This document shows positions 1 through 64,000 of a DNA stretch of 64,000 bases, in pieces (within the stretch, counting starts at the first letter, position 1; every line of letters starts with the position of its first letter). This stretch comes from an uncultured Prevotellaceae bacterium. GTDB taxonomy: Bacteria > Bacteroidota > Bacteroidia > Bacteroidales > Bacteroidaceae. The stretch spans positions 1-64,000 of the forward strand of contig CAMVAT010000008.1 in assembly GCA_947165505.1 (NCBI GenBank), read 5' to 3'. A model generated the notes under the pieces. It made no database searches and was not told where the DNA came from. It was given only the letters and a program-made list of their open reading frames with translations. A program made the translations under genes and the position numbers.

Positions 1-112
1 AAAGGGAAGTTAAAGGGAAGTTAAAGGGAAGTTAAAGGGAAGTTAAAGGGAAGTTAAAGGGAAGTTAAAGGGAAGTTAAAGGGAAGTTAAAGGGAAGTTA
101 AAGGGAAGTTAA
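1..112. repeat. Tandem array, 11-bp unit (agttaaaggga, about 10 copies); may continue left of the window
   Basis: Direct reading: aaagggaagtt repeated without interruption from base 1. Confidence 0.97.
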
Positions 113-115
113 GTT

Positions 116-490
116 TCAGTCTCGGATGCCTTTGTTTTCATTGATTGCTTTACAGTAGGCATTGAGATTGTAGCTCGCTCCATCAATTTTGTATGAAAGT
201 TGATGGAATTCGTCATCTGAAATATACATCAAATCTTTCGATAAAATAATATAACATCTACATTCTTCAAGACTTCCTTGGGCAATGTTCATAAAGCGTA
301 GTTTGTCTGCTTTGCTTAGTTTCTTCGATCCCTCGGCAATATTGGCTACTATCGAAACGGCAGCACGCTGAAATTGAGATGCTAAACCATATTTCTCAAA
401 GTCTGGATATTTGCGAGTGACTTGATATACCATTAAGACAAACTCATAGGATTTTTGCCATGCAATAATATCTTTAAAACTAAATGCCAT
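116..490 (-). CDS. Four-helix bundle protein (S23 / 23S rRNA-intervening-sequence family, Avd-like)
   Basis: 124 aa; motifs FKDIIAWQKSYEFV, GLASQFQRAAVSIVANIAEGS and GSLEECRCYIILS are typical of the family. Confidence 0.9.
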   Translation of the reverse strand: MAFSFKDIIAWQKSYEFVLMVYQVTRKYPDFEKYGLASQFQRAAVSIVANIAEGSKKLSKADKLRFMNIAQGSLEECRCYIILSKDLMYISDDEFHQLSYKIDGASYNLNAYCKAINENKGIRD

Positions 491-497
491 AGTAATG

Positions 498-552
498 TCC
501 TTTTCACTTCCTTTTCACTTCCCTTTCACTTCCCTTTCACTTCCCTTTCACT
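498..552. repeat. Tandem array, 11-bp unit (tccctttcact, 5 copies), inverted relative to the left array
   Basis: Reverse complement agtgaaaggga differs from left unit agttaaaggga at one position. Confidence 0.95.
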
Positions 553-556
553 TCAT

Positions 557-2095
557 TTATTTCAGCGCCTTGTTGAGCATGTAGTAAACCTCGTTGTTCT
601 GCAGCTGCTGCTTGAACTCGTAGGTCTTGGTGTCTTTGTTGATCTTCACGTATTCCAGACCGAGAATCTCTGCGAAGTCTTCCCAGTATTCCTCGGTGAT
701 GTCGTACGAGAAGGCGCTGTGGTGCGTGCCACCGGCCAGGATCCAGGCTCCGGCACCCACCTCGAAAGTGGGCTGGGGCACCCAGAGGGCTGACGCCACG
801 GGCAGGTTGGGCATGGGTTTGGGCTCGATGCACTCCACCTCTTGTGAGATGAGGCGGAAGCGGTTGCCCAGATCGACGACGGTGGCCTTGATGCCGCGGC
901 CTACCTTCGATGTGAACACCAGACGGGCGGTCTGCTCCTTGCGGATGCCGATGCCGAGGAAGTGCACTTCGAGCTTGGGTTTGTCAACGGCGATGAGCGG
1001 ACATACCTCGAGCATGTGGCTCTGCAGGCACGAACTGCGGTCGCCGGCGAAGTTGAGCGTGTAGTCCTCCAGGAACGAGCAACCCGTGGGCATGCCCTGC
1101 TGGATGACCCACAGCGTGCGGTAGAGGCAGGCGGTCTTCCAGTCGCCCTCGGCTCCGAAGCCGTAGCCCTCGGCCATCAGGCGCTGCGAGGCCAGACCGG
1201 GTATCTGGTCGAAACCAAGGAAGTTGGGATCGTTGATGTCGGCGTCGCCCAGATCGTCGAAGTTGGTGGTGAAGGCGGTGGCACCCTCGTCTTTGAGCAC
1301 CCGGCGCAGGGCGATCTCAGCCTTGGCTGCGTTCTTCACTTTCTGCCAATAGACCTCTTCGCCGCTCTCGTCAATCTTGATGGTGTACATCTTCTTGTAT
1401 TCCTCGACCAAGGCGTCGGCCTCTTCGTCGGTCACCTTCTTCAGGTAGTCCATCAGACTGCTCACGGGATAGTAATCGACATGGTAGCCCAGACGCTGCT
1501 CAAACTCCACACGGTCGCCGTCGGTCACAGCCACGTTGTTCATGTTCATGCCGAACATCAGGCAGCGCACGTTGTGGGCATCGGCAATACCGGCGCACAC
1601 GCGGGCCCACACGGCGATGCGCTTCTGGGCCTCTTCGCTCTTCCAATAGCCGCAGACCACCTTGCGAGGCACGCGCATGCGGGTGCAGATGTGTCCGAAC
1701 TCGATATCGCCGTGGGCGCTCTGGTTCAGGTTCATGAAGTCCATGTCCATCGTGTCCCAGGGTATCTCGGCATTGTATTGTGTGTGGAAGTGGAGCAGGG
1801 GTTTCTGCAGGGCCTGCAAGCCCTTGATCCACATCTTGGCGGGCGAGAAGGTGTGCATCCATGTGATGATGCCCACGCACTTGTTGTCGTTGTTGGCGGC
1901 TTTCATCACGTTTTCCACTTCTTGGCTGCTGTTGGCGGTGCCTTTATACACCACCTTGATGGGGATGATGCCGCTGTTGTTCAGTCCATCCACCATTTCC
2001 TTACTGTGGCCGTCCACCTGTACTACTGCGTCGCCACCATAGAGCAACTGTGCGCCAGTCACCCACCATAGTTCTAAATTCTCGAAATATTTCAT
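557..2095 (-). CDS. araA: L-arabinose isomerase
   Basis: 512 aa; MKYFENLELWWVTGAQLLYG start, WMHTFSPAKMWI and HFHTQYNAEIPW motifs. Confidence 0.95.
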   Translation of the reverse strand: MKYFENLELWWVTGAQLLYGGDAVVQVDGHSKEMVDGLNNSGIIPIKVVYKGTANSSQEVENVMKAANNDNKCVGIITWMHTFSPAKMWIKGLQALQKPLLHFHTQYNAEIPWDTMDMDFMNLNQSAHGDIEFGHICTRMRVPRKVVCGYWKSEEAQKRIAVWARVCAGIADAHNVRCLMFGMNMNNVAVTDGDRVEFEQRLGYHVDYYPVSSLMDYLKKVTDEEADALVEEYKKMYTIKIDESGEEVYWQKVKNAAKAEIALRRVLKDEGATAFTTNFDDLGDADINDPNFLGFDQIPGLASQRLMAEGYGFGAEGDWKTACLYRTLWVIQQGMPTGCSFLEDYTLNFAGDRSSCLQSHMLEVCPLIAVDKPKLEVHFLGIGIRKEQTARLVFTSKVGRGIKATVVDLGNRFRLISQEVECIEPKPMPNLPVASALWVPQPTFEVGAGAWILAGGTHHSAFSYDITEEYWEDFAEILGLEYVKINKDTKTYEFKQQLQNNEVYYMLNKALK

Positions 2096-2103
2096 ATTGT
2101 TAT

Positions 2104-2133
2104 AGCCCCCCTCTTATCCCCCGAGGGGGAAGA
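2104..2133. repeat. C/G-rich palindromic repeat, near-identical copy at 36362-36391
   Basis: agcccccctcttatcccccgagggggaaga at both sites. Confidence 0.85.
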
Positions 2134-2177
2134 CCGAAACAGGGGCAAGGGTCTTTAGTTATTGAATAGCCCTCCTC

Positions 2178-2876
2178 TTACTTCTTCTTCTGTCCGTAGT
2201 AGGCGTTAGGACCGTGCTTGCGCGAGAAGTGCTTCTCGATGAGCAGCGGGTTCATGGTGGTCTCGGGGTTCACACTGTACGAGATGAACGCCATCTTGGC
2301 CACCTGCTCTGCCACCACGGCATGGTAAACGGCCTGGTCGGGGTCTTTGCCCCAAGAGAAGGGACCGTGGTTCTTCACCAGGACGGCGGGGGTGTGCACG
2401 GGGTTGATATTGTCGCGACGGAAACGGTCCACGATCACCACGCCCGTCTCTTTCTCGTACTCAGGCATCTGCGCCTCGGTCATGTCGTCGGTGCAGGGGA
2501 TGCAGTCGTGGAAATAGTCGGCGTGTGTGGTGCCGATATTGGGGATGTCCTTGCCGGCCTGTGCCCAGGCGGTGGCGTAGGTGCTGTGTGTGTGCACGAT
2601 GCCGCCCAGTTCGGGGAACTCCCTGTATAAGATAAGGTGGGTCGGCGTATCGCTCGACGGGTTGAGGTCGCCTTCCACTACCTTGCCGGTCTGCAGGTCG
2701 ACCACCACCATGTCGGATGCTTTCATCACATCGTATTCCACGCCCGAGGGTTTGATCACCACAAGGCCTTTCTCGCGGTCGATGCCCGAGACGTTGCCCC
2801 AGGTGAATATCACCAGGTTGTGCTTCACCAGATCCAGGTTAGCACGAAACACTTTTTCTTTGAGTTCTTCTAACAT
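2178..2876 (-). CDS. araD: L-ribulose-5-phosphate 4-epimerase
   Basis: 232 aa class II aldolase family; [52 protein letters not shown]. Confidence 0.95.
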
Positions 2877-2943
2877 AGCTATTGATTTGTTTCGGTTAAA
2901 ATGTTGATCGTTGATAGTTCCTCACTGCCTCTTAGCTATTCAC

Positions 2944-2979
2944 ACCCCTCTCCCCTTGGAGAGGGGATAGGGGGTGAGG
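2944..2979. repeat. C/G-rich hairpin/G4 repeat next to the Nudix regulator stop codon
   Basis: acccctctccccttggagaggggatagggggtgagg. Confidence 0.8.
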
Positions 2980-2983
2980 CTTT

Positions 2984-3661
2984 TTATAGCTTGAAGTTTG
3001 TATTTCCGTTATACATCCGCTTGTTGAAGCGGTAGAGTGCGGCGCCGCGTTTCGAGGTGAGCTTATCTATCAGTTCGGTCTTTTCGATGAAGTCTATCTC
3101 TTTCACTCTCTTGCGGAAGTTGCGCTTGTCTATCTCTGTGCCGAGGATGGCTTCATACACTTGCTGGAGCTGGGTCAGGGTGAAGAGGTCGGGCAGCAGG
3201 TTGAAGCTCAGCGGCTCGCGCCCGATGCGGCGGCGCAGCAGCGTCAGCGCCTTGCGCACCATCTCGTTGTGGTCGGAGTAGAGCTGTGGCAGCTCGTCCA
3301 GGTTCACCCATGTCACCTCATGCTCTTGCAGCAGGCGCTCGTCGTAGTCCTTCACGTTGATTAGCGCGCAGTAGGCCACAGAGATGACGCGCTCGCCCGG
3401 GTCGCGGTCGATGGCACCGAAGGCTCCTACCTGCTTCAGATACATCCTCTTCAGACCTGTCAACTCTTGCAGGGTGCGGTGAGCGGCATCTTCCAGACTC
3501 TCGTCTTCGCGCACAAAACCGCCATAGAGCGACCACTCGCCGCGTCCGGGATCCATCTGCCGGCGTCCGATGAGGAGACGGAGTTTCCCCTCATCGAAGC
3601 CGAACACGATGCAGTCAACAGACACGTAGTAGCGTGAGTGCTCACTATAGAATCTTGTCAT
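2984..3661 (-). CDS. Nudix-domain transcriptional regulator (NrtR/AraR-like) with C-terminal winged helix
   Basis: 225 aa; Nudix-like GGFVREDESLEDAAHRTLQELTG followed by a basic C-terminal domain; located inside the arabinose gene cluster. Confidence 0.85.
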   Translation of the reverse strand: MTRFYSEHSRYYVSVDCIVFGFDEGKLRLLIGRRQMDPGRGEWSLYGGFVREDESLEDAAHRTLQELTGLKRMYLKQVGAFGAIDRDPGERVISVAYCALINVKDYDERLLQEHEVTWVNLDELPQLYSDHNEMVRKALTLLRRRIGREPLSFNLLPDLFTLTQLQQVYEAILGTEIDKRNFRKRVKEIDFIEKTELIDKLTSKRGAALYRFNKRMYNGNTNFKL

Positions 3662-3664
3662 GTA

Positions 3665-5341
3665 TTACCAGAAATAGATATAGAATGCTACGGTCAGCGA
3701 CAGAATGATAATGGTGTGGATGACATCCCACTTGTTCCAAGATGCACGGGTGGCGGCACGTTGTTCTGGTGTGGAGGTGCCAAAGACCAGACCTTGGATC
3801 TTCTTCTCATCGGGTGCCTTCGTAATCAAGCTCACGAAGATGACTACCAAGCAGCAGAATATGAGCATCACACCGCAGAAATAGAGCCAGTTGAAGTCAT
3901 AGAACACTGCTTTAAACCAGTTGTCTGCTGCGTCGGGATTATTGCTGTAATACACCTTGGCACCTAAGCGGGTGATACCGATGATGATGCCGGAGAGCAA
4001 GCCCCACATACCACCTTTGGCAGAGGCACGTTTCCAACAGATACCTAGCAGGAAGGCGGCGGCGATACCGGGAGCCAACACGCTCTGCACATCTTGCAGA
4101 TAATTGTACAGCACATCACCCACAGAGCGCATGATGGGAATCCATAAGATACCCAGCACAACGATGACCACGGTGGCCATCTGGCCGATGCGCACCAGAC
4201 TCTTCTCTGATGTCTCCGGTTTCAGACGCTTCCAGAAGTCGATGGTGAACAGCATGGCGGATGAGTTGAACAGAGAAGCAAGCGAACTCATCAGGGCTGC
4301 AAGGATACCGCAGACCACGAGGCCTTTGACACCGGCAGGGAGCAACTTGGCCACGAGGGTGGGGAAGGCGGCGTCGGCACTGACCAAATGGAAGGTCTCG
4401 CCGTTCACTTCTACGCCGTTCTTCGACAGTGCGAAAGCAATCATACCGGGGATGAGGAACAGAAACACGGGCAGCAACTTCAGATAAGCACCGAAGATGG
4501 TACCGCGGCGGGCTTCTTTCTCATTCTTACCCGACAGCACACGCTGTACGATATACTGGTCGGTACACCAATACCAGAAACCGATGACGGCACTGCCCAC
4601 CAAGGCACCGAGCCAAGGATATTGCGGGTCGCGCAGGTCGCGTATCAGACTGGTCATGTGGTCGCCGTATTCATTTGTCGTCACGGCACCGCAAGTGGCC
4701 ATCATCTCATCCCAGCCACCGAGTGCTCTCAGGCCGAGCACCACGATGATTAAAGAGCCGAGCAACAGAATGGGGGTCTGCAGCACAGAGGTGTAGAGCA
4801 CACTCTTCATACCGCCGAAGATGGTGTAGAGAGCCGTGATGAGCACTAGACCGATAGCTGCAATCCAGAAGAAGTCGATGCCCCAGAGTTCTTTGATGCC
4901 GAACACCTGTTGGAACACGAGTCCGCCGGCATATACAGTCACAGCCACCTTGGTCAGCACATAACTGATGAGTGAGATGACCGAGAGAATAGTGCGGCTC
5001 TGCTTGTTGTAGCGGCGCTCCAAGAATTCGGGCATGGTATAAACCATCGAACGGGTGTAGAATGGTACGAATACCCAGCCCAATAGCAGAATCATCCATC
5101 CTTGAATCTCCCAATGTGCCATGGCCATACCCGAAGATGCTCCGGCACCTGCCAAACCGATGAGGTGCTCACTACCGATGTTGGATGCGAAGATTGAAGC
5201 ACCAATCGCTATCCATGTGGCATCCTTGCCACCCAAGAAATAGTCAGCCGAGTTGTTGTTCTTTTGACTGACAACCCATACAACAATGCCAATGAGTGCT
5301 ACCGTAAACGCTCCAATGACAATCCAGTCTAATGTTTGCAT
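3665..5341 (-). CDS. Sodium/solute symporter (SSS family), probable arabinose transporter
   Basis: 558 aa polytopic; NNSADYFLGGKDATWIAIGASIFASNIGSEHLIGLAG. Confidence 0.9.
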   Translation of the reverse strand: MQTLDWIVIGAFTVALIGIVVWVVSQKNNNSADYFLGGKDATWIAIGASIFASNIGSEHLIGLAGAGASSGMAMAHWEIQGWMILLLGWVFVPFYTRSMVYTMPEFLERRYNKQSRTILSVISLISYVLTKVAVTVYAGGLVFQQVFGIKELWGIDFFWIAAIGLVLITALYTIFGGMKSVLYTSVLQTPILLLGSLIIVVLGLRALGGWDEMMATCGAVTTNEYGDHMTSLIRDLRDPQYPWLGALVGSAVIGFWYWCTDQYIVQRVLSGKNEKEARRGTIFGAYLKLLPVFLFLIPGMIAFALSKNGVEVNGETFHLVSADAAFPTLVAKLLPAGVKGLVVCGILAALMSSLASLFNSSAMLFTIDFWKRLKPETSEKSLVRIGQMATVVIVVLGILWIPIMRSVGDVLYNYLQDVQSVLAPGIAAAFLLGICWKRASAKGGMWGLLSGIIIGITRLGAKVYYSNNPDAADNWFKAVFYDFNWLYFCGVMLIFCCLVVIFVSLITKAPDEKKIQGLVFGTSTPEQRAATRASWNKWDVIHTIIILSLTVAFYIYFW

Positions 5342-5379
5342 AAATCTTTTATATTTGCGTTTGAATTAAAAAATCACTT

Positions 5380-5415
5380 AACTCGTCAACTTGTCAACTT
5401 ATCAACTCGTCAACT
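5380..5415. repeat. 8-bp tandem repeat (aactcgtc-like, about 4.5 copies) overlapping the galM-like stop codon
   Basis: aactcgtc aacttgtc aacttatc aactcgtc aact. Confidence 0.9.
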
Positions 5416-6580
5416 ATTTAGTACTAAACTTATACACCAGGTGGCTGTAGTATTTCTCGCCGGGCTTCAGGTAGGGCGAGGGCCAGTCTTTCTTGTTGGG
5501 CGAGTCGGGATATTTCTGGCTCTCCAGGCACACGCTCACGTGCTTGGGATATTGGATGCCGTTTTTGCAGACGACGCCCGTGCCCTGGAAGTTGCCGGTA
5601 TATACCTGCATGCCGGGCTCGTTGGTATAGACCTCGAGCAGGATGCCGGTCTTGGGCGAGTAGAGCGATACGGCCACCTGAGTGTCGTCGCCCTTGCCGT
5701 CCTTATACGTGTTCAGACACCAGTTGTGGTCGTAGCCGGTGGCATTGCGTATCTGGTCGAAGGTAGAGTCGTTGACATGCTCGCTGATGGCGTGTGCCTT
5801 GCGGAAGTCCATCGGGGTGCCTTCCACCGATTTGATCTCACCCGTGGTCATGTAGGTCTTGTCGGCGGGTGTCCAGTTGTCGGCGTTGATATACATCTCC
5901 ATGTCCATGCCTTCCTGACTCGGGTCGCCGTTCAGGTTGAAATAACTGTGGTTGGTCATGTTGATGACGGTCTCCTTGTCGGTCGTGGCCTCGTATTTGC
6001 AGTCGAGAGCGTTGTCGGCAGTGAGCGAGTAGGTGGCGGTCACCTTCACCTCGCCGGGGAAGCCGTTGTCACCGTCGGGCGAGACGAGCGTCAGCACCAG
6101 GGTCGAGTCGTTGGTCTGGTTAGCGTCAAACACCTGATACATCCATCCGCTGGTGCCTCCGTGCAGACAGTGTCCGAAGTTGTTGCGGGGCAACTGATAC
6201 ACGCTGTCGCCCACGGTGATCTTGCCGTCTTTGATGCGGTTGGCATAGCGGCCTACGGTCGATCCGTAGTCGCTCGGACTGTTCACAGAGTCGGTGTACT
6301 GCTTCAGATTGTCGTAGCCCAGCACCACGTCGGTCAGGTTGCCGTCGCGGTCGGGCACTAAGATCGACACCACGCGGCCGCCGAAATTGGTGATACACAC
6401 CTCCATACCCTTCGCGTTGTGCAGGGTGTAGAGCTTCACTTGCTTGTTGTTGACGATGGAGTCAAACAGCTCGGGGTTCAGTCCCGATTCTGTCATTTTC
6501 GGACCCTGTGCCTCTTTCTTTCCACAGGCGGAGAAACCGACTAATGCAGCCAGTCCGATTACCCAAAAAAACTTTTTCAT
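5414..6580 (-). CDS. galM: Aldose 1-epimerase, lipoprotein signal peptide
   Basis: 388 aa; lipobox LVGFSACG; TVGRYANRIKDGKITV, HLVYKFS C-terminus. Confidence 0.9.
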   Translation of the reverse strand: MKKFFWVIGLAALVGFSACGKKEAQGPKMTESGLNPELFDSIVNNKQVKLYTLHNAKGMEVCITNFGGRVVSILVPDRDGNLTDVVLGYDNLKQYTDSVNSPSDYGSTVGRYANRIKDGKITVGDSVYQLPRNNFGHCLHGGTSGWMYQVFDANQTNDSTLVLTLVSPDGDNGFPGEVKVTATYSLTADNALDCKYEATTDKETVINMTNHSYFNLNGDPSQEGMDMEMYINADNWTPADKTYMTTGEIKSVEGTPMDFRKAHAISEHVNDSTFDQIRNATGYDHNWCLNTYKDGKGDDTQVAVSLYSPKTGILLEVYTNEPGMQVYTGNFQGTGVVCKNGIQYPKHVSVCLESQKYPDSPNKKDWPSPYLKPGEKYYSHLVYKFSTK

Positions 6581-6681
6581 TTTGTTGTTGTTTATAGTAA
6601 ATTTGATAGATATTAGATTTTGGGTGTAAAATTACAATCATTTTTTCATCCCACCAAATTTTCCGGCTATTATTTTCAGGA

Positions 6682-6704
6682 AAAAGTGTACTTTTTACAC
6701 TTTT
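6682..6704. promoter_or_regulatory. Inverted repeat aaaagtgta-N5-tacactttt, candidate operator upstream of the arabinose operon
   Basis: Perfect 9-bp arms, about 100 bp upstream of the galM-like start codon. Confidence 0.45.
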
Positions 6705-6757
6705 TTATGTTATCCGCCGTTTGTCGGGCTTTTTTAGTGGGTTAGTGGCCGGTAGTT

Positions 6758-6813
6758 ACCTCTCACCTCATATCTCTCACCTCATATCTCTCACCTCTTA
6801 CCTCTCACCTCTA
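6758..6813. repeat. 7-bp tandem repeat (acctctc/acctcat/atctctc, 8 units) abutting the LytTR regulator stop codon
   Basis: Direct reading; stop codon complement tta at 6814-6816. Confidence 0.92.
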
Positions 6814-7557
6814 TTATATCATTCTCATCAGTGCCTCGATGCCTGTCTTGCTGAGTGGCAGTTCGATGGTCTTTCCGCCGGCGGAGCGCAGCGAGCAGAC
6901 GCGTCGTTTGGCGTTCACCTTATAGACCCTCTGCGCGTTGACGATGGTGCTGCGGTCGATGCGCACGAAGACTGCAGGGTCGAGTTTGCGCTCCAGTGCC
7001 GCCAAGCTGTCCATGATGACCTCTTCGCTGTCGAAGGTGGTCAGGCGCGAGTAGTTGCCGTCGGCACGGATATAAGCGATGTCGTCGGTCTGCAGATAGA
7101 CCTTGCCTGTGACGGTCTTGAGCGACAGGCGTCCGGTGTTCACCTCGCCGTCTGTGTCGTGGCTGCTGTTCTGCACGGCCTTGGCGATGGCGAGAGCCAG
7201 CTCGTTTTTGCTGACGGGCTTCATCAGGTAATCGACGGCGGACAGCTTGATGGCGCTCATCAGGTAGCGGCGGTCGGCATAGGCGGTGGTGAAGATGACC
7301 TGCGGCAGGGGAATGGTCTGCTGCAGCTCAACGAGCAACTGCATGGCATCGCGCCCCTGCAGTTGGATGTCCATCAGCACCAAGTCGGGCCGGTGGTGCA
7401 GGATGCTCTGCAGTGCGTCGTCGTAATTGTCGCAACTATCTACCACCTCTACCTGCTGTCGCAGTTCCTCCAGCTTTTGCAGCAGCGTGAGCCGTGGCAG
7501 TCGTTCGTCTTCCACCACGATGGTTTTCAGTCTTTTCATCATAGCATCTTTCATCAT
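6814..7557 (-). CDS. LytTR-family response regulator
   Basis: 247 aa; receiver VVEDERLPRLTLL..DLVLMDIQL..VIFTTAYAD..KPVSKNEL and LytTR DIAYIRADGNYSRLTTFD. Confidence 0.93.
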   Translation of the reverse strand: MMKDAMMKRLKTIVVEDERLPRLTLLQKLEELRQQVEVVDSCDNYDDALQSILHHRPDLVLMDIQLQGRDAMQLLVELQQTIPLPQVIFTTAYADRRYLMSAIKLSAVDYLMKPVSKNELALAIAKAVQNSSHDTDGEVNTGRLSLKTVTGKVYLQTDDIAYIRADGNYSRLTTFDSEEVIMDSLAALERKLDPAVFVRIDRSTIVNAQRVYKVNAKRRVCSLRSAGGKTIELPLSKTGIEALMRMI

Positions 7558-7565
7558 TGCATTTG

Positions 7566-7612
7566 GCTTAACTACTTAACTATTAGCTTAACTACTTCCT
7601 ACTTAACTACTT
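7566..7612. repeat. Roughly 8-bp tandem repeat (cttaacta-like) spanning the histidine kinase stop codon
   Basis: cttaactacttaactattagcttaactacttcctacttaactactta. Confidence 0.85.
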
Positions 7613-10258
7613 ATGGAAAAGAAACACATAGTCCACTGGCACTTGCAGTTCGAAGCAGGTGCCTGTGGCCTGTCCGTGCTCGTCGTGCAGGTCGGTCACC
7701 GTCTCAGTGATAGGGGTGCTGTTGGCCTGGTTGTAGAGTGCTATCTGCTCGTGCAGGATATGCAGTCCCTGCTTCGTGGAGTGTGTGTTCAGCTGTTCTG
7801 CCTTGGTGCGCCCCACGCCGTCGTCCTTGACGGTCAGCACCAGACTGTCGCCGCGCAGGCCGATGGTCACATCCACGCGCCCGCCTCCGGCCTTGTTGCC
7901 GATGCCGTGCTTCACGGCGTTCTGGCAATAGGTGAAAAGCGCCATCGTGGGTATCTGCCATTGCGGGTTCACGCCGTCGGCTATCGAGATGTTGTATTGC
8001 AGACGGTCGCCGTAGCGCAGTTTCTCCAGTTCCAGGTAGTTGCGGATATAGGCCGCCTCCTCGGCCACGCTGCGCGACGGACGGTCGATGTCGGTCAGTG
8101 TCTGGTTGGTGAAGTCGCTATACACCTTCAGGTAGTCGATGGCCTCGTCGGTAGAGTTGTTCATCAGGAAGTACTCAATGCCCGCCAGCACGTTGGCATG
8201 GAAATGCGGGATGCTCTTCAGGCGGATGGCACTGATCTGCAACTCCTTCTGCCGCTTCTCGCGCTCCAAGCGCCGCATGTTGTTACGCTGCCGGCGTCGC
8301 TCATATTGGCGTGCCCAGAACCAGCTGGCGCCCGCCACGGCAGCCAGGGCCGCGAGCCACACCCACCAGTGCTGCCACCATGGGCGCGGCAGCTCGACGA
8401 TGGTGCTGCGCTCGTCAAAGGCCAGCAGCCGCCCGGGGTAGAACGACATCATGGCCTCGGTGCCCGCCACCCAGATGCGTCCGTCGGCCTGTTCGGCCAT
8501 CATGGCGCTCTGCGGTTCGATGAGTGTGAACCCGTTGCGGTGATCGTACCAGCGTCCGTCGTGGGGCGTGCCGTCGTCGTCGATGCGGCTCACCAGCAGT
8601 CCGTCGAGGGTGGCGACGATCAGGTAGCCTCGCGGCGAGACGTGCAGCGAACGCACCTCGTGTCCGTCGAGCAGCGGCAGGTATGCGTTGAGCGGCAGCA
8701 CCTCGCCGTGGCGGATGAGGAAGAGCGAGTCGCACGAGGCGAACAGCACATGTCCGTGGGCGTCGCTCACCATATTGCTGATGACGAGGCGCTGAGGGTA
8801 GTCCACCTTGGTGGCTTCGGGTGCCGCCGGTCTGCTAGTTTGATGGGGTGGGGCGTCTTTGCGCCAGTGGTCGATGCGCAGCAGTCCGGCGCTGCCGCCC
8901 ACCCACAGACGGCCGTCGTGGTCGGCGGCGGCACACCAGGCGTGCGGCGGCACGTCGGTCATCAGCGTGTCGAGCCGTTGTTTGCCGGGGTCGTACGTCA
9001 GTATCTGTTGCCGTGTGCCGATGATGAGGCATCCCTCGGCCGCCGCCACAAACTGATAGCGGTCGGGTGGCAGGCCCAGCCACTCCACCTCGCCGCCGGC
9101 GATGCGCGCTACGTCGCCATGGCCGGCCATATACACTGCGCCGCCGATGGTGGCGGCGCTGGGCTGGAAGAAGTCGTTGTCGCGGTGTGCGGGCAGCGTC
9201 AGCCCGTCGGCTATCACCTGGCCGTTGAGCGTGCCCATCACGATGTGCCCCTGCGGGTCGGTGGCGAGGGCACGCACGATGTCGTTGCCGTCGGTGAGCC
9301 GGTGCTCGGTGAAGTCGGCCCTGAAAAAGAGATAGACTCCTTGGTAGGTGGCCATCCACAGACGGTCCCAGCGGTCTGTGAACAGTGCCTTGACCATGTT
9401 GTAGCCGTCGGCCAGCACGCTCACCTTTTCTCCGTCGTATAGATATAAGGTGTGTGAGTCGGCGATATAGAGCTGTCCCTCTTGGTTGTGCCGCACGTAC
9501 AGACCGTAGTCGGGCGCGGCGAAGTGATAGGTCTGCCGCAGTGTGAGCCTGTCGCTGGACAGCGTGTAGATGCCGTCGGCGGCCAGGACATAGAGCGTGT
9601 GGCCTACACGCCGCAGGGTGTAGATGTCGTCCTTGTCGGTCAGCAGACGCGGCTGTCCGTCGCGCACCACGTAGAGCCCCCCGTCGGTAGGCACGTACAG
9701 GTCGTGACCGTCGATGTAGAGCTTGCGGTCGGGTGTCATGCGGTCCATCACCTCGCACTTCAACCATGGCACCCACCCGTCGGCGGTCAGTCGGCAGAGC
9801 ATGCGGTGGCTCTCCTGTTCGTCTTCGAGCATGATGATGCCCTCGGGCAGGTCGGTGCCGTTGAGGTTGTTGAGCAGCCAGTGCCACCCCTCGTCTATCT
9901 TTCGTGTCTCGATGTTTCCTTCGTCGATGTAGTGCAACCGTCTGAAATTGAGCGCGGCAAACCGGTTGTCGCGGGCGCTGTCCACCTGCGTGAAGCGCAC
10001 GATGTTCTCGCGTCGGCCTTTCATGTAGGGCACCAGTTGGCGGCCGTCGTAGCGGGCGAAGCCCGACAGCGTGCCTATCCATACGTAGCCCTCGCTGTCT
10101 TGCCACACCGTCTCGGCCTGCATCTGCGGCAGTCCGTCGAGCGTAGTGAAGCGGCGGCTGCTCAGTCGGCTGTCCACCACCGTGTCTTGTGCCGGCAGCA
10201 TCCACGCTGTCAGCCACAGCGCGATGGCGAGGGCAGTTCTCTTCCAGTCTTTTCTCAT
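7607..10258 (-). CDS. Sensor histidine kinase, periplasmic propeller-type repeats plus LytS-like kinase core
   Basis: 883 aa; SEGYVWIGTLSGFARYDG-type repeats, TM WWVWLAALAAVAGASWFW, IPHFHANVLAGIEYFL and VKDDGVG motifs. Confidence 0.9.
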   Translation of the reverse strand: MRKDWKRTALAIALWLTAWMLPAQDTVVDSRLSSRRFTTLDGLPQMQAETVWQDSEGYVWIGTLSGFARYDGRQLVPYMKGRRENIVRFTQVDSARDNRFAALNFRRLHYIDEGNIETRKIDEGWHWLLNNLNGTDLPEGIIMLEDEQESHRMLCRLTADGWVPWLKCEVMDRMTPDRKLYIDGHDLYVPTDGGLYVVRDGQPRLLTDKDDIYTLRRVGHTLYVLAADGIYTLSSDRLTLRQTYHFAAPDYGLYVRHNQEGQLYIADSHTLYLYDGEKVSVLADGYNMVKALFTDRWDRLWMATYQGVYLFFRADFTEHRLTDGNDIVRALATDPQGHIVMGTLNGQVIADGLTLPAHRDNDFFQPSAATIGGAVYMAGHGDVARIAGGEVEWLGLPPDRYQFVAAAEGCLIIGTRQQILTYDPGKQRLDTLMTDVPPHAWCAAADHDGRLWVGGSAGLLRIDHWRKDAPPHQTSRPAAPEATKVDYPQRLVISNMVSDAHGHVLFASCDSLFLIRHGEVLPLNAYLPLLDGHEVRSLHVSPRGYLIVATLDGLLVSRIDDDGTPHDGRWYDHRNGFTLIEPQSAMMAEQADGRIWVAGTEAMMSFYPGRLLAFDERSTIVELPRPWWQHWWVWLAALAAVAGASWFWARQYERRRQRNNMRRLEREKRQKELQISAIRLKSIPHFHANVLAGIEYFLMNNSTDEAIDYLKVYSDFTNQTLTDIDRPSRSVAEEAAYIRNYLELEKLRYGDRLQYNISIADGVNPQWQIPTMALFTYCQNAVKHGIGNKAGGGRVDVTIGLRGDSLVLTVKDDGVGRTKAEQLNTHSTKQGLHILHEQIALYNQANSTPITETVTDLHDEHGQATGTCFELQVPVDYVFLFHK

Positions 10259-10301
10259 GGCGTCAGTTTTCTTTGTCTGTCAAGCGTCATCATGGTGAAT
10301 G

Positions 10302-10309
10302 CAAAAATA
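10302..10309 (-). promoter_or_regulatory. Bacteroidetes -7 box for the histidine kinase operon
   Basis: CAAAAATA, reverse complement TATTTTTG, matches TAnnTTTG. Confidence 0.55.
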
Positions 10310-10385
10310 CGCTTTTTTGCCGATATGTCAAATAAAACACGCCATTCTCGGAAATATTTTTCTTTTCATCCTCGAAAAGTCCCCT

Positions 10386-10413
10386 TTCGTCACGCACAGC
10401 CCCCGCTTCGTCA
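10386..10413. promoter_or_regulatory. Candidate LytTR operator: two ttcgtca repeats 21 bp apart
   Basis: 10386-10392 and 10407-10413, upstream of the -7 box at 10455. Confidence 0.3.
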
Positions 10414-10454
10414 AAACATACATCCTGTCGCTCCCTCATGTCGCCCTTTTTGCG

Positions 10455-10462
10455 TATATTTG
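10455..10462 (+). promoter_or_regulatory. Bacteroidetes -7 box (TATATTTG) for the 10534 gene
   Basis: Match to TAnnTTTG, about 70 bp before the ATG. Confidence 0.6.
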
Positions 10463-10533
10463 CCAATAGCATCATGACCCCTTTTTAATGATGTACACTC
10501 GCTGGCATTCTTAACCAAATCAACCAAAACAAT

Positions 10534-11982
10534 ATGAAGACTATCATGAACACCAAAAAAATGTTGACACGCACGGCCGTGTCTCTGCTCATGGCTCTGA
10601 CCGTTCATCTCCCGGCATGGGCGCAGTACGTTTTCGTATATGCCGACCCTTATTCTGGCGGTGCCGTGCAAGTAGGCACGGATGTCATCCTTGATGAATT
10701 TGTCGATGGGGCCCAAGTGGCCAAAGACAAAGGATGGAGCGTAGAGGCAAAGGAGAACGACAGCTTTGTGCCCTATCTCGTCAGCGATGAGCATGACTAT
10801 GTTGACCTCGGACTGCCCAGCGGCACTTTATGGGCCACTTGCAACGTGGGAGCCGGCAGGCCGCAAGATACCGGGCTCTTTTTCGCCTGGGGCGATACCA
10901 AGGGGCATGGGAGCGATGTGACCGACGGATACCTCTTTAACTGGGAAAACTACAAGTGGGGATACGTCGAGGGAGATGACACTTTTTTCAACAAATACTG
11001 CACTGACAGCAGCAGGGGTAAGGATGGCTTTACTGATGGGAAGACGGAACTGGAACCCGAAGACGATGCGGCATACGTCAACTGGGGCAGCCAGTGGCGC
11101 ATGCCTACCTACGCACAACTGGAAGAACTGAGAAACGAATGCACATGGACGGCTGCTACCATCGGTGATGTCGATGGCTATGAGGTGACAGGACCTAACG
11201 GCCATACGATTTTCATGCCCGAGACGGGATGGCGTATCGACGATATGCTGCTCGAGGGCGGGGCATATTGGTCGCGCTCTACCAATCCGGAAAGCGACGG
11301 AGGGGCCTTCTACCTCGGATGGGATGAGTGGGGTTGGTACTCCTATGGAGGAAGACTCGACGGACAGTGCGTGCGGCCCGTCGTCCGACAAGAGACCTTC
11401 ACCGTAACCATCCCCGCGTCGGGCGTCGCCACCTTCTCGGCCGACGAGAACGTCACACTGCCCGAAGGACTGACGGCGGCTACCTGCACCGAGTTTGATG
11501 GCGCGGCGGGCACCATACAGGCCACGACACTCACGCAGAGTGTGATACCCGCCGCCACGGGCGTGCTCGTCAAGGGCACACCGGGCGAGACCTATACGTT
11601 CTACGTGACCGACGACGAGGCGGCACCCGTGGCCGACAATGCCCTCGTGGCGGTCACCTTGCCCACGCACGTGGCACCCACCGACGGCGAATACACCCAC
11701 TTCATGCTCCAGGGCGGCACCTTCATCCGCATCGCAGAGGCCGACGAGTCGGCGAAGATGCCGGCCAACAAAGCCTACCTCCGTCTGCCCACCGCCATGC
11801 TCGACACCGATGCTCCGGCATCCCTCACAATCGTATGGGATGAGACCACGGGCATCAGCCATACGCAAGCCGGCACCGATGGCGGTGAACAGGTGAAATG
11901 CTACAACCTCCAAGGACAGCGGGTGGCTAAACCCGCCAAAGGCATCTATGTCATCAACAGACGGAAAGTGATTGTCAAATAA
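10534..11982 (+). CDS. Secreted protein with Fibrobacter-succinogenes-major-paralogous-type domain and C-terminal sorting-like tag
   Basis: 482 aa; DYVDLGLPSGTLWATCNVGA and WGSQWRMPTYAQLEEL; C-term YNLQGQRVAKPAKGIYVINRRKVIVK. Confidence 0.85.
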   Translation: MKTIMNTKKMLTRTAVSLLMALTVHLPAWAQYVFVYADPYSGGAVQVGTDVILDEFVDGAQVAKDKGWSVEAKENDSFVPYLVSDEHDYVDLGLPSGTLWATCNVGAGRPQDTGLFFAWGDTKGHGSDVTDGYLFNWENYKWGYVEGDDTFFNKYCTDSSRGKDGFTDGKTELEPEDDAAYVNWGSQWRMPTYAQLEELRNECTWTAATIGDVDGYEVTGPNGHTIFMPETGWRIDDMLLEGGAYWSRSTNPESDGGAFYLGWDEWGWYSYGGRLDGQCVRPVVRQETFTVTIPASGVATFSADENVTLPEGLTAATCTEFDGAAGTIQATTLTQSVIPAATGVLVKGTPGETYTFYVTDDEAAPVADNALVAVTLPTHVAPTDGEYTHFMLQGGTFIRIAEADESAKMPANKAYLRLPTAMLDTDAPASLTIVWDETTGISHTQAGTDGGEQVKCYNLQGQRVAKPAKGIYVINRRKVIVK

Positions 11983-12002
11983 TCTAACAACCATATTTCT
12001 TC

Positions 12003-15000
12003 ATGAAAAAAATATTATCCATGATTTTTGCCCTCATGGCAATAGCCATCGGGGCATGGGCGCAGACCGGCACGCCATACGCCGTATTGTGTACCGACAA
12101 CCACACTCTTTACTTCACCGTGAGCAGTACGGAGATAGCCGCTGGCGATACATTCACACCCGCCGGCGGCGGCGCAGCACAGACTGTCAGCCGAGTGTGG
12201 AGCGGTACGCAAGTCACCGCAGGGCGGCCGTGGAGCAACAGCAGTTCCATCAGGACCGACATCCATACCGTGGTGTTCGAACCGTCGTTTGCCGACGTGA
12301 GGCCCACAACGCTGTACGACTGGTTCTATTATTGCGAAAACCTTGGCAGCATCTCAGGTATGGAGCACCTCAACACCAGCCAGGCTACCCTGATGTCAGG
12401 GATGTTCCAAAATTGCTCCAGTCTGACCGAAATCGACCTCAGTCACTTCGATGTGGGGCAGGTGACCAAGATGAGCTATATGTTCGCAGGATGCAAACAG
12501 TTGCAGCAGCTCGACCTCAGCGGATGGCAGGCTCCCAACCTCACAGAGATGACAGGAGCATTCTCAGGATGCAGCGCTTTGCAGACGGTCAACCTCGAAG
12601 GGTTCTATGCTCCCAAACTAAGAAACATCGGCAATCTGTTCTATAACTGTGGCAACCTCATGAGCGCAGACCTCTCTGCCTTTACCACAGGAGCCGTTTC
12701 GAATGTCTCGGAGATGTTTGAGAATTGCACCGCACTCCAGACCGTACGCTTCGCCGACGACTTCGATGTCAGCGGCGTGAGCCAATTCTCGTATATGTTC
12801 TATCATTGCGCCTCGCTACAGAGCATCGACCTCTCCAAGTTTCACCCCGATGAGGTGACTACGCTCGCCAATATGTTCGACGGATGTGCCGCACTGCAGA
12901 CGGTCAGCCTCGGCGGACTGTGTACCAACATCGGCAACAGGCACTTCAACGGAGACCTCAGCGCAATGTTCAACGGATGCGCCGCTCTCACCGCCGTCGA
13001 TTTCACAGGGATGAACACAGCCTATGTCACCGACATGTCGAATATGTTCAAAGGCTGTGCCGCTCTCACTACGCTTGACCTCAGCCCGTTCAACACCGGC
13101 CGGGTGCGAAGCATGGGCAATATGTTCAACGGATGCACTCTGCTTGAGAGCGTCTTCGTGAGTAGTGTGTGGACCACGGCCAGTGTCTCCGGATCGACCA
13201 ATATGTTCTTCGGATGCACCAGCATCAAAGGCGAGGACGGCACCACATACGATGCTTCATCTGTGGATAAGACACGAGCCCACAACGGCGACGGAGGGTA
13301 TCTGCGCGTGGGCACCGACGTGGAGATAGACCCCACGCCATACGTCATCTGGTGCGCGGATAACACTACGCTCTATTTCCTCGTCTCCACACGCGACCTC
13401 GTGGCAGGCAGCAAGTTCACTCCCGACGGCGCCGACACCCCCGTCACCATCACCAATGTGTGGAACTCGGAACCCGGCAGTTGGACGCTCAACCACCTCA
13501 CATGGAGAAACACGGTGAAAACGGTTGTCACCGACGTGGTGATAGAGCCTTCGTTCGCCCAGGTGTCGCCCGCCACCACGTTATGCTGGTTCTATGAATG
13601 CGGCAAACTGGAGCACATCAACGGGCTTGAGTACCTCAACACGGCCAATTCGCAGTCGATGGAGAATATGTTCAATGGTTGCACCAGCCTGCAGAGCCTT
13701 GACCTGAGCCGGTTCTCGACGGCCAATGCCACCAACCTGTCGGGTATGTTCAGCGGTTGCACCAGCCTCACCGCATTGGACCTCGCCAGTTTTAATACGG
13801 CGAATGTGACCAATATGGCGGGTATGTTCAACGGTTGCACCCTTCTCCAGTCGGTCAACGTCGGAGGGTTTAATACCGCTAAGGTCACATCCATGTCGAA
13901 TATGTTCAAGGACTGTGCCGCGCTTGCCACACTCGACCTGAGCACGTTCAACACCGCACAAGTGTACAATTTCACAGGTATGTTCAGCGGATGCACCGCG
14001 CTCCGCACGCTCACGCTCGGCTCCGCCTTCGTCACACGATACGCCTCACTGTCGTATATGTTCAACGGTTGCGCAAGTCTGCAAAGCATCGACCTGAGCG
14101 GCTTCAACACCGATGAGGCGACAAGCCTGTCGCACCTCTTCGCAGGATGCGCCGCGCTCACCACGCTCGACCTGAGCACATTCAACACCAGCTCTGTCAC
14201 CGACATGTCGGGCCTCTTCAGCGGATGCGCCGCGCTTACCGCGCTCGACCTCACGATGTTCACCACTGCCAGCGTCACCACCATGAGCGGGATGTTCGCA
14301 GGATGCGCCGCGCTCACCACGCTCGACCTGCATACGTTCCAGACCAACCGTGTCACTGACATGAGCCGTATGTTCGATGGCGACAGCCAGTTGGAGAGCG
14401 TCTTCGTCAGCAATATGTGGGTCACAGGCAGCGTCAACGCTTCCGACGATATGTTCGCCGGATGCACAAGCATCACCGGCGAGGACGGCACCACCTACGA
14501 TGCCGGCGAGGTGGATGTGACAAAAGCGCATTACGACACGGGAGGCTATCTACGCGAGGGTGAGACGCAAAAACTGGACTACCCCACAGCATACGCGCTC
14601 TATTGCGCCGACAACCATACGCTCTATTTCCTCTATACCGACCAAATGCTGCTCAACGGCATGAAATTCAAACCCGAAGGCAGCGACACCAAGCACGTCA
14701 TCACATGGTACACAACGGGCTCCGCTGTCACTTCCACAGGCAACAACAGGCCCAATTGGTACAGTTATACCGCCGACATTGAGCATGTGGTGTTTGAATC
14801 ATCGTTCTCAAATGTGAGACCCAAGAGCCTGGCCTACTGGTTCTTCGGATGCAGCAGCCTCAGCGACATCACGGGATGGGAAAACCTCAAAACTGCCGAG
14901 GTGACCAACATGAGGTTCTTGTTCGCCAACTGCCGTTCGCTCACCACACTTGACTTCAGCCATTTCAATACGATGAAGGTCACGGCCATGGAGGGAACGT

Positions 15001-18000
15001 TCCAGAACTGCGCTGCGCTGACGGAACTCGACTTGAGCAATTTCATCACCGACAAAGTGACCGACATGGACGACATCTTCAACGGATGCGCTAATATCGT
15101 CACCATCTATGTGAGCTCGCGCTGGACCACTGCCAACCTGAGATACGGCAGCGATATGTTTGAGGGTTGCGTCAACATCGTCGGACAAGACGGTACCACC
15201 TACGACCCGGACATCACTGACAGCACACGCGCGCACTATGGGGCGGAGGGTTACCTCACCTACGGACATGAGCCGGTGCTCGACGCGCAGCCATGCGTCA
15301 TCTATTGCGACGCCAACAAGACGGCTTACTTCATCGTCACCACCCAAGCCTTCGCGCACGGCTCGACTTTCACTCCGGCTGGCTCCGACACTCCGCTCAC
15401 CGTCACCTCCGTCGTTCTTGGCGACAATGCGGTCAAAAACAATTGGAAGTACAACCTCAATGCCGATGACATGACATCTGCCGTCTTTGAGCCGTCATAC
15501 GCGCAGACACAGCCCGAAAGTCTAAGATCCTGGTTCTCAGGCTTAGAAAAACTGCAGAACGTCACCGGGCTGCAATATCTCAACACGGAAAAGGTGACGG
15601 AGGCGGAATTCATGTTTGAGGGGTGCTCTGCTCTGGAGAACATCGATGTCAGCCAGCTCAACACCGACAATGTGGTCAGTATGAAGTATCTGTTTGCCAA
15701 CTGTGAAAAACTGAAGAGCATAGACCTCAGCGCATGGAATACAGAGAAACTGGAGGACATGTCGCGGATGTTCGATGACTGCACCGCACTCGAAGCGGTC
15801 AACTTCACCGGGTGGAACACGGCCAATGTCACCTCCATGGAGGGGCTCTTCGTGGGATGCGAGGCGTTGACCGACATCGACCTCACCATATTTAATACGG
15901 AGAACGTGACGGACATGGGACGTATGTTCGCATCATGCACCAACCTCGAGACGGTCAACATCTCCAACTTCAACACGGCCAAGGTGACCAGCATCGAAAG
16001 GATGTTCGGCGACTGCCCCAAAATCACCTCGCTCGACCTCAGCCATTTCAACACCGCCGAGGTGACCGACATGGAGGGGCTCTTCTATGACTGTACCGCG
16101 CTCGAGACCGTGAACCTCACGGGATGGAACACGGAGAAAGTGACCACCATGGAAGATATGTTCAACGGATGCTCCGCGCTCACCACGCTCGATGTCAGCC
16201 ATTTCAGCACACCGGCGCTCGTGACGATGGCCGGCTTGTTCTCCGGATGCGGGCAGCTGACACAACTCGACCTGAGTGGATTCCAGACCGATAACGTCGA
16301 TGACATGGACTTCCTCTTCCTCGGATGCAGCGCGCTCACCTCGCTCGACCTGAGCCGGTTCAACACCGCCAACGTGAAGTTCATGACTTCAATGTTCTAC
16401 AGATGCAACTCGTTCACCACGCTCGACCTCAGCTCTTTCAATACCAGTAAAGTGACGTCCATGGCTTCACTCTTCGAAGAATGCTCACAACTCGAAAGCG
16501 TATATGTCAGCAGCACATGGACCACAGCAAAAATCACCAAGGATGAGGGCAGCGAGGATATGTTCCTCGGATGCGCTGCCATCACAGGCGAGGACGGCAC
16601 CACTTACGATGCTGCCGTCATCGACAAGACACGGGCACACCACCTCGCCGAAGGCTATCTGCGCATAGGCACCGACCGGGTCATCGACCCGGAACCCATG
16701 GCGGTGTTCACCACTGCCGACCACACGTTGCACTTCTTAGTGGGTACCACTCCTGTGGTCGAGGGAGGCACAGTCACACTGCCCGGCTCCGGCACGCGCG
16801 TGCTCGTCACCAGCGTGGCCACAGGTGAGGAGGTCACCAATACTGCCACCGGCACACCCGGGTGGATCACCACAGCCTCCATCGCCGACATGGAGAAAGT
16901 GGTGTTCGACCCCTCTTTCGACGAGGTAAGGCCGCTCAGCACCTATGGATGGTTCTTCCGCTGCTCGAAACTTACCGCCATCGAGGGCATGGAGTATTTC
17001 CATACTGACCTGGCTAAGCACATGGGGTATCTGTTCTACGGGTGTACCGCACTGTCGCCCGACACTGACTTGAGCGGCTTAGACACAGGCAGCGCCACCG
17101 GTATGCAATATATGTTTTATGGCATGAACTGGGCTACGGTTGACCTGAGCGGGTTCGATACGCAGAATGTCACGGATATGAGCTATATGTTTGCCGACTC
17201 GAAAATCATGTTCATCGACCTCTCTATGCTCAACACAGCCAAGGTTACGTCTCTCTCGCGTATGTTTGCCAACTGCTCGATGCTCAAGGATGTAAACCTC
17301 GACCATTTCGACACAGGCGAAGTCTCTGACATGGCTCTGATGTTCTATGGATGCAACATACTGAAGCAACTCGACCTCAGCACCTTCGATACAGGAAAGG
17401 TGACCGACACTCACGGTATGTTCTACAACGACGATGTGCTGGTGAAAGTGTTCGTGGGCGAAGATTGGACGATGGACGCTGTCGCCAATTCGTCGGTGAT
17501 GTTCAGTGGATGCTGGAGCCTCGTCGGGCAGGACGGCACAAAGTACAACGCTTCGTACAACGACGCGCAGAAAGCTCATTACGGCCAGGGGGGATACCTG
17601 AGACGGCATGCCACGGAATACACCATTACCATTCCGGCATCGGGCATCGGCACTTTCAGCGCCGACGAGACGGTCACTCTGCCCGAGGGTCTGGAGGCGT
17701 TCTACTGCGCCGACTTCGACCAAAGCCACAGTTGTGTCACGGCCAAACGACTGCAGGGCGCATCGGTGCCGGAGGATGTAGGAGTAATCCTGCGAGGCAC
17801 GCCGGGCGAGACTTACACGCTCAGCGTGACAGACCAAGTGGCAGAGGATGCTATCGAAGGCAATATGCTCACAGCCGTCACCGTGCCTACACATGTGAAT
17901 CCTGTCGGGCAGAGTTACGACTTCACGAAGCAGGAGTTTGTGACGTTCACCAACTTCATGTTGAAAGGTGGCCTGTTCATGCGCATTGCCGAAGCCGACT

Positions 18001-18266
18001 CCGACGTGAAGATGCCGGCCAACAAGGCGTATCTGAGCATCCCGTACAGTACTGACGACCCTGACGGGTGGGCCAACGGCATCACGCTCCGGTTCGACGA
18101 GGCCACAGGCATTGACCTTTTGCAATTCACAATTCATAATTCACAATTCACAATTGACAATGGTTCTCAGTCACCTACTGACTGCTACGACCTGCAGGGC
18201 CGCCCGGTCAAGTCGCCTACGAAGGGCATCTACATCCAAAATGGAAAGAAAGTGCTCGTCAAATAA
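12003..18266 (+). CDS. Giant BspA-like surface protein with DUF285 repeats, five super-modules and C-terminal sorting-like tag
   Basis: 2087 aa; tens of repeats of the type MSGMFNGCTSLTALDLSSFNTANVTN; signal peptide MKKILSMIFALMAIAIGAWAQ; C-term YDLQGRPVKSPTKGIYIQNGKKVLVK. Confidence 0.93.
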   Translation: MKKILSMIFALMAIAIGAWAQTGTPYAVLCTDNHTLYFTVSSTEIAAGDTFTPAGGGAAQTVSRVWSGTQVTAGRPWSNSSSIRTDIHTVVFEPSFADVRPTTLYDWFYYCENLGSISGMEHLNTSQATLMSGMFQNCSSLTEIDLSHFDVGQVTKMSYMFAGCKQLQQLDLSGWQAPNLTEMTGAFSGCSALQTVNLEGFYAPKLRNIGNLFYNCGNLMSADLSAFTTGAVSNVSEMFENCTALQTVRFADDFDVSGVSQFSYMFYHCASLQSIDLSKFHPDEVTTLANMFDGCAALQTVSLGGLCTNIGNRHFNGDLSAMFNGCAALTAVDFTGMNTAYVTDMSNMFKGCAALTTLDLSPFNTGRVRSMGNMFNGCTLLESVFVSSVWTTASVSGSTNMFFGCTSIKGEDGTTYDASSVDKTRAHNGDGGYLRVGTDVEIDPTPYVIWCADNTTLYFLVSTRDLVAGSKFTPDGADTPVTITNVWNSEPGSWTLNHLTWRNTVKTVVTDVVIEPSFAQVSPATTLCWFYECGKLEHINGLEYLNTANSQSMENMFNGCTSLQSLDLSRFSTANATNLSGMFSGCTSLTALDLASFNTANVTNMAGMFNGCTLLQSVNVGGFNTAKVTSMSNMFKDCAALATLDLSTFNTAQVYNFTGMFSGCTALRTLTLGSAFVTRYASLSYMFNGCASLQSIDLSGFNTDEATSLSHLFAGCAALTTLDLSTFNTSSVTDMSGLFSGCAALTALDLTMFTTASVTTMSGMFAGCAALTTLDLHTFQTNRVTDMSRMFDGDSQLESVFVSNMWVTGSVNASDDMFAGCTSITGEDGTTYDAGEVDVTKAHYDTGGYLREGETQKLDYPTAYALYCADNHTLYFLYTDQMLLNGMKFKPEGSDTKHVITWYTTGSAVTSTGNNRPNWYSYTADIEHVVFESSFSNVRPKSLAYWFFGCSSLSDITGWENLKTAEVTNMRFLFANCRSLTTLDFSHFNTMKVTAMEGTFQNCAALTELDLSNFITDKVTDMDDIFNGCANIVTIYVSSRWTTANLRYGSDMFEGCVNIVGQDGTTYDPDITDSTRAHYGAEGYLTYGHEPVLDAQPCVIYCDANKTAYFIVTTQAFAHGSTFTPAGSDTPLTVTSVVLGDNAVKNNWKYNLNADDMTSAVFEPSYAQTQPESLRSWFSGLEKLQNVTGLQYLNTEKVTEAEFMFEGCSALENIDVSQLNTDNVVSMKYLFANCEKLKSIDLSAWNTEKLEDMSRMFDDCTALEAVNFTGWNTANVTSMEGLFVGCEALTDIDLTIFNTENVTDMGRMFASCTNLETVNISNFNTAKVTSIERMFGDCPKITSLDLSHFNTAEVTDMEGLFYDCTALETVNLTGWNTEKVTTMEDMFNGCSALTTLDVSHFSTPALVTMAGLFSGCGQLTQLDLSGFQTDNVDDMDFLFLGCSALTSLDLSRFNTANVKFMTSMFYRCNSFTTLDLSSFNTSKVTSMASLFEECSQLESVYVSSTWTTAKITKDEGSEDMFLGCAAITGEDGTTYDAAVIDKTRAHHLAEGYLRIGTDRVIDPEPMAVFTTADHTLHFLVGTTPVVEGGTVTLPGSGTRVLVTSVATGEEVTNTATGTPGWITTASIADMEKVVFDPSFDEVRPLSTYGWFFRCSKLTAIEGMEYFHTDLAKHMGYLFYGCTALSPDTDLSGLDTGSATGMQYMFYGMNWATVDLSGFDTQNVTDMSYMFADSKIMFIDLSMLNTAKVTSLSRMFANCSMLKDVNLDHFDTGEVSDMALMFYGCNILKQLDLSTFDTGKVTDTHGMFYNDDVLVKVFVGEDWTMDAVANSSVMFSGCWSLVGQDGTKYNASYNDAQKAHYGQGGYLRRHATEYTITIPASGIGTFSADETVTLPEGLEAFYCADFDQSHSCVTAKRLQGASVPEDVGVILRGTPGETYTLSVTDQVAEDAIEGNMLTAVTVPTHVNPVGQSYDFTKQEFVTFTNFMLKGGLFMRIAEADSDVKMPANKAYLSIPYSTDDPDGWANGITLRFDEATGIDLLQFTIHNSQFTIDNGSQSPTDCYDLQGRPVKSPTKGIYIQNGKKVLVK
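18125..18159. repeat. 7-bp tandem repeat (attcaca, 5 units) inside the DUF285 coding sequence
   Basis: attcaca attcata attcaca attcaca attgaca. Confidence 0.93.
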
Positions 18267-18319
18267 TGAAAAATGAATCTTGAAGAATGAACGCTCTCTG
18301 TTTCCGGGGTAATCTCTTC

Positions 18320-18363
18320 CCCCTCTAAGTTAGAGGGGGTGCCCGGAGGGCGGGGGCGTGTGT
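18320..18363. repeat. C/G-rich palindromic repeat (ccccctctaagttagaggggg...gcgtgtgt)
   Basis: Shares ccccctctaagttagaggggg and gcgtgtgt with 47067-47102 inside another CDS. Confidence 0.8.
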
Positions 18364-18372
18364 CCGCACAAG

Positions 18373-18407
18373 CTCAAACCTCAAACCTCAAATTTCAAAC
18401 CTCAAAT
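18373..18407. repeat. 7-bp tandem repeat (ctcaaac/ctcaaat, 5 units)
   Basis: Direct reading. Confidence 0.92.
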
Positions 18408-18418
18408 TATATATTGAT

Positions 18419-18601
18419 ATGAAAAAAGCATATATCCAACCCGAATCGAAGCAATGCCAGGCCAGCAGTGAAACACTCCTCGACTTCACCGTCAGTGTCG
18501 ATCCCAACCAAGAGGGCAACCAAGAGGAGGCCGAGGCCGAACAGGCTCTCTGGGACGACGACCAGAAACTGCCCCGCCACCGCAGCGTCTGGACCGACTG
18601 A
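18419..18601 (+). CDS. Small protein, 60 aa, paralogue of 18983-19171
   Basis: MKKAYIQPESKQCQASSETLLDFTVSVDP...ALWDDDQKLPRHRSVWTD; C-terminal pattern shared with the neighbour. Confidence 0.7.
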   Translation: MKKAYIQPESKQCQASSETLLDFTVSVDPNQEGNQEEAEAEQALWDDDQKLPRHRSVWTD

Positions 18602-18646
18602 CCGCTCACCGCTTGAACGACAGTGAAAAATACCTCGTCTCGCATG

Positions 18647-18675
18647 TAGGGATAGGGCGTGCCCTGTCCGCCATT
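18647..18675. repeat. Dispersed palindromic repeat (tagggatagggcgtgccctgtccgccatt)
   Basis: Related copies at 28481-28549 and 55769-55798. Confidence 0.8.
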
Positions 18676-18698
18676 CATCGCGATTGACATGGTAATCG

Positions 18699-18732
18699 CC
18701 CCCTCCCCTCGGGGAGGGCCGGGGAGTGGGCT
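18699..18732. repeat. C/G-rich hairpin/G4 repeat
   Basis: ccccctcccctcggggagggccggggagtgggct. Confidence 0.85.
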
Positions 18733-18871
18733 ATTTGCCGTAAAATAATCAAACCTTCAAAGGAAAAATCCACTTATTCCATATTTTTATCCTTATTTTT
18801 GCCCACTTATTCCTTTTTTATGGCATTGAATATGCCCACTTATTCCTTTTTTTAGGGCACCGTCAATAAAA

Positions 18872-18932
18872 ACGGATGATACGGATTGATCACCTGCTGA
18901 ACATCAGCAATGGAAAAATCCGTATCATCCGT
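18872..18932. terminator. 16-bp perfect inverted repeat between convergent small genes, possible bidirectional terminator
   Basis: acggatgatacggatt (18872-18887) and aatccgtatcatccgt (18917-18932). Confidence 0.4.
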
Positions 18933-18982
18933 GAAATCCGTGAAATCCGTTGTGCGTTTGTCCAAGCCCGCTAGAGGTCTTC

Positions 18983-19171
18983 TTACTCCCACACGCTGTG
19001 TGTCGGCTCAGGCATCTGCTCGGTGTCGAACAGAGCGCGGTTGGCATCCAGTTCGGTGTCGCTCACCTCGGGTGTCTGTGTCGGGTCTTCGCTGTAGCCC
19101 TCGTCCATGAGCGTGGTGCCGCTCAGCGCCACCACCCTCATCTCGGGCATGATATATTGTTTCTTTTCCAT
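18983..19171 (-). CDS. Small protein, 62 aa, paralogue of 18419-18601
   Basis: MEKKQYIMPEMRVVALSGTTLMDEGYSEDP...ALFDTEQMPEPTHSVWE. Confidence 0.7.
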   Translation of the reverse strand: MEKKQYIMPEMRVVALSGTTLMDEGYSEDPTQTPEVSDTELDANRALFDTEQMPEPTHSVWE

Positions 19172-19183
19172 GATTCTTAGCTT

Positions 19184-22100
19184 TTATTTGGTCACTTTCT
19201 TGCCTCCTTGGATATAGATGCCCTTGCCCAACCGGCCGGTGTTGCCGTCGCGGCTCACCAACCGTCCGTCAAGTCTGTAGATGGCTTTGTCGGATGCGAC
19301 AGGCGTTTCTACGCTGCGGATGCCGTTTACCGTGGTGTCGTCGAACTGTGCCTGCACGGCGTTGCCCAGTTGCTGGCTGCTTTTCACGTAGGCGCGGAAG
19401 GGGTTGATGCCCACGTTGCTGCCTACCTTCACGAACGATCCGTTTTGGTAGCCGTAGTAGATGGCGCCGTCGCTCGAGTTGAGCACCTCGCGCTTCATCG
19501 TGCCCACCATCTGTATGCCGTCGATGTCGGTGACGATCTCCGTGGGTGTGACACTGACGTTCCTGCCAGCCAGCGAGGCGAAAGGCTTGCCGGCGGCAGC
19601 CAGTTCGATGATATACGGGGTGTTGGCGGCCATCTCTGCCACGCGACTGAAGTGGAAGTAACCCTCCGGGGTCACACGGTCGAGCACGTAGGCGGTGATG
19701 CCGCCCTCGTCCATCTCTGTGCTGCTCACGGCGAAGGGCAGGCAGACGGTCACTTTCTTGCCGGCGGCGATCGTGCGGTCGTAAGAGACGCTGGCTGCCG
19801 TGAAGTCGTCCGGAGCGGCGAAGTCATAGGCTCCGTCGGTGAGCACCAACTGACTGCACTGTCCGCCGACGATGGCGTTGCAGGGCAGGGCGGCAGGCTC
19901 CTGACCCTCGGCGGCTACCACCAAGGCGTTCTTGTTGGCGCCGCGCTCATAGAGGCTGAAGCAGTTCATCGCGGTCACGTCGGCACCGGTCTCGGTCACC
20001 CGGGTTGTGGCCGTGGTCTGGTATTTGTCGGCACTCTCGGTGTCGGCATCCTTGAGCAGGGTCACGGCGCCTATCTGCCACTGTGCGGCCGGTGAGTTGA
20101 GGCGGATGATGACGGTCTGTTCTTCAGTGGTGGTGAAGGTGGCCTGCACTTTCTGCCATCCGCCGTTGCCGGTGTCGATGCTGCGCTCCACCACGCCGTC
20201 GGTGGTCACCGTCGAGGGTGAGTCGGCCTCCATGCCCGTCAGACTGACACTGGTCGTCGAGGTGCCGGCGGTCAAGGTCAGGTCGCTGCCGGCGGTGCCG
20301 CGCACGATGGCCTGCACGGTATAGGTGCCGGCGGGATAGTACAGGCGCAGGATGACGGGCTTCTCGGCGGTGCTATAGGCGACCGGCTCCGTCGCTCCGT
20401 TCCAGTTGGTGGCGCTCACGGTGCTGCCTCCCTCGAGGGCGTTGGCGTAGAACCACAGGCGGTTTTCGGAAGCGATGCCGTTCTGGTCGTAATAGGCGCC
20501 GTTGATGAAGGGTAGGGTGGTGGTCTGCTCGTTGCCACTGAAGATGACATGGTTGGGCACGCCCTCGCCCAGGTCTTTGGTGATGCGCCAACGGTAGATG
20601 TCGTTGCCGGTGCTCGACACACCCACCTTCGTCATCGTGGCACCGGGCCATGTGCCGCCCGTATAGTTCTTGTCCTCCACATCGTAGAAGCGGTCGTTCC
20701 ATGCCCATACTTTGTCCCAACCTGTGGGCGCGTCGAAGTAGGCATACACGTAGTCGCTGTTGTAGTCGCCGTTGTAGAGGGCGCTGTAGTCGGCGTATTT
20801 GCGGTCGTCGTCTTTGTAATAGACGATGTATTTGTCTTCGGTGATGTTCTCGATGTTCTGTGTCTGCTTGCCCTCGTTGAAGGTGACGATCACATTGAGC
20901 AGCGAGGTAGAGAACGCCTGCTTGTACCAGGTGGAGCCGTCGCTCAGGGTCACCTTGTCGCTCATCTGCACGCCCGGCCAGCCGCCGTTGAGCTGGTTGC
21001 CGCCGTTCCAGGCGTAGAGGTAGGGCGCTCCCTGTCCGTTGTCGCGCACATAGATGCAGATGTCTTTCGCGCTCTCATCCTCGATGGCCTCGTAGGTGTC
21101 GGGGTCATACACGCCGTCCGAGAGATAGAAGGCGAAGTTCTCGCCGCTCTCCACGAGGGTGTGCTGGTCGAGGTCGATGTCGCCCGAGGGCTTGCCGCAG
21201 GTCATGATCACGGAGCCTTTCTCGCCCGTCACCTTCAGGTAATAGCCGCCGTCAAGCTCATATTGGGCGGTGATGGCGCTTTGGTTGGTGATGCCGGCTG
21301 CCTTGCGGGCGGCAATCATCTTCTTCAGCGATGCCTTGTACTGTTTCCAGTGGGGCAGGAAGAGACAGGGCGTGCCGGGCATGGCGAGGATGAAGGCGTT
21401 GGCGGCCAGCACGTTGCTGTTCACGCGGTAGCCCTCCTCGCGGTAGGTGTCGTGGTTATCGACGAAGGTCACGGCATAGCGGCTCATATTGGGGTCGCCC
21501 GCCACGCCTTTGTTCGACAGTGCCGACCACTGCTCGTTGTTGAAAGCGGCATTGATGCGGTCTTTCAGGGGGAAGTCGAAGGCGGCCGACTGGATGACGC
21601 CGTCGGCGGGCAGTCCGGTCTCGGTGATCCAGTAGCCGGCCACGTTGTCGTAGTTGCCGTCCCAGTATTCGCCCACGCTGAACTCGGGCTTCACGGCCTT
21701 GTTGTACAGCCCGGTATAATAGGCTTTGTAGCCTTTCACCATGTCGTAGCGGAATCCGGCGTAGCCCAGCTCGTCGAGCAGGTAGCGCAGGTAGGTCTTG
21801 ATGTTGTCTTGCACACGGGCGTCGGTGTGGTCCAGGTCGCGGCAACCGTCGAAGTTGTCGGCCTCGTCGTCGCGTGCGTCGCCATTGCTCACGTAGATGG
21901 TGCCGTCGTGCTCACCGCCGTTGGCGTAGATCTCGTCGTTGGCGCAGATGCCCCACAGCTGTTGCATATTGTCGGCCCATGTCACGGTATAGGTGGCGCC
22001 GGTGGTCGGTCCGGTCACCGTCTCGCTGGGGAAGTCGGCCCAGTTGGTCAGTCCGTTTTTGTGGTTGATGACCACGTCTTCGATAAATTTGGTGCCTTTG

Positions 22101-22444
22101 GCCTTGAAGGTCTGAATCATGTTGATCAGTTCCTCCTCGGTGCCGAAGCAGGTGTTGTGGCGCAGCCAATACACGGGCATGTAGCCCATGTTCTCATAGC
22201 CCCAGTTGCCGGGTGCGTTCCACTGGTCGGCCTTGGTCTGTCCGGAGTTGGGTATCCAGATCAAGTCGTAATAAGAAGATAACTCGTCGGCCTGTGCGGT
22301 CAGTACGTTCCACTGGGTATCTTCGTACGAGTCCCAGTAGAATCCTTGCAGCATGACCCCTCCGTAGTTGGCGGGCCAGCCTTGTGCCCTCATGCCAGCC
22401 ACGGCCATCAGGCACATCAGCAGTAATGCAATGCTTCGTTTCAT
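19184..22444 (-). CDS. Secreted alpha-amylase (GH13) with starch-binding-type modules and C-terminal sorting-like tag
   Basis: 1086 aa; GVMLQGFYWDSYED, DVVINHK, GFRYDMVKGY, VTFVDNHDT; YAWNGGNQLNGGWPGVQM and VWAWNDRFYDVEDKNYTGGTWPGATM modules; GIYIQGGKKVTK end. Confidence 0.92.
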   Translation of the reverse strand: MKRSIALLLMCLMAVAGMRAQGWPANYGGVMLQGFYWDSYEDTQWNVLTAQADELSSYYDLIWIPNSGQTKADQWNAPGNWGYENMGYMPVYWLRHNTCFGTEEELINMIQTFKAKGTKFIEDVVINHKNGLTNWADFPSETVTGPTTGATYTVTWADNMQQLWGICANDEIYANGGEHDGTIYVSNGDARDDEADNFDGCRDLDHTDARVQDNIKTYLRYLLDELGYAGFRYDMVKGYKAYYTGLYNKAVKPEFSVGEYWDGNYDNVAGYWITETGLPADGVIQSAAFDFPLKDRINAAFNNEQWSALSNKGVAGDPNMSRYAVTFVDNHDTYREEGYRVNSNVLAANAFILAMPGTPCLFLPHWKQYKASLKKMIAARKAAGITNQSAITAQYELDGGYYLKVTGEKGSVIMTCGKPSGDIDLDQHTLVESGENFAFYLSDGVYDPDTYEAIEDESAKDICIYVRDNGQGAPYLYAWNGGNQLNGGWPGVQMSDKVTLSDGSTWYKQAFSTSLLNVIVTFNEGKQTQNIENITEDKYIVYYKDDDRKYADYSALYNGDYNSDYVYAYFDAPTGWDKVWAWNDRFYDVEDKNYTGGTWPGATMTKVGVSSTGNDIYRWRITKDLGEGVPNHVIFSGNEQTTTLPFINGAYYDQNGIASENRLWFYANALEGGSTVSATNWNGATEPVAYSTAEKPVILRLYYPAGTYTVQAIVRGTAGSDLTLTAGTSTTSVSLTGMEADSPSTVTTDGVVERSIDTGNGGWQKVQATFTTTEEQTVIIRLNSPAAQWQIGAVTLLKDADTESADKYQTTATTRVTETGADVTAMNCFSLYERGANKNALVVAAEGQEPAALPCNAIVGGQCSQLVLTDGAYDFAAPDDFTAASVSYDRTIAAGKKVTVCLPFAVSSTEMDEGGITAYVLDRVTPEGYFHFSRVAEMAANTPYIIELAAAGKPFASLAGRNVSVTPTEIVTDIDGIQMVGTMKREVLNSSDGAIYYGYQNGSFVKVGSNVGINPFRAYVKSSQQLGNAVQAQFDDTTVNGIRSVETPVASDKAIYRLDGRLVSRDGNTGRLGKGIYIQGGKKVTK

Positions 22445-22532
22445 GTTGAAAATCGTTGTTAGATATTGTCGGATATGTGATCGTCGTGTGGTTTTCGTCT
22501 TTCTCCGTTTATTATTTAAGGTAAAGTCACGG

Positions 22533-22540
22533 CAAAATTA
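22533..22540 (-). promoter_or_regulatory. Bacteroidetes -7 box for the alpha-amylase
   Basis: CAAAATTA, reverse complement TAATTTTG. Confidence 0.55.
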
Positions 22541-22581
22541 AAAAATCCCGCTGTTGGGTGTACCCCCGCAGCAGGATTTTT
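22541..22581 (-). terminator. Rho-independent-type terminator downstream of fhs
   Basis: Stem aaatcccgctg/cagcaggattt with one mismatch; flanking T tract when read on the minus strand. Confidence 0.55.
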
Positions 22582-22595
22582 GCATATTACTTGCA

Positions 22596-22609
22596 TGCAA
22601 ACGTTTGCA
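22596..22609. promoter_or_regulatory. Perfect 14-bp palindrome tgcaaacgtttgca, LacI-type operator candidate for the amylase
   Basis: CG-centred palindrome about 60 bp upstream of the predicted -7 box. Confidence 0.55.
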
Positions 22610-22623
22610 CCGGCTCTAAAATT

Positions 22624-22679
22624 ATAAAATGAAAAAATGATAAAATGAAAAAATGATAAAATGAAAAAATGATAAAATT
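22624..22679. repeat. 16-bp tandem repeat (gataaaatgaaaaaat)
   Basis: Direct reading. Confidence 0.9.
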
Positions 22680-22698
22680 AAATAATGTGGGCTCATGT

Positions 22699-22757
22699 TT
22701 CAAACCTCAAATCTCAAACCTCAAATCTCAAACCTCAAATCTCAAACCTCAAACCTC
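22699..22757. repeat. 7-bp tandem repeat (ctcaaac/ctcaaat, 8 units) reaching the fhs stop codon
   Basis: Direct reading; fhs stop complement tca at 22756-22758. Confidence 0.95.
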
Positions 22758-24432
22758 ATGACAGCCCCTCGATCTCTCCATTCACGATTTTGATTTGTTC
22801 GGCCTGCGGACTTTTGGGCAGTCCGGGCATGCGCAGCATGTCGCCGGCAATGGCCACGATCATCTCGCTGCCGCAGTTGAGGATAATGTCGCGGATGCGG
22901 ATGGTGAAGCCCTCGGGCGACCCGTAGCGCTTGGAGTCGGCAGAGAATGAGAACTGTGTCTTGGCGATGCACACCGGGTAGCGCTCGATGTCTTTGTCGT
23001 CGGCGAAGATGGTGCGTATCGACTCCAGCTGCTTCACTGCAGTCTTGCTGAATTCCACGGCTGCCGCTCCGTAGATGCGCTTGCACACTTTCTCTATCTT
23101 GTCTTCGATGGTGTCTTTCGAGGGGTAGGTGTAGTGGATGGGCAGCGCCTGTATCTGGTCGATGGTATCTACCACCGTCTGTGCCAGCTCGATGGCTCCT
23201 TCGCCGCCGCGCAGGAAAGCCTCGTTCACGGCGAATCCCACGCCGAGCGCCTCGCAGTTGTCGCGCACGATGGCTATCTCGTCGTCGGTGTCGGTGTCGT
23301 AGCGGTTGAGCGTCACCACCACGGGCTGTCCGAAGCCCTGCATATTGCGGATATGGCGGTTCAGGTTCTTCAGTCCCTCGCGCAGTCCGTCGGCGTTGGG
23401 CTCCTTGATATGGTCGAGGCTCACGCCGCCATGCATCTTCAGTCCCTGTGTGGTGGCCACGATGACCACCAGACGCGGTTGCAGTCCTGTCTTGCGGCAT
23501 TTGATGTCGAAGAATTTCTCAGCACCGAGGTCGGCTCCGAAACCGGCTTCGGTCACCACGTAGTCGCCGTAGGTCATCGCCATCTTCGTGGCCAGCACGC
23601 TCGAACAGCCGTGGGCGATATTGGCGAACGGACCGCCGTGGATGAAGGCGGGCGTGTGCTCGGTGGTCTGCACCAGGTTGGGGTGCAGGGCGTCGCGCAT
23701 CAGCACGGTGATGGCACCCGCCACGCCCAGGTCGCGCACGCGGAAGGGACGGCCGTCGGCTGTGATGCCCAGCACGATATTCTCGATGCGCCGTTGCAGG
23801 TCGGCCTCGTCGGTGGCCAGACACAGGATGGCCATCAGTTCCGAGGCGGCGGTGATGTCGAAGCCCGTGTCTGCCACCACGCCGTCGCCCCGCAGTCCGG
23901 TCACCACATTGCGCAGGGCACGGTCGTTGACGTCGAGCACGCGCTTCCAGTAGATCTCGCGCAGCGAGAAACCGTCTTTGCGGTGCTGGTAGATGTAGTT
24001 GTCGAGCAGGGCGCTGATGGTGTTGTGTGCCGAGGTCACGGCGTGGAAGTCGCCCGTGAAGTGCAGGTTGATCTTCTCCATGGGCAGCACCTGTGCATAG
24101 CCGCCGCCAGCCGCGCCGCCCTTGATGCCGAAGCAGGGGCCGAGCGAGGGCTCGCGCAGCGCCACGATGGCGCGCTTGCCCAGTTTGTTCAGTCCCAGGG
24201 CCAGTCCGATGCTCACGGTGGTCTTGCCGATGCCGGCCTTTGTCGGACTGATGGCGGTCACCAGGATGAGGCGGCTCTTTTTCACGCGCTCTTCATCGAT
24301 CATCGATACCGGCACCTTGGCGATATGCCGCCCGTACGGTTCTATCTCGTCGGGCGATATGCCCATGTCGGATGCTATCTCATAGATGTGCTTCAGCTCG
24401 CACTCGCGGGCTATCTGGATGTCTGTTTTCAT
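22756..24432 (-). CDS. fhs: Formate--tetrahydrofolate ligase
   Basis: [51 protein letters not shown]; start moved to [16 protein letters not shown] from the longer ORF at 24483. Confidence 0.95.
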
Positions 24433-24454
24433 GTCTTTTCCTTGGTTTTTCGTG

Positions 24455-24462
24455 CAAAGATA
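24455..24462 (-). promoter_or_regulatory. Bacteroidetes -7 box for fhs
   Basis: CAAAGATA, reverse complement TATCTTTG. Confidence 0.55.
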
Positions 24463-24545
24463 GGGATAATTCTCCGAAATCATGGGCCGATGTCAGTTTT
24501 TTCGTGTTTTTCTCGTCTGTTTTTTCCAGTTGGTGTGTTTTTTAT

Positions 24546-24553
24546 TACTTTTG
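24546..24553 (+). promoter_or_regulatory. Bacteroidetes -7 box upstream of the truncated kinase
   Basis: TACTTTTG. Confidence 0.55.
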
Positions 24554-24602
24554 CACAAAGCAAACAACAACCGATTCATCGTTTTTTAATACCGCAACCA
24601 CC

Positions 24603-24788
24603 ATGTCCGACTTTTCGCAAATGCTGCCTGTGGGCACTGTCATCGACGGTCGCTACCGGATAGAACGCTATCTGGCTTCGGGCGGCTTCGGCAACACCTA
24701 CGAGGCTACCGATATGAAACTGGGCTGCCACGTGGCGGTGAAGGAGTTCTTCCTCAGCCAGCATTCCATGCGTGCTGCCGACCGCTAA
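24603..24788 (+). pseudogene. Truncated Ser/Thr protein kinase N-terminus
   Basis: LPVGTVIDGRYRIERYLASGGFGNTYEATDMKLGCHVAVKEFF is a kinase glycine loop plus VAVK, then stop after 61 aa. Confidence 0.75.
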
Positions 24789-24796
24789 AAAACCTG

Positions 24797-24841
24797 TCCT
24801 TCTGTTCTTCTGTCAAAAAACACTTCCTTCTGTTCTTCTGT
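24797..24841. repeat. Direct repeat ccttctgttcttctgtc, two copies plus a degenerate third
   Basis: 24797-24813 and 24824-24841. Confidence 0.8.
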
Positions 24842-24885
24842 CTAAAAAAACTATGTTCTTTTGTGTAATAACCGATTTTTTTTGC

Positions 24886-24893
24886 TAACTTTG
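24886..24893 (+). promoter_or_regulatory. Bacteroidetes -7 box upstream of the AAA-ATPase remnant
   Basis: TAACTTTG. Confidence 0.5.
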
Positions 24894-24915
24894 CCACGAA
24901 TAATGTTTTTGTGCC

Positions 24916-25543
24916 ATGGGAATGTACATCAATATAGGCAATGCTGGATTCCAGTCGGCCCGCAACGGAGAGTATGTTGACAAATCGGGCCTGATAGCCA
25001 TTGTCAATAAGACGCTGTCATCAGAACGACGATTCAGTTGCGTTTCGCGCAGCCGCCGCTTCGGCAAGTCGATGGCAGCCAAGATGTTGTGCGCCTACTA
25101 TGACCACTCGTGCGACTCCAAATATCTGTTTGAGGATCTCGCCATCGCCCGCGACCCGTCGTTTGAGCGGCACTTGAACAAATACCCCGTCATCTATCTC
25201 GACCTGAGTGCGTTTGTGCCGAGATACCACGACGATAGCATCGTAGGGCATATAGAGGCGGCTCTGATTAAGGATATACTAGCAGCCTATCCGCAGGTGC
25301 AGGGAGAGGCTGGCGACGACTTGATGGTCACGCTCTTCAGAATACATGAAGCCACCGGCTGTGGTCATCGAACTGAAGTGCGACAAAAATGCCGATGCCA
25401 CCATCGACCAGATACTTCGGCGCGACTATCCCGACAAGGTGGCGGAATACACGGGCGACATCCTGCTCGTGGGCATCAACTACGACCGTGAGACGAAGAC
25501 ACACTCATGTAAGATACAAACAATTAAAGCGACCGAAACGTAA
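24916..25543 (+). pseudogene. Internally deleted, frameshifted AAA-ATPase-like / PD-(D/E)XK protein
   Basis: N-part FQSARNGEYVDKSGLIAIVN..RSRRFGKSMAAKML and C-part PAVVIELKCDKNADATIDQILRRDYPDKV are in different frames; the middle is missing. Confidence 0.8.
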
Positions 25544-25603
25544 CACATAGAATGCCACCCTTAAAAATCATAATTAATAGAACACACCTAAAATAACAGA
25601 CTC

Positions 25604-28477
25604 ATGAAAAAAAATCTACTACAACGATGGGGAGCGATGTGCCTCTTACTCCTGACCGTGGGCGTGGTCAGGGCACAAGAACTGAAATCGCTCGCCGACG
25701 AGCCCGCCACTGCCACCTTCGCCTTTGACCTGGGCACGGAGGGGCAGACCGCCGACTTCGGCACCGCCGCCGACTATTTCCTTTCAAGCAAGGTGACCTA
25801 CGGCAGCAATCTCACGCTGAAAGAAAAAAATACCGTAGGTGGCGTGAACGAGACACGCTTTGAGCCTACCGACAAAGAGGATGCCGCCGGCGAGAGCAAT
25901 GCCATCCGATTCCTCATCCAACCCAAGGCAGGCTATGCCTTCACACCCAAGAGCGTCTCGTTAAAGGCCACACGCTACGGCACCGACAACGGACTGCTCG
26001 ACTTCGCATGGCAGAACCCCAATGGCACCACCGTGACGCTCGACTCTAACGTCAAGCCGGCACGCAACAACGATGCCACCCCCTATAGCTCGTACAGCTA
26101 CGAGATCGCAGGGGCGACACCCGCTGAAGGTCCCTGCGGACTCGTGGTCTATCTCTACGGACTGCAAACCGCCAAACAAATAGGTCTGGCACAAATCGTC
26201 ATCACGGGCGTGCTCAACGGACAGGAGAAGGAAATGCCCATGCTCGGCTCGTTCACCGTCAATGGCGTGACCTATCAGGCCGACGACGTGTTCCAGACCA
26301 ATGGCGAACAATATGTGGGCTCCATCGAACTGTCGAAGACCGTGGCGATGGTCAGCGCATCCAACCCCCTCACCAATATCCAGGCATTGGCAGGAGAGGT
26401 GGGCGAGGTGACCTACGAGGGCGATGCCACTCAATGCGTCGTCACCATACCCATGACCCGGGGCGACCAGTCGGTCAACTATGTGCTCACAGTGATGCAG
26501 AAGCCCGATTTCACACTGACGTATATGGATACCGACGGCACGGTGATGGGCACGCAGGCCGTGGAAAAAGACGCTGCCATCGGTGCCTTTGCCGTTGACT
26601 TCAACAGCGCTAAGCCTAAAGACGGATACATAGTGCGCGGATGGTTTCAGAAATCCATCGGCGGACATAAATATACCATTGCCGACATCATCACTGCCGA
26701 CATCAAACTCTATGCCGTGGCTACGGAGATAGAGGTGTCGAGCGAGTTCAAGAAATATACGTTCAACCTGACCGATCCTGAGTTTTACGACATCGACCAC
26801 GAGGCGTTCAACTCTATCGGCTCTGGCGCCTGGCACGACAAGCAGCACGGATGGGTGTTCGCCGGCGGCGACAAGATTGAACTGCTGGTCGGACCGAAAG
26901 CCAATATCCATCTGGGCTTATGCCGATATACCGATGCCAATGCCACATTCATCGTCCGGGGGCCCAGCGGCAATGAGGTGGGTTCCATCGGTGCCTATAA
27001 CGCTTCCGACGGCGTCAACTACACCTATGCTTACGAGGGCGAACCGGGCACTCTCACACTTGAGATATCGGCCTCTGGAGCCGTCTATCTGCATAGCGTG
27101 CGCATCGTGAATACGGCCTCCACCAACTACACGGCCGACGGACGGTGGTACACCGTCAAACCGGGTGATGCCAGCAGCCTGCTCGATGCCATCGAAGCGG
27201 TCAACGGCACCAACAGCGCCACCACGGCCGAGCGCTCGTTCGTGTTCCTGCCGAATGGCACCTACGACCTCGGACAGACGGTGCTGACCTCTGTCAGCGG
27301 CAAGAATATCTCGTTCATCGGTGAGAGCCAAGAGGGTGTCGTCATCAAAAACGCGCCCGAGCGTGAGACGGAGGGCATCGGCACCACGGCCGTATTCCTG
27401 CTCACCGGTCAGAACCTCTATTTCCAAGACATTACCCTGAAGAACGCGCTCGACTACTACGGCGCTCTCGGTGCCGGACAGGCGGGCGGACGTGCCGTGT
27501 GCATACAAGACAAGGGCAACCGCTCGGTGTTTAAGAACGTGACGCTGCTCTCATACCAAGACACCTATTACAGCAACAATGATGCGATGAAATCCTATTG
27601 GGAGGACAGCGACATACACGGCACCGTTGACTTCATCTGCGGCGGTGGCGACGTGCGCTTTGTCAATACCATACTCTCGCTCGAACCGCGCGAGGCTAAC
27701 GGCACCGGCGGGCGCACCATCACGGCTCCCACCACGACCACGCAGTTCGGATATGTGTTCGACAACTGCCGCGTGGTGGACCTGGCCAACGGCAAGGGCG
27801 ACTGGAACTTCGGGCGCACTTGGCAGAACTCGCCCATCTGTGTGTATCTGAACACCACACTCGACGACCATGCCAAAAACACGCTGGTCAAGTCGCGCTG
27901 GACGCAGAAGGGCATGAACAGCAAAGACCCGAAGGTGTTTGGCGAATATGCCACCAAAGACATGGCTGGCAACGACATCACACCCGCCAGCAATATCATC
28001 AACTCGTACGGAGGCTCGTTCCAGACCATCCTCACTGCCGAAGAGGCGGCTGCCTATACCTATGAGAAGATGTTCACCAGTTGGGACCCCGCGGCACTCA
28101 CCGTGCAGATGACAGCCCCGGCCAACGTGAAGATTGACGGCGGACAGCTCACATGGGATGCCGTGGAGGGTGCCGATAAGTACCTCATCGAGCGCGACGG
28201 CGTGTTCGTGGCCCTGGCCGACGCGCCGGGCTATGCCATCGACGGCGAAGGCAACTACACCGTGCGCGCTGCCAACGCGCAGGGCGGATTCGGACTCCCC
28301 TCAGTGGCGGCCACAACGGCTGTCAAAACCATCAACAGCACCGAGGCTCGCGTGGTGAGCACCGCTATCTACTCCGTTGGCGGTGTTCGCCAAAACCAGT
28401 TGCGGCGTGGCACCAACATCGTGGTGAAAACACTCGACGACGGACAGCGTCTGACAGAGAAAGTCATCACAGAATAA
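25604..28477 (+). CDS. Secreted pectinesterase (CE8-type) with extended N-terminal modules
   Basis: 957 aa; GQNLYFQDITLKNA, LSYQDTYYSN, DSDIHGTVDFICGGGDVRFVN, GRTW. Confidence 0.9.
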   Translation: MKKNLLQRWGAMCLLLLTVGVVRAQELKSLADEPATATFAFDLGTEGQTADFGTAADYFLSSKVTYGSNLTLKEKNTVGGVNETRFEPTDKEDAAGESNAIRFLIQPKAGYAFTPKSVSLKATRYGTDNGLLDFAWQNPNGTTVTLDSNVKPARNNDATPYSSYSYEIAGATPAEGPCGLVVYLYGLQTAKQIGLAQIVITGVLNGQEKEMPMLGSFTVNGVTYQADDVFQTNGEQYVGSIELSKTVAMVSASNPLTNIQALAGEVGEVTYEGDATQCVVTIPMTRGDQSVNYVLTVMQKPDFTLTYMDTDGTVMGTQAVEKDAAIGAFAVDFNSAKPKDGYIVRGWFQKSIGGHKYTIADIITADIKLYAVATEIEVSSEFKKYTFNLTDPEFYDIDHEAFNSIGSGAWHDKQHGWVFAGGDKIELLVGPKANIHLGLCRYTDANATFIVRGPSGNEVGSIGAYNASDGVNYTYAYEGEPGTLTLEISASGAVYLHSVRIVNTASTNYTADGRWYTVKPGDASSLLDAIEAVNGTNSATTAERSFVFLPNGTYDLGQTVLTSVSGKNISFIGESQEGVVIKNAPERETEGIGTTAVFLLTGQNLYFQDITLKNALDYYGALGAGQAGGRAVCIQDKGNRSVFKNVTLLSYQDTYYSNNDAMKSYWEDSDIHGTVDFICGGGDVRFVNTILSLEPREANGTGGRTITAPTTTTQFGYVFDNCRVVDLANGKGDWNFGRTWQNSPICVYLNTTLDDHAKNTLVKSRWTQKGMNSKDPKVFGEYATKDMAGNDITPASNIINSYGGSFQTILTAEEAAAYTYEKMFTSWDPAALTVQMTAPANVKIDGGQLTWDAVEGADKYLIERDGVFVALADAPGYAIDGEGNYTVRAANAQGGFGLPSVAATTAVKTINSTEARVVSTAIYSVGGVRQNQLRRGTNIVVKTLDDGQRLTEKVITE

Positions 28478-28480
28478 TAG

Positions 28481-28549
28481 TAGGGACAGGGCGTGCCCTG
28501 TCCGCCATTTGTCATGGCTCGATTTCGGACAGGGCACGCCCTGTCCCTA
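28481..28549. repeat. 24-bp perfect inverted repeat; each arm is itself near-palindromic
   Basis: tagggacagggcgtgccctgtccg (28481-28504) and its reverse complement (28526-28549). Confidence 0.93.
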
Positions 28550-28615
28550 TACTTGGTTGATGTGAACCAACAAACCCTTATTTAGACTATTTTTAACCCC
28601 TTTTATGATTAATCT

Positions 28616-29386
28616 ATGATGAAAGAAACAAAATCCTTATTGCTCGCAGCGATGCTACTGATAGCATGCTCGGCGCAAAGCCGGCAGAGCCAGCCGGCAG
28701 CGCAAGACGAACAGACAGACAAGACCGAGATGGCGGCTCAAGAGAATGCGAACGTGGTGGAGAAAGTGGCAAAACCCGCCAAGCCCGTCGCCCTGAAAGA
28801 CTGTCCGCAGACCGACCGGCAACTGCGGGTGGCTCTCTCGCGCGATGCCGACATGAATCAGGTGGCGGTCATCTATCGCAATGGCGACATCGTGCAGACG
28901 TTCAATGACGAGGAACCGCTCTTCACTGACTGGTACGACCAACCCGCCGAGACCTTCATCCATTATGTGGATGCCAACTTCGACGGACATACCGACATCT
29001 TCCTCGGATTGGGACAGTCGCGCACCTACAGCGCACTGCTGCTGTGGAACCCCAAGACGCAGCTCTTTGAGCGCTATGGCAATCTTGGCGAACCCTCACT
29101 GCAAAATCCTGTGTTCGTACCTGCCGAGAAAGCCATCTACACCAGCGGCTCTAACAGTGCTTTCGAGTATCTCTATACCAAGGATGTATGGGATGAGGAG
29201 ACGCTGATAGATACTGAGGCCCTCTACTATTATGCCAATCCAGCCGAATACAATGGCATGAACGGCACCAACGTGAAAAAATACAATCTCTATGGTCCTG
29301 GCGAACAACTCGTCAAGGCCACTAACGACATCAAACAACTGCCTAAAGGATGGCAGCAGATTATCAACTTAACTCAGCAACCTTAA
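28616..29386 (+). CDS. Hypothetical lipoprotein
   Basis: 256 aa; signal/lipobox LLLAAMLLIACSAQ; VDANFDGHTDIFLGLG FG-GAP-like motif. Confidence 0.75.
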   Translation: MMKETKSLLLAAMLLIACSAQSRQSQPAAQDEQTDKTEMAAQENANVVEKVAKPAKPVALKDCPQTDRQLRVALSRDADMNQVAVIYRNGDIVQTFNDEEPLFTDWYDQPAETFIHYVDANFDGHTDIFLGLGQSRTYSALLLWNPKTQLFERYGNLGEPSLQNPVFVPAEKAIYTSGSNSAFEYLYTKDVWDEETLIDTEALYYYANPAEYNGMNGTNVKKYNLYGPGEQLVKATNDIKQLPKGWQQIINLTQQP

Positions 29387-29398
29387 AGAATTGTAACG

Positions 29399-29902
29399 AT
29401 GAAAAAGATTTTGACAATGATTTTCTTCTTCGCCGCTCTCATGGCGAAGGCACAAAGTCTGGAGGTGTTCTTCTGCGACTCGAATGGCAAATTCACTAAC
29501 ATCCGTAATGCTCCGAGTGGCAAGGTGGTGGATAAGGTCCCCACCGACTCTTATGGTATGCTGTTGGTGGAAGAACCCGTCAACGGATGGTGGTGTATTT
29601 GCGACAACAGCTACTATCAACCCGAAGGGGGACTGTACAAATTCTCCGGCTCGCGCTCGGGTTATTATGTGCATTACTCCTGCATCGCCGTGAATACACG
29701 CAACTACGGCGGACAAACGCTTACACTCAGAAGTACGCCATCGGCCAAAGGTAAATCGGTGTATCGCTTCGGTCAGGAACTCACGCTCCGGCCCCTCGGC
29801 GTCAAAGGCGATTGGGTCAAGGTACAGACGCTCGACGGCAAGCACACGGGATGGATTGAATCCGAATGGCTTTGTGGCAACAGCGTCTCCAACTGCAGCT
29901 AA
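29399..29902 (+). CDS. Secreted protein with SH3-like domain(s)
   Basis: 167 aa; LTLRSTPSAKGKSVYRFGQELTL..GDWVKVQTLDGKHTGWIESEWL. Confidence 0.75.
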   Translation: MKKILTMIFFFAALMAKAQSLEVFFCDSNGKFTNIRNAPSGKVVDKVPTDSYGMLLVEEPVNGWWCICDNSYYQPEGGLYKFSGSRSGYYVHYSCIAVNTRNYGGQTLTLRSTPSAKGKSVYRFGQELTLRPLGVKGDWVKVQTLDGKHTGWIESEWLCGNSVSNCS

Positions 29903-29948
29903 CAGAGCCGTCATCTCTACCGTAGTTCCCACCCATTCCCAAAATAAA

Positions 29949-29980
29949 CGCCCGGTCTCAAATAGAGGCCGGGCGATTTT
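29949..29980. terminator. Rho-independent-type terminator
   Basis: cgcccggtctc-aaata-gaggccgggcg followed by atttt. Confidence 0.7.
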
Positions 29981-29984
29981 CTGT

Positions 29985-30018
29985 CTCCCTCCACTCGGGG
30001 AGGGTTGGGGAGGGGGCT
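29985..30018. repeat. C/G-rich hairpin/G4 repeat abutting the galK stop codon
   Basis: ctccctccactcggggagggttggggagggggct. Confidence 0.87.
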
Positions 30019-31178
30019 TACACAATCTTTCTCGAGCCGTCGCCAATCACCACGTCGATGACCTTCGGCTCCTTGCCGTATTTCTCGCAGTAGCGTTTCT
30101 TGGCGTCGGCGATGAACTGGTCGTACAACTCATCCTTCACCAGGTTGATGGTGCAACCGCCGAAGCCGCCGCCCATGATACGGCTGCCGGTGACGCCGTT
30201 GTCGCGGGCGATGTCGTTCAGGAAGTCGAGCTCTTCGCAGCTCACCTCATATTCCTTCGACAGTCCTTCGTGCGTCTCGTACATCTTCTGGCCTACGGTC
30301 TCGTAGTCGCCTGCCACCAGCGCGTCGCACACGGCCAGCACGCGGTCTTTCTCGCCCAGCACGAAGTGTGCGCGCTTGTAGTCTTCTTCGCCCACCTCGG
30401 CGCGAACCTCTTCCAGTTGCTCCCAGGTGCAGTCGCGCAGCGTCTCAAACTTGCCTTCCGGATGCTTGGCGGCAATATGCTTCACCACGTTCTCGCACGA
30501 GTTACGGCGGTCGTTGTAGGGCGAGCCGGCCAACTCATGTTTCACGCACGAGTTGAGCAACACCAGTTTGTAGCCCTCGGGGTTGAAGGGGAAGTATTCA
30601 AACTCGCGCGAACGGCAGTCCAGACGCATCAGTTTGCCGGCCTTTCCGAACACACTGGCAAACTGGTCCATGATGCCGCAGTTCACACCGCAGTAGTTGT
30701 GCTCCGTGGCCTGACCGGCCAGCACCATATCCCATTTCGACACTTTGTTGTCGCCGAACAGGTCGTTCAGGGCGAAAGCGAAACAGCTCTCCAAAGCGGC
30801 AGAGGAAGACATGCCGGCTCCCAGGGGCACATCGCCAGAGAAAGCGGTGTTGAAACCCTTCACATCTACGCCGCGCTTGCGCATCTCCTGCACAATGCCG
30901 TAGATGTAGCGGGCCCACGACGTGCGCGGACCTACAGGGTCATCCACCTTGAATTCCACCTTGTCTTTCAGGTCGATGGCGTAGCAGATCACGGTGTTGA
31001 GACCGTTGGGGCGCACCTCGGCCATGATGCCGCAGTCCACGGCGCCGGGGAATACGAATCCGCCATTATAATCGGTGTGCTCACCAATCAGGTTAATACG
31101 ACCCGGCGAGTGATAGATGTTGCCGGTTTTACCATCAAAATGCTTGATGAAGCGACTTCTTACGTGTTCAATATCCAT
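30018..31178 (-). CDS. galK: Galactokinase
   Basis: 386 aa; YHSPGRINLIGEHTDYNGGFVFPGA, VPLGAGMSSSAALE, GSRIMGGGFGGCTINLV. Confidence 0.97.
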   Translation of the reverse strand: MDIEHVRSRFIKHFDGKTGNIYHSPGRINLIGEHTDYNGGFVFPGAVDCGIMAEVRPNGLNTVICYAIDLKDKVEFKVDDPVGPRTSWARYIYGIVQEMRKRGVDVKGFNTAFSGDVPLGAGMSSSAALESCFAFALNDLFGDNKVSKWDMVLAGQATEHNYCGVNCGIMDQFASVFGKAGKLMRLDCRSREFEYFPFNPEGYKLVLLNSCVKHELAGSPYNDRRNSCENVVKHIAAKHPEGKFETLRDCTWEQLEEVRAEVGEEDYKRAHFVLGEKDRVLAVCDALVAGDYETVGQKMYETHEGLSKEYEVSCEELDFLNDIARDNGVTGSRIMGGGFGGCTINLVKDELYDQFIADAKKRYCEKYGKEPKVIDVVIGDGSRKIV

Positions 31179-31188
31179 TTCTTTTTAA

Positions 31189-31220
31189 GGTTTGAGATTT
31201 GAGATTTGAGATTTGAGATT
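31189..31220. repeat. 7-bp tandem repeat (gatttga/ggtttga) overlapping the MFS transporter stop codon
   Basis: ggtttgagatttgagatttgagatttgagatt. Confidence 0.92.
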
Positions 31221-32541
31221 ATACCGGAATGTCTTTGTTCACGTTCTTGCTGCCCCACAAAGCGTAGATAAGCAGGTATGCAAGACTGAGCACCGGTATG
31301 ATGTAAGAGAACATATATCCGGCTGCGTCGGCAAGTGCATTCTGTATCAGAGGCATGATACCGCCGCCCACCACCATCATCATAAAGATGCCGGAGGCCT
31401 GCTCGGTGTATTTGCCCAAGCCCTCAACCGAGAGGTTGAAAATCGATGCCCACATAATCGACGTACACAGACCACAAAGCACGATGAGCAATGCGCGGGT
31501 GGGAACCTCGGCCATGCTGAACGAGTCGCCGGTGAACGTAGGCATGTTGATGGTGTTCGTCTCGGGGATGATCATGGCGATGACAATGAGCAAGATGGCG
31601 GTACCCGAGGCGCAAATCATCATCATCCGGCTGGATACCTTGCCGCCGATGGCACTGCCTATCATACGGCCGATGAGCATCAGGAACCAGTACGAGGCGG
31701 CCACGAAACCAGCTATGGCAGCGGCATTGGCCGTGTATAGACCGAGATTGTGGAACGCTCCGTTGTCGGGGTCTGAGAGATAGAAGTTGAGTGTGCCTGG
31801 CAAACCTATCTCAATACCAACATAGAGGAAGATGCCGATAATGCCGAGCTTGCAGTGGCGGAAAGCCCATGCGCTGCGCTCATATACAGCGTCTTTCTTC
31901 TTGTCTGTAGGATTCTCAATGGGGATGAAACTGAGGATGATGAATGCACCGGCAAATACGGCCATGGCGATGTAAAGCACCAGGTTGATGTCGGCCATCT
32001 GTGTGTCTTTGGTCACCTGGCCTACAAGGGCACCAACAAGAAGCGGGGTGGCGGTGCCGGCCAGACTGTTGAGCGTGCCACCGATGAGGTTGAGCTGGTT
32101 GCCACGGTTGCCGCCGCCGCCAAGAACGTTAAGCATCGGGTTGACCACGGTGTTGAGCATACACACAGAGAAACCGCAGACGAATGCTCCGAGCAGATAG
32201 ACAAACCATGCCGTGGGCAGACCGGCTATCTGGCCCATGTCGCCCGTGCCGGAGAGAAACTGTATGAACACACCAATGAATCCCACGGCTATGCCTATCA
32301 TCGCAGTCTTCTTGTAGCCATGAGTGGTGAGCATCTTGCCCGCAGGTATTCCCATAAAGAGGTAGGCGAGGAAGTTCATCATGTTGCCCATCATTCCGAG
32401 CATATTCGAACCGTCAATACCGTCGGCGTTCTTCCATACCGTGCCGGCTGGAGCTCCGAGGTTGGTCACAAACGAAATCATAGCGTAAAGAAACATGCAA
32501 GTGATGATGGCTATTACGCTTCCATTTTTTTTCTGGCTCAT
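31219..32541 (-). CDS. MFS sugar transporter (glucose/galactose-type)
   Basis: 440 aa, polytopic; NMMNFLAYLFMGIPAGKMLTTHGYKKT; operon with galK and galM. Confidence 0.88.
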   Translation of the reverse strand: MSQKKNGSVIAIITCMFLYAMISFVTNLGAPAGTVWKNADGIDGSNMLGMMGNMMNFLAYLFMGIPAGKMLTTHGYKKTAMIGIAVGFIGVFIQFLSGTGDMGQIAGLPTAWFVYLLGAFVCGFSVCMLNTVVNPMLNVLGGGGNRGNQLNLIGGTLNSLAGTATPLLVGALVGQVTKDTQMADINLVLYIAMAVFAGAFIILSFIPIENPTDKKKDAVYERSAWAFRHCKLGIIGIFLYVGIEIGLPGTLNFYLSDPDNGAFHNLGLYTANAAAIAGFVAASYWFLMLIGRMIGSAIGGKVSSRMMMICASGTAILLIVIAMIIPETNTINMPTFTGDSFSMAEVPTRALLIVLCGLCTSIMWASIFNLSVEGLGKYTEQASGIFMMMVVGGGIMPLIQNALADAAGYMFSYIIPVLSLAYLLIYALWGSKNVNKDIPV

Positions 32542-32670
32542 TGTTGTTATTAGATTTTTGATTGTTGTTGATTCAAGTTCAATAGCAGGATATATATAGG
32601 AAGATAAAGGAAGATAACAGCTTAACTGTTACTACCTCCCTTTATCTTCTTGTAATTCCTTCTAATAGGG

Positions 32671-33750
32671 CTATTTCCTTACGCCAAACTTATAAATGGT
32701 CTTCTGCTTGTACTGCTGACCGGGTTTCAGCACCACCGAGGGGAAATAAGGACGGTTGGGGCTGTCGGGGAAGTGCTGGGCCTCGAAGCAGACAGAACTG
32801 CGGCGGGGGAACGTGGCACCATACTGACCTTTATAACCGTTGCCGAAATTGTCGGTGTAAAGCTGAACGCCGGGCTCGGTGGTGAACACATCCATCGTGC
32901 GGCCGCTCTTGGGCTCGTAGATGCGGGCGGCAAAGCTCAGCTCGCCTTCCTCGCGCTTGTTGAGCACATAGCAGTGGTCGAAACCAGAACCGTTGCGTAT
33001 CTGCTCGTTGTCAGCGTTGATATCCTGACCGAAGGGTTTCGGGGTGCGGAAGTCGAACGGGGTACCTTCCACTTTCAGTATCTCGCCGGTGGGGATGCTC
33101 GTCTCGTCGATGGGCAGATAGAAGTCGGCGTTGATCTCGCACTCCACGTCGTCAATGGTCGGTGTGGGGTCGGCGATGCCTGCCAGGGCGAAGAAACCGT
33201 GGTGGGTCAGGTTGATGATGGTCTTCTTGTTGGTCGTGGCCATGTACTCGATGATCAGCTCGTTCTCGTTGGTGAACGTATAAACCACGGTCACCTTCAC
33301 TTCGCCGGTATAACCCTCTTCACCATAGGCCGATACCAGGTTAAGCACCAGCGTGTAGTCGTTCATCTGAAGGGCGTCCCATACACGGGCGTGGAATCCC
33401 TTAGGACCGCCGTGCAGCGCGTTGGGACCGTCGTTGATGGCGAGCTGGTATTCTTTGCCTTTGAGCTGGAACTTACCACGGCAGATGCGGTTGCCAAAGC
33501 GGCCGATCAGGGTGCTCAGGTAAGGCTCTGCTGTCATGGCTTCTTGGATGTTGGCATGACCTTGAATCACGTTGGCGTGCTTGCCGTCGCGGTCGGGCAC
33601 CATAATGGCCACAATACCGCCACCGTAGTTGGTGATGGCTACCTCATTGCCAGCAGCGTTTTTCAAGATGTACAAGTCCGTTTGTTTACCGTTAATAGTG
33701 GTCTGAAAGTCTTCTCTTCTCAGGCCACACAGATTTTCTGTCTCTGTCAT
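32671..33750 (-). CDS. galM: Aldose 1-epimerase
   Basis: LIGRFGNRICRGKFQLKGKEYQLAINDGPNALHGG; start moved to MTETENLCGLRRE from 33789. Confidence 0.93.
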   Translation of the reverse strand: MTETENLCGLRREDFQTTINGKQTDLYILKNAAGNEVAITNYGGGIVAIMVPDRDGKHANVIQGHANIQEAMTAEPYLSTLIGRFGNRICRGKFQLKGKEYQLAINDGPNALHGGPKGFHARVWDALQMNDYTLVLNLVSAYGEEGYTGEVKVTVVYTFTNENELIIEYMATTNKKTIINLTHHGFFALAGIADPTPTIDDVECEINADFYLPIDETSIPTGEILKVEGTPFDFRTPKPFGQDINADNEQIRNGSGFDHCYVLNKREEGELSFAARIYEPKSGRTMDVFTTEPGVQLYTDNFGNGYKGQYGATFPRRSSVCFEAQHFPDSPNRPYFPSVVLKPGQQYKQKTIYKFGVRK

Positions 33751-33940
33751 ATTCATTAAGTTTTTAGTTACAAACAATTGCAGTTGCAAAATAACTCAAA
33801 AAAAACGACATTGACGAATAAATCGGCAAAAAAACAACTTTGCCGAACGTTAAAAACGTTTAAAAGGTATTTGGTCGTTTGGTGGTTTAGTCGTTTGGTC
33901 GTCTTGTCGTTTAGTCTTTGCAAGTTCTTAGGTATCTCCA

Positions 33941-33960
33941 TTCCCCCTCTAAGTTAGACT
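33941..33960. repeat. Half-copy of the ccccctctaagttag palindromic repeat abutting a stop codon
   Basis: ttccccctctaagttagact, then stop complement tca at 33961. Confidence 0.7.
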
Positions 33961-34956
33961 TCAAAGAAACTTTTCTGTCATTTTTTTATAAAATGCCTGT
34001 TGTTCGGCCTCGGTAGCTGCGACAACACCTTGTAACTGCGATTGAAGTGATAGCAACTCGCGGGTGAGATGATAACCCTGCTGCTGTCGCGTAGTGATGA
34101 CTTTTTGCAATTCATAGGCTGCCTTCGTATTGTCGCGGCCAAGCAGTAATTGCGCCAAAGCCAAACGGTAACCCTGACGGAACTGCTCCTGACGCTGGTT
34201 TTGAATGGCGCGGCAATAGAGAGCGGCTTTCTTGCCGGGGTCGTCTGTCAGTTGTGCCAGTTCGGCATAGAGAAAACTGTCACGGTGACGGGTGAGCAAC
34301 TGCTGATAGATGTCAATGGCTTTCTCTTTCTCGCCCATGATGCGATACACCACAGCCATGTAGCGCTGGTTGTTCTTATTGCGCGGACTGCGGCGCATGG
34401 CTTCCTCGAGCAGTGGCATCACCTTCAGCGCGTGGTCGGCGTCGGGGTGCTCTTGTATCTCGTGGAAACAACGTGTGAGTATTCTCTGTGCTGTCGAGGG
34501 CAACAGGTGGGGCTGGTCGTGGGTGCCTTCCTTGGGGGTTGACATGCTGCCCTGCCAGTCGGCGGCTGTCAGGTTCTCCACACCGTAGCGCCCGATGAAG
34601 TCGAGCATGCTGAAGTCGGGAGCGTCGCCGGTCTGGCCAACTGTCGCCGGGGTGGCTGCCGCCCAGCCTGTGTCGGTGGCGTCGCTCAGTCGTAGCGCTC
34701 CGTGCAGGATGGCCTGGTGGGCCTTGCCGTCGGTGTCGTCGATGCGGGGCAGCACGCGCTGCAGGGCCTCGAATATCTTGATAGCCTCGTCAGTGCGCTT
34801 CTCACCGATGCGTTTCTTCAGGATGTCGCTGGCTGTCCAAAACATGCACAGTGTGGTGTATTTGCCTTGGTGGGCGGCATACATCGGACGTATGGCAGCA
34901 TACGCCTCTTCTATCTTCCCTTGCTTGCGCAGGTCAAACACTTCTTTGACGGTCAT
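33961..34956 (-). CDS. TPR-like hypothetical protein
   Basis: 331 aa; helical repeats such as YMAVVYRIMGEKEKAIDIYQQLL. Confidence 0.7.
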   Translation of the reverse strand: MTVKEVFDLRKQGKIEEAYAAIRPMYAAHQGKYTTLCMFWTASDILKKRIGEKRTDEAIKIFEALQRVLPRIDDTDGKAHQAILHGALRLSDATDTGWAAATPATVGQTGDAPDFSMLDFIGRYGVENLTAADWQGSMSTPKEGTHDQPHLLPSTAQRILTRCFHEIQEHPDADHALKVMPLLEEAMRRSPRNKNNQRYMAVVYRIMGEKEKAIDIYQQLLTRHRDSFLYAELAQLTDDPGKKAALYCRAIQNQRQEQFRQGYRLALAQLLLGRDNTKAAYELQKVITTRQQQGYHLTRELLSLQSQLQGVVAATEAEQQAFYKKMTEKFL

Positions 34957-34990
34957 AGATGATATAGGTTGTAGGTGTGATGATGCGGGT

Positions 34991-35028
34991 GGTGTCTATG
35001 GGGTGGGGCGGTGTCTATGGGGTGGGGC
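34991..35028. repeat. 19-bp unit in tandem x2 spanning the folC stop codon
   Basis: ggtgtctatggggtggggc twice. Confidence 0.93.
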
Positions 35029-36340
35029 GGTGACAGGAGGCCAGCAGGTCGGCCACCACATAGCTGCTGCCCCCCACGAAGATGAAGTCGGCGGGGGCGG
35101 CATCAGCCAAAGCCGCCTGATAGGCGTCGGCTACGGTGGTGAATGTGCGTCCGTGCAGCCCATGCGCTTCGGCTTTCTCTGCCACTTTCCCAACAGGGAT
35201 GGCGCGGTGCGTGCTGGCTTGTGTGAAGTAGTAAGCAGCGGTGTTGGGCAACATACCCAGCACGGTGTCGATATCTTTGTCATCGACCATGCCGAACACG
35301 ATGCGCAGTGTGTCGCACGACTGGCGTCGCAACTGCCGGCTCAGGTACTCCCAGCCGCCCACGTTGTGGCCTGTGTCGCACACCACCGTGGGATGCTCCT
35401 GCAGACGTTGCCAGCGGCCTGTCAGACCTGTCAGTTCGCACACCCGGGCAAATCCCTCGCGTATCTCGTCAAAGCCGCTGATCCACCCGGCCTGACGCAG
35501 ATATTCGCAGGCCCACAGGATGGTGTTGGCATTCTTTTCCTGATAGTCGCCGTGCAGCTCGTGCTCCAAACGGTTCTCGCCGAAGCGGCGGCCGTGCTCC
35601 ACGCGCAGGTTCACCAGATAGGCAGGGTGGGGGGAGTCGCAGCCGAGGTTGCCCACCACGATGCGGTCGTCTTCGGCGAAGATGATGGGGGCTTGACGCT
35701 CAAAGGCGGTGCGGGCAAACACGGGTCGTGTGGCCGCCACGGTCTCGCCTACTACCACGGGCACCCCCGGCTTGATGATGCCGGCTTTCTCGGTGGCTAT
35801 CTGTGCCAGGGTGCTGCCCAGAAACTGGGTGTGGTCCATTGAGATGTTGGTGATGACCGACAGTATCGGGGTGATGATGTTGGTGCTGTCCAACCGGCCG
35901 CCCAGACCCACCTCGATCACGGCGATATCTACTTTTTGCTTCTTGAAATACCAAAAAGCCATGCAGGTGGTCAATTCAAAAAACGACGGATGGAGGGGCT
36001 CGAAAAAGTGTCGGTACTCTTCTACGAAGTCTATCACTTCCTGCTCGCTGATCATCTCGCCGTTCACGCGGATGCGCTCACGGAAATCAACCAGGTGAGG
36101 CGATGTGAACAGTCCCACGCGGTGGCCGGCGGCTTGCAGGATGGCCGCCAACGTATGCGACACGCTCCCCTTGCCGTTGGTGCCTGCCACATGGATGGTT
36201 TTAAACGCTTGATGCGGACACCCTAAATGGTGGTCTAAGGCCAGCGTGGTGTCAAGCCCGGGCTTATAAGCAGAAGCACCCACCTTTTCAAAGACGGGTG
36301 CACTCTTAAACAGATATTCGGTCGTTTCTTGGTAGGTCAT
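35015..36340 (-). CDS. folC: Bifunctional folylpolyglutamate/dihydrofolate synthase
   Basis: 441 aa; HVAGTNGKGSVSHTLAAILQAAGHRVGLFTSPHLVDFRERIRVNG. Confidence 0.95.
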   Translation of the reverse strand: MTYQETTEYLFKSAPVFEKVGASAYKPGLDTTLALDHHLGCPHQAFKTIHVAGTNGKGSVSHTLAAILQAAGHRVGLFTSPHLVDFRERIRVNGEMISEQEVIDFVEEYRHFFEPLHPSFFELTTCMAFWYFKKQKVDIAVIEVGLGGRLDSTNIITPILSVITNISMDHTQFLGSTLAQIATEKAGIIKPGVPVVVGETVAATRPVFARTAFERQAPIIFAEDDRIVVGNLGCDSPHPAYLVNLRVEHGRRFGENRLEHELHGDYQEKNANTILWACEYLRQAGWISGFDEIREGFARVCELTGLTGRWQRLQEHPTVVCDTGHNVGGWEYLSRQLRRQSCDTLRIVFGMVDDKDIDTVLGMLPNTAAYYFTQASTHRAIPVGKVAEKAEAHGLHGRTFTTVADAYQAALADAAPADFIFVGGSSYVVADLLASCHRPTP

Positions 36341-36361
36341 GGTTCTTTTGTTGAGTGTTTA

Positions 36362-36391
36362 AGCCCCCCTCTTATCCCCCGAGGGGGAAGA
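36362..36391. repeat. C/G-rich palindromic repeat, copy of 2104-2133
   Basis: agcccccctcttatcccccgagggggaaga. Confidence 0.85.
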
Positions 36392-36450
36392 TCTGTCACC
36401 TTTGTAAACAAAGCCCCCTAAGCATATCTCCTGCCACCTGCTCCTGATTT

Positions 36451-36481
36451 GTTGAGTGTTTAGTGTTTAGTGTTTAGTGTT
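36451..36481. repeat. 7-bp tandem repeat (gtttagt, 4 units)
   Basis: gttgagtgtttagtgtttagtgtttagtgtt. Confidence 0.9.
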
Positions 36482-36537
36482 CGTGGCATATCATAAAGTT
36501 CAAAATTCAAAGTGAAAACTACCGCCCCCGAAACTAT

Positions 36538-36575
36538 CCACTCCCCTCCCTACAAGGGAGGGGCCGGGGGTGGGT
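36538..36575. repeat. C/G-rich hairpin/G4 repeat next to the dnaJ stop codon; inverted near-copy at 56415-56453
   Basis: ccactcccctccctacaagggaggggccgggggtgggt. Confidence 0.87.
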
Positions 36576-36578
36576 CTT

Positions 36579-37736
36579 CTAACTAAAATAGTTCTTGAAT
36601 TTCTGGAAGATGGTCTTCTTCGTATGTTGGTCGCCTTGGAAATTGTCGCTGTCTCGCAACTTCTCGAGCGTCTCTTTCTCGCTCCGGCTCAGTGTCTTGG
36701 GCACATACACGCTCACGTTGACCACCAAGTCGCCCATGCCGCTGCCATAACCTTGCACGGCGGGCAGACCCTTGCCGCGCAGGCGGAGCGTCTTGCCGGG
36801 TTGTGTACCCGGCTCGATCTTGATTTTCAGTTTCGTGCCTTCGATCGTGGGGATGCGCACATCGCCGCCCAGCGCGGCTGTGGGGAAGTCGAGCAAGAGG
36901 TTGTATATCAAATCCTGACCGTCGCGCACGAAGGTGTCGTTGTCTTCCTCTTCGATAAACACTTGTATGTCGCCCGGCACTCCGTTGTGCCGACCGGCGT
37001 TGCCCTTGCCGCTGACGGTGAACACCATGCCGTCGCCCACACCCTTGGGGATGTTGATCTCTACCACTTCTTCACCTTTCACCACGCCTGTGCCGCCGCA
37101 ATTCGTACACTTGTTTTTGATGACGGTGCCTTCGCCGCCGCAGGTGCGACAGGGCGACTGCGTCTGCATCATGCCAAACATGGTCTGCTTGGTGCGTATC
37201 TCCATGCCGCTGCCATGACAGGTGGGACAGGTCTCCACGCCGCTGCCATTCTCGGCACCGCTGCCTTGGCAGTGCGGACAGGTGATGTCTTTCTTCACCT
37301 TGAATTTCTTCGTCACGCCCTCGGCCACGTCTTGCAGCGACAGACGTACCTTCAGCCTGAGGTCGCTGCCGTGATGGCGAGCCGCCTGACGACTGCCGCC
37401 ACCGCCAAAACCGCCGAATCCGCTGAATCCGCCACCGCCGAATACGCTGCCAAACATCGAGAAGATGTCGTCCATGGAGAATCCGCCGCCACCGCTGAAA
37501 CCGCCCATGCCTTGCAGACCCTCAAAGCCAAACTGGTCGTATTGCTGGCGTTTCTGCGGGTCGTGGAGCACATCGTAGGCCTCGGCCGCTTCCTTGAACT
37601 TCTCTTCGGCGTTTTTGTCGCCGGGGTTGCGGTCGGGGTGGTATTTGATGGCTATCTTGCGATAGGCTTTCTTAATCTCGTCTTCCGAGGCGTTCTTATC
37701 TACTCCTAATACCTCGTAATAGTCACGTTTTGCCAC
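36579..37736 (-). CDS. dnaJ: Chaperone protein DnaJ
   Basis: 385 aa; J-domain [36 protein letters not shown], four CxxCxGxG repeats. Confidence 0.98.
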
Positions 37737-37767
37737 TTCTTAGCTTTTTTAAAATCATTCCTCCCCT

Positions 37768-37795
37768 CTCAAATCTCAAACCTCAAATCTCAAAC
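37768..37795. repeat. 7-bp tandem repeat (ctcaaat/ctcaaac) just before the grpE stop codon
   Basis: Direct reading. Confidence 0.92.
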
Positions 37796-37800
37796 CTCCA

Positions 37801-38406
37801 TTATTGTCCTACTGCCACTTTGGCATACCTGATCACCTTGTCGTTGAGGGTGTAGCCTTTTTCGGTGCAGTCTATCACTTTGCCTTTATTGTCGTCGCCC
37901 ATACCGGGTACCATCGCAATGGCTTCGTGATAGTTGACGTCGAAATCCTTGCCGGTGGTCTCTATGGCTTTCACGCCCAGACCTTCCAGCGCCTTGATAA
38001 ACTTCTTGTATATCAGTTCCATCCCCTCTTTCAGGGCTTTGGCATCGTCGGTCTTCTCGGCATTGGCCAGTGCTCGCTCCATATCGTCGATGACGGGCAG
38101 TACGGCCACCACCGACTTCTCCGAACCGTTGAGCAACAGCTCAGCCTTCTCCTTGATGGTGCGTTTGCGGAAATTCTCAAACTCAGCGCATTTATACAGG
38201 TATTTCTTTTCCCATTCAGCTGCCTCTTTCTGGGCTTTTGCCAATGGGTCTTTTGTCTCGGCCTCGGCCTCTTTTTTCTCGGCTGTGTCTAATTCTACTT
38301 CAAGCGCTTCGCCCTCGGTGTCAGCCGTCTGTTGCTGCTCCTCGGCCTGCGACTCGTTGGCCGCGCCGTTTTCCTCTTTTATGTCTTTCTTTTCTTCTTC
38401 TTTCAT
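37801..38406 (-). CDS. grpE: Nucleotide exchange factor GrpE
   Basis: 201 aa; EFENFRKRTIKEKAELL, VLPVIDDMERAL. Confidence 0.95.
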   Translation of the reverse strand: MKEEEKKDIKEENGAANESQAEEQQQTADTEGEALEVELDTAEKKEAEAETKDPLAKAQKEAAEWEKKYLYKCAEFENFRKRTIKEKAELLLNGSEKSVVAVLPVIDDMERALANAEKTDDAKALKEGMELIYKKFIKALEGLGVKAIETTGKDFDVNYHEAIAMVPGMGDDNKGKVIDCTEKGYTLNDKVIRYAKVAVGQ

Positions 38407-38457
38407 GATGTCGTGTTTTTAGTATTTGCCTCGTATCCAGCAAAAACCTTGCCAAAC

Positions 38458-40145
<1,688 letters not shown>

Positions 40146-40274
40146 GGCAAAAAAAACGAGAAAATCTAATTGCTATGATAAAAAAAGGAAAACGGCCCCG
40201 AAAAGTTGACCGATGTCGTTTTTTGTGGTCTCTGTGCCCGCCCGCACGTCATAGAATGGAATTGGGGCCTTTTG

Positions 40275-40306
40275 GTCGAAACACGTGGGCCGTTTCGTCG
40301 AAAGTG
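40275..40306. promoter_or_regulatory. Candidate LytTR operator: gtcgaaacac and gtcgaaagtg repeats 22 bp apart
   Basis: 40275-40284 and 40297-40306, immediately upstream of the -7 box at 40332. Confidence 0.35.
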
Positions 40307-40331
40307 ATTTGCGGCGGGGGCAAAATGCCAC

Positions 40332-40339
40332 TACCTTTG
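40332..40339 (+). promoter_or_regulatory. Bacteroidetes -7 box (TACCTTTG)
   Basis: Match to TAnnTTTG. Confidence 0.6.
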
Positions 40340-40385
40340 CACCAGTAAAACTAACAAATGTGTAACTCTTAAAAATTAAAACGAA

Positions 40386-40772
40386 ATGAAAAATTTAGTA
40401 ATCGCTATCGCTATGATGTTCGCTATGACTCTTACTGTCAATGCTCAGTCTTTGGACAATCAACCCCAGTCGCAAACCATTCAGTCGCAACAGTCTTTCG
40501 ACAACATCGCAGAAATGCTGGAACTGTCATCCGATCAGTGGCAACCCGTGAAGACGGCCTTCCAACAGTTCAGCATCGCTATGGAGACCTTGACGAAGAT
40601 GGAGCCGGGCGTGAAGATGCAACAGGCATGGGACAAGATTAGAACGGGACACTTCCATCAGATGCAACGTCTCCTCACCGACAAACAGTTGAAGAAATAC
40701 CAAGAGATGTTTGAACTGACTGTCGCTAACCGCGCTGCTAAATATATTCCCCAAACGGTTGATGCGAAGTAA
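40386..40772 (+). CDS. Small secreted protein, Spy/CpxP-like helical pattern
   Basis: 128 aa; signal peptide to VNAQ; AEMLELSSDQWQPV...LLTDKQLKKYQEMF. Confidence 0.7.
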   Translation: MKNLVIAIAMMFAMTLTVNAQSLDNQPQSQTIQSQQSFDNIAEMLELSSDQWQPVKTAFQQFSIAMETLTKMEPGVKMQQAWDKIRTGHFHQMQRLLTDKQLKKYQEMFELTVANRAAKYIPQTVDAK

Positions 40773-40797
40773 CACACATACATCGTATTCTTAGGTC

Positions 40798-40835
40798 CTC
40801 CCCCGCAGACTTTTGTTGGAGCGGGGGAGATTTTC
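40798..40835 (+). terminator. Rho-independent-type terminator
   Basis: ctcccccgc...gcgggggag followed by atttt. Confidence 0.75.
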
Positions 40836-40868
40836 TGAAAAAAAGTAGCATAATAAAAAAAATAATTG

Positions 40869-40876
40869 TACATTTG
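40869..40876 (+). promoter_or_regulatory. Possible Bacteroidetes -7 box (TACATTTG), close to the ATG
   Basis: Match to TAnnTTTG; implies a very short leader. Confidence 0.4.
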
Positions 40877-40883
40877 CACCACC

Positions 40884-41897
40884 ATGAAAGTGTCGAAGAA
40901 AAAAGTATTAGCATTGGTCATGCAGTTGGGCGTCTTTGCCTTCTTGCTGGGTCTGCCATTGTTGTTGGCATACGTCGGCGGAGCGGCGGTGCCCGCCGAT
41001 ACCATCCTGTATATCACCCTCTGGTGGTTCGGCCCCATGATGGTGGCCTATATGGTCAATTATTATCTGCTGGTGCCCCAACTGTTCTATAAACATCATC
41101 GGTGGTGGTATGTCGTCGCCAATGTGTTGCTCATTGGACTCTTTAACAATAGCATCTTCTGGTTCAATGCGGAGTATCTGCCCGAGATGGCAAGGCCGGG
41201 GTATTATTCATACGCCATCGTGCCCATCGTCTTGCATATCTTCACCGCACTCGGCGCCCTCGGCATCAGACATCTCTCGAGAATGCACGAGGTGGAACTG
41301 CAAATCAAGGAACAGCAACAGAAAAACACCGCTGCTGAACTGGCGTGGCTGAAAAACCAACTCAACCCGCATTTCCTCTTCAACACACTCAACAATATCT
41401 CCAGCCTCACGCAGATTGATGCCGACCAGGCGCAGGAGAGCATCGCCCAACTGAGCGACTTGCTCCGCTATGCGATGTACGAGACGGATAAACCTCTCGT
41501 TCCCCTGGCGGGCGAGGTGGAGTTCATGAACAATTACATTGAACTGATGCGGTTGCGGTGTGGAGCCAATACGCAGGTGGAGGTGCAGCTCAGACCCGCA
41601 CAGGGCGTCATGGTGCCGCCGCTGCTCTTCATCTCGCTCATCGAAAATGCTTTCAAACATGGTGTCAGCAGCAACCTGCCGTCAGCCATCCGCATCCGCC
41701 TGGAGGTAGCCGACGGGGTGCTCACCTTTGTCTGCGACAATACCAACCACCCCAAAGACGACAAAGACCGCAGCGGATCGGGCATCGGACTGGAGAACAC
41801 GCGCCGCCGACTGCAACTGCTCTATCCCGACCGCCATGAGTGGCAGCAGACGCTCAGCGACGGCATATACCACATTCAAATCACTATCCGACTATGA
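40884..41897 (+). CDS. LytS-like sensor histidine kinase
   Basis: WLKNQLNPHFLFNTLNNISSL, GSGIGLENTRRRLQLLYP; start moved to MKVSKKKVLALVM. Confidence 0.93.
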   Translation: MKVSKKKVLALVMQLGVFAFLLGLPLLLAYVGGAAVPADTILYITLWWFGPMMVAYMVNYYLLVPQLFYKHHRWWYVVANVLLIGLFNNSIFWFNAEYLPEMARPGYYSYAIVPIVLHIFTALGALGIRHLSRMHEVELQIKEQQQKNTAAELAWLKNQLNPHFLFNTLNNISSLTQIDADQAQESIAQLSDLLRYAMYETDKPLVPLAGEVEFMNNYIELMRLRCGANTQVEVQLRPAQGVMVPPLLFISLIENAFKHGVSSNLPSAIRIRLEVADGVLTFVCDNTNHPKDDKDRSGSGIGLENTRRRLQLLYPDRHEWQQTLSDGIYHIQITIRL

Positions 41898-42625
41898 AAA
41901 CACTCTCTTGTGCCATCGTCGACGACGAACCGCTGGCCGTGCAACTGCTCGAGTCGTTTGTCAAACGCACGCCGCAGCTCTCGCTCGCCGCTTCCTACAC
42001 CGATTCGGTCGAGGCTGTCAGGCAACTGACGCAGTCGCCCGTCGATTTGCTGTTTCTCGATATTCAGATGCCCGATGTCAATGGCATGGAACTGGCCCAT
42101 CAACTGCCGCCCACTACGTTTATCATCTTCACCACGGCTTTCCGCGAGTTCGCTTTCGAGAGTTACGAGGTCAATACGGTCGATTTCCTGCTCAAGCCCA
42201 TCCGATACACCAAATTCCTCGCTGCCGTGGAAAAGGTGGTGCAAAGATATGAAGAGCGTACCACGGCCTCCATCCCCTCGGGGAGGGCTGAGGTGGGGGC
42301 GTCGTATATCCGCGTTGACGGCGAACTGCGCCGTGTTGACTTCTCGCAGATCCTCTATGTGTCGGGAATGAAAGACTATGTGATGTTTTATCTCGAGGGC
42401 GAGCGGCGACCGTGGATCACCCACCTCACGATGAAAGCCGTGGAGCAGATGTTGCCCGCCGACCGGTTTATGCGGGTCAATCGCTCATACATGGTGGCTC
42501 TGGACAAGATACGCTCCATCGACCGCAACCTCTGCCTCTATATCGGCGACGAGATTATACGCGTCACCGATATGTACAAGGATGCGTTCAATGAATACCT
42601 CAACCGCCTTGGACTGAAAACATAA
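41894..42625 (+). CDS. LytTR-family response regulator
   Basis: MKTLSCAIVDDEPLAVQLLE; receiver plus LytTR domain; ATGA overlap with the kinase. Confidence 0.95.
   Translation: MKTLSCAIVDDEPLAVQLLESFVKRTPQLSLAASYTDSVEAVRQLTQSPVDLLFLDIQMPDVNGMELAHQLPPTTFIIFTTAFREFAFESYEVNTVDFLLKPIRYTKFLAAVEKVVQRYEERTTASIPSGRAEVGASYIRVDGELRRVDFSQILYVSGMKDYVMFYLEGERRPWITHLTMKAVEQMLPADRFMRVNRSYMVALDKIRSIDRNLCLYIGDEIIRVTDMYKDAFNEYLNRLGLKT
42272..42300. repeat. C/G-rich repeat copy inside the response regulator CDS, inter-domain linker
   Basis: catcccctcggggagggctgaggtgggggc resembles intergenic ccctcccctcggggagggtcggggaggggg. Confidence 0.7.
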
Positions 42626-42638
42626 GAGGAAAACTAAC

Positions 42639-42715
42639 TACTCCCCTCCCTCGGGAGGGGTTGGGGGTGGGGCTGTTTCTACTCCCCTCCCTCGGGAGGG
42701 GCCGGGGGTGGGGCT
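42639..42715. repeat. Two C/G-rich hairpin/G4 repeats in tandem, 41 bp apart
   Basis: tactcccctccctcgggagggg(tt/cc)gggggtggggct at 42639-42674 and 42680-42715. Confidence 0.93.
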
Positions 42716-43354
42716 TTAGTACCCTAAATCCTCTCCTACCAAGATGACGATATGCCGCTTGGCGGGGTGCGAGTTGCGCAGGAAATGGATGTAATTGCAG
42801 ATGCTCTGCGGCGAGTTGCAGTTATGGCACATACCGTCTATCTGGCAAGGGGTCTGTATGTCGAAACGCGCCGCGTTGACCGGCGAGGCGGTGCTGCGCG
42901 CACGTGCCAGGGCGGCTTCGGTGGTCTGTGCCACTTTGTTCATGCCCACGATGAAGACCACTCGCTTCGGACCCCACGTGATGGCAGCCACACGGTTGCC
43001 GTTGCCGTCGATGCTCACGATGACGCCGTCTTCCGAGATGGCGTTGGCACTGGCCAGATAGAAGTCGCACTCAAAAGCCTTGCGGTAGGTGGCTATCTTG
43101 TCCTCCTCGGTGGTCACGTCGTCGCGGTCATAGACCACGTAGCGGCCTTCTTTCAACCGGCGGGTCAGACCGATGTCGCGGATCGATATCGAACCGCCCC
43201 ATGTCACGCTGCTGCCTTCGGGCATCAGGCCGAGGGCCTTCTCCACGGCTTCGGCGCTTGTCTTGCAATAATAGGCTTCAAAATGGCGGCGCTCCAGATT
43301 CTTGATCATCTTCTGGGCCAGTCGCTCGTTGCGGATTTCTAATGGTGTTGACAT
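42716..43354 (-). CDS. LUD-domain protein (lactate-utilization/LutC-like)
   Basis: 212 aa; MPEGSSVTWGGSISIRDIGL, SEDGVIVSIDGNGNRVAAITWGPKRVVFIVGMNKV. Confidence 0.88.
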   Translation of the reverse strand: MSTPLEIRNERLAQKMIKNLERRHFEAYYCKTSAEAVEKALGLMPEGSSVTWGGSISIRDIGLTRRLKEGRYVVYDRDDVTTEEDKIATYRKAFECDFYLASANAISEDGVIVSIDGNGNRVAAITWGPKRVVFIVGMNKVAQTTEAALARARSTASPVNAARFDIQTPCQIDGMCHNCNSPQSICNYIHFLRNSHPAKRHIVILVGEDLGY

Positions 43355-43390
43355 TTTTTGTTGAGTGTTTAGGGTTGAGTGCTGGGTAAT

Positions 43391-43428
43391 TACTCCCTCC
43401 CCTCGGGGAGGGTCGGGGAGGGGGCTCC
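43391..43428. repeat. C/G-rich hairpin/G4 repeat
   Basis: tactccctcccctcggggagggtcggggagggggctcc. Confidence 0.87.
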
Positions 43429-43433
43429 TCTTA

Positions 43434-43470
43434 AAATCAAAAAAGAGACACCTAATAAATAAGGTATCTC
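43434..43470 (-). terminator. Terminator of the tRNA gene
   Basis: Minus-strand stem gagatacct...aggtgtctc followed by a T tract. Confidence 0.65.
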
Positions 43471-43476
43471 TCTCTG

Positions 43477-43551
43477 TAGGGACGATCGGGCTCGAACCGA
43501 TGACCTCTGCAATGTGACTGCAGCGCTCTAAACCAACTGGGCTACGCCCCT
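43477..43551 (-). tRNA. tRNA-Val (anticodon CAC by manual folding)
   Basis: AGGGGCG/CGUCCCU acceptor, CUGCA-GUCACAU-UGCAG anticodon arm, GGTTCGAGCC T arm. Confidence 0.85.
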
Positions 43552-43569
43552 ATCTCTTAATTGCGAGTG

Positions 43570-43577
43570 CAAAGGTA
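43570..43577 (-). promoter_or_regulatory. Bacteroidetes -7 box for the tRNA
   Basis: CAAAGGTA, reverse complement TACCTTTG. Confidence 0.55.
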
Positions 43578-43617
43578 AGGCGTTTTTTTGAATGCGCCAA
43601 ATTTTTTAACAACTTTT

Positions 43618-44478
43618 TTATTGATTGGTCCAATAAACTTCTTCCGCTACCACATATTTGCTCTCTCTGCCGCTTATTCCGTCGGTCGCAAGCATTTCTA
43701 TGCGCCCTAACATGGGGTAGGTCAAATGATACGAGTTCTCGCGGTTCTTGCCTATGAACCCGAATAATTGTCGGGTGGGGTAGTAGGGGCTGTCTGACAT
43801 GAAATACATGGTAAAGGGCTGGTTCATCTCGTATTGAATCGTGAGACGGGGCTCTCTCACACTTACCATCGATGCCGAGCCCGTCATCTCAAACGTTAAG
43901 CCTTCTGTTGGCGAGTCATGCCAGATGATGTGATAGGTGGTGGCGTGGCGGGTGATGCCAGAGTCAAGGAGAAACGCGAAGGGTGAGGCATGGTTCATGT
44001 CGGCCGGTCTTGTTGAAATGACATCAACGTTCCACTCGCCGTTGCCGCTTTGAATCAGGGTCAACTGATGCTGTGTGTGGCTCGTGTCGCTCCACGCCAT
44101 GCCGTCGATGTGCGTCACGCCGTCGTCGGTGTCATACACGGTCAACTGATATTGGGTCTGGATGGCCCAATGGGTAGACATCTTATAATACGTGCGATTG
44201 TTTTGCACATCTTGCAATTCATCAATCTGTACCTCGCGGAAATAAAGCGCATTGACCGAGTCGCGTTTCTCTTCGCTGGTCTGCCTTACGTATTCTTTCA
44301 GTTGGTAGGTCAACAATATCATGTCGGCATATTGCATGGTGGGTATCATGGCGTAGCGATACACCAAGTCGCGCGTGTCGGTTGGGTCTCCTCCGCATTC
44401 CCATTCTTCTCTGTCTATGTGATAACAGGATGAGAGCAAGGTGAGCATTACAATACTTAATAAGGTGGCTTTTTTCAT
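43618..44478 (-). CDS. Hypothetical lipoprotein
   Basis: 286 aa; MKKATLLSIVMLTLLSSCYH. Confidence 0.75.
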   Translation of the reverse strand: MKKATLLSIVMLTLLSSCYHIDREEWECGGDPTDTRDLVYRYAMIPTMQYADMILLTYQLKEYVRQTSEEKRDSVNALYFREVQIDELQDVQNNRTYYKMSTHWAIQTQYQLTVYDTDDGVTHIDGMAWSDTSHTQHQLTLIQSGNGEWNVDVISTRPADMNHASPFAFLLDSGITRHATTYHIIWHDSPTEGLTFEMTGSASMVSVREPRLTIQYEMNQPFTMYFMSDSPYYPTRQLFGFIGKNRENSYHLTYPMLGRIEMLATDGISGRESKYVVAEEVYWTNQ

Positions 44479-44553
44479 TGATGGATGATTTATCTGTTAT
44501 ATGAATTGTTAGTAAGGAGATGTCGTTCTGCCGCCAAGTGATGACACCAAGCG

Positions 44554-45192
44554 TCAAAACCGCACTCCCGCTCCGGCACGGAGTACACCCAGATGGCCGA
44601 AGCCAAACTCGCCGAAGCAGAATAACTTCTTGCCCAAGGAGATGCCGAAGAGGGTGACGTGATAGACGGAACAGGAATGAGAGCGGATAGAGGCATCGTC
44701 AATGTCCTGGTCCCAATAGTGGCTATGGCCGACAGACACTCCCGTGTAAATCTTTACCTTAGGTCGGTACAAAGGGTAGTATCTGAATGAGAATAGCATA
44801 TTCAGATAAGTGCCTGACCGACTGTCGATGCCACCGGGACGGTTGACGTAGTCTCTGTCTTTGCGTTTTTGACTTTCGCCTTGGAGAGCAAGGGTGGCAC
44901 CAAGGGCAAACTGACTGTTCCACAAACGGAAGTGATAATGATATTGCAGGTCAAACGATGGTGTCTGTTTCACCTTCCCTAAATCGTATTTCAGCACACG
45001 GTATTGTTCTAATGGGGTTGTGGCCTTTTTCTTCTCGTTATCGAAGCACCCTATCTCCAAATAATCTCCATTAAGTGTTCCCCATCCCAAGTCGAATGAG
45101 ATTTCATGGCGGGGCAGCTCTTCTTGTTGTGCTCGCGACACGATGGGCAGCGCCAGCCATAATGATGTCAATAATAATGTTTTGGTATTCAT
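44554..45192 (-). CDS. Hypothetical secreted/outer-membrane beta-rich protein
   Basis: 212 aa; signal peptide; alternating pattern ending FCFGEFGFGHLGVLRAGAGVRF. Confidence 0.7.
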   Translation of the reverse strand: MNTKTLLLTSLWLALPIVSRAQQEELPRHEISFDLGWGTLNGDYLEIGCFDNEKKKATTPLEQYRVLKYDLGKVKQTPSFDLQYHYHFRLWNSQFALGATLALQGESQKRKDRDYVNRPGGIDSRSGTYLNMLFSFRYYPLYRPKVKIYTGVSVGHSHYWDQDIDDASIRSHSCSVYHVTLFGISLGKKLFCFGEFGFGHLGVLRAGAGVRF

Positions 45193-45284
45193 TTTTTTTA
45201 AGTCCTTTTGCCCCTAAAACAGCAGCCGCGGCGTAATCTTGCACAAAAACGAGAAAAAAGTTTCACCGTATGTGCAAGATTTTG

Positions 45285-45292
45285 TAATTTTG
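45285..45292 (+). promoter_or_regulatory. Bacteroidetes -7 box (TAATTTTG)
   Basis: Match to TAnnTTTG. Confidence 0.55.
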
Positions 45293-45315
45293 TTGTTTGA
45301 TAAACAGAAATAACA

Positions 45316-45921
45316 ATGAAACAGACAACGAAAACAATGAAACATGGCATACATAGTATAGTGTGTGCGGTAGTACTGGTAATAGTTTGCGCCTCGTGTG
45401 CGACAGGGGGCGACGATTTCAATCCAGCCAACCCGCAAAGTGATCCTATACAACCCTTCTTCGGGCATTATCTTGGTAAATGGCGCATCAATCAAGATGA
45501 GGCCGACGAGGTGGCGATGACCGTAAATGCCACGACCATCGACTTTACCAATCTGCCTTGCAGGGCCATCCTCGCTAAACTGCTGGGCGAAGAAAAGGCG
45601 CATGAGATAATTCCCACCATAGAATATGGGCACTATATCGTATCTTATAGCCTGCTGGGGGTGTCGCCCAATTCCAATGCCTACGAGATGTCGCGCGAAC
45701 CTTATATTTTCTCTTATACGCAGGACGGTGTCAAAAAGACCATGCGCATCGACTTCCGCGAGAAGTCGCAGGCGGGTTATTACAGCAATTCCAACATGCT
45801 GGTCTTTGTCCTCAATGTGGATAAACTCACCATCACTGGCGGCGGAGAAGAGGAGGTCTTGACGAAAGACTGGACGTTTACGTTCTATCCCAACCAGAAG
45901 AACGAAGGGTATCTTCAATGA
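45316..45921 (+). CDS. Hypothetical lipoprotein (DUF4840-like)
   Basis: 201 aa; VVLVIVCASCATGG lipobox. Confidence 0.65.
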   Translation: MKQTTKTMKHGIHSIVCAVVLVIVCASCATGGDDFNPANPQSDPIQPFFGHYLGKWRINQDEADEVAMTVNATTIDFTNLPCRAILAKLLGEEKAHEIIPTIEYGHYIVSYSLLGVSPNSNAYEMSREPYIFSYTQDGVKKTMRIDFREKSQAGYYSNSNMLVFVLNVDKLTITGGGEEEVLTKDWTFTFYPNQKNEGYLQ

Positions 45922-46478
45922 TGACTGAACAGGTTCTTTTGCAACAGGTCATTCATGGCGACCGCACGGCACAGCGCGAGTTGTATAGCCGCTATTCGGG
46001 ATGTGCCGCATCGGTAGCGATGCGGTATGTGGCCGATACGGAGGCCATGAAAGATGTGCTGCAAGAGAGCTTTGTCAAGATCTTTACATCCCTTTCGCAG
46101 TTCGAATACCGGGGCGAGGGCTCCCTCAAGGCGTGGGTGATGCGCATCGTGGTCAATATGTCGCTCAATTACCTGAAACGGCGGGCCAGGTTCGTTGAGG
46201 CTGAACGGATACCTGACGTGCCCGACGACCACGACGAGGAACCCGACCTGATGCGGGTACCGCCGGAACGGCTGATGGCGATGATCGGCGAACTGCCCCC
46301 AGGCTACCGCACGGTGCTCAACCTCTTTGTCTTTGAGCGCAAAAGCCACCAAGAAATCGCACGTCTGTTGGGCATCAAGGAAAACTCTTCCGCCTCACAA
46401 TATCTGAGGGCTAAAAAATTACTCGCTAAAAAAATTAAGAATTATATCCGTGACAACGATGAAGAGAGACTCATTTGA
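45918..46478 (+). CDS. ECF-type RNA polymerase sigma factor
   Basis: 186 aa; DTEAMKDVLQESFVKIFTSLSQF, KAWVMRIVVNMSLNYLKRR, LPPGYRTVLNLFVFERKSHQEIARLLGIKENSSASQYLRAK. Confidence 0.93.
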   Translation: MMTEQVLLQQVIHGDRTAQRELYSRYSGCAASVAMRYVADTEAMKDVLQESFVKIFTSLSQFEYRGEGSLKAWVMRIVVNMSLNYLKRRARFVEAERIPDVPDDHDEEPDLMRVPPERLMAMIGELPPGYRTVLNLFVFERKSHQEIARLLGIKENSSASQYLRAKKLLAKKIKNYIRDNDEERLI

Positions 46479-47931
46479 ACAACAACTCCGCGACCGACTC
46501 GACGGTTACGAGCCGCAGGTGCCAGAAGACCTGTGGCAGGAGATTGACGTGCGCCTCTCTTCCGATGAGACGCTGTCGCAAACAGAAGCCGCACGGCCCT
46601 CGCAGGTGGCTCCGTCGGGGCGTACCTTCAGACGGCCCTTGTGGTGGATCTCTGCCGCTGCTGCCGTGGCGCTGGTCGTCGTCTTGTGGCCCTCAGACGA
46701 TATCATTTCCGATGGTAATCCCACTCAGCAACCTGTCGCCGTCAACGACACACTCTCTGCCCCCTCTGACACACGCCTTTCTGACAATGGAAGTCCCTCT
46801 GACACACGCCTTTCTGACGGCGGAAGTCCCTCTGACACACGCCCCCTAACACCCCCTCCTGGCTCCCCCGTTTGGCGGGGGAGAGCAACCTCTAACTTAG
46901 AGGGGGAACGGAGTTACCTCTCCAATAGCGACACCCCCAATAATGTCTCAAGTAGCGGCTCCAACCTCGTATCTCAATCGGATGTCGCAAGCCTCGTATC
47001 TCAATCGGATGTCACAAGCAGCGGCTCCAACCTCGTATCCCATTCGGATGTCGCAAGTAGCGGATCCCCCTCTAAGTTAGAGGGGGACGGGGGGCGTGTG
47101 TCTCAGCCCTCCCAGCCGTCCCAGCTCTCCCAACAGCCCCAGCTCTCCCAGCCGTCCGACACCCTCTCTGTCACCTCCCGTGATAATCCTGTCCCTCATC
47201 TCGCTCAGGACAATCTTCCTCAGCTCGTGCCCCCCTCTTTCGGAGGGGGCCCGGGGGAGGCCTCTCCGGGGGAGGCCTACCAACTCTCCCTCTTCGCCTC
47301 CAACGCTTTCGGTCGTGGTGGCGATGCCTCGGCGGTATATATGAATCCTGTCTTAGCCAATTCTTATTATCAGGCCTACGAGAATGCGCCTTCCCACCAC
47401 CAAGCCATGGCACCCCGTTACGAGTTGGTTGGCTATCAGGAAACGGTTGACCACCACAGGCCTGTACAGGTCGGACTCTCTGCCAGTTTCCCGCTGTCTG
47501 GCCGCTGGGCGATACAGACGGGGCTCACCTATAGCTGGCTCACGTCCGACTTCTCGCACATCATGCCAAGTACCACCATCACCGACCATCAGACATTACA
47601 GTATTTAGGCGTGCCCCTGAATGTAGCCTACCGTGTTTGGAGCAGCGGCTCCTTCTCTGTCTATACCGCCGTGGGGGGTGCAGTGCTGTTCAATACAATG
47701 GCCCGTGTCTCTACTGATGGCATCAAGAAACCTTTGCGGCACGACCGCCTGCAGTGGTCGGCAAGTGCAGTGGTCGGCGCCGAATATGCGTTTCTGCGCA
47801 CTTGGTCGCTCTATGTCGAACCGGGACTGACCTATTACCCCGACAACGGCAGCGATATCGAAAACTTTTTCAAGGACAAACCCCTCAACGGCAGTCTTCA
47901 AATGGGCTTCAGGTATCGTTTTGGAAAATAA
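46459..47931 (+). CDS. Anti-sigma-like N-terminus, one TM segment, low-complexity linker and C-terminal outer-membrane beta-barrel
   Basis: RDSFEQQLRDRLDGYEPQVPEDLWQEIDVRL; RPLWWISAAAAVALVVVLW; barrel VGLSASFPLSGRWAIQTGLTYSWLTSDFSH..LQMGFRYRFGK. Confidence 0.85.
   Translation: MKRDSFEQQLRDRLDGYEPQVPEDLWQEIDVRLSSDETLSQTEAARPSQVAPSGRTFRRPLWWISAAAAVALVVVLWPSDDIISDGNPTQQPVAVNDTLSAPSDTRLSDNGSPSDTRLSDGGSPSDTRPLTPPPGSPVWRGRATSNLEGERSYLSNSDTPNNVSSSGSNLVSQSDVASLVSQSDVTSSGSNLVSHSDVASSGSPSKLEGDGGRVSQPSQPSQLSQQPQLSQPSDTLSVTSRDNPVPHLAQDNLPQLVPPSFGGGPGEASPGEAYQLSLFASNAFGRGGDASAVYMNPVLANSYYQAYENAPSHHQAMAPRYELVGYQETVDHHRPVQVGLSASFPLSGRWAIQTGLTYSWLTSDFSHIMPSTTITDHQTLQYLGVPLNVAYRVWSSGSFSVYTAVGGAVLFNTMARVSTDGIKKPLRHDRLQWSASAVVGAEYAFLRTWSLYVEPGLTYYPDNGSDIENFFKDKPLNGSLQMGFRYRFGK
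46770..47275. repeat. Cluster of degenerate tandem repeats and palindromic repeat copies in coding sequence
   Basis: ccctctgacacacgcctttctgac..., cctcgtatctcaatcggatgtcgcaag..., ccccctctaagttagaggggg. Confidence 0.9.
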
Positions 47932-47978
47932 TTATGCGAAAAATATCCCGATTATTTGTGTGTTGCATTTTTTTTTGC

Positions 47979-47986
47979 TACATTTG
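47979..47986 (+). promoter_or_regulatory. Bacteroidetes promoter -7 box (TACATTTG) for lutABC, with upstream ttg near -33
   Basis: TACATTTG at 47979; ttg at 47963. Confidence 0.6.
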
Positions 47987-48041
47987 CCACAATCTAGTGA
48001 AAGACAAACAACAATCTATTAGCAAACTTATATTTTAATAC

Positions 48042-48779
48042 ATGAAAATCGGTCTATTTATCCCTTGTTATGTCGATGCCCTCTATCCTGAAGTGGGTGT
48101 CGCTACCTACAAGTTGCTCAAACACTACAATGTCGATGTCACCTATCCTTTAGGACAGACATGCTGCGGGCAACCACAGGCTAATGGCGGATTCCAACGT
48201 ATGTCGGAGCCGCTCATCGAGAAATACGAGAATATGTTCAAGGAGTTCGACTATGTGGTCGCTCCCTCCGCTTCATGTGCCGCTTTCGTGCGATGCTTCC
48301 ACCCCGAAATCATGAAAGGGAAGATGGAATGTACCACCGCCAAAAAAACGATGGATGTGGTGGAGTTCCTGCACGATGTGCTCAAAGTGAAAGAGGTGCC
48401 GGGCAAGTTCCCCCACAAGGTCAGTGTGCATAACTCATGCCACGGCGTGCGCGAACTGGGCCTCTCGTCGCCCTCCGAGCGCAATATCACTCCGTTCAAC
48501 AAAATCATCGACCTGCTCAACATGGTCGAGGGCATAGAGATACACGAACCCGAGCGCAAAGACGAGTGCTGCGGATTCGGAGGCCTCTTCTCGGTCGAGG
48601 AGACGGATGTCTCCACACGCATGGGCATCGACAAGGTGCAGCGTCATATCGACACCGGTGCCGAATATGTGACCGGACCCGACAGCTCGTGCCTGATGCA
48701 CATGGCGGGCGTGGCCAAAAGGCAAGACATGAAGATTGAGTTTATTCACGTAGTAGAAATTTTAGCAGCAGGACTATGA
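48042..48779 (+). CDS. lutA: Lactate utilization Fe-S oxidoreductase subunit
   Basis: 245 aa; CYVDALYPEVGVATYKLLKHYNVDVTYPLGQTCCGQPQANGG; CCGFGGLFSVE. Confidence 0.93.
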   Translation: MKIGLFIPCYVDALYPEVGVATYKLLKHYNVDVTYPLGQTCCGQPQANGGFQRMSEPLIEKYENMFKEFDYVVAPSASCAAFVRCFHPEIMKGKMECTTAKKTMDVVEFLHDVLKVKEVPGKFPHKVSVHNSCHGVRELGLSSPSERNITPFNKIIDLLNMVEGIEIHEPERKDECCGFGGLFSVEETDVSTRMGIDKVQRHIDTGAEYVTGPDSSCLMHMAGVAKRQDMKIEFIHVVEILAAGL

Positions 48780-50146
48780 GCACAGTACATGCAAAGAGAA
48801 GCCACGAGTTTCTGAAAGATACAGAGAAAATCAAACGCCACGACAAGACATTCTGGGGCGTACGCGATAAGAGAGACATCATGGCACAGGGACTGCCCGA
48901 ATGGGAAGACCTGCGCGAACTGGCCAGCCGCATCAAGATGCACACAGCCACACACTTGGCCGACTACCTCGAGAAATTCTCTAAAAACCTCGAGAGCCGC
49001 GGCGTGCACGTGCACTGGGCAAAGGATGCTGAGGAGTTCAACGAGATTGTGCTCGGCATTCTCAAAGACCATAATGCCAAGAAACTGGTCAAGAGCAAGA
49101 GCATGCTCACCGAGGAGTGCGAGATGAACCCCTACCTGGAGAAAAACGGCATCGACGTGGTGGAGACCGACCTGGGCGAGCGCATCATTCAGCTCATGGA
49201 TCAGAAGCCATCGCATATCGTCATGCCCGCACTGCACATCTCGCGCGATGCCATCGGCGAGGAGTTCGAGAAGCGCGGCATCAGTAAGGAGATAGGCAAT
49301 CACGACCCCACCTACCTGACACGCTGCGCACGCTACCACCTGCGCGACGAGTTCATGAAGGCCGACGCTGGTCTCACAGGCTGCAACTTCGGCGTGGCTG
49401 CCACCGGCGACGTGGTGGTGTGCACCAACGAGGGCAATGCCGACATGAGCACCTCGATGCCTAAACTGCATATCGTGGCCATGGGACTGGAGAAGATCGT
49501 GCCCGACTACGACTCGCTCGCTGTCTTCCAGCGACTGCTCTGCCGCAGCGGCACCGGACAGCCTACCACCACCTATACGGCTCACTTCGAGAAAGCGCGG
49601 CCGGGGGCTGAGATGCACGTGGTGCTCGTGGATAACGGGCGCAGCGACATCATCGCCAGCGAGCAGCACTGGCAGACGCTCAAGTGCATACGCTGTGGCG
49701 CCTGCATGAACACCTGTCCGGTCTATCGGCGCAGCACGGGCTACAGCTATACCTATTTCATTCCTGGACCCATCGGCATCAACCTCGGCATGCTCAAGAA
49801 TCCCGACAAATACTACGACAACGTGTCGGCATGCTCGCTCTGCCTGTCGTGCTCGAATGTATGTCCGGCCAAGGTCGATCTCGGCGAGCAGGTATATAAG
49901 TGGCGCCAGCAGATGGAGGAGTTCGGACATGCCTCGAGCGAGAAGAAATGGATGTCGCGCGGCATGAGCCTCATCTTCAACCACACGTGGATGTACAACT
50001 CCGCGCTCTGGTGGTCGCCTGTGGCCAACCATGTGCCGCGCTTCCTCATGTATTGCAAGCTCAACGGCTGGGGACAGGGACACGAGATGATGCGGTTCCC
50101 CAAGAAACCCTTCCACGTGCTCTGGAAAAAAGGAAAAGTGAAATAA
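48776..50146 (+). CDS. lutB: Lactate utilization iron-sulfur protein
   Basis: 456 aa; CIRCGACMNTCPVYRRSTGYSY, CSLCLSCSNVCPAKVDLGEQ; 4-bp overlap with lutA. Confidence 0.95.
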   Translation: MSTVHAKRSHEFLKDTEKIKRHDKTFWGVRDKRDIMAQGLPEWEDLRELASRIKMHTATHLADYLEKFSKNLESRGVHVHWAKDAEEFNEIVLGILKDHNAKKLVKSKSMLTEECEMNPYLEKNGIDVVETDLGERIIQLMDQKPSHIVMPALHISRDAIGEEFEKRGISKEIGNHDPTYLTRCARYHLRDEFMKADAGLTGCNFGVAATGDVVVCTNEGNADMSTSMPKLHIVAMGLEKIVPDYDSLAVFQRLLCRSGTGQPTTTYTAHFEKARPGAEMHVVLVDNGRSDIIASEQHWQTLKCIRCGACMNTCPVYRRSTGYSYTYFIPGPIGINLGMLKNPDKYYDNVSACSLCLSCSNVCPAKVDLGEQVYKWRQQMEEFGHASSEKKWMSRGMSLIFNHTWMYNSALWWSPVANHVPRFLMYCKLNGWGQGHEMMRFPKKPFHVLWKKGKVK

Positions 50147-50168
50147 TCTACATCTATTTATTCTGTAG

Positions 50169-50204
50169 TATCTATAGCCCCTATAATATCTATAGCCCCT
50201 ATAA
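50169..50204. repeat. 18-bp unit in tandem x2 (tatctatagcccctataa) between lutB and lutC
   Basis: Direct reading. Confidence 0.95.
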
Positions 50205-50217
50205 AAAGAATCATTCA

Positions 50218-50793
50218 ATGAAAAAAGAAGAACTATTCGACAAACTGCGCCGCAACACGCGCGAACAGTTTGATATGCCCGACCTCACTATCAAGGCCAT
50301 CACCTATCCCGACACGGTGAAACAGTTTATCGAGATGAGCCAGACGGTGGGCGGTAAAGTGAAATGTATCAAAAAAGAGGATGATGTCAACAAAATCATC
50401 CGTGAACTCTATCCCGAGGCCAAGGTGTTCGCTTCCAATGTGCCGGGCATCGAGGCCGACCTTAACCCCGACACCGTGGCAGAGGCGAAAGACCTCAACG
50501 GCACCGACGTGGGCATCCTGCAAGGCGAACTGGGCGTGGCCGAGAACGGGTGCATCTGGATTCCGCAGACGATGAAGGAGAAGGCTATCTGCTTCATCTC
50601 TGAGGAACTGGTCATCCTGCTCGACCGCAAGAATATCGTCAACAATATGCACGAGGGTTACAAACGCATCCGTGTGCCCGAATTGGGTTACGGCTGTTGG
50701 ATCAGCGGTCCCTCAAAAACCGCCGACATCGAGCAGGCGCTCGTCATGGGCGCACAGGCCGCGCGCGGCGTCACCGTACTGATAATTGATTAG
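50218..50793 (+). CDS. lutC: LUD-domain lactate utilization protein
   Basis: 191 aa from MKKEELFDKLRRNTREQFDMPDL; the longer ORF start at 49900 is antisense/overlap. Confidence 0.9.
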   Translation: MKKEELFDKLRRNTREQFDMPDLTIKAITYPDTVKQFIEMSQTVGGKVKCIKKEDDVNKIIRELYPEAKVFASNVPGIEADLNPDTVAEAKDLNGTDVGILQGELGVAENGCIWIPQTMKEKAICFISEELVILLDRKNIVNNMHEGYKRIRVPELGYGCWISGPSKTADIEQALVMGAQAARGVTVLIID

Positions 50794-51736
50794 GGTAAAC
50801 CTCCCACTCATACTGGTCGTAGCACACGGCGCGGCCGCCGAAGCCCTCCTTCTGGTAGATGAGCGTGGTGTGCAGACCGTAAGGGGTGTCGCCCGGCGAG
50901 ATGCCGAAGTCGATATATCGGTGGGTGGCAAAGTCACGACGGATGATGTGGTCGAACAGCGCATCCACGGCGTGCAGATGCTTGCCCTCGGGCGAACCTG
51001 AGATATACTGGGCGTGTGCCACCTGAGGGGTGACGTAGAGCACGGTGCCTGCCAAGGGCGTTCCATCCGCTTTCCGGGCCAGATACAAGCGTATCTCGTC
51101 CGGAAAGCGTTTTTTTAGCAGCTGTATCTCTGCCAGACTGTGTACGGGCGTCTTGCCGTACGTCTGCATCAGGTTGTCTTCTAATATGTGCCAGAACACA
51201 TCGAAAGCATCGCTCTCCGCTACGGTGATGCCGTCGGTGCGGGCTTTGTTGGCGGCATAGCGGCGGTCGCGGTTCCACTTCACCGGCATGGTGGGTATGA
51301 GGGCCGACGAGGCATCGCGGCGGGTCAGCCGTGCGTGGCATACGGCATGCAGCGCATACAGGTCTTCCTCGGCTGGGTAGCGGTGGTAGATATGGGGCAC
51401 AGGCTTATACGTCACGCGGCGAATCCCCACGTCGTGCAGGTGTCGGTTCAGCGCCTCCATCATCTCGCAGGCCATCACGGTGGTGCAACGGTCGCCCATG
51501 ATCAGTCCGCCGTAGGTCAGTCCACGGTGTGAACAGAGCTTGTCGCCCTGCACGTGGGCGGGCATCACGGCTGCCAACCGTCCGCCGTCGTCGTACCACA
51601 TGAGCGAATGGTCTGCAAACCGGTCGCTATGATAGTCCATGTAGCGGCGGTCTATCAGAAACGTCCCGTTTCTCGAGGCGGCCACAAACGCATTCCATTC
51701 CGCCGCCTGCTCCGGATGATATAGTTTACAATTCAC
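50771..51736 (-). CDS. FemAB/GNAT-type acyltransferase-like protein
   Basis: 321 aa; EWNAFVAASRNGTFLIDRRYMDYHSDRF; VLYVTPQVAHAQYISGSPEGK. Confidence 0.75.
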   Translation of the reverse strand: MNCKLYHPEQAAEWNAFVAASRNGTFLIDRRYMDYHSDRFADHSLMWYDDGGRLAAVMPAHVQGDKLCSHRGLTYGGLIMGDRCTTVMACEMMEALNRHLHDVGIRRVTYKPVPHIYHRYPAEEDLYALHAVCHARLTRRDASSALIPTMPVKWNRDRRYAANKARTDGITVAESDAFDVFWHILEDNLMQTYGKTPVHSLAEIQLLKKRFPDEIRLYLARKADGTPLAGTVLYVTPQVAHAQYISGSPEGKHLHAVDALFDHIIRRDFATHRYIDFGISPGDTPYGLHTTLIYQKEGFGGRAVCYDQYEWEVYPNQLSVR

Positions 51737-52178
51737 TTTTTGTTGTTAAGGTGCAAGGGAGGGGCTGGGGGTGGGTCTTCACCTCTTCGAGAAACTCCTC
51801 ATAATCTCGGATATAGTCGTCCTCGTCAAACCGTTCCGAGGCCAGCGACAGGCACACGGCACCCGATGAGAAGTCGTCGAGCGTGCGCCAGATGCCCGTC
51901 TCTATCAGCAATCCCTGATAGGGGTGGTTCAGCAGGTAGGTCTCTTTTGTGTGTCCGTCGTCGAGCGTGACGTGAAAACTGCCGCTGATGGCGACAATCA
52001 TCGTTCTGCACTTCTTGTGCGCATGACCGCCACGGCACTCGCCGCTCGGCACGTCATACACCCAATACACACGCCGTATCTCAAACGGCACATCGGTCAT
52101 CTCTTCCGTAACGGTCAGGTTGCCACGGGGGTCGAATATCTTTTTCAGTTGTATGATGGTTCCGATTTTCTTTTTCAT
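51726..52178 (-). CDS. FdtA/QdtA-type (WxcM-like) cupin sugar isomerase
   Basis: 150 aa; DPRGNLTVTEEMTDVPFEIRRVYWVYDVPSGECRGGHAHKKC. Confidence 0.88.
   Translation of the reverse strand: MKKKIGTIIQLKKIFDPRGNLTVTEEMTDVPFEIRRVYWVYDVPSGECRGGHAHKKCRTMIVAISGSFHVTLDDGHTKETYLLNHPYQGLLIETGIWRTLDDFSSGAVCLSLASERFDEDDYIRDYEEFLEEVKTHPQPLPCTLTTKSEL
51753..51780. repeat. C/G-rich repeat encoding the FdtA-like C-terminal tail
   Basis: caagggaggggctgggggtgggtcttc encodes KTHPQPLPC on the minus strand. Confidence 0.75.
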
Positions 52179-52248
52179 ATCATAATAACGACGGGCAGCG
52201 GTAAATATTATTTTGTTCCTTTAAAATTCGTATTTCATATTATTTCTT

Positions 52249-52256
52249 TACCTTTG
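52249..52256 (+). promoter_or_regulatory. Bacteroidetes -7 box (TACCTTTG)
   Basis: Match to TAnnTTTG. Confidence 0.55.
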
Positions 52257-52272
52257 CACAAAAATACTGAAT

Positions 52273-54084
52273 ATGCGTAGTTTTCTCAAGCGGATAGGTG
52301 TATGGACATACCGGCCGGTGAAGGAGAACCAGTGGTTCTTCTTCTGGATGTTTCTTCTGGGCATGGCCTGCATCCTCACCATCAACCGTTTTGGCAAGCA
52401 CCGGGCGGTCTTTGAACTCTTCATCGACCTCTATCTCTTGTGTGCGGTGCTGTCGATGCTGCCACGGTCGTTGCGCAAAGGGGTCCGAGGCGTTCTCTAT
52501 GTCGTCTTTTACGCCCTGGCTATCGTCGATGTGTTCTGCCGATACCGGTTGGGCTCGCCCATCGGTCCGGCGCTGGTGCAGAATGTACTCTTCACCAATG
52601 CCCGCGAGGCCTCCGAGGCGCTCGCCACCTACGTCACATGGCGCAGCGTATGCTCGCCCGTCTTGGTGGTCGTCGCGCTCTTGCTGCTCCATGTGGCGAG
52701 TGCCTTGGCGCGCTCCTTCGGCAGTGGGCACTCGCGTTGGCACAAGGCGCTCCGTTGGCGGCTGCCCGAGCATCGCCAGTCGGCGGCGGGGTGGGGGTGC
52801 CTGTTGATGGCGGTGCTGTGCGCTCTCTCATCGTTCACCAACAAGCGGTTCCTCTATTATAATATCATCAAGGCCGACACCAATCTCGAGAGTCAGTATT
52901 ATCTGCAGTTGGTGCCATCCACCACCGAGTTTTATCTGCCCGTCTATCGCCTGATGCACGCGCTCAATGTGGTGCGCATCTCGCAGAATGAATTGCGCAC
53001 GCTCGTGGCTCGCGCCGACCGGGTGCAGGTGGACAGTTGCTCCTATCGTTCGCCCTGCATTGTCTTCATCATCGGCGAGAGTTACAACCGTCATCACAGC
53101 GCACTCTATGGGTATGACAAGCCCACCACGCCTTGGCAGTCGGCCATGGCGGCCGACAGTGCTATGACGGTGTTCACCGATGTGGTGGCTCCCTTCCACC
53201 AGACATCCGAGGTGTTTAAATTGGCTTTCTCTCTCTATGGATATGGCGAGAAACGGGCGTGGGCCGACTATCCCCTGTTCACGCAGCTGTTTCTCAAGGC
53301 GGGCTATCATGTGTCGTTCATCACCAATCAGTTCGTCAACGACCCCTCGCAGGATGTGTGGGACTTCAGTGCCGGCAATATCATCAACGAACCTGTCTTG
53401 AGCCAGTCGCAGTTCAGCGACAGAAATGCCGCCCTGCATACTTACGACGAGGGCCTGCTGGCCGACTACGACTCGCTGGGGGTGAAGGGCTATGAGCACC
53501 AACTCGTCATCTTCCATCTGCTGGGCCAGCATGTGGCCTATGCCGACCGTTACCCGACGGCCTACAGCCGCTTCCATGCCGATGATTACAACCGCCCGGA
53601 CCTGACCGACGCCGACAGGCAGGTGCTCGCCGAATACGACAATGCCACGCTCTACAACGACGAGGTGGTGCGCCGCATCGTCGAACTGTTCCGCGACGAC
53701 GAGGCGGTGGTCATCTATATGCCCGACCACGGCGAACTGTGTTTCGACATGGCCAACGAAGGACGTGAGGCTTTCGGTCGCTCGTTTGATGTGAAGACCG
53801 AGAGCGAGATACGGCAGCAGTTCGAGATTCCGTTCTGGATATGGATGTCTGACCGTTACCGCCAGCGTCACCCCGATGTCTATGAGCGGGTGAAGGCTGT
53901 GAGAGACGTGCCTTTCATGACCGACAACATCGACCAGATGCTGCTCTCACTGGCGGGCATCGCCAGCGCCGACTACAGGCCCGACTGCGACCCGCTCAGT
54001 CCGCTCTACGATGCCGGGCGGCCGCGGATGCTGATGGGGCAGATACGCTATGAGCGCGGTGCCGCCGCTATCGCTCCGCAGTAG
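52273..54084 (+). CDS. Sulfatase-fold membrane protein (phosphoethanolamine-transferase-like)
   Basis: 603 aa; CIVFIIGESYNRHHSALYGYDKPTTP, VIYMPDHGELCFD. Confidence 0.9.
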   Translation: MRSFLKRIGVWTYRPVKENQWFFFWMFLLGMACILTINRFGKHRAVFELFIDLYLLCAVLSMLPRSLRKGVRGVLYVVFYALAIVDVFCRYRLGSPIGPALVQNVLFTNAREASEALATYVTWRSVCSPVLVVVALLLLHVASALARSFGSGHSRWHKALRWRLPEHRQSAAGWGCLLMAVLCALSSFTNKRFLYYNIIKADTNLESQYYLQLVPSTTEFYLPVYRLMHALNVVRISQNELRTLVARADRVQVDSCSYRSPCIVFIIGESYNRHHSALYGYDKPTTPWQSAMAADSAMTVFTDVVAPFHQTSEVFKLAFSLYGYGEKRAWADYPLFTQLFLKAGYHVSFITNQFVNDPSQDVWDFSAGNIINEPVLSQSQFSDRNAALHTYDEGLLADYDSLGVKGYEHQLVIFHLLGQHVAYADRYPTAYSRFHADDYNRPDLTDADRQVLAEYDNATLYNDEVVRRIVELFRDDEAVVIYMPDHGELCFDMANEGREAFGRSFDVKTESEIRQQFEIPFWIWMSDRYRQRHPDVYERVKAVRDVPFMTDNIDQMLLSLAGIASADYRPDCDPLSPLYDAGRPRMLMGQIRYERGAAAIAPQ

Positions 54085-55504
54085 CCATCATATACAGGGT
54101 CGTGCCTTTCTCCTTGCTCTCGGCCACAATCTCATAGCCGCACGAGTCGAGAAAGGCGTGCATCCCGCCGTCGCCTGTCAGCACGAAGTCGGTCTGTCTG
54201 TCGCGGCAGGCGTCTTTGGCCTCTTCCAGCATCTGGGGCTGCCCCGCCGGCCTACAGCCGAAATACTTGCAACCCGCCACGGCGCCCGAGGGCACGTCGT
54301 AGGCGTCTTCCACGTCGAAATACACGATGCCCGGGTGCTCCGTCTTCGTGTCGTGGGCGATGCGGCTCATGGTCGAGGCGATATCGTAAAACGCTTGTTT
54401 GTCGGCATCATCGGCGAAGGTCAGGTTGCCCTTGTAGCCCATGACATAGTTCAATACCACGCACACGAGGGCCAACACGCCCACCAATGCCACGCTCATC
54501 CGGCGCATACGCTCGCGCACGGGCTCTGGCGGCAGTTTCAGCAGCGAGATGCACAGGAAGACCAACAGGGGCGACGCGATGACATAGTGATAGGCACGCT
54601 CGCCGCCAAACAGACAGGCTGCGAACATCCATACGCTGACCACCAACGGGAAATACGTCCAGCGTATCAGATGACTGCGCATCAGCAGCGCGCCTGCCAC
54701 GGTGACGACGAAGAGGGGCAGGGCCACATACCACGATCGGAAGGAAAGGGCACCGGCTTCCCGGCTGTAGGTGACATATTCTTGCACGAAGGCACTCAGG
54801 GCTCCGTCCATGGCCAGCCACACGATGAAGGGGGCTGCCACGAGCGTGGCACCGCCCAGCGTGAGCCACAGCAGGCGCCAGAAATCGTGCTTCCGCCGCC
54901 ACGCGTATATAAGGAAAGTCACGGGCAGGATGATGTGCACCGCTGCCATGTCTATCCGTATCATGGCGATGGCACCCAGACTGGCGCCCAACAGCAGTGC
55001 GCGGTTGTTCAGATGCAGGTGCGACGTATGGCGGTTGTAAAAGGTCTTGCACACCACATAGAGCGAGAGCACCATCGGAGCCAGACAGTAGTCTTCGCAA
55101 CGTATCTCATAGTGTATCAGTGGGTTGAAATAGGCCAGTGCCATCATGGCCGTGGCTATCCACGACAGCCGCCTGCCTAAAAACAGATGGGCGGTGCGGT
55201 AGGTGAAATAAAAAGTGAAGGCATAGAAACATACGCTCAACCAAAATACGCCATGATAACTGTGCGGGCATAGCAGATACCCGATGCCGTAGATCAGCCA
55301 AAGCAAGGGACCTCCCGTGCCAGAGAAGTCGATATAGGGCGTCTGTCCGCTCATCCACGACTTGCCGCACAGATAATACCATGCCGAGTCGCCACGCCCG
55401 AACACATCGTGTGTATAGGAGTCGGGCGAGATGCATAACAATATAAATAGTGCCAGCAGAATGGCCATCCCTATCGATGGCAGATGCTCTTTCATGTGTT
55501 TCAT
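54068..55504 (-). CDS. Polytopic glycosyltransferase-like protein (GT39-like)
   Basis: 478 aa; RGDSAWYYLCGKSWMSGQTPYIDFSGTGGPLLWLIYGIGYLL, multiple TM. Confidence 0.75.
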   Translation of the reverse strand: MKHMKEHLPSIGMAILLALFILLCISPDSYTHDVFGRGDSAWYYLCGKSWMSGQTPYIDFSGTGGPLLWLIYGIGYLLCPHSYHGVFWLSVCFYAFTFYFTYRTAHLFLGRRLSWIATAMMALAYFNPLIHYEIRCEDYCLAPMVLSLYVVCKTFYNRHTSHLHLNNRALLLGASLGAIAMIRIDMAAVHIILPVTFLIYAWRRKHDFWRLLWLTLGGATLVAAPFIVWLAMDGALSAFVQEYVTYSREAGALSFRSWYVALPLFVVTVAGALLMRSHLIRWTYFPLVVSVWMFAACLFGGERAYHYVIASPLLVFLCISLLKLPPEPVRERMRRMSVALVGVLALVCVVLNYVMGYKGNLTFADDADKQAFYDIASTMSRIAHDTKTEHPGIVYFDVEDAYDVPSGAVAGCKYFGCRPAGQPQMLEEAKDACRDRQTDFVLTGDGGMHAFLDSCGYEIVAESKEKGTTLYMMATAER

Positions 55505-55548
55505 AGTTGTCTTCGCTTGATAATCTTAGTAATTCTGATCTTTCTTTT

Positions 55549-55590
55549 AGAGGTAAGAGGTAAGAGGTGAGAGGTGAGAGGTAAGAGATA
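55549..55590. repeat. 7-bp tandem repeat (agaggta/agaggtg)
   Basis: Direct reading. Confidence 0.93.
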
Positions 55591-55616
55591 TGTTTAGAGC
55601 AAGAAACCGTGTAGAA

Positions 55617-55645
55617 CACTCAACACTCAACACTAAACACTAAAC
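55617..55645. repeat. 7-bp tandem repeat (cactcaa/cactaaa)
   Basis: Direct reading. Confidence 0.93.
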
Positions 55646-55662
55646 AGGCAGGGGGCAAGGGG

Positions 55663-55719
55663 CAGGAGATGAGTTGTGGGACGACAGTGAGAAATCGTTT
55701 TCCACGCTGTAGGGGCGGG
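55663..55719. repeat. Left arm of 57-bp inverted repeat
   Basis: Reverse complement at 56517-56573 with one mismatch. Confidence 0.95.
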
Positions 55720-55768
55720 TCACTGTGCCCGCCCGCACGAGCGAAGCGAGTTCCCCCTTCCCCTCGAC

Positions 55769-55798
55769 GTAGGGACAGGGCACGCCCTGTCCGCCATT
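55769..55798. repeat. Dispersed palindromic repeat (gtagggacagggcacgccctgtccgccatt)
   Basis: Matches 28481-28549 arms and 18647-18675. Confidence 0.85.
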
Positions 55799-55819
55799 TG
55801 TCGCCATCGTCGTGCTATC

Positions 55820-55914
55820 TACTCCCTCCCCTCGGGGAGGGTCGGGGAGGGGGCTCTCACTCGGGGAGGGTCGGGGAGGGGGCTTTCTCTCAGGGGAGGG
55901 CCTTAGAGGGGGCT
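55820..55914. repeat. Three consecutive C/G-rich hairpin/G4 repeat copies running into the phosphoesterase 3' end
   Basis: tactccctcccctcggggagggtcggggagggggctctcactcggggagggtcggggagggggct... Confidence 0.9.
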
Positions 55915-56396
55915 AACGTCACCACCTCGCAGTCTTTCATCTCGCTCCCGTCGATGGTCAGTCGTACCAGGGTGCGCTCTTTCTGCCATCCCTGCATGCC
56001 TGCGGCGCCGGGGTTGATGTGCAACAGACCGAGCGTCTTGTCGTATTGCACCTTGAGAATATGCGAGTGGCCGCTGATGAACAGCTGTGGCGGCGAGGCG
56101 TAGATGCGGTTGCGGATAGAGGCGTCGTAACGTCCGGGGTAGCCCCCGATGTGTTTCATCAGCACGTCCACCTCTTCGCATTTCCATCGGAGTATCTCGG
56201 GGAACATCCGTCGCAGGTCGCCGCCGTCGCAGTTGCCGCAGACGGCTCTCAACGGGCGGAAGGCCGCCAGTCGCTCTGCCAGTTCCACCGAGCAGATGTC
56301 GCCCGCGTGCCATATCTCGTCGCATGGCTCCAGATATGTCAGATACTGTTCATCCCAGTAGGAGTGCGTATCACTGATGATGCCTATTTTTTTCAT
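55890..56396 (-). CDS. YfcE/MJ0936-type metallophosphoesterase
   Basis: MKKIGIISDTHSYWDEQYL, HAGDICSVEL, VCGNCDGGDLR, SGHSHILKV; start moved from 56420. Confidence 0.93.
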   Translation of the reverse strand: MKKIGIISDTHSYWDEQYLTYLEPCDEIWHAGDICSVELAERLAAFRPLRAVCGNCDGGDLRRMFPEILRWKCEEVDVLMKHIGGYPGRYDASIRNRIYASPPQLFISGHSHILKVQYDKTLGLLHINPGAAGMQGWQKERTLVRLTIDGSEMKDCEVVTLAPSKALP

Positions 56397-56414
56397 GTGT
56401 TTCTTTGTTATAAG

Positions 56415-56453
56415 ACCCATCCCCCGGCCCCTCCCTTGTAGGGAGGGGAGTGG
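56415..56453. repeat. C/G-rich hairpin/G4 repeat, inverted near-copy of 36538-36575
   Basis: gacccatcccccggcccctcccttgtagggaggggagtgg. Confidence 0.88.
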
Positions 56454-56474
56454 TTACTATTGCAAATGATACAT

Positions 56475-56523
56475 GGTGCACGGTCATGTGCCCCGTCGTA
56501 GGGGCGGGTAACTGTGCCCGCCC
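56475..56523. repeat. 49-bp direct repeat, copy 1
   Basis: ggtgcacggtcatgtgccccgtcgtaggggcgggtaactgtgcccgccc. Confidence 0.95.
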
Positions 56524-56573
56524 CTACAGCGTGGAGAACGATTTCTCACTGTCGTCCCACAACTCATCTCCTG
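56517..56573. repeat. Right arm of 57-bp inverted repeat
   Basis: Reverse complement of 55663-55719 with one mismatch. Confidence 0.95.
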
Positions 56574-56609
56574 CCCCCTGCCCCTTGCCCCAAAGCACAC
56601 CTCTCACCT

Positions 56610-57263
56610 CTATCGCGTCTCCCTCCCCTCGGGGAGGGTCGGGGAGGGGGCTCCTTTCACCCCCCTGATCCACTCTGCTATCCATGCCGCGGTCTTCTCC
56701 TGACCCAGGAGCGAGGCATCCACACACAGGTCGTACGATGTGCTGTCGCCCCACCGTTTGCCGGTGTAGTAGTTATAGTACGAGGCGCGCTCGTGCTCTT
56801 GCTCACTGATGATCTTGCTTGCTTCGCTTTCACTGCAGCCATGCCGTTTGCATACCTGCTGGATGCGGTAGTCCAGGCGTGCCGTGATGAAGATATTCAC
56901 ACATTCGGGCATGTCGCGCAGGATATAGTCGGCGCAGCGGCCCACAAACACGCACGAACCCTCTTGCGCCGCCTTGCGGATAGCATCGCTCTGAAACTGA
57001 AACAGGCTCTCTTGCGAGAAACGGTTGGCATGGATGTTGGTGTCGCTCAGGTGGGGCAGATGCGTGTGGAAGAGCGAACGGAAGAATCCTTTGTGCTCAT
57101 CGTTCTGCTCAAAGAACTTCTCACTGAATCCGCTCTCCTTGGCCGCCAGGTTGAGTATCTCGCGGTCGTAAAACTGGCATCCGAACTCTTTTGCCAGCAG
57201 TTGGGCTACCACCCGGCCACCAGAGCCCAGTTGCCGCCCCACGTTGATGATGATTTTATCCAT
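56610..57263 (-). CDS. Cytidylate-kinase-like protein
   Basis: 217 aa; MDKIIINVGRQLGSGGRVVAQLLAKEFGCQFYDREIL. Confidence 0.9.
   Translation of the reverse strand: MDKIIINVGRQLGSGGRVVAQLLAKEFGCQFYDREILNLAAKESGFSEKFFEQNDEHKGFFRSLFHTHLPHLSDTNIHANRFSQESLFQFQSDAIRKAAQEGSCVFVGRCADYILRDMPECVNIFITARLDYRIQQVCKRHGCSESEASKIISEQEHERASYYNYYTGKRWGDSTSYDLCVDASLLGQEKTAAWIAEWIRGVKGAPSPTLPEGRETR
56619..56653. repeat. C/G-rich repeat encoding the cytidylate-kinase-like C-terminal tail
   Basis: ctccctcccctcggggagggtcggggagggggctc encodes GAPSPTLPEGRE on the minus strand. Confidence 0.88.
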
Positions 57264-57348
57264 GTCTTGGTTTTTTGTTGAGTGTTCGTAGCCCCCTCCC
57301 CGTCCCTCCCCGAGGGGAGGGAGTGATTAGCATCGTGGCAAAGGGCAG

Positions 57349-57397
57349 GGTGCACGGTCATGTGCCCCGTCGTAGGGGCGGGTCACTGTGCCCGCCC
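57349..57397. repeat. 49-bp direct repeat, copy 2
   Basis: One mismatch to 56475-56523. Confidence 0.95.
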
Positions 57398-57453
57398 GCA
57401 CGGCCCGGTGGGCCGTTCATTTGTATTTTATCCCGCCGCAGGCGGCGATGATG

Positions 57454-57507
57454 GAGGGTTTAGGGTTTATGGCTTAGGGTTTAGGGTTCGTGGTTTAGGG
57501 TTCGTGG
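57454..57507. repeat. 7-bp tandem repeat, ttaggg(t)-like
   Basis: gagggtttagggtttatggcttagggtttagggttcgtggtttagggttcgtgg. Confidence 0.9.
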
Positions 57508-57517
57508 CATATCTCCT

Positions 57518-57559
57518 GCCCCTTGCCCCCTGCCCCTTGCCCCTTGCCCCTTGCCCCAA
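57518..57559. repeat. 7-bp tandem repeat (gcccctt, 6 units)
   Basis: Direct reading. Confidence 0.93.
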
Positions 57560-57564
57560 AGCAT

Positions 57565-57599
57565 ACCTCTTACCTCTTACCTCTCACCTCTCACCTCTA
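57565..57599. repeat. 7-bp tandem repeat (acctctt/acctctc) encoding the MATE C-terminus and stop
   Basis: Reads E-V-R-G-E-R-stop on the minus strand. Confidence 0.93.
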
Positions 57600-58932
57600 A
57601 GTGAACTATAAACCTCCGCAGCATGATGAATGCCACCAAAGCCGCGATGCCGTCGCTCGCGGGCAGCGCAGCCCACACGCCGTTCAGTCCCCAGATAAGC
57701 GGGAACGCCAGCAGCAGCGGCAGCAAGAACAGCAGCTGACGCGACAGCGACAGGAATATGCTGATCTTCACCTTGCCGATACATTGGAAGAAATTGCCCA
57801 CCACCATCTGGAAACCGATCACCGGAAACAGCAGCATATTGATGCGGATGCCGTCAATGCTCAGCTCGATGAGCGTGGGGTCGGTGGTGAACAGCCGTGC
57901 GCAGTAGTAGGGCAGAAACATGCCGATGACCCAGCCCGTGACCATGATGCCCGTGGCGGCGATGATGGCCAACTTGAGCACACGCATCAGGCGGTCGGTC
58001 TGTTGGGCTCCGTAGTTATAGCCCGCAATGGGTTGCATGCCTTGGTTCACGCCCATCACAAACATGGCAAACATCATGGCGATGGAGTTGGCGATGGAGT
58101 AGGCACCCACTGCCATGTCGCCCCCATAGTGCACCAGTTGGTTGTTCATGAAGATGACGATGATACAGGCGCACAGGTTCATCAGAAAGGGCGAGATGCC
58201 GATACTGACGATATTCTTCACCAAAGCCGACTTCAGACGGTAGATGCCTCGTTGCAGGTGCAGCAGCTCCTTCTTGTCAGAGAAGAGCCACATCTGCCAT
58301 GCCATCGCCATCGTCTGGGGGATGATGGTGGCGAAGGCGGCACCGCGGATGCCCCAGCCCCACCACCAGATGAACACCACGTCGAGCAGGATGTTCATCA
58401 CCACGGTGAAGATGGTGGCATACATGGCATGGCGCGGTTTCGAGGCGGCACGTAGCACGGCGTTCATGCCGAAATACATGTGTGTCACCACGTTGCCTGC
58501 CAATATCACCTCCATAAACTCACGGGCGTAGGGCAGCGTCTGGTCGCTCGCGCCGAAGAAACGCAGGATGGGGTCGAGGAAGATGAGGCAGATAGCGCCG
58601 AACAGCAGGCCGATGATGAGGTTCAGCGTCACCGTGTTGCCCAGCAGGTGCTGTGCCGTGCGGTAGTCGCGCTGCCCTAGGCGCATACTGATGGTGGTCG
58701 AGGCGCCCACGCCCACGGCGGCACCGAAGGCACCGCTCAAGTTCATGAAGGGGAAGGTCACCCCCAGTCCGGCGATGGCGTCGGCACCCACCTGTTGTCC
58801 GATGAAGGCGCGGTCGATGATGTTATACAGGCTCGAGGCGGTCATGGCTATCATGGCCGGCACGGCATATTGCACCAGCAGCCGCCCCACCGGCTTCGTA
58901 CCTAACTCGAGTGTCGCTTTCTTATTGTCCAT
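57577..58932 (-). CDS. MATE family efflux transporter
   Basis: MDNKKATLELGTKPVGRLLVQYAVPAMIAMTASSLYNIIDRAFIGQQVG; start moved from 58971. Confidence 0.94.
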   Translation of the reverse strand: MDNKKATLELGTKPVGRLLVQYAVPAMIAMTASSLYNIIDRAFIGQQVGADAIAGLGVTFPFMNLSGAFGAAVGVGASTTISMRLGQRDYRTAQHLLGNTVTLNLIIGLLFGAICLIFLDPILRFFGASDQTLPYAREFMEVILAGNVVTHMYFGMNAVLRAASKPRHAMYATIFTVVMNILLDVVFIWWWGWGIRGAAFATIIPQTMAMAWQMWLFSDKKELLHLQRGIYRLKSALVKNIVSIGISPFLMNLCACIIVIFMNNQLVHYGGDMAVGAYSIANSIAMMFAMFVMGVNQGMQPIAGYNYGAQQTDRLMRVLKLAIIAATGIMVTGWVIGMFLPYYCARLFTTDPTLIELSIDGIRINMLLFPVIGFQMVVGNFFQCIGKVKISIFLSLSRQLLFLLPLLLAFPLIWGLNGVWAALPASDGIAALVAFIMLRRFIVHLEVRGER

Positions 58933-58941
58933 ATTCGACGG

Positions 58942-58949
58942 CAAAGGTA
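58942..58949 (-). promoter_or_regulatory. Bacteroidetes -7-like box close to the MATE start
   Basis: CAAAGGTA, reverse complement TACCTTTG. Confidence 0.45.
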
Positions 58950-59002
58950 CGAAGAAACAACCAATCCGCAAAAACTTTTACCGTAAAAGTCGCGTCCGAC
59001 TC

Positions 59003-60910
59003 CTACAACCTGAAAAATGTCTTCCAGTCTGTCAAAACGGCCTTCCTTCCCCTCAGCTTGTCTGGAGTATCGTAGGGGTGGTCCACATCATTATAAATCA
59101 TCAACCCGCTTTCATGCAGCCTGATTGCCAACTCGATGGAGAAAGGCGAGAGTAATTGGTCGATGGGCTCACTGTCTTTCGAGGTGGTCAGTATCAGGTC
59201 GTATCCGATACTAACCTTTTCCAGGGGATTGAGGATGAGTTGTATAAATTGCATGCGGTAGTCGTAGCCTGCTTGCTGAATGATGGACTGGGCTTTTGCG
59301 ACGATGATTCGGGCTTTCTCGGTGTCGCTGACCGGCAAGCGGGCGATGCTGTCGCTTGTCATCGTACTGATAAAATACGGGTATTGTTTGATGGTGTAAC
59401 TGTCGTTCCAGCCGAATGGCGTTGTATGCTCTTCTTTTTGACTGATTACGATTCCGTGCAGTTGTGAGCGCTTGGTCAATGCCTCGTACTCCTTGGTGTC
59501 GGTCGCGTTGGAGAGGGGTGGGTCCTTATAAAGCCCGGCTTTTTTACAGGGCCTGTAGTAAAGATTGGATAGCAAACTCTGTATGGCGATGCCGGGCACT
59601 TCTGCCGCTTCGTTCGCAGGGCAGTAGTGGGTCTGGTAAGTGATGTCGTAGTTGCGCTTTTTGTCAGGCGTGATGTGGATGTCTCTCTCCTCTCCAACGA
59701 TGCGATATATCCCTGCGAACCGCCGGTCGATGTGGCAGCCCATCCGATAGGTCGCAATCGGAAAACGGCCTTCAAAGCTGAAAAGGTGCTGCATCACGGC
59801 GTTCGAGGCATTGGTATTCCCCTTCATTTCGTAGTAGTAATAGTCGATGATGTCGCCTGCCTCTAAATCTGGGAGGGGGATGCTGTCTGGCCGGGTGTGA
59901 TAGTCGTCGCCGGGCAACGGACTGAGATACTCCTCGGTGTCTATTTCTATGATGCGCCCGTCGGACTTCACGATTCTCAGGCCGATGAAAGCGGAAGACT
60001 GGTCGAACACCTTGATTTCAAAAGGGAAAGAATAGAGCATTTTACCGTTTCCTTTTATATACGATGCCTTGTCTTTGTCATAGGCAATGTGCGACATGAT
60101 GCGCCGCCCCTCTTCGTCGTTGATTTTGTATCTTACCAGATGTATGCTCTCTTTCTCAACGTATGAGAGGGTGATTCCCCCCATCCGCACGCTGTCTAAT
60201 TCGGCCAGTATCACCACAGGATACCCCGAGTAAATGGCAGGCGACTCTGTGCGCTTGATGCCTGGCAGAGGGATGGCCCACATCTTTTCACGATTCCGTA
60301 CATACTCTTGGTGGTATTTCTGGCGGTCGTCCATTTCCGTCTCCTTGCCCACGGTCACATCGCTCAACGGCCGGATATCCTCCCGCAGCCGGATGGTACT
60401 CACCTTGTCGGCAGAGAGTGCCACAGTCTGTGTTTGGTAACCCACATGCGAGATGCGGGCGGTGGCCGAGGCGGTGGAGTGGGGGATGACAAATAGGCCG
60501 TTGGTGTTGCTTCGCCCTCCGTTCACAATACTGTCTCGACGCGAAATGACGATGTTCACGTTTTGCAAAGGCACTCCTGCCTCATTGACAATCCTGCCAC
60601 GTAGCCTGTATGCTTCTTTCTGTGCGCATTCCACGAATATCTTGTGGTCTTCTGCTTCCACATGGATGGGGTAACTGCCTATCAACTGTTGGATGGCTTG
60701 TGCGATGGGCGTCTCTTTAAACGTACCTTCTACAATAAAGTCTTCCAATTCGTCATAGACGAAGACGATTTGACAGTCATGGGTCGATTGATCTATCTCT
60801 GTCAGGGCCTTTGACAGCGGCGTGTTATGAAATGAACGTGTAATGCGCGTCTGGGTGAACGCGTCCGTAGCCGTGAACAGTAAGATGAGTGTCAGTATGA
60901 TGATGCGCAT
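59003..60910 (-). CDS. STN domain, carboxypeptidase-regulatory-like domain and DUF3857-like region
   Basis: 635 aa; SFHNTPLSKALTEIDQSTHDCQIVFVYDELED..TFKETPIAQAIQQLIGSYPIHVE; YRLRGRIVNEAGVPLQNVNIVISRRDS; DLEAGDIIDYYYYEMKGNT. Confidence 0.8.
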   Translation of the reverse strand: MRIIILTLILLFTATDAFTQTRITRSFHNTPLSKALTEIDQSTHDCQIVFVYDELEDFIVEGTFKETPIAQAIQQLIGSYPIHVEAEDHKIFVECAQKEAYRLRGRIVNEAGVPLQNVNIVISRRDSIVNGGRSNTNGLFVIPHSTASATARISHVGYQTQTVALSADKVSTIRLREDIRPLSDVTVGKETEMDDRQKYHQEYVRNREKMWAIPLPGIKRTESPAIYSGYPVVILAELDSVRMGGITLSYVEKESIHLVRYKINDEEGRRIMSHIAYDKDKASYIKGNGKMLYSFPFEIKVFDQSSAFIGLRIVKSDGRIIEIDTEEYLSPLPGDDYHTRPDSIPLPDLEAGDIIDYYYYEMKGNTNASNAVMQHLFSFEGRFPIATYRMGCHIDRRFAGIYRIVGEERDIHITPDKKRNYDITYQTHYCPANEAAEVPGIAIQSLLSNLYYRPCKKAGLYKDPPLSNATDTKEYEALTKRSQLHGIVISQKEEHTTPFGWNDSYTIKQYPYFISTMTSDSIARLPVSDTEKARIIVAKAQSIIQQAGYDYRMQFIQLILNPLEKVSIGYDLILTTSKDSEPIDQLLSPFSIELAIRLHESGLMIYNDVDHPYDTPDKLRGRKAVLTDWKTFFRL

Positions 60911-60931
60911 GATGCTTGGGTCTGATAGAGG

Positions 60932-62257
60932 TTATTGAAGGATGAATGTCGTGTGAAAATCGGATAGCATAGCCTGTTTGCCTCGTAACCTTTTAGGGCA
61001 TTCTTCCACATGTTTTCCCGAGCCTAAGAAAATATTCTGCCCCGTATCTCGGATATGGTAGAACCAAAAGACATCATTGTTGTCCGTCAACTGTTCCAAA
61101 TCTATACCGTCGGCTCTGCTGGTGAAGGCGATGTCGTAGCCGATGTGCTCCTCGTCGTACAAGGTCTTGATGGCATACGGCAACTGATAACTTTTCAATA
61201 GCCCGATGTCTGCCAAGTCCTGGCACAACTGGGCCAACTCGCGGGCTTTGTCACTTTGGCTCAGATGGCTGTCTCGTATCTTTCGATATTCGCTCGTGCG
61301 ACAGATGTCATACAGAAGATGATTGGGCAATCTGTCTAAAGTAGGCAATGAGATGTATTCCGAATAAGAGGGATTGATGGTCACTCCGTTCTGAACATTG
61401 CGTATGCCAAAAAGTGAACAACGGGCTTGATTGCGCACGGTCATGTTGAGACGGGGACGGTGCGCCGACACCGTGTCGGTGATGTGATGGCGCTCGATGG
61501 TGAGGTGGCGTTTAGACTTGGATAAAGACAATTCTGATTCGGGAAAACCGACGGTGTGGATGCGCGTTTCCAAAACAGGGCTGTAGGTGGCATCCAACCG
61601 ATAATGGACGATAGGGTAGGGACCTGACAATGCTACAGACTCTGAAAAACCCGGATCATAATGAAAACCGTCGCGATGCACAAAATAGTCAACCACATCG
61701 CCGCGACTGAGCTTCGGCAGTGGGATGCTGTCGGCATACGTGTAGGTGACTCCGTACAGACTGTCGGCCTTCGAGAGTGGCGTGGTGTCGATGAGATGGG
61801 TCGTGCCGTCCGGTTTGATCACGCGCGCGCCGATGACCACCCGGCAAGGTTCGGAATGAAATATCCAAGACTGTCCGCGCAAGGGCAGGGCTACACTGCT
61901 GAGTGTCTGTGCTCCACGTTCGTCGTTCACCAGCAGGCGGAAATGGTCTAAACTGCCATACGTGGTGAAATTGTCATTGTAACCGGAGAACAGCACCGCC
62001 AGGAGATTGATGCGCTTGGTGCGCTTGAAAAACAACTGATGCTCTTCCTGTAGCATTACCACCGGATAATGCGACAAGGTGTCTGTCATTGCCGGCCTTT
62101 CCTGATGGGGCGGTGTCGCTCCCCACACTTCTTGACAGATGCTGCGGGCATATTCTTCATAATTGGTTTTATGATATTCTTTTACGATAATAGAACAACT
62201 GGTGAGCCATATCGTTCCTGCTGCATACACTAATAATTTAGTTATCATTCGTATCAT
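60932..62257 (-). CDS. DUF3857-like lipoprotein
   Basis: GTIWLTSCS lipobox; PKLSRGDVVDYFVHRDGFHYDPGFSESVALSGPYPIVHYRL; start moved from 62293. Confidence 0.75.
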   Translation of the reverse strand: MIRMITKLLVYAAGTIWLTSCSIIVKEYHKTNYEEYARSICQEVWGATPPHQERPAMTDTLSHYPVVMLQEEHQLFFKRTKRINLLAVLFSGYNDNFTTYGSLDHFRLLVNDERGAQTLSSVALPLRGQSWIFHSEPCRVVIGARVIKPDGTTHLIDTTPLSKADSLYGVTYTYADSIPLPKLSRGDVVDYFVHRDGFHYDPGFSESVALSGPYPIVHYRLDATYSPVLETRIHTVGFPESELSLSKSKRHLTIERHHITDTVSAHRPRLNMTVRNQARCSLFGIRNVQNGVTINPSYSEYISLPTLDRLPNHLLYDICRTSEYRKIRDSHLSQSDKARELAQLCQDLADIGLLKSYQLPYAIKTLYDEEHIGYDIAFTSRADGIDLEQLTDNNDVFWFYHIRDTGQNIFLGSGKHVEECPKRLRGKQAMLSDFHTTFILQ

Positions 62258-62351
62258 GTGAGTGTCCTTACTGTTCTTTAATAACTCCCTCACCTCTATT
62301 TTTCCTACATGCGAAGTCTATTTTTTGCATAATTTAACCAAGTTGCTCACG

Positions 62352-63161
62352 TCATTCATCTCGCGTCATCCGTCTTTCGGTTTCACGTTGTTTGATGAAC
62401 GCTTTTTTGTATCTGTAACTTCGGAAGAAGCAGAAGTTATAACCTACTGTAAAAGAGCGGGTGTATGCTTCGATGCCGCCGGACAACTGAAAGGCGGGTA
62501 TGAGACTTTGGGTGTATGTGACAGTGAACGGCCCGGCATTGGCCATCACATGCCAGTTGATGCCCAAAGGGGGCACGTGTATTCGTGGGCGGTCTGTCTT
62601 TCCTTCTGCATCGCGATACTCATGTCGCCCCCCCCACATCCTGATTTCGAACGAGGGACCCGTTTGTATCGAGAAAAGGCGGTTGCTCGTTTGGATGCCA
62701 GCCAAGACGGGTATGCGAATCATTTGGTAATAGATGTTGCTCGACCGCAAGGGCTCAACGGCAGGCTCAAATGCGATGTCGTCGCCACGGCGATGGGGCA
62801 TGTAATGACGGTCAAGGTTGATTACATGAGCCACAAACTGTAGTGAAGTGCTGATGCCTGCTATCCCGCGGTAGAGGTTCTTGCTGACTTGAAATAATGT
62901 AATACCTATTTCATATTGTCTCATGATCCCCTCCTTGAGATGCAAGTCCTTATTCTCGCTTCCGAAGATGCCGTCTCGCACACTGACATCGCCTAACCAG
63001 ATTTGAGGAATGGGTGGGTCGTAGTAGATGCTGTCTATAATACCTTCAGGCCCGGCCCAGAGGTCAGCATACCAACAGAACATCGGATTGTGCAGCCTTA
63101 TCTGTGGCAGTACAGATAGACTGAAAAGGGGGAATAGTAGTAGGAAAATGTTTCTTTTCAT
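62352..63161 (-). CDS. Hypothetical secreted/outer-membrane beta-rich protein
   Basis: Signal peptide MKRNIFLLLFPLFSLSVLPQ places the start at 63161, not 63362. Confidence 0.7.
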   Translation of the reverse strand: MKRNIFLLLFPLFSLSVLPQIRLHNPMFCWYADLWAGPEGIIDSIYYDPPIPQIWLGDVSVRDGIFGSENKDLHLKEGIMRQYEIGITLFQVSKNLYRGIAGISTSLQFVAHVINLDRHYMPHRRGDDIAFEPAVEPLRSSNIYYQMIRIPVLAGIQTSNRLFSIQTGPSFEIRMWGGRHEYRDAEGKTDRPRIHVPPLGINWHVMANAGPFTVTYTQSLIPAFQLSGGIEAYTRSFTVGYNFCFFRSYRYKKAFIKQRETERRMTRDE

Positions 63162-63266
63162 GTCTCTATGACCCGTCAGCCGTTGTTTTTCATTCATCAT
63201 CAGGCTACTTTTTTGCAAAATAAAGTTTTTTCTTGCCCGTATGCCTCTCATTTCAATATTTTTCAT

Positions 63267-63274
63267 TACTTTTG
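63267..63274 (+). promoter_or_regulatory. Bacteroidetes -7 box (TACTTTTG)
   Basis: Match to TAnnTTTG. Confidence 0.5.
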
Positions 63275-63300
63275 TGCCTCTCAATGCAAATGTAATGGTC

Positions 63301-64000
63301 ATGATAAAGAAAATCCTGTTTCTGATGATGGCTCTCGTCGGCCTGCAGACGCTGTCTGACAAAGCCTTTGCCGGGAGCGATGTCTATCCCGGAGGAAAGT
63401 CGTATATGTACCGGCTGTACCTCACCGACAAAAACCATACCGAGTACACCATCGACCACCCAGAGGCCTTCCTCTCGAAAAAGGCCATTGAGCGCAGGAG
63501 AAAACAGCAGATAGCCATCGACGAGACCGACCTGCCGCTGCCCGACACCTATCTGAGGCAGATCGCCATCATGGGCGGACAGGTGGTAGGCAAAAGCAAG
63601 TGGAACAACACCGTGCTCATCAGGGTCGCAGAGCGGGCCACCGCCGAACACATGACCGACCTGCCCTTCGTGAGCCGTGTGCTCAAGGTGTGGGAGTCGC
63701 CCGACACGCTCTTACACAACCGCCGCGACAATATTCAGAAGACGCTCGGCGAGAAAGAACACCATGTGGGCAGCTACTACGGCGCTGCCGAACTGCAAAT
63801 CACCATGCTCAACGGACAGGCGCTGCATGGAGCCGGATATAAGGGCAAAGGCATGACCATCGCTGTGCTCGACGGGGGATTCACCAACGTCAACCGTATT
63901 CCCGCACTCGCCAAGATCAAAGTGATCGGCACACGCAACTTCGTGGCCACGCTCTCCGACGATGTCTATGCCGAGCACGACCACGGCACCAGGGTGCTCT
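63301..64000 (+). CDS. Subtilisin-like (S8) serine protease, truncated by the window edge
   Basis: Read manually: MIKKILFLMMALVGLQTLSDKAFAG...AGYKGKGMTIAVLDGGFTNVN..VYAEHDHGTRVL; absent from the ORF track because it has no stop in the window. Confidence 0.85.
   Translation, partial: MIKKILFLMMALVGLQTLSDKAFAGSDVYPGGKSYMYRLYLTDKNHTEYTIDHPEAFLSKKAIERRRKQQIAIDETDLPLPDTYLRQIAIMGGQVVGKSKWNNTVLIRVAERATAEHMTDLPFVSRVLKVWESPDTLLHNRRDNIQKTLGEKEHHVGSYYGAAELQITMLNGQALHGAGYKGKGMTIAVLDGGFTNVNRIPALAKIKVIGTRNFVATLSDDVYAEHDHGTRVL

What the first reader, a model, noticed from the sequence alone, without database searches (positions are those of the whole stretch)
1..556. Four-helix-bundle gene bracketed by inverted 11-bp tandem arrays next to the araA stop codon
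Seen: at least 10 copies of agttaaaggga on the left and 5 copies of the near-identical agtgaaaggga in opposite orientation on the right, enclosing one 124-aa gene. The right array ends 5 bp from the araA stop codon and forms the gene's own leader, where each unit carries a Shine-Dalgarno-like AAAGG. Known: the family includes 23S rRNA intervening-sequence proteins and resembles Avd of diversity-generating retroelements, and standalone members have no settled function. Inference: gene plus arrays may be a small mobile unit, possibly mobilised in trans, whose insertions leave tandem-repeat scars.
Basis: partly seen in the sequence, partly recalled or inferred. Interest (0 to 1): 0.75.

Follow-up and report, generated by a model that had tools for sequence, protein, structure and literature searches.

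The report
Mobile four-helix-bundle gene with array ends
A small bacterial gene of unknown function turns out to sit, across many phyla, between two mirror-image strings of short repeats that behave as the ends of an insertion element, and gene-less copies of these ends are scattered through some genomes, which gives a first testable idea of what this very common gene family does.

Summary
A PF05635/TIGR02436 four-helix-bundle (FHB) gene (116-490, minus) lies between inverted 11-bp arrays (1-112; 498-554). Base 1 is the contig end, so the left array is truncated.

It is no local oddity. All three FHB genes of this genome are bracketed by inverted arrays, each with a different unit. In 20 genus regions 18/22 FHB genes are bracketed, against 11/343 other genes (p=2e-19). 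Across phyla 49/87 are, against 5/87 in direct orientation.

It is an insertion element. One orthologous site holds a 549-bp element in one species, 2-10 bp in three others, and gene-less hairpins in further ones. The araA and hutU-hutH sites are also occupied or empty by species. Capped arm ends occur up to 59 times per genome, often as convergent gene-less pairs, enriched in genomes with the matching FHB subfamily (9/38 against 1/112, p=2e-5).

Within one copy the arms match each other better than they match other copies. There is no G-U wobble bias, so the symmetry looks DNA-level. Nine of 11 element-bearing genomes lack any reverse transcriptase.

Best reading: REPIN/RAYT-like elements built on a non-transposase protein. 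Mobility is well supported; the mobilising role of FHB is inferred.

The parts
1..112 (-). 3' arm of the element: tandem array, unit AAAGGGAAGTT on the + strand (AACTTCCCTTT in gene sense), 10.2 copies, cut by the contig end at base 1; starts 3 bp after the gene's stop codon
116..490 (-). four-helix-bundle gene, 124 aa, PF05635 / TIGR02436, AWQ/ANIAEG subfamily; nearest solved relative 2GSC (XCC0516, E 2e-19)
   Evidence: sequence inspection
498..554 (-). 5' arm: tandem array, AAGTGAAAGGG in gene sense, 5.2 copies, inverted relative to 1-112; also the gene's leader, with AAAAGGA 7 bp before the ATG
557..2095 (-). araA (L-arabinose isomerase), neighbour whose stop codon abuts the element; the same 3' site is empty, or occupied by other bracketed genes, in relatives

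Best explanation
The unit is an insertion element: 5' array - FHB gene - inverted 3' array. The arrays, with a short cap at their inner ends, are the element's own ends. Shown: presence or absence at orthologous sites, fixed arm polarity relative to the gene, gene-less derivatives with the same capped arms, association of these copies with the matching FHB subfamily, and concerted change of the two arms. Inferred: the FHB protein (a pentamer in the solved relative XCC0516) binds the tandem units or the hairpin they form and brings the ends together, acting on its own element and in trans on gene-less copies, as RAYT is thought to act on REPINs. Cutting and copying would be left to host replication and repair enzymes, because the element encodes no nuclease, transposase or reverse transcriptase. 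The symmetry of each copy would arise because one arm templates the other through a fold-back (hairpin) intermediate at DNA level.
For: Bracketing: 18/22 FHB genes against 11/343 other genes in 20 regions of 20 kb plus the window (Fisher 1.7e-19). 68/107 inverted against 10/107 direct in Bacteroidota. 49/87 against 5/87 in 80 loci from many phyla. Insertion: the L067 site holds 549 bp in G004, 10 bp in G045, 2 bp in L248, 3 bp in L025, and none in L022; G065 has a gene-less hairpin with capped arms in a 141-bp gap, and L014 and L269 have gene-less hairpins of other units. hutU-hutH holds an FHB element only in G000, and 20 relatives have 51-221 bp there. The araA 3' site holds FHB elements in 5 loci and is empty in several others. 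Gene-less copies: AGGAGTTAAGACAA 59x in G053, 38x in G045, 25x in G065, control about 0, with convergent pairs 43-124 bp apart. Association with AWQ-type FHB: >=8 copies in 9/38 against 1/112 genomes, p 1.6e-5. In 7 of the 10 genomes with the most capped arms an AWQ-type FHB gene itself carries that cap or nearly so. Concerted arms: within-element score 22-27 against 12-14 between elements with 55-70% identical proteins; 9 of 11 gene-less hairpins carry the same unit variant in both arms, 1.5 expected, p < 5e-6. DNA level: 69 sense-wobble against 86 antisense-wobble mismatches, 160 transversions.
Against: No transposition has been observed and no target-site duplication could be defined. FHB copies inside a genome are mostly divergent, so bursts of gene-bearing copies are absent. 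G127 has 9 capped arms without an AWQ-type FHB. The genome-level association is not corrected for phylogeny, and after discounting the FHB elements' own arms the low-threshold tests are weak (p 0.02-0.04; >=6 copies still p 7e-5). Most of the 20 G045 capped-arm loci examined belong to a ~190-bp element whose outer ends (AAGTTTCGCA) match the flanks of a Y1 transposase gene, so that burst may be RAYT-driven. About a third of FHB genes show no detectable arms.
Confidence: 0.6

Rival explanations
1. The FHB gene is a passenger. Array-ended hairpins are mobilised by another enzyme, most likely a Y1 (RAYT/IS200-like) transposase, and sometimes trap a gene between two arms.
For: Y1_Tnp genes are present in 9 of 11 element-bearing genomes. 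In G045 the Y1 gene is flanked by AAGTTTCGCA, which is also the outer end of the ~190-bp gene-less element there. GxxExxY (PF13366) genes have the same bracket (20/30), so the bracket is not exclusive to FHB.
Against: None of the Y1 loci carries the capped arm. Hairpins in G053 and G004 lack the AAGTTTCGCA ends. A passenger would not hold a fixed polarity and bracket the same protein family across phyla. Copy number follows the FHB subfamily.
Confidence: 0.2
2. RNA-level element like the 23S rRNA IVS: the arms pair in the transcript, and selection keeps an RNA stem that is cut by RNase III.
For: The same protein family and terminal inverted repeats occur in IVS elements, and the Coxiella IVS has tandem heptamers (GACAGAT) upstream of its S23p ORF (PMC4990558). 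Arms can form long stems (DNA fold, z -16.8).
Against: No excess of G-U pairs in the sense transcript, 69 against 86. None of 20 tested loci lies in rRNA. Gene-less copies lie between protein genes.
Confidence: 0.1
3. Ordinary slippage-prone simple repeats of Prevotella intergenic DNA that happen to flank the gene in mirror orientation.
For: This genome is rich in dispersed heptamer arrays (GAGGTRA: 248+229 overlapping matches with one mismatch allowed), including in-frame ones in hutU.
Against: Controls: 11/343 other genes and direct orientation 10/107. The window's unit occurs nowhere else in 211 kb of this genome. Slippage does not explain mirrored unit variants or empty sites.
Confidence: 0.05
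4. Retroelement-like: arrays made by a reverse transcriptase in trans, with FHB as an Avd-like helper.
For: FHB resembles Avd (NF033474 37 bits, below cut-off 80; PF22296 30 bits, below cut-off 40). PF05635 and Avd are reported as homologous (PMC10053308).
Against: No PF00078 match in 9 of 11 genomes, among them G053, G065 and G004 with a dozen to dozens of copies and 98-99% completeness.
Confidence: 0.05

Closest known systems
REPIN / RAYT systems (PMC3116915)
   Same: One gene flanked by the repeats; many gene-less inverted pairs that fold into hairpins; extragenic; copies track the cognate gene type
   Different: The gene is a four-helix bundle with no Y1 catalytic domain; arms are tandem 7-11 bp arrays with a cap rather than a single short palindrome; the gene-bearing unit itself is present or absent at orthologous sites
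23S rRNA intervening sequences with S23p ORF (Coxiella, Leptospira; PMC4990558)
   Same: Same protein family (PF05635), terminal inverted repeats around the ORF, tandem heptamers before the ORF in Coxiella
   Different: Not in rRNA; arms are arrays with locus-specific units; dispersed gene-less copies; no sign of selection for RNA pairing
MITEs / insertion sequences
   Same: Terminal inverted repeats, occupied and empty sites, gene-less derivatives
   Different: No transposase in the unit, no target duplication seen, ends differ in sequence from copy to copy while matching within a copy
Heptamer arrays: cyanobacterial STRR (own knowledge); Xanthomonas GGGAATC arrays with 70-75 inverted pairs (PMC4692102)
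   Same: Short intergenic tandem arrays, in Xanthomonas often in convergent pairs
   Different: Not linked there to an FHB gene in that paper; here the link is explicit
DGR accessory protein Avd
   Same: Fold family and weak profile similarity
   Different: No reverse transcriptase in most of the genomes tested, this one included

Membership tests
PF05635 / TIGR02436 four-helix-bundle protein | Profile match above the curated cut-off | tested here: met
   120.8 bits against 33.8; 110.6 bits against 24
23S rRNA intervening sequence | S23p-type ORF between terminal inverted repeats | tested here: met
23S rRNA intervening sequence | Lies inside a 23S rRNA gene | tested here: not met
   The window element abuts araA; no rRNA in 20 relatives' loci
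23S rRNA intervening sequence | Arms conserved as an RNA stem cut by RNase III | tested here: inconclusive
   No G-U asymmetry (69 against 86); cleavage itself not testable
REPIN/RAYT | Dispersed gene-less inverted pairs of the repeat | tested here: met
   (for the GGAGTTAAGACAA arm type, not for the window's own unit)
REPIN/RAYT | Cognate gene flanked by the same repeat | tested here: met
   7 of the 10 genomes with the most capped arms
REPIN/RAYT | Gene is a Y1 tyrosine transposase (PF01797) | tested here: not met
   Gene is PF05635; Y1 loci lack these arms
DGR (Avd) | Reverse transcriptase present | tested here: not met
   No PF00078 in G000
DGR (Avd) | Avd equivalog score | tested here: not met
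   37.1 bits, cut-off 80
Insertion sequence | Occupied and empty orthologous sites | tested here: met
Insertion sequence | Transposase gene in the unit | tested here: not met
   Only the FHB ORF
Insertion sequence | Target-site duplication | tested here: inconclusive
   Empty sites of 2-10 bp between genes are too divergent to define it

The most novel reading that the evidence does not exclude
PF05635 four-helix-bundle proteins define a widespread class of mobile DNA that has no transposase, integrase or reverse transcriptase. The protein recognises tandem-array ends, moves its own unit and gene-less hairpins, and each new copy has one arm templated by the other, so that end sequences drift freely while staying symmetric. 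rRNA intervening sequences would be one lineage of it.
Probability: 0.4. Interest if true: 0.93.

Novelty: new variant of a known kind. Interest (0 to 1): 0.8.

Why it matters
PF05635 genes were found in 131 of 150 genus genomes and 116 of 148 phylum genomes, up to 16 per genome, yet standalone members have no known function. The bracket, the empty sites and the gene-less copies point to mobile DNA, make the old idea that rRNA intervening sequences are mobile testable, and give bench workers defined DNA ligands. It may also explain why this family turns up next to CRISPR genes in surveys: it inserts inside cas operons on cyanobacterial plasmids.

Tried and rejected
Extending left of base 1: impossible, contig end. 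FHB as mobiliser of the abundant GAGGTRA heptamer arrays of this genome: not supported, because G018 and G073 have such arrays without FHB genes, and G059, G088 and G116, whose FHB arms use that unit, have few. RNA-stem selection: no wobble asymmetry. Reverse transcriptase in trans: absent in 9/11 genomes. Link to rRNA in 20 loci: none. Phages: no tblastn match. Pooled within-copy against between-copy identity of gene-less hairpins showed no difference, because some arms carry an inserted GCTCGTTTCACTCGC-like block and fall out of register; the ungapped subset of 11, chosen after seeing this, gives the clear signal. The first DNA fold was of a truncated copy and is disregarded.

Full report
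1. Observation. The window opens inside a perfect 11-bp array (AAAGGGAAGTT x 10.2, 1-112). A 124-aa minus-strand gene follows (116-490), then an inverted 11-bp array (x 5.2, 498-554), ending 2 bp from the araA stop codon. The gene is a PF05635/TIGR02436 four-helix-bundle (FHB) protein; its nearest solved relative is XCC0516, 2GSC, a homopentamer according to PMC4990558. Window base 1 is base 1 of contig C8 of a 3.85-Mb, 115-contig assembly, so the left array is cut off.

2. The bracket is a property of the gene family. G000 has three FHB genes; all are bracketed by inverted arrays with three different units: 11-mer; AGTTAAGGG; and GGGGCAA heptamers. I scored the best local inverted alignment between the upstream and downstream 250 bp, with the same alignment in direct orientation as control. 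In 107 Bacteroidota genes 68 reach 14 inverted and 10 direct; at 18 it is 52 against 2 (the script stopped only when saving its output). In the window and 20 regions of 20 kb from genus genomes, 18 of 22 FHB genes but 11 of 343 other genes pass (Fisher 1.7e-19). In 80 further loci from Pseudomonadota, Nitrospirota, Chloroflexota, Planctomycetota, Acidobacteriota, Verrucomicrobiota, Patescibacteria and others, 49 of 87 pass against 5 of 87 direct. In the arms that pass, the sense strand of the 5' arm is C-poor (9% C). Arms often end on the gene side in a cap such as GACAATA or GACAAATG.

3. It is an insertion. (a) At the L067 locus G004 has a 549-bp FHB element between two genes. The same junction holds 10 bp in G045, 2 bp in L248, 3 bp in L025 and none in L022. 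In G065 it holds a gene-less hairpin with capped GGAGTTAAGGAGT arms within a 141-bp gap; in L014 and L269 gene-less hairpins of quite different units. (b) hutU-hutH: the FHB element is only in G000, with the hutU stop codon lying in the first array unit; 20 relatives have 51-221 bp there, including gene-less inverted arms in L200 and L206 and a solo array in L185. (c) araA 3' end: FHB elements in L104, L108, L109, L114 and L120 (the last of another FHB type with TTGAAAA arrays); no insertion in for example L105, L110 and L118, where the kinase gene follows at once; a broken GxxExxY gene between inverted arrays in L133; short solo arrays in L117 and L125.

4. Gene-less copies and their link to the gene. 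The capped arm end AGGAGTTAAGACAA is absent from 118 of 150 genus genomes but occurs 59 times in G053, 38 in G045, 25 in G065, 16 in G028 and 13 in G004 (reversed-pattern control about 0), often as convergent pairs. Fetched copies are hairpins of two arms around a short spacer, without a gene; one folds into an almost perfect stem (z -16.8). Genomes with an FHB gene of the AWQ subfamily (>=54% identical to the one in G045; the next matches are <=42%, apart from partial or broken ones, of which a truncated 77% one was counted) have >=8 capped arms in 9/38 cases, against 1/112 without (p 1.6e-5). After discounting the arms of the FHB elements themselves, 8/38 against 1/112 have >=6 (p 7e-5). In 7 of the 10 genomes with the most capped arms an AWQ-type FHB gene carries that cap or nearly so. 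The association is not corrected for phylogeny. The window's own unit has no gene-less copies in the 211 kb of G000 examined.

5. The two arms change together. Mean arm-arm score inside an element is 22-27, but only 12-14 for the same arm in elements whose proteins are 55-70% identical (baseline 8). In 11 ungapped gene-less hairpins, 9 carry the same unit variant in both arms; shuffling gives 1.5, p < 5e-6. RNA pairing should leave G-U pairs in the sense strand; instead there are 69 sense-type and 86 antisense-type transitions and 160 transversions. The symmetry therefore looks like DNA-level templating or gene conversion. That one arm templates the other is inference.

6. Who moves it? No reverse transcriptase match (PF00078) in 9 of 11 element-bearing genomes. 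Y1 transposases are present in 9 of 11 but none is flanked by these arms. One caution: most of the G045 copies examined belong to a ~190-bp element whose outer ends AAGTTTCGCA also flank a Y1 transposase gene of that genome, so part of that burst may be RAYT-driven. GxxExxY (PF13366) genes share the bracket (20/30), so FHB is not the only gene found in such units. I judge that mobility of the unit is shown by comparison, and that the FHB protein as end-binding factor is the most likely but unproven step.

7. Known context. IVS elements in 23S rRNA carry the same ORF between inverted termini, and Coxiella's has heptamers before the ORF whose number differs between strains (PMC4990558). REPIN/RAYT is the closest working analogue (PMC3116915). 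Xanthomonas, the source of XCC0516, has 70-75 convergent pairs of GGGAATC arrays (PMC4692102); whether they flank its FHB gene was not tested. Full-text searches found no paper that links FHB genes to flanking arrays, but the library is incomplete.

Noticed in passing
L134-L163 (PF13366 loci); L133 after araA: GxxExxY (PD-(D/E)XK-like) genes are also multi-copy in this genus and bracketed by inverted arrays (20/30 loci), with units such as CACAGAGTT, CACGGATTT and CGCAGATTT; many also have direct repeats nearby.
   Followed up: partly
window 55549-55587, 57564-57598 and G000 genome-wide: G000 holds about 200 dispersed GAGGTRA heptamer arrays (357 exact overlapping matches), several times more than any of 149 congeners (next about 57); what spreads them is unknown.
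   Followed up: partly
window 55647-55740 and 56500-56593: A calcineurin-like phosphoesterase gene (55890-56420, PF12850) lies between ~90-bp inverted repeats that include GGCAGGG/CCTGCCC heptamers; a cytidylate kinase-like gene lies beside it within a larger inverted pair.
   Followed up: partly
L001:84-150: In-frame heptamer arrays (CTCAAAY and TGCCCCC) lie inside the urocanate hydratase gene at a linker that is variable between species; two relatives (L185, L191) appear to have similar repeats there in other orientation.
   Followed up: yes
L354-L372 and L397 (G045): A ~190-bp, nearly identical gene-less element in many intergenic places combines FHB-type arms with outer ends AAGTTTCGCA that also flank a Y1 transposase gene: a composite of two element types.
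   Followed up: partly
L049: This FHB protein carries an in-frame tandem repeat (DLDVNNDLDVDDDLDVDDDLDVN) in the loop region before the last helix, as if an array had expanded inside the gene.
   Followed up: no
L423, L425 (cyanobacterial plasmids): FHB genes sit inside cas operons (between cas10/cmr2 and cmr3; between cas6 and cas4), flanked by short arrays, inverted in L423 and direct in L425; probably passengers rather than CRISPR components.
   Followed up: partly
L050 (G094): Three FHB genes, 86-97% identical, lie within 8.5 kb, each with inverted GTTCAAAAGCAGCAAAGCTGC-type arms: a local cluster of similar copies.
   Followed up: no
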